Below, piece by piece: positions 1-35,111 of a DNA stretch of 35,111 bases. Below the pieces are notes generated by a model, which saw only the letters and a program-made list of their open reading frames with translations, was not told where the DNA came from and made no database searches. This DNA comes from a virus. The stretch spans positions 1 to 35,111 of the IMG/VR virus record IMGVR_UViG_3300030019_000100; one strand, written 5' to 3'. Made by a program: the position numbers and the translations under genes. The first letter of the stretch is position 1; each line of letters opens with the position of its first letter.

Positions 1-62
1 CCTCTTTTCAGTTGATCGATGGCCTTGTTCTTGATACTTTCAAAATCAAATTCTTCTGACAT
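1..62 (-). CDS. IS256-like transposase, N-terminal fragment (runs off window)
   Basis: Reading the minus strand from ATG at 62, twenty codons are visible before the window ends. They contain FDFESIKNKAIDQLKRG. The pattern F-[DY]-x-E-x-[FI]-K-x-x-A-I-x-x-L-x-x-G is how many Bacteroidetes IS256-family (mutator-type) transposases begin, and the preceding DNA has a promoter-like, IS-end-like composition. The DDE catalytic domain is outside the window, so the assignment rests only on the N-terminus. A phage gene with a similar start is an alternative. Confidence 0.45.
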   Translation of the reverse strand, partial: MSEEFDFESIKNKAIDQLKR

Positions 63-124
63 AATTTAAACTGTTTTGCAAAGTTAATACTTTTTTCTTT
101 CATGACACAGTTTATTTTACATTC
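1..124 (-). mobile_element. End of a probable IS256-family insertion sequence
   Basis: The left edge holds the beginning of a transposase-like gene on the minus strand, preceded by a promoter-like TTTTGC/TTAATAC stretch (70-92) and the motif GACACAGTTTATTTTACA (about 105-122). I recall that motif as resembling terminal repeats of Bacteroidetes IS256-type elements. It abuts the last codon of the integrase, so the element would have inserted at the very 3' end of int. The outer end and the target duplication lie outside or cannot be fixed from one end. This is inference. Confidence 0.4.
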
Positions 125-1330
125 TCAGATCTTATTGATAACCTTTTTGTTTATCTTATCTACTCTAGTGAAGTCTTCTTTGACATATCCATCCGTAACA
201 TTATGCGCACTAGCATGATTCAGAGAGAAAGCAACGTCATCCATAGATACCTTGCATTCATTCCTGGCTATACTGGCCCATGAGTGGCGAAAAGAATATG
301 CTGTCATGTAAGGAAGACCACAACGGCTACATATATTCTTAATGCCTACCGACACAGCACGAGAGAAATTCTCTTCCGCAGAATACGTTTCACTAAAATT
401 GAATAGGCGAGTGTTTCCTTTGTATTTTTCAAAGAGTGGTTTTATCATATCCGGAACGCTGATCTCCATATATGCGTTGTTCTTTCTCTCCTTACGCGTT
501 TTCTTTCTATTGTAGCACAGTTTTCCATCTCTGTAGGATTCATTTCTTAGATCATACAGATCGGCCGCATTAATGCCGGCAAGGCATATTATAATCTTTG
601 CTACTTCATATCCTATAATTTCTCTTGCGCTGTCACCATATTGAGAGGACGGAAAAGGCTCTTGCTCAAAGAACTTTCTAATGATAGTGGAATCTTGCCC
701 TCTTTTCTGAGGTACATCTTCACTAGGTATCTTCACCTTTTTGAAAGGCTCGTTTGGCACTCTAATGATGTCGAGGTCATAATCATTGTATTCATCCATT
801 CCACAACGGAATATGTGATGCATGTATGTAGGATACATGTTCTTTGCTCTAGCTGTGCCTGATAGGGATTCAACCCATTCGTTTAAACGCTTTGTGGTAA
901 GTTCCTGAAATAGGATATCCTCCTTTCCGTAGAAGTTGATCAGAGAGTTTAGTGCAGTTCTGTAGTTTCGGGCACTTCTTTCCCGGTCTTCGTTGATCAT
1001 CTTATTGATATGCTGATTTGCGAAAGCGGTAAATGAGAGAGCATTATCTTTATTTTCCAGTATATCGACAATCTCCCCACAACTTAGAAGATCGTAATGC
1101 GGAGTTCTGTTCAGCTTGTTCTTATAATCCTCGATCAGCTTTAGGCATTCGAGCAATATAAAGTTCTCTGTAATCTCATAACTTCCGTTGGACTCTTTCA
1201 CATCATTGATGGAAGCAAGATATAGAGTTTTCACGTATCCGACTTTATGTTGATGTGTGATACGGATGAACACAGGTACAGGTCTTTCAACTATTTTAGT
1301 AGACCTGATACAAATTGTAAAAGTTGCCAT
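125..1330 (-). CDS. int: Tyrosine recombinase (phage integrase)
   Basis: A 401-residue site-specific recombinase expected to integrate and excise the phage at a tRNA-Arg site. The C-terminal catalytic domain shows the HxxR region as YSFRH, the following SLNHAS box, and the nucleophile Tyr in TDGYVKED about 19 residues from the end. The first catalytic Arg region reads LAGINAADLYDL with no Arg at the usual place, and the HxxR His is Tyr. Bacteroidetes integrases such as IntDOT are known to lack Arg I. The ATG at 1330 (MATFTICIRST) was preferred over the upstream ATG at 1369, because family members begin with this beta-strand segment. The stop codon abuts the probable IS end, so the last residues may have been altered by the insertion. 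The gene is transcribed away from the attachment core at 1478. Confidence 0.9.
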   Translation of the reverse strand: MATFTICIRSTKIVERPVPVFIRITHQHKVGYVKTLYLASINDVKESNGSYEITENFILLECLKLIEDYKNKLNRTPHYDLLSCGEIVDILENKDNALSFTAFANQHINKMINEDRERSARNYRTALNSLINFYGKEDILFQELTTKRLNEWVESLSGTARAKNMYPTYMHHIFRCGMDEYNDYDLDIIRVPNEPFKKVKIPSEDVPQKRGQDSTIIRKFFEQEPFPSSQYGDSAREIIGYEVAKIIICLAGINAADLYDLRNESYRDGKLCYNRKKTRKERKNNAYMEISVPDMIKPLFEKYKGNTRLFNFSETYSAEENFSRAVSVGIKNICSRCGLPYMTAYSFRHSWASIARNECKVSMDDVAFSLNHASAHNVTDGYVKEDFTRVDKINKKVINKI

Positions 1331-1423
1331 AGTCAATTTTTTGTAATCTATTTGTAATCCTACCCGCACAAATAGCGTGTTTTTTACTTGTTTTTTTGTA
1401 TCAAAACCGTATAAACACGAAAA

Positions 1424-1455
1424 CAGGTAGTTAATGTTTTATTATTAACTACCTG
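1424..1455 (-). terminator. Perfect 12-bp hairpin beside the attachment core
   Basis: CAGGTAGTTAAT and its exact complement flank an 8-nt loop. Read on the minus strand, the stem is followed by TTTTC, and it lies just downstream of the tRNA-Arg 3' end. It may be the tRNA terminator carried with the attachment site, or a recombination-related inverted repeat. Confidence 0.5.
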
Positions 1456-1477
1456 AATATCAGCGACTTTACGTATG

Positions 1478-1519
1478 TGATCTGGATGGGATTCGAACCC
1501 ATGACCCACAGCTTAGAAG
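1478..1519 (-). other. Attachment-site core: 3' half of tRNA-Arg(TCT)
   Basis: On the minus strand the sequence from the anticodon loop CTTCTAA (1513-1519) through a good T-arm (ATGGG-TTCGAAT-CCCAT), the acceptor strand CCAGATC and a discriminator A matches a tRNA-Arg(TCT) 3' half. The 5' half is absent: no GCTCAG-type D-arm follows beyond 1520, and the anticodon stem mismatches at 31-39. This is the usual form of an att core, in which the phage carries the tRNA 3' end. It lies upstream of int, with phage genes on both sides. Confidence 0.8.
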
Positions 1520-1619
1520 CCTATTCTACAAAATCGTATAAATATTTTAATATCAATTGTTTATGAACACCATGTTCTTTTTTCGTAAAACATGCGTAAA
1601 ACAATTTATGAGAAATTGA

Positions 1620-2330
1620 TCACCACGGAAAATATTCATTCATAATTAAAGCATCTTTAGCGAACCATATATAAATGTAAAAAGTTGTATTTTCTATTCT
1701 AACAAATACCGATGATTCGTTTGAATACCAATAAACGGTTTCTGACGAACTTTTATAATTGAATCTTTCGTTCATGCTTTTTAGAATATTGCTAACAGAA
1801 TATGAGCTTTTCAATAGGGATTGCTTTACGGCAACAAGATTATTCGATCCGTCAAATTGATAATACACTTTTGAATCGGAGTTGTATTGATAATTTAATC
1901 CTGTATATCCTCCAATAGTTCCGCCTTGTTGGTAACCTAGCATTTCACTTATTACATTAGACCTAGATTTACCAAGTTCAATTATTGGGTCTCCGAAATA
2001 GAAAGTTTTCGGCTTAATTGATATAAAGCAAGAATCTTTTACCCCTTTATATTCTACATACAAATAGGTATTACCGACCTTTGAGGCGGAAATATTAACG
2101 CTGTCACCGAAAATTGATTTAGAGGCACAGTAATCACTTTTGAAATACAACTTGCAATCTTTTATAGGTTTGTCAACAGAAATATTTCTAGACTCTCCAT
2201 ATTTTATAGAAATAGAATGATCCGAAAATTTAATAGACGATATTTCTGAGGGTGTTTCAGGCTCATTGTCTTTACTGCTGCATCCTAAAAGTATGGGAAT
2301 AGCAAATAATAACAGTATTGATTTTTTCAT
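1620..2330 (-). CDS. Secreted lipoprotein with Ig-like (BIG2-type) segment
   Basis: A 236-residue protein with an N-terminal lipoprotein signal peptide (MKKSILLLFAIPILLGC, lipobox LLGC, lipidated Cys at 17), so it should be anchored in the host envelope. Residues about 30-105 alternate like a bacterial Ig-like domain (ISIKYGES..., NTYLYVEYKGV). The rest is not recognised. The ATG at 2330 was chosen because the signal peptide begins there and the preceding gene's stop is directly upstream; the longer reading from 2345 overlaps it. It sits between the att core and the repressor, a position where temperate phages carry lysogenic-conversion or superinfection-exclusion genes. That role is inferred. 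Confidence 0.65.
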   Translation of the reverse strand: MKKSILLLFAIPILLGCSSKDNEPETPSEISSIKFSDHSISIKYGESRNISVDKPIKDCKLYFKSDYCASKSIFGDSVNISASKVGNTYLYVEYKGVKDSCFISIKPKTFYFGDPIIELGKSRSNVISEMLGYQQGGTIGGYTGLNYQYNSDSKVYYQFDGSNNLVAVKQSLLKSSYSVSNILKSMNERFNYKSSSETVYWYSNESSVFVRIENTTFYIYIWFAKDALIMNEYFPW

Positions 2331-2331
2331 A

Positions 2332-2628
2332 TTAGTTACAGTCATTTCTTATACTTTTTTCTAAATTATCAAATTCATCCTTTAATTCTGGATAATCCTT
2401 TTTTAAAACAGATAGAGCATTCATTCTATCTTTAATGATGAATCTTTCGTCCGTCATTCCTCCCGCTACATTAACTAAGCTATCAATATATTTTTTGTGC
2501 TTAATCTCCTTTTCTTTAAATTCTTTCTGCTCGGAATTAAATTCGTCCTGCGCTTTCTGCTGAGGGGTTCTATTGTCGCATCCAAAAAACAATGCTGAAA
2601 TAGATAAAAGTAATATTATTCTTTTCAT
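2332..2628 (-). CDS. Small lipoprotein, charged helical
   Basis: 98 residues. A signal peptide with lipobox FFGC (MKRIILLLSISALFFGC) is followed by a Lys/Glu-rich, probably helical region (QKAQDEFNSEQKEFKEKE...). Its stop lies one base from the start of the Ig-like lipoprotein and its start 6 bases after the repressor stop, so repressor and both lipoproteins form one minus-strand transcription unit and would be made in lysogens. A superinfection-exclusion role is plausible but not shown. Confidence 0.6.
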   Translation of the reverse strand: MKRIILLLSISALFFGCDNRTPQQKAQDEFNSEQKEFKEKEIKHKKYIDSLVNVAGGMTDERFIIKDRMNALSVLKKDYPELKDEFDNLEKSIRNDCN

Positions 2629-2634
2629 AAATGA

Positions 2635-3285
2635 TTATTTAATAGACATGCACATCATAACTCTGTACACTCCGAATATATGTTCAAAGTTAATCTCAAA
2701 AGGAGGATATTCCGGATTTATAGATACACACATTACCTTATCAGGGTCATTACCGGTTGCAGGCATTAGTTTTTTTATCACTGTTCCGTTACACGTATCA
2801 AGTACGTACACCTTACCCCAATCAATAAAAGCGCGTTCGTTGATCTTTTTAATTAATACCTGAGAGCCTGAAGGGTATTCAGGCGCCATACTATCTCCTG
2901 AAACCTGAACTGCAAAATCTACTTTCTTAATAGGAGATATTATTTTCTCACAATCCGAATCCTTTACGGAAATAACAAAATCATTCAATGTTCCTCCTTG
3001 CGCAGATATTGGTAGTAGCGGAATATAAAAAACATCTTCATTATTGGGTTCTGTCCTAGGAGCATCTTCTGTATTAATCATATTACCCTCTCCATTTAGT
3101 AACCATGACACATTTACAGTAGGAAATGCTGTAGTTATTTTTGTAATAACATTCATTCCTATTTTGCCTCTTGCAGTCCAGTTGCTCACCGTATTGGGCT
3201 TTTCGCCCATAGTTCTTGCAAAATCCGCTTTTGATTCACAAAAATGTGAAATAACAGAAGATATTCTCTCGCCTATGGTTTCCAT
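2635..3285 (-). CDS. CI/LexA-like repressor, HTH plus S24 peptidase
   Basis: 216 residues. The N-terminal helix-turn-helix (about 8-55: ADFARTMGEKPNTVSNW) binds DNA. The C-terminal S24 domain has Ser132 in VSGDSM and a Lys near 171 in TVIKKL, the catalytic pair of LexA/CI self-cleaving repressors. An AQGG sequence at 95-98 is a candidate self-cleavage hinge. It is transcribed divergently from the early gene at 3554 across a 268-bp regulatory region, the classical layout of a lysogeny switch. RecA-stimulated cleavage on DNA damage is inferred from the family. Confidence 0.85.
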   Translation of the reverse strand: METIGERISSVISHFCESKADFARTMGEKPNTVSNWTARGKIGMNVITKITTAFPTVNVSWLLNGEGNMINTEDAPRTEPNNEDVFYIPLLPISAQGGTLNDFVISVKDSDCEKIISPIKKVDFAVQVSGDSMAPEYPSGSQVLIKKINERAFIDWGKVYVLDTCNGTVIKKLMPATGNDPDKVMCVSINPEYPPFEINFEHIFGVYRVMMCMSIK

Positions 3286-3553
3286 AAATCATAAATTAGT
3301 GTGCAGTATACTTTTTTTTGTGAATTAGCGCAATTAGAATATAGCATACAATATAAAAATTAGGCAAAATATAGTCCTATTTTATTATATATAATGTGTA
3401 CTTGCGCCAAAGTGTTAAACTTTGCAAACACACACATTTTTGTGACTAATTTATTTGGTAGTATTCACAGAAGTGTGTACATTTGCAACATCAAACAAAC
3501 ATTGATGCAAATATAGCACTATTTATTGAATACAACAAACAAACTCTATAAAA
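3286..3553. promoter_or_regulatory. Divergent lysogeny switch region with operator-like repeats
   Basis: No gene is seen here. The region is AT-rich and repeats GTGT/CACA words: GTGTGCAG near 3300, GTGTACTTGC near 3403, GTGTT-N10-AACAC around 3412-3431, CACA-N6-TGTG around 3432-3445, and CACA-GAAG-TGTG around 3465-3476. The last two flank the -33 box of the plus-strand promoter, as expected for repressor operators. The exact operators cannot be defined by eye. Confidence 0.5.
3454..3485 (+). promoter_or_regulatory. Early promoter (Bacteroidetes type)
   Basis: TTTGG at 3454-3458 and TACATTTG at 3478-3485 fit the Bacteroidetes -33 and TAnnTTTG -7 boxes with a 19-bp spacer. Transcription would start near 3492, leaving a leader of about 60 nt before the ATG at 3554. 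The box is flanked by CACA/TGTG inverted words that the repressor could bind. Confidence 0.65.
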
Positions 3554-3874
3554 ATGAAAAAATTAATCCTGCACGATGTTATGTCACTAGCGTGGCAACT
3601 CGTAAAAAGAAATGGTTACAGCCTTAGCGAAGCTTTAAAATGTGCTTGGGCGAACGTGAAGCTTAGAATAGCAATGAAAAGCAAGATTGTGAAATTCTAT
3701 TTTCAAAAAGTAGATGGCACTGTAAGAGAAGCATTTGGCACTCTTTCGGATAAGCTAACACCTGAAACTTCGGGTGTAGAAAGAAAAAAGTCTGACACAG
3801 TACAAACCTACTTCGACACAGAACGTCAAGAATGGCGTTGCTTCAAAAAAGCGAATCTTATTAGAATCGCATAA
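3554..3874 (+). CDS. SH3-barrel-fold protein, DUF2693-like
   Basis: 106 residues, the first gene of the early rightward transcript. Residues about 45-106 (VKFYFQKVDGTVREAFGTL ... TYFDTERQEWRCFKKANL) match my recollection of the DUF2693 / SH3 beta-barrel family seen in Bacteroides phages and conjugative elements: a 'VxF-DG-xREAxGTL' strand pair and a C-terminal 'WRsFK' strand. The N-terminal helix (MSLAWQLVKRNGYSLSEALKCAW) is typical of the same proteins. The molecular role is unknown. Confidence 0.65.
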   Translation: MKKLILHDVMSLAWQLVKRNGYSLSEALKCAWANVKLRIAMKSKIVKFYFQKVDGTVREAFGTLSDKLTPETSGVERKKSDTVQTYFDTERQEWRCFKKANLIRIA

Positions 3875-3878
3875 AAAA

Positions 3879-3912
3879 AGGTGTGCAGACGCAGAGAATA
3901 TTCTGCACACCT
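3879..3912 (+). terminator. 10-bp hairpin after the DUF2693 gene
   Basis: AGGTGTGCAG and CTGCACACCT form a perfect 10-bp stem with a 14-nt loop, five bases after the stop codon. It has no downstream T-run, so it may attenuate or stabilise the transcript rather than act as a classic intrinsic terminator. Confidence 0.5.
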
Positions 3913-3945
3913 ACTTGATTAGCTCTTTGACTTCTTGAACCTTGA

Positions 3946-3965
3946 ACATGTGTTCACACACATGT
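3946..3965 (+). ncRNA. 8-bp hairpin with TCAC loop
   Basis: ACATGTGT-TCAC-ACACATGT is a perfect stem-loop. Because it repeats GTGT/CACA words it could also be a DNA operator for the phage repressor. Function unknown. Confidence 0.35.
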
Positions 3966-4090
3966 GACTTTCGAAAAAACGCGTAGCAGAAATGCCGTGA
4001 CCGCGATAATGGGCGAAATTAACTAATATACCACCGCAAAACCCTCTATTAAGCAGTAAGCATACAGTCTAGGGGTCTGTACTGGTGCAA

Positions 4091-4163
4091 GCTTCATTAG
4101 CTCAGTTGGCAGAGCAGCACATTTGTAATGTGCGGGTCGCAGGTTCGAATCCTGCATGAAGCT
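4091..4163 (+). tRNA. tRNA-Thr(TGT)
   Basis: A complete cloverleaf: acceptor GCTTCAT/ATGAAGC, D-arm with GCTC...GAGC, anticodon stem GCACA/TGTGC with loop TTTGTAA (anticodon TGT), T-arm GCAGG-TTCGAAT-CCTGC and discriminator T. CCA is not encoded. It reads ACA-type codons, frequent in this AT-rich genome, and sits within the early transcript 20 bases before the next gene. Confidence 0.93.
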
Positions 4164-4183
4164 CTAATTTAACAAACAAAATC

Positions 4184-4492
4184 ATGAAAGGACGAGAGAA
4201 TTTAATTGAATTGCAAAAAATACTCAGAGAGCATATTGCCATTCTTGAAAAAATAGAAGATACTGGTGCGATACAGACCAATCTTCTGTTTGCGAGCAAC
4301 AAAACGCTTGATATGATATTTAGAAATATTTCTGACGAAGAATTCTCTGCTATCAGCATGCGTAAAAACTATTACAGCAAGATAGGGTATATTGACACCC
4401 GAGCAATTCAACTTGCTGTATGTGACGTGTTACATTTCAGGATTTCAGAGCCTGACACGAGTTTATATTTCCCCGAATTAATAAAAGACTAA
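4184..4492 (+). CDS. Hypothetical protein
   Basis: 102 residues, not recognised. It has an N-terminal helical stretch (ENLIELQKILREHIAILEKIE) and a mixed remainder, with no signal peptide or membrane segment. The ATG lies 20 bases after tRNA-Thr and the stop is 1 base before the next start, so it is co-transcribed with the small-gene group that follows. Confidence 0.55.
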   Translation: MKGRENLIELQKILREHIAILEKIEDTGAIQTNLLFASNKTLDMIFRNISDEEFSAISMRKNYYSKIGYIDTRAIQLAVCDVLHFRISEPDTSLYFPELIKD

Positions 4493-4493
4493 C

Positions 4494-4799
4494 ATGGAAG
4501 CACTTGGACTAACTTTGATGTCGACTATCGTAATAGTTGGCTTTTACTTCTTCTATTCAGCATGTAGGGATGAAGATGAACGTACGATATATGGCTTCAT
4601 AAGAGCCAAAAATGGGATTAAATTACACAAAGAAGAGGTTATTCTTCTTTCGTGGATAATCTCTTTAATTGCATTACTTATAAGTGCAGAGTGCCTTATT
4701 TTATTCTGCATAATCTGTGCTATTTTCTTTGCTCTATCATGCTACATAATTCGCAACGTAGATGACTTTGAGCGGATTTACGAAAAACTAATTGATTGA
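4494..4799 (+). CDS. Small membrane protein
   Basis: 101 residues with strongly hydrophobic segments at about 4-21 (LGLTLMSTIVIVGFYFFY) and about 51-85 (one or two passes), separated by a charged loop (CRDEDERTIYGFIRAKNGIKLHKEE). A phage-encoded inner-membrane protein of unknown role. No lysis motif was seen, and the early position argues against a holin. Confidence 0.55.
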   Translation: MEALGLTLMSTIVIVGFYFFYSACRDEDERTIYGFIRAKNGIKLHKEEVILLSWIISLIALLISAECLILFCIICAIFFALSCYIIRNVDDFERIYEKLID

Positions 4800-4801
4800 A
4801 G

Positions 4802-5071
4802 ATGAAACCATTTATAAAAAAGGCTGCTGAATCAGCCTTAAAAACAATGTTAGAATATTTTGAGGGTGGAAATATCGACATTGAAATAGGGGATGCTATT
4901 TTCACAATTTCTTATAAAAGAGAACTCTATGAAGATCGCTTTGGTGAGTATGATACCTGCATAACAGTGCAGAATGTAGTATGCACTTGTGGCAATCATA
5001 AATACCCAAATATATCGAATGGGATATGGGACTATTTCGAATCTATTAAAGATAAGATATACCCCGCATAA
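4802..5071 (+). CDS. Hypothetical protein
   Basis: 89 residues, not recognised. The ATG at 4802 was chosen over an upstream TTG that overlaps the preceding stop. An N-terminal helix is followed by beta-rich sequence with a CTCGNH motif, too little for a zinc site on its own. Confidence 0.5.
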   Translation: MKPFIKKAAESALKTMLEYFEGGNIDIEIGDAIFTISYKRELYEDRFGEYDTCITVQNVVCTCGNHKYPNISNGIWDYFESIKDKIYPA

Positions 5072-5098
5072 CTCATTTGGTTTGATTGTTTGTTGGTT

Positions 5099-5131
5099 GG
5101 CGGTTGCTTGTGAAAGTAGCCGTCATTTTTT
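5099..5131 (+). terminator. Terminator-like hairpin with T-run
   Basis: GGCGGTTGC and GTAGCCGTC pair over 9 bp (with G-T wobbles) around an 8-nt loop, followed by A and six T's. It lies between the small-gene group and the gene at 5157, so it may end or attenuate the upstream transcript. Confidence 0.5.
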
Positions 5132-5156
5132 AAGTACATTATAATTTATAAATAAT

Positions 5157-5375
5157 ATGGCAAAAGAAACAGAAGAAAGAGTGCGCATCAAGGCACTCGT
5201 AAAAGGGGAGGCTATTGTGTTTCCTGTTGTAGCTTATCTCAAAATCTCTCGCATGGTGGCCGACCTAAATCGAGCGGCTAAAGTCGATAGAGAGATTGAG
5301 AAAGAAGAAGTAAAGTACTCTTTGCAGAAAGAGGGTGCACCACTAGGAAAATTCTTTGTAATAAGGAGAGTATGA
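5157..5375 (+). CDS. Hypothetical protein
   Basis: 72 residues, charged, not recognised. Its stop overlaps the next start (ATGA), indicating translational coupling with the HTH-like gene that follows. Residues 10-25 (IKALVKGEAIVFPVVAYLKI) suggest a small beta-alpha fold. Confidence 0.5.
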   Translation: MAKETEERVRIKALVKGEAIVFPVVAYLKISRMVADLNRAAKVDREIEKEEVKYSLQKEGAPLGKFFVIRRV

Positions 5376-5692
5376 ACCAACCTCAGAGGAAATTGATTCA
5401 ACTCGATTTCTATGAGTTGAAAAGATTATTGCAAGAAGCGGCCGAACTGGGTGCAGCGGCTAACGACAAAATGCGTGAACCGACAAACGACTTGATAAAG
5501 CAGAGAGAGGCGTATCGGTGGTTGAAGTCCTTAGGCAAAGAACCTATTCTTTTAGAAAAGATGGTCAACGGCGGCCTGATTAAAAAGAAAAGGATGGGTC
5601 CCGCTATTAATTCGCCAATCTGCTACTCTAAATTAGAAATTCGCTCTGTATTATCTTCAGAGCAACTAATGAGCGTAATTAATTTCAAATAA
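5372..5692 (+). CDS. Helix-turn-helix-like small protein
   Basis: 106 residues. The C-terminal half (QREAYRWLKSLGKEPILLE ... GGLIKKKRMGPAINSPICYSKLEI) looks like the winged-helix, excisionase-like proteins of Bacteroidetes phages and mobile elements, where a helix pair is followed by a wing with 'NSPIxYS'. It could be a DNA-binding regulator or recombination directionality factor; the evidence does not separate these. It is coupled by ATGA overlap to the preceding gene. Confidence 0.5.
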   Translation: MNQPQRKLIQLDFYELKRLLQEAAELGAAANDKMREPTNDLIKQREAYRWLKSLGKEPILLEKMVNGGLIKKKRMGPAINSPICYSKLEIRSVLSSEQLMSVINFK

Positions 5693-5699
5693 CAAAAAA

Positions 5700-5900
5700 A
5701 TGGAGAAAGATACAAGTGTTTCCAATGTGGAAAATGAAACCCTCAAATCAGAAAACAAACTTCTGAAAGAAGAAGTAGAAAGTTTGAAAGAAAGACTTAG
5801 TTCTTGTAGCAAACTTTGGTCTGAATCTCAACAACAGTATTATGATTTGAAAGAATCATTCAAAAACGTTGCTGCAATAGCAACCAAATTATCAAAGTAA
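5700..5900 (+). CDS. Small coiled-coil protein
   Basis: 66 residues, almost entirely heptad-like (NETLKSENKLLKEEVESLKERL), predicting a parallel coiled coil. No catalytic motif. It lies between the HTH-like gene and the Sak4-like ATPase and may be an adaptor; its role is unknown. Confidence 0.55.
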   Translation: MEKDTSVSNVENETLKSENKLLKEEVESLKERLSSCSKLWSESQQQYYDLKESFKNVAAIATKLSK

Positions 5901-5923
5901 GTATAACTATTAACTATTATATT

Positions 5924-6871
5924 ATGAGTTTAATTCGTAAAAGCAATGAACTAGAAATTCCATCAAACATTAAGATGATGGTTTACGGTCAACCCGGTAT
6001 GGGAAAATCAACATACGCATTGAGTGCTCCAAAACCTCTTCTGTTCGATTTTGACAATGGCGTAAAGAGAATCAACATCGAGCATTTAAAATCAGTAGAC
6101 ACCGTACAAATATCACAATGGGAAGATGTGCAGAGTGTGTTAAGTGAGAATCTAGATTCTTATCAAACTATAGTAGTTGACACTATCGGAAAAATGATGG
6201 ACTACATCATTTCATTTAAATGTGGCAACAGAGCCCCTGCATTAAAAGATTGGAATGGAATCAATCAGGAATTTTCAAATTTCGTTAGAAACATTTCTAA
6301 TTTGAATAAGCACATAGTATTTGTGGCACACAGGGACACGAGAAAAGAGGGTGATGATACGGTGTTTATACCATCGCTAAGAGAAAAGTCGTATAACTCA
6401 ATTGTAACAGAGCTTGACTTATTGGGGTACATTGAAGCAAGAACCGAAAATGGACGCTCTCGTAGAACGATTACTTTCGACCCTACTGCAAGAAACGATG
6501 GTAAGAATACTTGCAATTTACCGTCTGTAATGGAAATACCTACGATTATTGATGCAAAGGGAAACCCAACGCACAAGAATACAGCTATTCAGGATTATGT
6601 TATCAATCCTTATCTTTCTATGCTCTCTGCAAAGAAAGAAGAAATTGCTAAATACGACAAAGTCATTAGTGAGATAAAAGAAGATATCACTCTTATTACA
6701 GATGCTCAATCGGCAAATGACTTTATCAGCAGAATTGATCAATTTGAACACGTAGGAAGCTCGAAACAAATGGCGGGGAAACTGCTTTCAGTGAAAGCCA
6801 AGTCCTTAAATCTGATCCTTAACAAAGAGAAGAAGTACGAAGAGAAACAATTAGAGCCGAGTTTATTATGA
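5924..6871 (+). CDS. Sak4-like/AAA_24 phage recombination ATPase
   Basis: 315 residues. A RecA-like nucleotide-binding core has Walker A GQPGMGKST at 22-30, the strand LLFDFDNG, and a Walker B-like TIVVDTIGK at 82-90, followed by a helical tail. This arrangement is typical of AAA_24 / Sak4 proteins, ATP-dependent single-strand annealing or recombination mediators in phages. Next to it are DUF1351, a PD-(D/E)XK exonuclease and a NinB-like gene, forming a homologous recombination cassette. The stop overlaps the next start by ATGA. A plain hypothetical ATP-binding protein remains possible. Confidence 0.75.
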   Translation: MSLIRKSNELEIPSNIKMMVYGQPGMGKSTYALSAPKPLLFDFDNGVKRINIEHLKSVDTVQISQWEDVQSVLSENLDSYQTIVVDTIGKMMDYIISFKCGNRAPALKDWNGINQEFSNFVRNISNLNKHIVFVAHRDTRKEGDDTVFIPSLREKSYNSIVTELDLLGYIEARTENGRSRRTITFDPTARNDGKNTCNLPSVMEIPTIIDAKGNPTHKNTAIQDYVINPYLSMLSAKKEEIAKYDKVISEIKEDITLITDAQSANDFISRIDQFEHVGSSKQMAGKLLSVKAKSLNLILNKEKKYEEKQLEPSLL

Positions 6872-14688: not shown

Positions 14689-15687
14689 ATGAATAAAATA
14701 CTAGTAACGTTATTTATCATGCTATTGATATTAAATATATGTGACGTATTATTTCATATTCCGAGCAAGGTAGATCAAATACAGAATGTTGTGTTTACGG
14801 CATTATTTCTTGTGTTAATTATAATAAGTAAAATAAATAATAAGATGGAAAAGAAAATAGAACTTATACCCGGTACACGGGTAACAATAGAAACAAGTGA
14901 AAACGGCAGTACTATTTCTATTTGTGAGAAAGAAACACCTAGCTACAAATTCAAGGATGGCGATTTCATATACACCGAGTATGAAGATGAAAAGTGTATC
15001 GGAATTTTAAAAGGTGATTATAAAGGTGATGATCAGCCAATTGAGCTGTATTGCGCCCTGTTCGGGATAACTACTTTGGTCGATGGTTTTAGAATTGGGG
15101 CTGAGCGTAAAAGGCATGATCGACTAGCGACTTATTCAGAGAAAAAAGAGATTTGCAAAATGTTAGAAAATCGTGGACTTTTTTGGGATTCTATTTCAAA
15201 GATAATTGCCGATATAAATCCAGTATTTAAGGTTGGCGATGTAGTAAAATATGAAACTAAAAATGGTTGGAGCAATCAATACCTTATAAAAGATTTAGCA
15301 TTGGCGATAGGGGGATCATGCTCTAAAGATGAGCTTTATAACCCCACATGTGGACTTTTATCTTTTAGAAGTGGATCATTAAATCTAAAATTAGAGGATA
15401 GTATTGGAACTAATAGTTTCTTTAAATTAATGGAAGAAAAAGGCGTTAAATTCAATCCTGAAAGCGGGGAAGTTGAAAAAATCAGATGGGATCTAAAAAA
15501 TGGCGACCATTATTATTACGTTTCATCATCTGGTGAAATTTCAGACACTATGTATACCGAAAATTGCGAAGCTGATAAAATCAGAATCTCAATAGGTAAT
15601 TTTTTCAAAAGGCACATACAAGCCATATCTGCTTCTAGGAAATTTAAGAAGCTATTCGCTGAAATTCAGGCAGAGTTATACAAATAA
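14689..15687 (+). CDS. Hypothetical protein, possible membrane anchor plus soluble domain
   Basis: 332 residues from ATG 14689. Two hydrophobic helices (about 4-22 and 28-47: ILVTLFIMLLILNICDVLF, VVFTALFLVLIIISK) precede a soluble region beginning MEKKIELIPGTRV. An internal ATG at 14845 would give a soluble 280-residue form; since similar Bacteroides proteins begin at that point, both starts deserve consideration. The soluble part has repeated 'FKVGDVVKYE' and 'FKDGDFIYTEYED' barrel-like segments. Function unknown. Confidence 0.5.
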   Translation: MNKILVTLFIMLLILNICDVLFHIPSKVDQIQNVVFTALFLVLIIISKINNKMEKKIELIPGTRVTIETSENGSTISICEKETPSYKFKDGDFIYTEYEDEKCIGILKGDYKGDDQPIELYCALFGITTLVDGFRIGAERKRHDRLATYSEKKEICKMLENRGLFWDSISKIIADINPVFKVGDVVKYETKNGWSNQYLIKDLALAIGGSCSKDELYNPTCGLLSFRSGSLNLKLEDSIGTNSFFKLMEEKGVKFNPESGEVEKIRWDLKNGDHYYYVSSSGEISDTMYTENCEADKIRISIGNFFKRHIQAISASRKFKKLFAEIQAELYK

Positions 15688-15692
15688 ATGCC

Positions 15693-16484
15693 ATGGACGG
15701 AGGATGGATAAAAATACACAGGAAAATACTAGATTGGGAGTGGTACGCTACTCCCAACATGGTACAAGTTTTTTTGCATTGTCTTTTTTCTGCAAATTAT
15801 GAAGATCGAATTTGGCATGGAATTAAAATTGAAAGAGGTTCATTTATTACATCAATAGGTGAAATAGGACAAAAGACTGGTCTATCTGTGCGACAAACAA
15901 GAACTTGTATTTCGCGTTTGAAAACGACAAGCGAGTTGACAATCAAAACGACAAACAAATACTCTATTGTAACTGTCTGTAAGTATGTCGATTATCAACT
16001 TTCAGAAAGTTTTAGCGACAAGCAAAACGACAAGCAAACCGTCACTCAAACGACAAACAAAAACAGCGTTGAGCGACAACAACTAAAGAATATATATAAT
16101 AATAAAGAAACTAAAGAAACTAATAAAGAAACTAGCTCTATCGAGCTAGTAAAGAAAAACGCATCTGTCGATGCTACTCTCGCTCGCTCTAAAATTTTTT
16201 ATGATTCGCTTACTCCATTCGTTCCAATCTACGGAAAAGAAATGGTCCGTGACTTTTACAACTGGTGGAGCGAAATGAATAAGTCGAAAACTAAAATGAA
16301 TTTTGAGTATCAAAAAACATGGGATGTTGAACGCCGTCTTCGGACGTGGGAAAAAAGAGAAAAACAGTATGGGAGAAATAATAAACCAACGGCAGGATCT
16401 AACAACAACGCCTCTGCCGCAAACAAAGCAGCAAGTCGTCGCGATCTTGAAGCAGCAGCCGACAGAATTCTGGGCGAGCCTTAA
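15693..16484 (+). CDS. Replication-type winged-helix protein
   Basis: 263 residues. The N-terminal part (GWIKIHRKILDWEWYATPNMVQVFLHCL ... GSFITSIGEIGQKTGLSVRQTRTCISRLK) is the 'W-x-K-x-x-R' winged-helix region found in phage replication initiators or replisome organisers (DnaD/DnaT-like). A polar linker (about 110-150) leads to a C-terminal helical part ending in a low-complexity Asn/Ala tail. It is probably the origin-binding or helicase-loading protein. The last 116 bases overlap the next gene in another frame. Confidence 0.65.
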   Translation: MDGGWIKIHRKILDWEWYATPNMVQVFLHCLFSANYEDRIWHGIKIERGSFITSIGEIGQKTGLSVRQTRTCISRLKTTSELTIKTTNKYSIVTVCKYVDYQLSESFSDKQNDKQTVTQTTNKNSVERQQLKNIYNNKETKETNKETSSIELVKKNASVDATLARSKIFYDSLTPFVPIYGKEMVRDFYNWWSEMNKSKTKMNFEYQKTWDVERRLRTWEKREKQYGRNNKPTAGSNNNASAANKAASRRDLEAAADRILGEP

Positions 16485-17052
16485 TCCTGCAACGGTAGAA
16501 GATTGCTTCAATCCTGAATTGCCTAGTATTGCAAATATAACTTCAGAGATTGGCGAAGTTAAAATGATCGCCTTGATGGTTAAGTGGATTAACTCTTTCG
16601 TGAATTTCTACTCATCGAACGGTACGATGGATGCGTATCAGATTGGCGACACTATCAGCCTAATTCGTGAAGAGTACCCGCATTATACGCCGATGGACTT
16701 CAAGCTTTTCTTCAAAATGGCTAAAAAGGGCTACTTTGGGCAAATTTACGGCAGGATGGACGGAGAAGTGATAATGCAATGGCTTCGAAAATACGACACG
16801 CATAGAGATACCGCCGCACAGGATATTAGCATCAACGAAGCTAAATTACTTGAAAACGCAAAAAAAGCAGAGGATGGGGCTGTATCCTACGAGGAGTATT
16901 TGACTTTGCAGAAAGAAAAAGCACGTAGGGGTGATTTGCTTGCCGCTGAGGCTATTTTGAATGCCGAAACTAACAAGTCTTTGTTTAAGCAAAAAACAAG
17001 CCCGCAAAACGAACGAAAACAAGTCATTCGTGGGAATATTTACGAGAAATGA
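16369..17052 (+). CDS. DUF6633-like phage protein
   Basis: 227 residues from the ATG at 16369 (MGEIINQRQDL). The core (IGEVKMIALMVKWINSFVNFY ... DTISLIREEYPHYTPMDFKLFFKMAKKGYFGQIYGRMDGEVIMQWLRKY) fits a Bacteroidetes phage family I recall as DUF6633. By position after a replication initiator it may load the replicative helicase. The rest is charged helices. An earlier ATG at 16303 would extend the overlap with the upstream gene and is less likely. Confidence 0.6.
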   Translation: MGEIINQRQDLTTTPLPQTKQQVVAILKQQPTEFWASLNPATVEDCFNPELPSIANITSEIGEVKMIALMVKWINSFVNFYSSNGTMDAYQIGDTISLIREEYPHYTPMDFKLFFKMAKKGYFGQIYGRMDGEVIMQWLRKYDTHRDTAAQDISINEAKLLENAKKAEDGAVSYEEYLTLQKEKARRGDLLAAEAILNAETNKSLFKQKTSPQNERKQVIRGNIYEK

Positions 17053-17231
17053 AAATAACAATCTACTGGAGAACCACCAATCAGGAAGATATTAAGCGAA
17101 TAAGAGAGAAATTCAATCTCCCAAACTATACTTCGATAAACGGAGAAACACCGTGCGAGGTTAGCGATTCGGATTTTCCGCTGTTGAAAGAAACTGAAAA
17201 AAGGGGCTTCATACAAATTAGAAAAAAGTAA
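17049..17231 (+). CDS. Small hypothetical protein
   Basis: 60 residues (MKITIYWRTTNQEDIKRIREKF...), alpha-beta, not recognised. ATGA-coupled to the preceding gene and 4 bases before the next start; part of the early operon. Confidence 0.5.
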   Translation: MKITIYWRTTNQEDIKRIREKFNLPNYTSINGETPCEVSDSDFPLLKETEKRGFIQIRKK

Positions 17232-17235
17232 AACA

Positions 17236-17562
17236 ATGAAAATAAGAAACAATGATTTACGGCACAAGTCGATTGATATTGATATATCTGATTGCGTTAC
17301 AGTAAGTTTACATAAAGAAGAATACGATGAGTTAGTTCGTCTTTTATTGCCGGAAATGAAACAAGAAATTAAAGCTGCAATATCTCTTACAAGAAATGTT
17401 TATAAACGGCGCGAGGAGTGTAGGCAATTATTAGATGAAATTAGAGGAGTATTCTACAATTGCAATGATCCTTGGTGTAGTCTTAAAGATATTAAAGAAA
17501 TTAGTGAAGAAGAATTAGAAAAGATTCTAGACAAGCACAGTGATTTATTAGGATTTGATTAA
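17236..17562 (+). CDS. Hypothetical protein
   Basis: 108 residues, mostly helical and acidic (ISEEELEKILDKHSD). No motif recognised. Its stop overlaps the next start by one base (TAATG). Confidence 0.5.
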   Translation: MKIRNNDLRHKSIDIDISDCVTVSLHKEEYDELVRLLLPEMKQEIKAAISLTRNVYKRREECRQLLDEIRGVFYNCNDPWCSLKDIKEISEEELEKILDKHSDLLGFD

Positions 17563-17882
17563 TGCAAGTAATTATGAAACAAGAAGTTTATAGATACCAA
17601 TTAAGAACAATAAATAATGGTTGGTTGGGTGATGTTATTTTAACTAGTGATGGATGTTTTTTCGCTAGAACCGATTGGGGTAATTTCAATTATCATTGGG
17701 ACAGCGCGGGAGATATTAGAGAGTTTATTTTAAGAATTGATGGATGTTATTTTAGTGGTAAAATGCTAATAAGCACAGATGAAAGGAGTAAGAAATTAGA
17801 GATGAAGTGCTATAAATTTTCCGAAAAGATTCTTCCAGCATTGAAAGAGGCGATTAAAAAAGAATTGGAGTCGGAAGCATGA
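17562..17882 (+). CDS. Hypothetical protein
   Basis: 106 residues; a beta-rich first half (WLGDVILTSDGCFFARTDWGNFNYHW) and a helical C-terminus. An internal ATG at 17574 (MKQEVYRYQ) lies in the favoured 'attATG' context and is an alternative start. Overlaps the next gene by ATGA. Function unknown. Confidence 0.5.
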   Translation: MQVIMKQEVYRYQLRTINNGWLGDVILTSDGCFFARTDWGNFNYHWDSAGDIREFILRIDGCYFSGKMLISTDERSKKLEMKCYKFSEKILPALKEAIKKELESEA

Positions 17883-18106
17883 GAAAGCCACGTAAACCAG
17901 ACGAGGTGGAGCGCAAGCCCGACTTGTCTGAGGGGAAATCCGACATCTCCGAAATTATAAAGAAGCGGAAAGATGCTGAAAAAAATCTCGTTTCATTTCG
18001 AATTAACGCTAGCACCGTAATTTTGGTTGATCCTAAAAAGGCAAATGAAGAATACAGGAAAAAAAGCATTCAGAAGTTGAAATTAGCAAATACAAAGAAA
18101 TTATGA
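17879..18106 (+). CDS. Small basic protein
   Basis: 75 residues, rich in Lys/Arg with a disordered N-terminus (RKPRKPDEVERKPD). LVSFRINASTVILVDPKKANEEYRKKS could be a short ribbon-helix-helix-like or nucleic-acid-binding segment; not secure. ATGA overlaps on both sides. Confidence 0.45.
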   Translation: MRKPRKPDEVERKPDLSEGKSDISEIIKKRKDAEKNLVSFRINASTVILVDPKKANEEYRKKSIQKLKLANTKKL

Positions 18107-18648
18107 AAAGAATAAATTTCAAAAAGACGGCTAGATTGCAGAATGTAGCCTCATGTGATGACTTGAAGATAAAGCTTCATTATATCCATTTTGAAAAGGG
18201 CTTTGCCATAGCATCAAATGGATCAGTACTAGTTAAGATTAAGATTTCAGAGATAAGTTCTCTTAGTGAGGAGCAAATACAAGCACTTGATGGAAAGAGC
18301 CTATACAAGAGCTCTTACGCTTCTATACTTAAGTATAATTATATTCTCGTTGAAGAAGACGGAATTATTGCTTATAACGATCCGCTTGCTAAAGTTAAGT
18401 TTATGTTTTCAGATGAGGAATACGTAGATTGGGAAAAAGTTTTTAATGAAAAATTGAAATCAAAAAACATTCCTACAGAACGTATTTTTTTCGATCCTAA
18501 ATTGTTAGCTAACGTAATGAGCTGCGTTGATTCTACATTCGTTCGGATGACCCACAAAGGCGGAGATCATGATAGCGCGTTCCATATCACATTTTCAGAT
18601 TTGGAGAGCGAAGCTGTTTTGATGGGTGCGTTTGATGATAAATATTAA
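18103..18648 (+). CDS. Possible sliding-clamp-like protein
   Basis: 181 residues. FEKGFAIASNGSVLVKIKI and the C-terminal beta run ending AVLMGAFDDKY are reminiscent of the short DnaN-like clamp proteins of Bacteroidetes phages (a 'tDGhrl'-like strand followed by late 'LLMP'-like ending). The protein is about half the length of a bacterial clamp. Its place between replication genes fits. Only a structure prediction would settle this. Confidence 0.4.
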   Translation: MKRINFKKTARLQNVASCDDLKIKLHYIHFEKGFAIASNGSVLVKIKISEISSLSEEQIQALDGKSLYKSSYASILKYNYILVEEDGIIAYNDPLAKVKFMFSDEEYVDWEKVFNEKLKSKNIPTERIFFDPKLLANVMSCVDSTFVRMTHKGGDHDSAFHITFSDLESEAVLMGAFDDKY

Positions 18649-18656
18649 AAAGAACT

Positions 18657-19079
18657 ATGAAAGCAACAGAAATTTTTAAGCAAACCATCAAGTCGTATCT
18701 TGATAAGAGAGCTAAAGAGGACGAAATGTTCTCTAAAAAATACTCCAACCCCCAAAAAAGTATTGATGAATGTGTAAACTTCATTTTCCAAGAAGTCCAG
18801 AAAAGCGGTTGTTGTGGATTTTCCGATGACGAAGTATTTGGAATGGCGGTACACTATTACGATGAGGCCAAAATCAAAGTAATAGAGAAAAGCAGATGTA
18901 GTGTGGTTGTTAACCACGTTGTCGAAATTTCAGAATTAGACAAAGCAGAGGCAAAGCAGGAAGCTATAAAGAAGTACCAAGAACTCTGTTTGTACGATTT
19001 AAAAGAAAAGGCAAAAAAGAAAGCTAAAAAAGCTCATCCTGTTATTGCTGAACCATCACTCTTTGACCTAATGCAATGA
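18657..19079 (+). CDS. PcfK-like protein
   Basis: 140 residues; FKQTIKSYLDKRAKEDEMFSKKY, the DECVNFIFQEVQKSGCCGFSDDEVFGMAVHYYDE core and the C-terminal EPSLFDLMQ fit the PcfK-like family. The last motif looks like a clamp-binding peptide (QxxLFDL-type), which would suit the clamp-like neighbour upstream. ATGA-coupled to the PcfJ-like gene, its usual partner. Function unknown despite the plasmid-conjugation name. Confidence 0.8.
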   Translation: MKATEIFKQTIKSYLDKRAKEDEMFSKKYSNPQKSIDECVNFIFQEVQKSGCCGFSDDEVFGMAVHYYDEAKIKVIEKSRCSVVVNHVVEISELDKAEAKQEAIKKYQELCLYDLKEKAKKKAKKAHPVIAEPSLFDLMQ

Positions 19080-20362
19080 AACCAAAAACGAAGTTACAAA
19101 AGCAGGTAGCTGAACTGAGTGCTAAACTACCTGCTCTCACTGACAAACAGCGAGATTGGGGCATAGACCACTGTTTTGAGAAGATAGGTTATCTTAGAAA
19201 GAAATCTGTTTGGTGTACAGAGTGTGGAAAGACATGGGAACCTGAAGAAGGATCATTAGTTATTCAGCTTACTAGTGCCGTTTGTCCGCATTGTGGAAAT
19301 CAGCTAAAAATAGAACTTGGCAGAAAGCGGAAGGATGAATACAGAGAGTATTATACCGTCATTACTACGTTTCATGGATTTCAAATACTTCGTAATTACG
19401 TAGTTCAAAAGAACTGCAAAGTTGGATATCCGGCTAACTATGAAATAAATGAAGCTGTTCAGAATTGGATAACCTCAGAAGGAAAGGATATATCAATGGC
19501 TCGTTCTACCGCAATGAATTATTTCTATTTTTATCTCTGGAATTGGAATTCACCAATGGAAATTCGCACCACATCAACAAATACGACAAAATATAATATC
19601 TATGCTAAACACATATATCCAATGCGCCGTTATATCCCGAACTTAGTCCGTAACGGATTCAAAGGCTACTTTCATGACGTTTCACCTCTTAGCCTTTTTA
19701 AGATGCTTCTTACTAATCCGAAAGCAGAAACATTACTCAAAGCTAAACAGTATAGCTTGCTCCTTTACATGAAAGGGTACGAACATATTATCTCGAAGTT
19801 TTGGCCTTCAATAAGGATTTGCATTCGAAATAATTACATAGTTAAAGATGCTTCGATTTGGGTTGATTATATGAACTTTCTTGACTATTTCCATCTCGAC
19901 ATCAATAATCCGAAATATGTTTGCCCGGCTAACTTAGAAGAGGAGCATGACAAACTGCTAAAACGCAAACGTCGGATTACAGAAAAAGAAGAACTCGAGC
20001 GGCGATGTAAGGAGGCTCTCAAGTGGGAGGAAGAATACCGAAAGCAGAAAAGCAAATTCTTTGGATTGTGCTTCGGTGACGATAATATCATTTTTTCAGT
20101 TCTCCAGAGCGTAAAGGAATTTGCAGAAGAGGGAACATTCATGCACCATTGTGTTTTTGAAGCGGAATATTTCAAGAAGCCGGATTCTCTCATCTTATCG
20201 GCTAAAACAAAAGCCGGTGAAAGGGTAGAAACTATTGAGCTTTCATTGAGAACATTCGAGATAATACAGAGCAGAGGATCTTGCAACAAGAATACTCCTT
20301 TTCATGATGAGATTTTAAATCTAGTGAAACAAAATATCAACCTCATAAAAAAGGCTGCATAA
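19076..20362 (+). CDS. PcfJ-like protein with zinc ribbon
   Basis: 428 residues. An N-terminal zinc ribbon (CTECG, CPHCG) is followed by the long helical PcfJ-like region with GTFMHHCVFEAEYFKKPDSLILSAKT and RGSCNKNTPF near the C-terminus, conserved motifs of this family. Always found with PcfK in Bacteroides phages and conjugative plasmids as I recall; the activity is not established. The MHHC and RGxxN motifs might form an active site. Confidence 0.8.
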   Translation: MKPKTKLQKQVAELSAKLPALTDKQRDWGIDHCFEKIGYLRKKSVWCTECGKTWEPEEGSLVIQLTSAVCPHCGNQLKIELGRKRKDEYREYYTVITTFHGFQILRNYVVQKNCKVGYPANYEINEAVQNWITSEGKDISMARSTAMNYFYFYLWNWNSPMEIRTTSTNTTKYNIYAKHIYPMRRYIPNLVRNGFKGYFHDVSPLSLFKMLLTNPKAETLLKAKQYSLLLYMKGYEHIISKFWPSIRICIRNNYIVKDASIWVDYMNFLDYFHLDINNPKYVCPANLEEEHDKLLKRKRRITEKEELERRCKEALKWEEEYRKQKSKFFGLCFGDDNIIFSVLQSVKEFAEEGTFMHHCVFEAEYFKKPDSLILSAKTKAGERVETIELSLRTFEIIQSRGSCNKNTPFHDEILNLVKQNINLIKKAA

Positions 20363-20379
20363 CGACAATTTTAAAAACA

Positions 20380-20410
20380 TACCTGATATCGGTAATGCCG
20401 AGGGCAGGTA
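20380..20410 (+). promoter_or_regulatory. Leader hairpin between PcfJ and the next gene
   Basis: TACCTG/CAGGTA encloses an inner CGG-TAATG-CCG hairpin and is followed by an A-rich leader to the ATG at 20433. The inner CGGYAWTRCCG-like stem resembles the leader hairpins at 25719 and 28608. Possibly an attenuator or RNA-processing site. Confidence 0.4.
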
Positions 20411-20432
20411 AAAAACTAACAAATAAATAATC

Positions 20433-20780
20433 ATGAAAATAAAAATAATATCTCCACTAAAAGATAAATTATTTGTCACATTAGGATCTTCAGGATACTT
20501 GTTTTTCAGTACCGAACTAGTAGATGAACTTGGTATAAAAGAGGGGCGATGGATTATACTAGGCCAAGGAGAAAATGGTAATTTATATATAAAGCCAGTT
20601 GACAAAGATAATATTTCAGCATTCAAAATATACAAAAGGAAAAATGGAAAATGTTCTGTTTTCTCAATTAATGTAAAAAATGTTTTGAAACAATTCAATA
20701 TTGAGGTTAATAAGACACAGCGATATGAGATAGAAGGAATGGAAGATGGATTTTATAAAACAGATTTAATTCTAGAATAA
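20433..20780 (+). CDS. Hypothetical beta-rich protein
   Basis: 115 residues. ELVDELGIKEGRWIILGQGENGNLYIKP looks like a small beta-barrel, AbrB-like in outline but not convincing. Not recognised. It is the first gene after the leader hairpin. Confidence 0.5.
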   Translation: MKIKIISPLKDKLFVTLGSSGYLFFSTELVDELGIKEGRWIILGQGENGNLYIKPVDKDNISAFKIYKRKNGKCSVFSINVKNVLKQFNIEVNKTQRYEIEGMEDGFYKTDLILE

Positions 20781-20785
20781 TAATT

Positions 20786-21349
20786 ATGGATTTCAAATTA
20801 ATAAACGAACTAGCAAAAGAGGTTCACAAAAATGCTGTTGTAAAAGGATTTTGTGAGAACACGCCGAGTGAAGAACACTTTCTGTGTTTAGTAGTATCAG
20901 AACTAATGGAAGCTGTGGAAGCGGATAGGAAATGCAATCACGCAGATATGGATTTTTTCAACAGAGTTATGAGTGTCTATATTCCAGAAATTGGTTCTGA
21001 AGAACTTTATTTTAAAAGATGCTTTGATGAGTATGTTAAAGACACGGTTGAAGATGAATTGAGTGATGCATTTATTCGGCTCCTAGACTTAGCAGGAGCA
21101 AAAGAATATGTTCTTGAAGGTGGTTTTATTTTTAATGAAGTCGCCAGTGAAAACTCTTTCACAGAAAATATATATCTCATTACACAAGGGACTGTATGCG
21201 GCAGTTATTCCGTAACTGGCCGTATTCAGTATCCCATTCTAAATATAATGAAACTGGCTGAAATAATCGGATTTAACCTTGAATGGCACGTGCGGCAGAA
21301 GATGCGATACAACGCACTTCGTGAATACAAACACGGAAAGGCGTATTAG
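20786..21349 (+). CDS. MazG-like nucleotide pyrophosphohydrolase
   Basis: 187 residues. All-alpha NTP-PPase features: the metal-binding ExxE helix SELMEAVEADRK (38-49), the second VEDELSDAFIRLLDLAG helix, and the C-terminal LEWHVRQKMRYNALREYKHGKAY. These enzymes hydrolyse NTPs or dNTPs, or (p)ppGpp-related nucleotides, and are common in phages. Here it neighbours PP-loop and ASCH genes. It ends with a natural TAG two bases before the next gene. Confidence 0.75.
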   Translation: MDFKLINELAKEVHKNAVVKGFCENTPSEEHFLCLVVSELMEAVEADRKCNHADMDFFNRVMSVYIPEIGSEELYFKRCFDEYVKDTVEDELSDAFIRLLDLAGAKEYVLEGGFIFNEVASENSFTENIYLITQGTVCGSYSVTGRIQYPILNIMKLAEIIGFNLEWHVRQKMRYNALREYKHGKAY

Positions 21350-21351
21350 AC

Positions 21352-21567
21352 ATGGGCAGTAAAATACTTGTTCCAAAGCAGTATGTAATCCCTCATCTTT
21401 ATAAAGTTTATCTATTATATCGTGCAGGTGTTATTTCGTTTGAGAGCTTAATGAGCTTGATAAGAGAAGCTGCGGATTATCTGTGTGTAACGGATGAAAG
21501 TATTGCGGATGAGTTGATAGAAATTTACAATAAATCAGTTGTTCGGAAATCACGAACAGATAAATAA
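21352..21567 (+). CDS. Small hypothetical protein
   Basis: 71 residues, helical, MGSKILVPKQYVIPHLYKVYLLYRAG..., not recognised. Situated between MazG-like and PP-loop genes in the same operon. Confidence 0.5.
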   Translation: MGSKILVPKQYVIPHLYKVYLLYRAGVISFESLMSLIREAADYLCVTDESIADELIEIYNKSVVRKSRTDK

Positions 21568-21575
21568 TATTAAGT

Positions 21576-22421
21576 ATGTTAAAAGATAAAATTGAATATT
21601 CTATATCCCTACTTAAAAAAGCTGAAAAATTAGCACTAACTATGTCCGATAAAGGTTTTTATTTAGCATTTAGCGGGGGTAAGGACAGCCAATGTCTTTA
21701 TCACATCGCTAAAATGGCAGGCGTTAAATTTGAGGCTCATTTCAGTTTAACGACATTTGACCCACCCGAATTAGTCCATTTCATAAAAGATAATTATCCC
21801 GATGTAATTATCGAGAGGCCGCCCCTTTCTTTTCTACAGTTATGCATAAAAAAGAAAATGCTACCAACCATGAGAGTTAGATTTTGTTGCGCTGTATTAA
21901 AAGAGCAGGGCGGCGCAGGAACAGTTACGCTAATAGGGATTAGGAATCAGGAAAGCGCAAGAAGATCAGGCAGGAAAGAGGTCGAAACAAAAGGGGGTAA
22001 ATTTGTTGGCACATTAGACCAGTTCAATCGATACAAAGAAACCGAGATAAATTGCGTAAAAGGTAAAGATAAAATACTTATATCCCCTATAATTAGCTGG
22101 ACAAATAACGATGTTTGGACTTTCATTCGATCAAATAAGATACCGTATTGTAAATTGTACGATGAGGGATATACTCGAATAGGATGTTTGTTTTGCCCAA
22201 TGAGTAGCCTTAAATCTATTCGAAGGGATGAAATTCGTTTTCCAAAATACAAGATTGCATTGATAAAAACCATAGACAAAATGCTGAAAAATGGTTGTTA
22301 TAGTGATTTATCAGATCAATTTGAAAATTTAACGGCAAACGATCTTTATGAGGCCTGGATTTCAAAAGAAAAATTAGTAGGCTTTTTGACAAAAAAAAGA
22401 GATCAATTTAATATTTTTTAG
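21576..22421 (+). CDS. PP-loop protein of the PAPS reductase/DndC type (copy 1)
   Basis: 281 residues. SGGKDS (about 31-36) is the PP-loop for ATP or adenylyl-sulfate binding. RVRFCCAVLKE, RNQESARRS and RIGCLFCPMSS supply family-typical Cys and Arg clusters. Members include PAPS reductase, DndC (DNA phosphorothioation) and many phage proteins of unknown substrate. The paired cysteines are compatible with an iron-sulfur or redox site. Followed one base later by an ASCH-domain gene. The stop is TAG. Confidence 0.8.
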   Translation: MLKDKIEYSISLLKKAEKLALTMSDKGFYLAFSGGKDSQCLYHIAKMAGVKFEAHFSLTTFDPPELVHFIKDNYPDVIIERPPLSFLQLCIKKKMLPTMRVRFCCAVLKEQGGAGTVTLIGIRNQESARRSGRKEVETKGGKFVGTLDQFNRYKETEINCVKGKDKILISPIISWTNNDVWTFIRSNKIPYCKLYDEGYTRIGCLFCPMSSLKSIRRDEIRFPKYKIALIKTIDKMLKNGCYSDLSDQFENLTANDLYEAWISKEKLVGFLTKKRDQFNIF

Positions 22422-22422
22422 A

Positions 22423-23061
22423 ATGACTAAAAAAATACTTTTTAACGATAGATACGGCCTCACAGAAGCGGTACTATCAGGTAAAAAAACGCAAACGCGT
22501 AGAATGATAAATGTACCTAGGACTTTCAAGGGAGTATATGTAAGCGGTTTTAGGCTTGCTAGGAATCAATTAGGTGACTATTATTCTTATTTAATTGACG
22601 AGAACGAATTTGAGATTGAAGGATCTTATTTAAAACCTCAATACGGGGTTGGCGAAATAGTCGCTATTGCACAGAGTTATAAAGAAATAGATGATAAAGA
22701 AGATTATAATTCTATTTATTCGGGATGTCCTTTAGCTAACTCTTTCTGTAATTCTGCTGGTTGGAAGAATAAAATGTTCACCCGATCTAATGTAATGCCT
22801 CATCAAATCGAAATAACAGGCGTTCGAATAGAGAGATTACAGGACATTTCGGATGAGGATTGCATCAAAGAGGGCGTAGAATTTATGCGTACACAATGTA
22901 AGTCATTGATATATGGCTTTAAAGACTTTTTGAAAGATGTTTGGCTTTGGCGAAAAACGCCCAAAGAGGCTTATCAACTTTTAATCTCACGCATTTCAAG
23001 TAGAAAAATGTGGGATGAGAATCCTTTCGTATTCGTGTATGAATTTAAACTTGTGAAATGA
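22423..23061 (+). CDS. ASCH-domain protein (copy 1)
   Basis: 212 residues. ILFNDRYGLTEAVLSGKKTQTRRM, YGVGEIVAIAQSYKE and HQIEITGVRIERLQDISDEDCIKEGV follow the ASCH beta-barrel layout: substrate-binding Lys/Thr/Arg near the start, 'GD/GE' turn, late ISxEDxxxEG. ASCH proteins bind RNA or nucleosides; YqfB-type members hydrolyse N4-acetylcytidine. The substrate here is unknown. Directly downstream of a PP-loop gene. Confidence 0.75.
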   Translation: MTKKILFNDRYGLTEAVLSGKKTQTRRMINVPRTFKGVYVSGFRLARNQLGDYYSYLIDENEFEIEGSYLKPQYGVGEIVAIAQSYKEIDDKEDYNSIYSGCPLANSFCNSAGWKNKMFTRSNVMPHQIEITGVRIERLQDISDEDCIKEGVEFMRTQCKSLIYGFKDFLKDVWLWRKTPKEAYQLLISRISSRKMWDENPFVFVYEFKLVK

Positions 23062-23456
23062 TGGAACAGAATATTAAACAGGCCAATATAGCGACAAACA
23101 TCGCCTACATCATGGCCGATATTTCAGAGAGCGCGCTTCTCGACCTTGACAAGGCATGCAAAAATGCCGATAAGATGTTAAGGCACGAGGAGCGCAGGAA
23201 CTTCAACGCTGCAATAGCTGCATTAAAGCGACTGAAGCAGCCCGTTAAGGATTGCCCCGAATGCGTGCAGGAGGACTTCGGGGATGATTCAGATTGCATC
23301 TACCAAGTAATCAAATTACTAATAGATCGCTGCGGGGATGACAACGGGAAGCTATTTCAATTCTACAATTACATCAAGTCGTTTCCTTCAAAAATGGGGA
23401 TGGACTTAGCCGATGGAGAGAGGATCGCTTTCGGTATTAAATCGATAAAAAAATGA
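23058..23456 (+). CDS. Hypothetical protein
   Basis: 132 residues, helical, with DCPECVQEDFGDDSDC and many Ala. The DNA from about 23090 to 23300 looks more GC-rich than its neighbours, hinting at separate ancestry. ATGA-coupled on both sides. Not recognised. Confidence 0.5.
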   Translation: MMEQNIKQANIATNIAYIMADISESALLDLDKACKNADKMLRHEERRNFNAAIAALKRLKQPVKDCPECVQEDFGDDSDCIYQVIKLLIDRCGDDNGKLFQFYNYIKSFPSKMGMDLADGERIAFGIKSIKK

Positions 23457-23998
23457 TATTAGAACATATTTTGAATGAATTTAGTTTCTGGCTTAGAATT
23501 GATAAATCTAGAGTAGAAACGGCTATTGATAGTGTTAAACAAATGGGGTATCTGTCTATTCCAGATTTACGGCAATTAAGCGAAGCCGGTATTCCAATTG
23601 TTCAAACTATTGCAAGCGTTTTAGGAACAAACAATAAACAAGTTTTTGAACTCTTATCAAAAGAAGAAGATCGCATTACGTATCAGGATCTACTTCTTAT
23701 TTTAGGAATAATAGCTAGCTATTTTAAGTATAGGGAATCTCTACATAGAAGAGTCGATGAACAGTTAAGTACACAGGACGAAATGAATGAAGGAGTTTTT
23801 CAAATAGAATTCGTTACTGGTATTAATCTTGATCCAAATGTTTTAGATAAGCTTAAAAACATAGAGGGAGCTTTCACCCTATATAATAGCATAAATGAGA
23901 TGGCAGTTCCTTGCAGCAAAGAGAAAATTGATAAGAGAGCTAAACAGAGTAATGAACCATTTTATTATAGATTTGATAAAAATAAAAAAAGTAAGTAA
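23453..23998 (+). CDS. Protein with a tape-measure-like segment
   Basis: 181 residues. Residues 37-85 (LRQLSEAGIPIVQTIASVLGTN ... VFELLSKEEDRITYQDL) closely resemble the conserved 'LRQLSEAGIPV...LA..LG...VxxMISxGxISF' region of phage tail tape-measure proteins. The rest lacks the usual great length and coiled coils. It lies in the early operon just before SSB, far from any tail gene. It could be a captured fragment or a protein that interacts with the tape measure. The role is unknown. Confidence 0.5.
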   Translation: MILEHILNEFSFWLRIDKSRVETAIDSVKQMGYLSIPDLRQLSEAGIPIVQTIASVLGTNNKQVFELLSKEEDRITYQDLLLILGIIASYFKYRESLHRRVDEQLSTQDEMNEGVFQIEFVTGINLDPNVLDKLKNIEGAFTLYNSINEMAVPCSKEKIDKRAKQSNEPFYYRFDKNKKSK

Positions 23999-24000
23999 TT

Positions 24001-24381
24001 ATGTCAGTAAACAAAGTTATCCTAATTGGGAATGTGGGCAAAGACCCGGAAGTAAAAAGGCTCGAATCAGGGGTCACAGTAGCAAGTGTTACACTAGCCG
24101 TTGGTGAGCGCGGATATAAGCTAAAGAATGGAACAGATGTACCAGAACGAACGGACTGGTTTAATATCATCATGTGGAAAGGCTTAGCCGAAATTGCGGA
24201 GAAATACGTAAAGAAAGGAGATAAGCTCTATGTAGAGGGAAAGATACGTATTAGATCGTATGCCGATAAAGCAGGCGTACAGCATTACATAACTGAAATC
24301 TATGCAGAGAAAATAGAACTCCTCACAAAGAAAGATGGCGTGCAAGAAAGTCATTCAGCAAACAACGATTTGCCGTTTTGA
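24001..24381 (+). CDS. ssb: Single-stranded DNA-binding protein
   Basis: 126 residues. An OB-fold N-terminus (MSVNKVILIGNVGKDPEVKRL, WFNIIMWKGLAEIAEKYVKKGDKLYVEGK) and the acidic partner-binding tail ending in NNDLPF identify SSB. It coats ssDNA in replication and recombination; the tail would recruit partners such as the NinB-like protein. It is about three quarters the length of a chromosomal SSB, normal for phage. Confidence 0.95.
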   Translation: MSVNKVILIGNVGKDPEVKRLESGVTVASVTLAVGERGYKLKNGTDVPERTDWFNIIMWKGLAEIAEKYVKKGDKLYVEGKIRIRSYADKAGVQHYITEIYAEKIELLTKKDGVQESHSANNDLPF

Positions 24382-24383
24382 TT

Positions 24384-24899
24384 ATGAAAAAAAAGGAGCC
24401 GGCACTACCAATACAGACTCCCTTAAAAGGTTATTGCAAAGATACTAATAATCTTTTAAATAGCTATTATATGTTTTCAGAAATTTCAGAACTAAAATCT
24501 ATCCGTGAACAAAAAAGTAGAATCTCGGAAAGGGAAAGGGAGTTATCAGCTCCAATTCTTCATGATGTAGAATTGATAAAGACTATTTGGACATGGTTCA
24601 GAGAAATACAAGACGAAAGAGATTGCCCATCAAGGAGTGGGGGAACACAGCAAAGAAAGATGTTTATTTTCATCATTCTTTTTCTGTATTCGCCAAGCGT
24701 GCTAGCCGGGGGAAGAATACCCAACGGCCTAAGAGAAAGTATCGCTATGGCCATTGATTGGAAAGATCGAACGTTTATCTCACATAATATTGAGAGTGTG
24801 GTATTTCTGTACCAAAATTATAAAGACTTCCGTTCAGATATTGACTATCTTTACATCGAAATTGAATCTCGTCTTCGGGGTCAAGGGCTAATCAAATGA
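24384..24899 (+). CDS. Hypothetical protein, last gene of early operon
   Basis: 171 residues from the ATG at 24384. A helical N-terminus, then RKMFIFIILFLYSPSVLAGGRIPNGLRESIAMAI, resembling an Arg-flanked regulatory helix rather than a true membrane span, and a C-terminal VVFLYQNYKDFRSDIDYLY. A similar 'FLYSP..LAG' arrangement is familiar from Bacteroides phage proteins, but I cannot name it. Followed immediately by a terminator. Confidence 0.5.
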   Translation: MKKKEPALPIQTPLKGYCKDTNNLLNSYYMFSEISELKSIREQKSRISERERELSAPILHDVELIKTIWTWFREIQDERDCPSRSGGTQQRKMFIFIILFLYSPSVLAGGRIPNGLRESIAMAIDWKDRTFISHNIESVVFLYQNYKDFRSDIDYLYIEIESRLRGQGLIK

Positions 24900-24900
24900 A

Positions 24901-24930
24901 AAAGGGAGAGCTATTCGCTCTCCTTTTTTT
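24901..24930. terminator. Bidirectional intrinsic terminator
   Basis: GGGAGAGC and GCTCTCC(T) pair around TATTC with flanking A-run and T-run (seven T's), working in both directions. It separates the plus-strand early operon from the converging minus-strand module, whose last codons overlap it. Confidence 0.85.
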
Positions 24931-25099
24931 GTCTTATACAATCGTTTATGAAACGATTTTTATTAGGCTGCTTGTCGACTACATCGATAAGATCGTGATC
25001 TAACAAAATGTGCATTGATTTTTGGGGGGTCAATGTTTTAGGTCTACGGCCGCCTCTATCTCCCCCTCTTCCTTTTTTTCTCTCTTTTTCTTCGGTCAT
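24911..25099 (-). CDS. Ribbon-helix-helix-like small protein
   Basis: 62 residues: a basic, Gly/Arg-rich start (KERKKGRGGDRGGRRPKTLTP) and KSMHILLDHDLIDVVDKQPNKNRFINDCIRQK, which follows the beta-helix-helix pattern of Arc/MetJ-type repressors. It may bind the operators at 26907-27028, since it is the last gene of that operon; this is inference. Its stop (TAG) lies inside the terminator stem. Overlaps the upstream gene by ATGA-type coupling. Confidence 0.55.
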   Translation of the reverse strand: MTEEKERKKGRGGDRGGRRPKTLTPQKSMHILLDHDLIDVVDKQPNKNRFINDCIRQKKESE

Positions 25100-25437
25100 C
25101 TCCTACTTATTTTAATTAAAAACTCGCCCGCTTTGCGCATGGCATTCCCTAAGACTTTCACATCAACGCAAGTATCTATCATGCGTAGATTCTCAATGTC
25201 AGATATACTTCCAAAGGTAATTTCTCCAACGAATCTAGGAAATTTATTACGATGAATAAACAACTTCCCATCTTCTGGAATAACCTCGTATATCGGCTCT
25301 CTCTCACAAAATTCACACGTAGTGGATTCAGGCAACATATCTTCCTCCGAAGCTGAAGCTGCTATCTTATCGCACATTGGACATTTAAGTACCCACATGC
25401 GCAATTCTTGGTCGTATTTCTTTCCAGAGATTTTCAC
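25096..25437 (-). CDS. Zinc-finger-like protein
   Basis: 113 residues with CPMC at about 19-22 and CEFC at about 41-44, a probable four-Cys zinc site, followed by a beta-alpha C-terminal part. Coupled by overlapping codons to both neighbours. Function unknown. Confidence 0.5.
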   Translation of the reverse strand: MKISGKKYDQELRMWVLKCPMCDKIAASASEEDMLPESTTCEFCEREPIYEVIPEDGKLFIHRNKFPRFVGEITFGSISDIENLRMIDTCVDVKVLGNAMRKAGEFLIKISRR

Positions 25438-25712
25438 TTGCTTATTTTTTCGAATATCTCATCTAGGGTCTTATTCGATGTAGGTGCAAACGTTTGCACC
25501 TTTGGATGTAAACCACGTTCCTCTTCGTCAGGGTTATTTGACATGATGCTAGAAACCATTTTCGTGCGAGCTAAAAGATCATAAGCCGCATCAGCAACAT
25601 TTAAAACTTCTTTTTCATCTTCAGAAAAAGTATCGGCATAATCTCTACTATTTTGAAGAGAGACTATCAACTCTGATAAAGAGTTCATGGCATCATTTAA
25701 TTTTTTATTCAT
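25434..25712 (-). CDS. Hypothetical helical protein with leader hairpin
   Basis: 92 residues, helical, acidic (DTFSEDEKEVLNVADAAYDLL). Not recognised. Its start is preceded by the hairpin leader 25719-25737, almost identical to the one before the plus-strand gene at 28633. Confidence 0.5.
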   Translation of the reverse strand: MNKKLNDAMNSLSELIVSLQNSRDYADTFSEDEKEVLNVADAAYDLLARTKMVSSIMSNNPDEEERGLHPKVQTFAPTSNKTLDEIFEKISK

Positions 25713-25718
25713 ATTTTT

Positions 25719-25737
25719 GGCCCGTTATGCCGGTAGC
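25719..25737 (-). promoter_or_regulatory. Shared leader hairpin, copy A
   Basis: On the minus strand GCTACCGGCATAACGGGCC is followed by an A-run and the ATG at 25712. It folds as CCG-GCATAA-CGG. The copy at 28608 differs at very few positions and stands at the same distance from its ATG. Confidence 0.6.
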
Positions 25738-25752
25738 GCAGCAGTTAGTTAT

Positions 25753-25965
25753 TTAGATTTCAAAAGTGAAATGTTCAGGGTATTTTTTAGCCGCTTGTCT
25801 AAAAGTCATCACCTCTGCTTTGTCGTAATAATACTCAAAATTTCTTTTATCAGCGGTCTTTTTAGTGGCCGCTACATCATAATTTACGATGCTATTAGAA
25901 TCTATTACGAATACGATGTATTTCGCATTTGATCCATTTTTGTGATATACAGATAAATCTTTCAT
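25753..25965 (-). CDS. Small hypothetical protein
   Basis: 70 residues. YIVFVIDSNSIVNYDVAATKKTADKRNFEYYYDKAEVMTFRQAAKKYPEHF is alpha-beta and contains no known motif. Member of the minus-strand accessory block. Confidence 0.5.
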   Translation of the reverse strand: MKDLSVYHKNGSNAKYIVFVIDSNSIVNYDVAATKKTADKRNFEYYYDKAEVMTFRQAAKKYPEHFTFEI

Positions 25966-25985
25966 AATTATTGTTTTAATGGTTA

Positions 25986-26600
25986 TTATTCGTCTTTGAG
26001 TGATGCAGAAGCTATTGCCCAGCTTTCTTGAAAAGCTGATTCGCTGAAATTATACTTTTTACCTTTGTAAAAGGTGTATCCGGCATTTTGTTCGCCGTCT
26101 TCGCGATCTAAATATTCTTCTATAATTTCATTTTCTTCTTCGTCGTCGTTAATCCTTTCAAGATCACTTTCGCCGAATTCAGTAGAAAGTACAACCGTTC
26201 TATGATTATGTCCATCCCAGTAGGTGTACGCCTCGTGCTCAGAGTGATTCTCATTTTCTTCTTGCCAGTTCTCGATGAAAGAATTAATATCTTCTTGCGA
26301 GATATTTTCTAGCAATTCGTTCTCACCATTTTGAGCACTTTCAAAATGATCATAATCAAGATTATCTTCGCTATATTCTATATCAAAATGCTTATATAAA
26401 CATTCTAACATGTCTGATGAAGCGCTGCACCCGCTATTATCAAGAGCATAACACCCCGCATTATAACATCCGCATTTTTGGCCGTAGCGGTCGTAAGAAT
26501 CACACACTTTAGCGGTTTCAAACCAACTTTCTTTTACGATTAGTAACTCGTCAGTATCACTAAACTTTTCTTTTACGACAATTAATTCGTTTGCGTTCAT
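25986..26600 (-). CDS. Highly acidic protein with cysteine cluster
   Basis: 204 residues with about 51 Asp/Glu against about 14 Lys/Arg, acidic runs such as NDDEEENEIIEEYLDREDGE, and six cysteines within about residues 33-67 (CGCYNAGC included). Such charge is seen in DNA-mimic antirestriction proteins, and a metal site is possible, but no family is recognised. It lies in the accessory block transcribed from the regulated promoter near 26871. Confidence 0.5.
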   Translation of the reverse strand: MNANELIVVKEKFSDTDELLIVKESWFETAKVCDSYDRYGQKCGCYNAGCYALDNSGCSASSDMLECLYKHFDIEYSEDNLDYDHFESAQNGENELLENISQEDINSFIENWQEENENHSEHEAYTYWDGHNHRTVVLSTEFGESDLERINDDEEENEIIEEYLDREDGEQNAGYTFYKGKKYNFSESAFQESWAIASASLKDE

Positions 26601-26609
26601 AATCGTAAT

Positions 26610-26807
26610 TTATAAGTTGTTTTTTAAGGTCAAATAGGCTCTTCTACGAGCCTCTGTGCGTTTTGCAACATTATCTTCATCGTCGCAAAAATCGTATGTC
26701 TCTGAATCTGTGTAATGGATAGTGATGCCTAGTCCAGTTAGCTTGTATTGTCCGTATCCGGCTATCTCAATACTCATTTGTGCATTTCTAAATTTAAATG
26801 TCTTCAT
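26610..26807 (-). CDS. Small hypothetical protein, first of minus block
   Basis: 65 residues; a beta-rich start (KFRNAQMSIEIAGYGQYKLTGLGITIHY) and a basic helix at the end. Not recognised. First gene after the minus-strand promoter, with a leader of about 60 nt. Confidence 0.5.
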   Translation of the reverse strand: MKTFKFRNAQMSIEIAGYGQYKLTGLGITIHYTDSETYDFCDDEDNVAKRTEARRRAYLTLKNNL

Positions 26808-26870
26808 ACTTAATACAGTTTATACGAGTGTCTCTCGGCGATGCAATCGCTATTTGTTTATTTGATGTTG

Positions 26871-26878
26871 CAAATATA
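26871..26878 (-). promoter_or_regulatory. Minus-strand promoter, -7 box
   Basis: On the minus strand this reads TATATTTG, an exact TAnnTTTG Bacteroidetes -7 box. No clear -33 box is seen at the usual distance, so it may need an activator. Transcription would start near 26864. Confidence 0.5.
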
Positions 26879-26906
26879 AATATAATCTATTTAATACGAT
26901 ATATAG

Positions 26907-27028
26907 TTGCTATTTATTTAACATTATTTTATGTACATAAATAGCAAGGTTAAGCAAGCAAAACAAAAACAGTTCTTATGTACATGTTTAGCAAAAAGAA
27001 GTTAATGTTTTTGCTAAACATGTACATA
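26907..27028. promoter_or_regulatory. Operator-like palindrome array
   Basis: The word TATGTACAT-N3-TAGCAA occurs three times: plus at 26930-26947 and 26977-26994, minus at 27011-27028. The last two form a perfect 21-bp inverted repeat (26977-26997 and 27008-27028, 10-base centre). A further 11-bp inverted repeat, TTGCTATTTAT/ATAAATAGCAA, joins 26907-26917 and 26937-26947. The right arm covers the expected -33 region of the plus promoter. This fits a dimeric or tetrameric repressor site controlling both divergent units; it could also act as an RNA hairpin or origin iteron. Confidence 0.7.
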
Positions 27029-27044
27029 TATAGAATATAATATA

Positions 27045-27052
27045 TATCTTTG
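27045..27052 (+). promoter_or_regulatory. Plus-strand promoter, -7 box
   Basis: TATCTTTG matches TAnnTTTG exactly. Transcription would start near 27059, which places the ATG at 27057 outside the message and supports the ATG at 27087 as the real start of the first gene. Confidence 0.6.
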
Positions 27053-27086
27053 CAACATGATAATAACAAATAAAGAAAACAAGATT

Positions 27087-27269
27087 ATGAATACGATTGA
27101 ATTAAGAAAGAGAATTATAGCAGATGCTATATTGACTACATTCGCAGAGGGCAAAATTAATACTCAAAGTGACGTAGATGTTATAATGATTAAAGTACAG
27201 AATAATCTTAATATGTCGGCAGATCAAGCTGCTGAGTTCTTTAAAAACGCAATAGGTACTAATAATTAA
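27087..27269 (+). CDS. Small hypothetical helical protein
   Basis: 60 residues, MNTIELRKRIIADAILTTFAEG..., all helical. The start at 27087 is chosen from the promoter position; an upstream ATG at 27057 would lie at or before the transcription start. First gene of the plus accessory block; function unknown. Confidence 0.5.
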   Translation: MNTIELRKRIIADAILTTFAEGKINTQSDVDVIMIKVQNNLNMSADQAAEFFKNAIGTNN

Positions 27270-27279
27270 TAATACGACT

Positions 27280-27516
27280 ATGACACAATACATTGAAACA
27301 TTATTAAAAGAAAAGAATATCAGTTTAGATACTTATATTTTAGAGAACGAAGGCAATTTTGGTTTGACAATAAAGATGCTAGTAGACTTCATCTATTCAA
27401 TGCCTGTAAGCATTAAAAAGCAAGTAGAGAATACATTTAGAAAGATCGACTTCTTAAATGGCGATGTAATGAACTACATCAATTTTCTTGCTAAAGGTAT
27501 GATTCAATCAATTTAA
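27280..27516 (+). CDS. Small hypothetical protein
   Basis: 78 residues, helical (LLKEKNISLDTYILENEGNFGLTIKMLVDFIYSMP). Not recognised. Spaced 10 bases after the previous gene in the same unit. Confidence 0.5.
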   Translation: MTQYIETLLKEKNISLDTYILENEGNFGLTIKMLVDFIYSMPVSIKKQVENTFRKIDFLNGDVMNYINFLAKGMIQSI

Positions 27517-27529
27517 AATAAGGACTATC

Positions 27530-27727
27530 ATGAAACAGTTAGAAAAACAAATTAGCGACGTTCAATCAGCTCTAGGCAATTTAAGTCTATGCTTAAAACT
27601 TGCGCTTGACGATAAAGATCAATTTATCAAAGAGTATGGGGCTCGTCTGTATGGCTTTCTTTGTGGTATTTCAGCCACGACAGAATCAAATGAAGCTAGG
27701 ATAAATGAGATTCTATATAAAGATTAA
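27530..27727 (+). CDS. Small hypothetical protein
   Basis: 65 residues. KQLEKQISDVQSALGNLSLCLKLALDDKDQF suggests a coiled-coil start. Not recognised. Co-directional in the accessory block. Confidence 0.5.
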   Translation: MKQLEKQISDVQSALGNLSLCLKLALDDKDQFIKEYGARLYGFLCGISATTESNEARINEILYKD

Positions 27728-27737
27728 AATTACTATT

Positions 27738-27899
27738 ATGAAAAAGATTGGTTTAACACTAGAACAGTTTGCAGATATAAAAGCAAGCTGTGAGAAAGGA
27801 TTAAAAAACAATTGTGCTGCTAATTGCGGGGACTTTGATACGGCATTTATCAAGATCGTAAATGAAGTACTTAGTGAACTTAATAAAGTAATTTGTTAA
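27738..27899 (+). CDS. Very small hypothetical protein
   Basis: 53 residues from ATG 27738 (MKKIGLTLEQFADIKASCEKG). This start stands 10 bases after the previous stop in the common 'attATG' context; the upstream ATG at 27705 overlaps the preceding gene. Three cysteines in the middle (KNNCAANCGD). Unknown. Confidence 0.5.
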   Translation: MKKIGLTLEQFADIKASCEKGLKNNCAANCGDFDTAFIKIVNEVLSELNKVIC

Positions 27900-27902
27900 T
27901 CC

Positions 27903-27920
27903 GGTAGCCTTATGGCTACC
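27903..27920 (+). promoter_or_regulatory. Hairpin before the SprT-like gene
   Basis: GGTAGCC-TTAT-GGCTACC is a perfect 7-bp stem with a 4-nt loop, followed by an A-rich leader to the ATG at 27936. It contains an ATG (27912) in the loop and stem, which is therefore an unlikely start. It resembles the other GGTAG/CTACC leader stems in this module. Confidence 0.5.
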
Positions 27921-27935
27921 ACAAAATATACGATT

Positions 27936-28382
27936 ATGACAGTTTACGAAAAATCAAACAGTATTGAAAAGGTTGCATTAAGCAGATTTTCAAAGAAAGA
28001 ATATCAATCTTTGCTTACTACCTGCGAAAGCATAAAGAATAGGCAGAAAGCAGCGCAAATAATCTGTGACTATCTTTCAGATAAGTTTCACATATCACAT
28101 ACAAAAGTGAATGTAGTAAATAGATCACAGCCACATAGTACTAGTTATTCAGGTAGATTAAGAAGTAAAACTTTGGGCACTTATACAGTTCAAACAGAAG
28201 TGATAACGATGTATAATTTGACAGCTATCAAAAAGCAACCTGTGTCAATCAAAACATTTGCAGGTACTTTACTTCACGAGTTTATGCACCATTACGATAT
28301 GTAGCACTTGAAATTGGGTAATTCACTTCACACAGCAGGATTTTATAAAAGAATATCAGATTTAGAAAGTAAATTAAACTAA
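27936..28382 (+). pseudogene. SprT-like zinc metalloprotease gene with in-frame TAG
   Basis: From ATG 27936 the frame runs 122 codons to a TAG at 28302-28304 and then, in the same frame, 25 more codons to TAA at 28380-28382. The first part ends with LLHEFMHHYDM, an HExxH zinc motif. The part after the TAG, HLKLGNSLHTAGFYKRISDLESKLN, is the expected SprT-like continuation, where the His of LHTAGFY usually supplies the third zinc ligand. So the family's coding sequence is split by one amber codon. Either the gene is a recent nonsense mutant or the codon is read through. The basic N-terminal region (FSKKEYQSLLTTC...) is normal. SprT-like proteases act on DNA-protein crosslinks in the Spartan branch; in phages the role is unknown. 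Confidence 0.7.
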
Positions 28383-28393
28383 AAAAAATAATT

Positions 28394-28591
28394 ATGATTA
28401 AATTGGTAAAATTTCAAATGGTTAATATAGATGTTAATAATGATATCTATATAAATACGCAGCTGATTACAAGTATTTATTGTGATTCAAATCCTGATAA
28501 TACTATTATAGAATCAGGCGCGGACAATACAGCTTGTGTAATTGGATCGGTTGAAACAATTGTGAAAATGATTCAAAACTGTTATAGATAA
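28394..28591 (+). CDS. Small hypothetical protein
   Basis: 65 residues, beta-rich, MIKLVKFQMVNIDVNNDIYINTQLITSIYCD..., not recognised. Ten or so bases after the SprT-like frame. Confidence 0.5.
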   Translation: MIKLVKFQMVNIDVNNDIYINTQLITSIYCDSNPDNTIIESGADNTACVIGSVETIVKMIQNCYR

Positions 28592-28607
28592 ATCAATTAA
28601 ACGCTTA

Positions 28608-28625
28608 GCTACCGGCATGACGGGC
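28608..28625 (+). promoter_or_regulatory. Shared leader hairpin, copy B
   Basis: GCTACCGGCATGACGGGC followed by AAAAATT and the ATG at 28633. It folds as CCG-GCATGA-CGG. It is nearly identical in sequence and spacing to copy A before the minus-strand gene ending at 25712. Confidence 0.6.
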
Positions 28626-28632
28626 AAAAATT

Positions 28633-28887
28633 ATGAAAACAAAAAAAATGCCTTTAAATTTTCTAGCAGAGGCTATGTCTGCTGCTAAAAACGAACTTAT
28701 TAACAAGTACGCAGGTACTTGCTGTGTATCAGCTACAGGACAGTACACTGTGTTTTGGCACGATAACAAATGTATTGTCTCGCAAGGCAACCTTAACGGC
28801 AAAATCGAAGCTGATTTTTGCATAGAGTTTGATCTTCGTTACAACGATGGTAGGGCTATTATTCTTTGCCAAAGAATTTTCAACTAA
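28633..28887 (+). CDS. Small hypothetical protein with leader hairpin
   Basis: 84 residues: a helical start (MPLNFLAEAMSAAKNELINKYAG), then beta strands (GQYTVFWHDNKCIVSQGNLNGKIEADFCIEFDLRY). Not recognised. Last gene of the plus accessory block. Confidence 0.5.
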   Translation: MKTKKMPLNFLAEAMSAAKNELINKYAGTCCVSATGQYTVFWHDNKCIVSQGNLNGKIEADFCIEFDLRYNDGRAIILCQRIFN

Positions 28888-29004
28888 TCGCCATTCTGAT
28901 AGCTAAAAATCGCTCTACTAGTGATATTTAAAATCATATTGCCACATTGAAAAGAATGTGCTAACTAAGATTATACGAAATTGTATAGTAAGCTGAATAT
29001 TAGG

Positions 29005-29012
29005 TAACTTTG
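29005..29012 (+). promoter_or_regulatory. Promoter -7 box at tRNA-Val
   Basis: TAACTTTG fits TAnnTTTG, with a TTG 21 bases upstream at 28981. The start point would fall at about the first base of the tRNA, so the tRNA and perhaps the packaging genes have their own promoter. The preceding stretch (28888-29004) has only a weak CACATT/AATGTG hairpin. Confidence 0.55.
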
Positions 29013-29017
29013 TAGTG

Positions 29018-29090
29018 CGCGGGGTAGAGCAGTGGTCAGCTCGCTACCTTGACTTGGTAGAGGTCTCAGGTTCGAATCCTGATCCCGCAA
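29018..29090 (+). tRNA. tRNA-Val(GAC) with unusual features
   Basis: Cloverleaf: acceptor CGCGGGG/TCCCGCA with a C1-A72 mismatch, D-stem GAGC/GCTC, anticodon stem CTACC/GGTAG with loop TTGACTT (anticodon GAC), T-arm TCAGG-TTCGAAT-CCTGA and discriminator A. CCA is not encoded. The C1-A72 mismatch is a hallmark of initiator tRNAs and position 37 is T rather than a purine, so the molecule may descend from a tRNA-Met or be partly decayed. Confidence 0.8.
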
Positions 29091-29111
29091 CAATTATTCA
29101 AACTAAAAAAA

Positions 29112-29453
29112 ATGGAAATATTAAATCTAATCATCAAACAGGTTTACTTCGACCAGATTATAGCCGGCACGAAGAAAATAGAAACTAGAGAAGTAAGACC
29201 TACTACACAGGCGAAGTATGTCACATTGAATGATGACGACGAAGTAACAGGTACTATCAAGTACGATGCTATTCGTTTCTTTGTCGGTTACGGCAAAAAC
29301 AGAAATAGCGCGCTTGTTGAGTGTAAAGGATCAGAGTTAATCGTTATAACAGACGAAGACGACAATCCCATTATGTACGACTATAAGGGTCAAGAAAACA
29401 TGATGATAAACATCGAGTACAAACTCGGTAATATTATAGAAAAAAGCGTATAA
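29112..29453 (+). CDS. ASCH-domain protein (copy 2)
   Basis: 113 residues. MEILNLIIKQVYFDQIIAGTKKIETREVRP is the ASCH start, with GTKKIETRE supplying the substrate-binding residues, and AIRFFVGYGKNRNSALVECKGSEL is the later barrel. Short phage ASCH proteins like this are presumed RNA- or nucleoside-binding. It lies upstream of a PP-loop gene, mirroring the pair at 21576-23061. Confidence 0.75.
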   Translation: MEILNLIIKQVYFDQIIAGTKKIETREVRPTTQAKYVTLNDDDEVTGTIKYDAIRFFVGYGKNRNSALVECKGSELIVITDEDDNPIMYDYKGQENMMINIEYKLGNIIEKSV

Positions 29454-29478
29454 ACGCTCTAATTTAAATTTTATATTT

Positions 29479-29628
29479 ATGGCAACAAGAATTGCAGTTG
29501 GCACATCGGCGAGTTCGTCGAAAGGTGTCACTGGCCGAAAGAGTCTCACTGGTGGCTCAGGTCAGTTCGTAACACGTAACCAGAAGTACCGTCAAGTACG
29601 TTCAGGTTTAGGCCTGAATGGTGGCTAA
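29479..29628 (+). CDS. Very small Gly/Ser/Arg-rich protein
   Basis: 49 residues, MATRIAVGTSASSSKGVTGR..., basic and low in hydrophobics, likely disordered. The start lies in the 'atttATGGC' context after an A/T leader. It stands between ASCH and PP-loop genes. Function unknown; coding potential is judged from context and composition only. Confidence 0.5.
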   Translation: MATRIAVGTSASSSKGVTGRKSLTGGSGQFVTRNQKYRQVRSGLGLNGG

Positions 29629-29669
29629 CTAAGTTTTAATCATTAAAAAAATCGGGCTGAGTCGGTAGA

Positions 29670-30335
29670 ATTACAACTGCAAATAATATTATAGACCTCG
29701 TTAGAAGAAATACTAGCGAGGCTATATTGTTTTGCAGCTTGGGAAAAGATTCTCTGGTTCTGCTCGATTTAATGTACCCTAAATTCGATAGAATTGTATG
29801 CGTGTTCATGTACTTTGTAAAAGACCTAGAGCACGTCAATCGATATATAAACTGGGCTAAGGTAAAATACCCAAATATCGAATTTGTTCAAATACCTCAC
29901 TGGAATCTTACCTACATTCTAAAGAGCGGAATGTATTGTGTTCCCAACCCTAAAGTGAAACTTCTGAAGCTTGCCGATGTAGAGAAATCAATGCGTCTAA
30001 AATACGGCATAAACTATGTATTCTACGGCATGAAGAAAGCCGATTCACTCAACAGGCGATTGATGCTAAACACATACGAGAACTACGAGAGTGGCGGCAA
30101 GTGTTATCCTTTGGCCGATTGGACACAAAAGGATATACTCTCTTACATGCGATCATACAAGCTTCCTGAACCGGTCCGATATTCTAAAAAAGCGAGTGGG
30201 GGTATAGGATTCAACATTGAATGCTTCCTTTGGCTCAGAGCCAACTACCCACAGGACCTGAAAAGGATCCTAAAAGTATTCCCTATGTCCGAAAAGATAC
30301 TATTCGACTATGACTATAAACACAATGGAAAATAA
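29670..30335 (+). CDS. PP-loop protein of the PAPS reductase type (copy 2), no standard start
   Basis: Family-like sequence begins ITTANNIIDLVRRNTSEAI and continues FCSLGKDSLVLLDL, with SLGKDS as PP-loop. Later parts NYVFYGMKKADSLNRRLML and YPLADWTQKDILSYMR are typical. The frame is open from a TGA at 29658-29660, but no ATG, GTG or TTG occurs before TTG 29727, which would remove the first helix and most of the first strand. ATT at 29670 is offered as the family-like start but is not canonical. The function, perhaps nucleotide sulfur chemistry, is unknown. Neighbours: ASCH upstream, ParB downstream. Confidence 0.7.
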   Translation: MTTANNIIDLVRRNTSEAILFCSLGKDSLVLLDLMYPKFDRIVCVFMYFVKDLEHVNRYINWAKVKYPNIEFVQIPHWNLTYILKSGMYCVPNPKVKLLKLADVEKSMRLKYGINYVFYGMKKADSLNRRLMLNTYENYESGGKCYPLADWTQKDILSYMRSYKLPEPVRYSKKASGGIGFNIECFLWLRANYPQDLKRILKVFPMSEKILFDYDYKHNGK

Positions 30336-31065
30336 ATACTTCAAATCAGAATCATTGGTGCTTAAACGCTCCGAGATTCACTTAGCTACATACAACCCTA
30401 GAGTTATCAGTGAGGAGGCAAAAAAGAGCCTCAAACGCGGGATAAAGAAATACGGGCTAGTTGGCGGTCTAATAGTAAACCGCAAAACAGGAATGACCCT
30501 AGTAAGTGGTCATCAACGCATCTCTGTAATGGATGAGCTCAACAAATATCCGGGTAATGATTACGAAATAAGAGTTGATCTGATAGACGTTGACAAAAAG
30601 GAAGAAAAGGAGTTAAACATTCTGCTCAACAATCCAAATGCTATGGGTAGTTGGGATATGGATGCACTTCGTGAGATGATGCCTGATATCGACTACAAGA
30701 GTGCAGGATTAACGGATGAAGATTTAAACCTTATAGGGTGTGACTTCTTGCTTCAAACAGAAGAAGAAAACTCACTGGCTGATGATCTAAACGCAATGAT
30801 GTCTCCTGTGAATGAAAAGCACGCTGCCGAAAAAGCAGTAAAGGCCGAAAAGACACAAGAAGAGAAGATTGCTCATAACAAAGAGATAAAAGCTCAAGTA
30901 AAAGAAGCAGCAGATAACAAAGCACAAGACATGGAAGCATACTTCATGCTATCCTTTGACACCTATACAGCAAAGGCAGCATTCTTAGAAAGATTTGGAA
31001 TCAATCCGGATGAGAAGTTTGTAAAGGGAGAATTATTTGATGAATTAGTAGAAAGAGTAGACTGA
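30325..31065 (+). CDS. ParB/Srx-domain protein
   Basis: 246 residues. ParB N-terminal domain: VLKRSEIHLATYNPRVISEEAKKSLKRGIKKYGLVGGLIVNRKTGMTLVSGHQRI (Arg/Gly/His box GHQR). The C-terminal third is charged, coiled-coil-like (KHAAEKAVKAEKTQEEK). In phages such proteins sit beside terminase genes and may have nucleotide-dependent or nuclease activity, not plasmid partition. The ATG at 30325 is preferred to 30310, which overlaps the PP-loop gene more. Confidence 0.75.
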   Translation: MENKYFKSESLVLKRSEIHLATYNPRVISEEAKKSLKRGIKKYGLVGGLIVNRKTGMTLVSGHQRISVMDELNKYPGNDYEIRVDLIDVDKKEEKELNILLNNPNAMGSWDMDALREMMPDIDYKSAGLTDEDLNLIGCDFLLQTEEENSLADDLNAMMSPVNEKHAAEKAVKAEKTQEEKIAHNKEIKAQVKEAADNKAQDMEAYFMLSFDTYTAKAAFLERFGINPDEKFVKGELFDELVERVD

Positions 31066-31066
31066 T

Positions 31067-31249
31067 ATGATTGCACCGGGAGAATTTGGAGAAGTTATCA
31101 ATACAGTAGATAACCTATTAGGCTCATTGGAAATTCCTATGCCTGCCGAGTTTCATGTAGAACAGATGAAACGTGAATTGAAAGAAGTATCTGATAAACT
31201 AAAACGGATTTACGTTGAGGAAGAAGACGAGAACCCGTGGAATGAATAA
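31067..31249 (+). CDS. Small hypothetical protein
   Basis: 60 residues, acidic, helical (MKRELKEVSDKLKRIYVEEEDENPW). Placed one base after ParB and 5 before the terminase small subunit; may assist packaging. Not recognised. Confidence 0.5.
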   Translation: MIAPGEFGEVINTVDNLLGSLEIPMPAEFHVEQMKRELKEVSDKLKRIYVEEEDENPWNE

Positions 31250-31254
31250 ACATT

Positions 31255-31761
31255 ATGGCAAAACCTAAGTTTGACTTTTACGATAAGCAAAACCTGATCA
31301 GAATAGAGGGGTGGGCTCGTGATGGGGCAGATGATAAGCAGATAGCCGCAAACATAGGCTACAACGAAACGTATTTCTCTGGGATAAAAGGAAAAATACA
31401 TGAATTATCGGAAGCATTAGCACGCGGGCGCGCGCCTCTAGAGTTCGTTGTTGAGAGCAAAGTCTATCGCAGAGCTCTTGGTGGCACTGTAAAGAGGCAG
31501 CAAGCTGTTAAGGTTAAGGATATCTATTTCGATGAAGAGGGTAGACGGTGTGAGAAAGAAAGAGTAGAAGTTGTCGTTTTAGAGGATGAAATCCCCGCAG
31601 ATATGTCAGCTGCTTTTTTTTGGCTCAGGAATAGAAAGCCAAAGGTTTGGAATAAGCCTATGCCAAAAGAAGATGAAGAAACTTCAATTCCTAAAAATAT
31701 CGAAAAAGGTATTGATATTGATTCGTGGATAAAAGACCATGTGAAAGGAAGCGAAAAATGA
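31255..31761 (+). CDS. Terminase small subunit-like
   Basis: 168 residues. An N-terminal helix-turn-helix (IEGWARDGADDKQIAANIGYNETYFSGIKGK) followed by a barrel-like mid part (VYRRALGGTVKRQQAVKVKD) and MSAAFFWLRNRKPKVWNK, a motif often seen in phage small terminases. It would recognise the pac or cos site and assemble with the large subunit, whose start overlaps this stop by ATGA. Confidence 0.8.
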   Translation: MAKPKFDFYDKQNLIRIEGWARDGADDKQIAANIGYNETYFSGIKGKIHELSEALARGRAPLEFVVESKVYRRALGGTVKRQQAVKVKDIYFDEEGRRCEKERVEVVVLEDEIPADMSAAFFWLRNRKPKVWNKPMPKEDEETSIPKNIEKGIDIDSWIKDHVKGSEK

Positions 31762-33026
31762 TACAGCCTCAACCAATCTATTTCCCTATGTACGATGATA
31801 AGAGTAAATTCATAATACTTGTCACCGGTGGCCGCGGATCGGGTAAGTCTTTTAATGCTTCCACTTTCATTGAGAGGTTAACTTTCGAACAAACTCCCGA
31901 AGAAAAGATTGTTCACCAAATACTCTATACTCGCTATACGATGTCATCTGCTCACATGTCTATTATTCCTGAGATGATGGAGAAGATAGAGCTTGACGGC
32001 ACAGAAAAGTATTTCTCAACCACAAAAACAGATGTGGTAAACAAAATGACGGGTAGCTGTATAATGTTTAGAGGAATAAAGACATCTTCAGGTAATCAGA
32101 CTGCTAAATTGAAATCTATTCACGGCATAACAACGTTTGTATGCGATGAGGGGGAGGAATGGACGAATGAGCCAGACTTTGAGAAGATCATGCTTTCTAT
32201 TCGCCAAAAAGGAATTCAGAACCGCATCATGATCATTATGAACCCGACTGATTCCAATCACTTCATTTATAAACGTTACATAGAGAAAACTCATAAGCTC
32301 GTAGATATTGACGGCGTACAGGTTCAAATCTCCACTCATCCTAATGTGCTTCATATCCATACTACTTACTTAGATAACGTAGACAATCTTTCAGAAGAAT
32401 TCTTGAAAGAGGTTCGACGGATGAAAGAAGAAGACCCGGAGAAATACGCGCATACTGTTATCGGACGTTGGGCGGATGTAGCAGAGGGTGCCGTGTTTAA
32501 GAAGTGGGGTATTGTTGATGAGTTCCCTGAATGGGCAAAAAAGGTAGCTATTGGTCAGGACTTCGGTTACACTCATGACCCGTCAGCATCTATTCGTTGT
32601 GGTATCGTTGACAATACTTTGTATTTGGATGAGATAGATTATCGGACAGGGCTGTTATCTTCTGATATTATTAAGACGCTCCGGCCGTGGGGATTGAAAG
32701 TATATGCCGATAGTGCTGACCCTCGCTTGATTCAAGAAATACACAACGGTGGTATTACCATTTATGCGACGGAGAAAGGTGCTGGTTCAATCAATGCCGG
32801 TATTGATAAGATGCAGAGCATGGAGATATTCATCACTAAGAGGTCATATAATCTGATTAAAGAGTACAGAAGCTATGTATGGGCAAAGGATAAGGATGGG
32901 AACTATATCAATGAGCCGGAAGATCATGACAACCACGGTATTGATGCAGCTCGTTACTATGTATTATGCGCTCTTTTGGGCAAGATTCAGAAGCCAAAAG
33001 ACCTTACAGGTATTTTTGGTCATTGA
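31758..33026 (+). CDS. terL: Terminase large subunit
   Basis: 422 residues. ATPase: Walker A GGRGSGKS at 24-31, Walker B TTFVCDEGEEW at about 125-135. Nuclease (RNase H fold): Asp268 in AIGQDFGY, YADSAD near 317-321, and the final HGIDAARYYV. It pumps DNA into the prohead and cuts the concatemer (Terminase_3 type by eye). The start at 31758 overlaps the small subunit gene by 4 bases. Confidence 0.93.
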   Translation: MIQPQPIYFPMYDDKSKFIILVTGGRGSGKSFNASTFIERLTFEQTPEEKIVHQILYTRYTMSSAHMSIIPEMMEKIELDGTEKYFSTTKTDVVNKMTGSCIMFRGIKTSSGNQTAKLKSIHGITTFVCDEGEEWTNEPDFEKIMLSIRQKGIQNRIMIIMNPTDSNHFIYKRYIEKTHKLVDIDGVQVQISTHPNVLHIHTTYLDNVDNLSEEFLKEVRRMKEEDPEKYAHTVIGRWADVAEGAVFKKWGIVDEFPEWAKKVAIGQDFGYTHDPSASIRCGIVDNTLYLDEIDYRTGLLSSDIIKTLRPWGLKVYADSADPRLIQEIHNGGITIYATEKGAGSINAGIDKMQSMEIFITKRSYNLIKEYRSYVWAKDKDGNYINEPEDHDNHGIDAARYYVLCALLGKIQKPKDLTGIFGH

Positions 33027-33064
33027 TAAATACGGATTTTAAAATATAACTAAAAGATATTATT

Positions 33065-34567
33065 ATGAATAGCTTAGAAGAAATACTAGCTCTAGATGAT
33101 ATTAATCAGAAGATTCAATATCTAAAGAAAGGGCGTAGAACGCATTTACCTAATGCAAGTGCGTTGTTATCCGATTGGGATAGTTCAAAGCATGAAATCA
33201 TGTGGAATAAGGTCAAGTACCCGGATAGAAAGGTAAAAACACAGGAGGAAAAACAAATCTTTGATGAGAAGAGCGGAAAGACACGCATCGAGCCTGAAAA
33301 GGTAGAAGATTCTGTTGTGAATAGAATCTCTATACCATTAGAGCAAGACATAGTAAACATCCAAACAGCGTTTACAGTTGGCATAGAACCGTCATTAGAC
33401 TGCACTCCGGATGACGGAGAGAAGAATCTATTCGAGGCTCTAAAGTCGGTCCTTAATAAGAACAAAATCAAGTACCAAAATAAAAAGATCGTTCGTTCAT
33501 GGCTAAGTGAGCAGGATGTTGCCGAGTATTGGTATGTTTCAGATGATGATTCTTTCTGGCCTAGCTTTATTAAGAGGATTAAGGCTGTATTTGGTGTTTC
33601 ATCTCCCAATAAGAAGCTAAAGAGCGTTGTATGGTCTCCTTTTAGAGGAGATAAGCTATATCCTTTCTTTGACGAATACGGCGATTTAGTCGCTTTCTCT
33701 AGAGAATACAAAAAGAAAAATCTAGATGATGTAGAAATTACGGTATTTATGACTGTGACAAAAGATTCTGTTTATCAATGGGAGATGGATAAGCTATGGA
33801 CATCGCCTGAGGGAAAAACATTTAAGCACGGACTTCCAAAGCTTCCTGTCATTTACTCTTATAGACCTGAGGCTTATTGCGAAAAGATTAAGACTTTTCG
33901 GGTACGGTTAGAGAAGTTGCTTTCTAATTACGCGGATTGTATCGATTATCACTTCTTCCCTATATTGAAGCTAATAGGGGATGTTGAAGGGTTCTCCGGT
34001 AAGACAAAAGACAGGGTAGTTAAGTTGACTGGCAATGGTGCAGATGCACAATACCTAACTTGGGAACAGGCAACCGAAACCGTTAAGCTAGAACTTGACA
34101 AGTTATTCAATATGGCTTACGACATGACGAATACCCCTAGGATATCTTTCGAGGAGATGAAAGGCATCGGGCAGGTGTCAGGTATAGCAATGAGGCTTAT
34201 GTTTATGGGCGCACACATGTCTGTGAGTAATCACGGTGAAGTGATAGGAGAATTCATGCAACGAAGAATTAATTTCCTAGTTAGTGCCCTAGGAACTATC
34301 AACACATCACTTGAGTCTGCTTCAAAGACTATTGAGGTTAGCACCGATTTAGTACCCTATATGATCGATTCAAAGAGCGATGACGTAGAAGTTGCTGTAT
34401 CTGCCGTTCAAGGCGGTATATGGTCAACACGTGAGGGTATAATGTTTGCTGGCAATGCAGACCGAGTAGAAGAAGAATTAAAAGAAATAAAGGAGGAACA
34501 AAATGAAAAAGTACAAACTAACACCAAAATTTCACCAGAACAAAATACAGGTAACAATAAAGTTTAA
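33065..34567 (+). CDS. Portal protein (SPP1 gp6-like)
   Basis: 500 residues. EDSVVNRISIPLEQDIVNIQTAFTVGIEPSLDC, FRVRLEKLLSNYADCIDYHFFPILKLIGD and the ISFEEMKGIGQVSGIAMRLMFMGAHM helix region fit SPP1-type portals. It forms the dodecameric head vertex through which DNA passes. The C-terminal tail is Lys/Glu/Asn rich and disordered. Confidence 0.88.
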   Translation: MNSLEEILALDDINQKIQYLKKGRRTHLPNASALLSDWDSSKHEIMWNKVKYPDRKVKTQEEKQIFDEKSGKTRIEPEKVEDSVVNRISIPLEQDIVNIQTAFTVGIEPSLDCTPDDGEKNLFEALKSVLNKNKIKYQNKKIVRSWLSEQDVAEYWYVSDDDSFWPSFIKRIKAVFGVSSPNKKLKSVVWSPFRGDKLYPFFDEYGDLVAFSREYKKKNLDDVEITVFMTVTKDSVYQWEMDKLWTSPEGKTFKHGLPKLPVIYSYRPEAYCEKIKTFRVRLEKLLSNYADCIDYHFFPILKLIGDVEGFSGKTKDRVVKLTGNGADAQYLTWEQATETVKLELDKLFNMAYDMTNTPRISFEEMKGIGQVSGIAMRLMFMGAHMSVSNHGEVIGEFMQRRINFLVSALGTINTSLESASKTIEVSTDLVPYMIDSKSDDVEVAVSAVQGGIWSTREGIMFAGNADRVEEELKEIKEEQNEKVQTNTKISPEQNTGNNKV

Positions 34568-34622
34568 GAAGTGGTATCTGTGGTTTTTATATTTTAAAAC
34601 ATTTGTGAAATTCATTTCATAA
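34503..34622 (+). CDS. Possible 39-residue basic aromatic protein overlapping the portal end
   Basis: A separate frame starts at ATG 34503 behind AAGGAGGA (34489-34497 area) and encodes MKKYKLTPKFHQNKIQ... ending FKTFVKFIS, rich in Lys, Phe, Trp and Tyr. The Shine-Dalgarno-like string also encodes Lys-Glu-Glu in the portal gene, so it may be chance. Alternative: non-coding. Confidence 0.35.
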   Translation: MKKYKLTPKFHQNKIQVTIKFKKWYLWFLYFKTFVKFIS

Positions 34623-34628
34623 TCATTG

Positions 34629-34665
34629 TAAAGCGGTAGTTCTTAGGGGCTACCGCTTTATTTTT
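34629..34665 (+). terminator. Intrinsic terminator after portal gene
   Basis: TAAAGCGGTAG and CTACCGCTTTA form a perfect 11-bp stem with a 10-nt loop, followed by five T's. It ends the packaging transcript before the next promoter. Confidence 0.88.
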
Positions 34666-34728
34666 ACACAATAGACAAGTTGTGCTTTTTGGGGCTCGCG
34701 AATATTTCTCTTATGTGCTTATTAGAGC

Positions 34729-34736
34729 TACTTTTG
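34729..34736 (+). promoter_or_regulatory. Promoter -7 box for head genes
   Basis: TACTTTTG fits TAnnTTTG; no convincing -33 box is seen. Transcription would start near 34743, leaving a short leader before the ATG at 34767. The terminator directly upstream supports an independent promoter. Confidence 0.5.
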
Positions 34737-34766
34737 TACAAAAGTCTAAACAAAAATAATACTTGT

Positions 34767-35111
34767 ATGAAAGAAAAGATTTTAGCAGCATTGAAAACGA
34801 AATTTGTCGGTGTCGATGATGCAATTCTATCCCGTATCGCAGAAAAAAAAGCAATCGGTGTTGCGGACGAAAGCCAAATACCTACAATCATTGAGGGAGT
34901 CGGTTTTCAGGACGTTGTAACAAGCTATGGCGATTTCCGTGCAGGGGATGCTTCCAACTCGGCAGTAAAAAACTACGAGAAGAAACATAACCTTAAAGAT
35001 GGTAAAACGCTAGAAGAACCCGGCAAAGAGCCAAACAAAGAACCGGATAAAGAGCCAAACCCGAACGACATGGCTACCATAATTGCCAATGCCGTAAATG
35101 CGGCTGTTAAG
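34767..35111 (+). CDS. Scaffold-like head protein, N-terminal part (runs off window)
   Basis: 115 codons visible. MKEKILAALKTKFVGVDDAILSRIAEKKAIG ... SYGDFRAGDASNSAVKNYEKKHNL resembles N-termini of Bacteroidetes phage scaffold or capsid-assembly proteins, followed by a Lys-Glu-Pro repeat linker (GKEPNKEPDKEPNPND). Its position right after portal and a new promoter fits a scaffold before the major capsid gene. The C-terminus is outside the window. Confidence 0.6.
   Translation, partial: MKEKILAALKTKFVGVDDAILSRIAEKKAIGVADESQIPTIIEGVGFQDVVTSYGDFRAGDASNSAVKNYEKKHNLKDGKTLEEPGKEPNKEPDKEPNPNDMATIIANAVNAAVK

Follow-up and report, generated by a model that had tools for sequence, protein, structure and literature searches.

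A probable recent nonsense mutation in the accessory Wss1/SprT-fold protease gene of a temperate Bacteroidales-type phage

The SprT-like gene at positions 27936-28382 of the window (the whole 35,111-nucleotide stretch of IMG/VR record IMGVR_UViG_3300030019_000100 that was analysed) is probably an accessory Wss1/SprT-fold protease gene with a very recent nonsense mutation, a reading given a probability of roughly 0.7. According to this proposal, the phage encodes a small SprT/Wss1-like zinc protease as accessory cargo, and a single substitution would have converted the lysine codon of residue 123 to TAG, either in the strain or in the majority sequence of the sample. Translation would end just after HEFMHHYDM, the histidine H132 and the C-terminal helix would be missing, and the product should be inactive. 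The loss would be tolerated, probably since the gene is dispensable, and it appears very recent because the gene is otherwise unchanged. A strain-level nonsense variant matters little as a finding when the phage gene it hits is dispensable. It does illustrate why recoding should be proposed for a metagenomic phage with one isolated in-frame stop only after comparison with near-identical contigs.

The interrupted gene and its intact copies

From the ATG at 27936 on the plus strand, 122 codons lead to a TAG at 28302-28304, and 25 further codons in the same frame lead to a TAA at 28380-28382. The translation of 27936-28382 runs as TLLHEFMHHYDM up to this single in-frame TAG and, without a frameshift, as HLKLGNSLHTAGFYKRISDLESKLN up to the TAA; across the TAG, the frame reads LLHEFMHHYDM, stop, and then the second segment. 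This bears out the description in the first-pass annotation of one TAG in an otherwise continuous frame. The annotation had also placed the gene start at 27936, and the family favours that ATG, where most homologues start, over the 27912 start of the program-made open reading frame. The features of the locus are as follows.

27936-28304, plus strand: truncated SprT-like/Wss1-fold metalloprotease open reading frame (122 residues plus TAG); from the translation, which is the same as in L003 and L004 up to the stop, with the start backed by homologues
28275-28289, plus strand: HEFMH, the HExxH motif for zinc binding and catalysis (residues 114-118); both histidines and the glutamate invariant in 23/23 family members
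28302-28304, plus strand: private in-frame TAG, codon 123; a lysine codon in two near-identical contigs
28305-28382, plus strand: untranslated remainder of the gene, with the third-ligand histidine, the last helix (residues 134-147), and the original TAA; from translation, homologues, and the model helix
28329-28331, plus strand: codon of H132, the third zinc ligand, within SLHTAGF; invariant in 23/23 members
29957, plus strand: second private difference, synonymous (Val), in the PAPS-reductase-like gene at 29727-30335; from the near-identical contigs

An inverted repeat, GGTAGCC-TTAT-GGCTACC, occupies 27900-27921, immediately before the start of the protease gene.

When the first 122 residues were used to search 2.9 million viral contigs, two contigs matched at 100% identity, IMGVR_UViG_3300029995_000083 and 3300029923_000147, the other matches being more distant. 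These contigs, which come from other metagenomes, differ from the window by 2 mismatches in 10,703 bp and 3 mismatches in 17,144 bp. Intact copies of the gene are thereby observed directly: both contigs have lysine at codon 123 and match the window at all other bases of the gene and its flanks, although they may derive from the same study or the same subject and their independence as samples is not demonstrable. A pattern scan of the 2.9 million viral contigs, in which the bases of the codon were left free, matched only these two, both intact. The segment after the TAG had been regarded as the expected family continuation, and its uninterrupted frame in the near-identical contigs and in homologues establishes it as genuine old coding sequence.

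Other parts of the window are matched by four more near-identical contigs. Within the ∼30.8 kb that near-identical contigs cover, two differences are private to the window, namely the nonsense change at 28302 and the synonymous change at 29957. A stop would arise from ∼5.3% of the single-base changes possible in the window's genes, so it is unremarkable that one of the two private differences is a nonsense change. Other differences are private to other contigs: a missense difference at 31104 to L004 and L019, and a difference at 8947 to L067, where it lies 5 bases from the contig end and looks like a contig-end error.

These comparisons bear on the main rival explanation, in which the stop is a consensus, assembly, or sequencing error and the phage in the sample has an intact gene. 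Such an error is unlikely, if far from negligible. The stop is private to one record and is one of just two private differences where near-identical contigs overlap, and the likely error in L067 indicates that mistakes of this kind occur in these data. However, the second private difference is synonymous, as expected of real strain variation, and base 28302 sits outside homopolymers and repeats. Base 28302 is best taken as a true mutation rather than a consensus error.

Elsewhere in the window, a Sak4-like annealing protein is encoded at 5924-6871. The contigs that match this stretch best come from three other metagenomes and differ from the window by no more than one base over 4.6-11.9 kb, and this near-identity across metagenomes indicates that the phage strain recurs across samples.

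Identity of the protease and effect of the stop

The best Pfam match of the protein is SprT-like PF10263, under the gathering cut-off (15.5 versus 25.6 bits for the intact copy). PF10263 is matched by four of six alignment members, more than any other family, with all scores below the cut-off and a best E-value among the six of 0.0018. Strict PF10263 membership is not justified, and relatedness rests on motif and fold; the protein shares with SprT-like proteins the HExxH, a third histidine before a C-terminal helix, and small size. No match for the protease was found in PHROGs, in a profile search of PDB sequences, or in a tblastn search of 50,697 phage records with the intact protein. With the PDB profile and phage tblastn searches empty, it was fold comparison alone that linked the protein to Wss1 and SPRTN, which are well known as proteases of DNA-protein crosslinks.

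AlphaFold modelled the intact copy from the six-sequence alignment with a mean pLDDT of 94. In this model, the HEFMH of the intact allele lies in the active-site helix (residues 105-123), and H132, a predicted metal ligand, is followed by helix 134-147, which lies past the stop. The best solved matches of the model are yeast Wss1 and SPRTN, with Foldseek probabilities of 0.97-1.00 for the best Wss1 chains at E-values of just 0.004-0.05. The top five VIA-align matches are all Wss1/SPRTN, with Z scores of 8.3-8.9; for PDB 5xbn, 5ln5, and 6mdx these values extend over 94-106 residues, including both the active-site helix and the third-ligand helix, whereas identity in the aligned part is 17-22%. 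The phage protein also differs in its small size, as 148 residues leave no room for SUMO-, p97-, PCNA-, or ubiquitin-binding regions. Unlike SPRTN with its SprT domain (PMC9240642), its chain ends soon after the third histidine, without room for a second zinc-binding subdomain. Motif and predicted fold mark the intact protein as a compact zinc protease of the Wss1/SprT fold, and it is from the fold alone that a role in clearing proteins from DNA may be suggested.

Wider searches brought together 23 full-length members, consisting of 7 phage loci (with the two near-identical contigs entered once) and 16 genome-assembly loci labelled Prevotella, Prevotellaceae, Capnocytophaga, Clostridia, Planctomycetes, Candidatus Jettenia, Loosdrechtia, and Kerfeldbacteria. 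These counts leave out L018, in which a contig end cuts the match, and L163, which is no clear relative. H114, E115, H118, H119, Y120, D121, L125, H132, G135, F136, and R139 are invariant in all 23 members. Residue 123 is variable (E, Y, H, K, C, T, or N) and is encoded by a sense codon in every member, as the comparison proposed in the first-pass annotation would have it for an interrupted gene. All 23 run on to an HTAGF-type histidine and none ends naturally at HHYD, which disposes of the possibility, raised at the same time, that homologues end at HHYDM.

Among 393 Bacteroidales genomes, one clear homologue was found, without an internal stop; eight more hits, at E about 1e-4, fall within far longer proteins, and the search turned up no prophage version of the region in these genomes. 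Two decayed relatives were also recovered and are counted in favour of gene loss. The first, in a Planctomycetota assembly (L161, 5001-5126), carries a deletion inside the gene together with a changed third-ligand motif, and the second, in a Paludibacteraceae assembly (L162, 1220-1330), retains the C-terminal part alone. A useful by-product is the family itself, a set of small (148 residues intact here), patchily distributed phage and bacterial Wss1/SPRTN-fold proteases below the Pfam cut-off. It spans Bacteroidales-type phages, Prevotella, Capnocytophaga, and Planctomycetes, and its invariant residues and predicted structure are now documented.

The catalytic zinc in such proteases is held by three protein ligands. 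The 122-residue product of the window allele retains HExxH and lacks H132 and helix 134-147, so its zinc site is incomplete, with the TAG at codon 123 preceding the H132 codon. The short product should be inactive because H132 is lost. The earlier zinc-ligand reasoning, which placed the third ligand after the TAG, is thus upheld by an invariant histidine at the expected place.

There is a very slim chance that the 122-residue product is instead a selected truncated form, such as a non-catalytic DNA- or substrate-binding protein, the least probable of the explanations considered. The truncated frame does keep most of the fold (residues 1-122) and has no further changes. However, no relative naturally ends at the truncation point, the truncation drops an invariant motif and the terminal helix that aligns with the solved Wss1/SPRTN structures, and the change is too recent for selection to show. 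Simple loss of the protease through a recent nonsense mutation is the preferred account of the short product.

Read-through and recoding of TAG

Very recent decay and read-through had both been proposed for this stop. The decay half of that proposal is strengthened, in that the stop is the only difference in the gene from the two near-identical contigs, and the read-through half is weakened by the evidence below. In the read-through explanation, programmed leakiness or a suppressor tRNA would yield both truncated and full-length protease from one gene. The intact frame past the stop counts in its favour, and some gut phages do recode UAG, by means of suppressor tRNAs (PMC10879173). Against it, 0/23 homologues have a stop at residue 123, where read-through would predict a conserved one, and the two near-identical contigs have a sense codon within the same flanks. 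Since contigs free of the stop have identical flanks, the TAG context is not shaped around a stop. Read-through of this kind is therefore very improbable. Partial read-through in the host, through a natural amber suppressor for instance, by which one strain would make an inactive truncated and an active full-length protease, is rated just as doubtful.

Wholesale recoding had been considered unlikely on the grounds that TAG is a real stop elsewhere, and this holds. TAG is an ordinary stop at 21349 and 22421, where read-through would add only 12 and 2 residues, respectively, in overlap with the following genes; the gene ending at 21349 has homologues that stop at or near the same place. Recoding was also tried by reading TAG as glutamine, which joined no neighbouring genes besides the protease gene. 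No CUA-anticodon tRNA was found in the 35-kb window, which may be an incomplete record, by ARAGORN, Rfam, or a T-loop motif scan. The window resembles the UAG-recoded gut phages (genetic code 15 with a suppressor tRNA) in being a gut-type phage with an in-frame TAG, but it differs in having a single TAG in a single gene with intact near-identical copies, in using TAG as an ordinary stop, and in the lack of a detectable CUA-anticodon tRNA. No notable repeat that would point to a repeat-based or diversity-generating mechanism is present at the TAG, and a literature search joining SprT-like proteins, phages, and readthrough found no reports. The recent nonsense allele is the reading that fits the sense codons of the relatives.

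Phage context and tRNA-like elements

The window represents a temperate phage, or a fragment of a prophage, of Bacteroidales type, with genes for an integrase, an S24 repressor-type protein, NinG, helicases, a methylase, a terminase, and a portal protein. Related phages have terminases 75-87% identical and keep the backbone of flanking genes. The SprT-like gene is patchy in its presence: it is absent from 27/27 related phage loci that span the interval between homologues of the gene at 24378-24899 and the ASCH/PAPS-reductase genes. L064, a more distant rumen-type contig (terminase 70% identical in its best segment), has a 57% identical protease copy in another place and on the other strand. 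Given its absence from all 27 loci and its different location in L064, the gene is accessory cargo in a variable interval, and it appears from this distribution to be dispensable. A similar 83-base stretch is common to 28589-28671 and 25671-25755 of the window, and 46 bases in its intergenic stretches are common to Bacteroides phage BS-TP2.

Scans of the window for tRNAs yielded anticodons UGU and GAC, a likely 3′ half of a UCU tRNA, and three degenerate tRNA-like elements. The degenerate elements form a plus-strand cluster at 8945-9034, 9133-9227, and about 9313-9382, comprising a likely Ser(GCU)-like element, a Leu-like element whose anticodon arm is broken, and an element in which acceptor and T arms enclose a long hairpin. 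Just the second (9133-9227) is called by ARAGORN, without a proper anticodon, and relatives other than the two near-identical contigs share no more of this element than a core of 20-22 bases. On the minus strand, the 3′ part of a tRNA gene at 1478-1535, with a probable UCU (Arg) anticodon and without a proper D arm, adjoins the integrase gene (125-1369, minus strand) and is probably an attachment site remaining from integration into such a gene.

The element at 29018-29091 on the plus strand is more interesting than the stop and deserves its own examination. ARAGORN calls it tRNA-Val(GAC), yet with C1 opposite A72 and a CCGCAAC end it looks like a modified initiator tRNA. Among 13 distinct sequences of the element, the cloverleaf is paired in 99.6% of cells, and two-sided changes occur in 11 of 20 pairs versus 7.4 for shuffles. 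The anticodon loop TTGACTT and the flanking GG after the loop are invariant, whereas the arms covary. Some relatives have a non-canonical T loop. At 26/26 related loci with the element (within L022-L061), the start of an ASCH-like open reading frame lies at a fixed distance, 95-106 bases downstream of its first base. Instead of decoding, the element could act as a tRNA mimic with a regulatory or decoy role.
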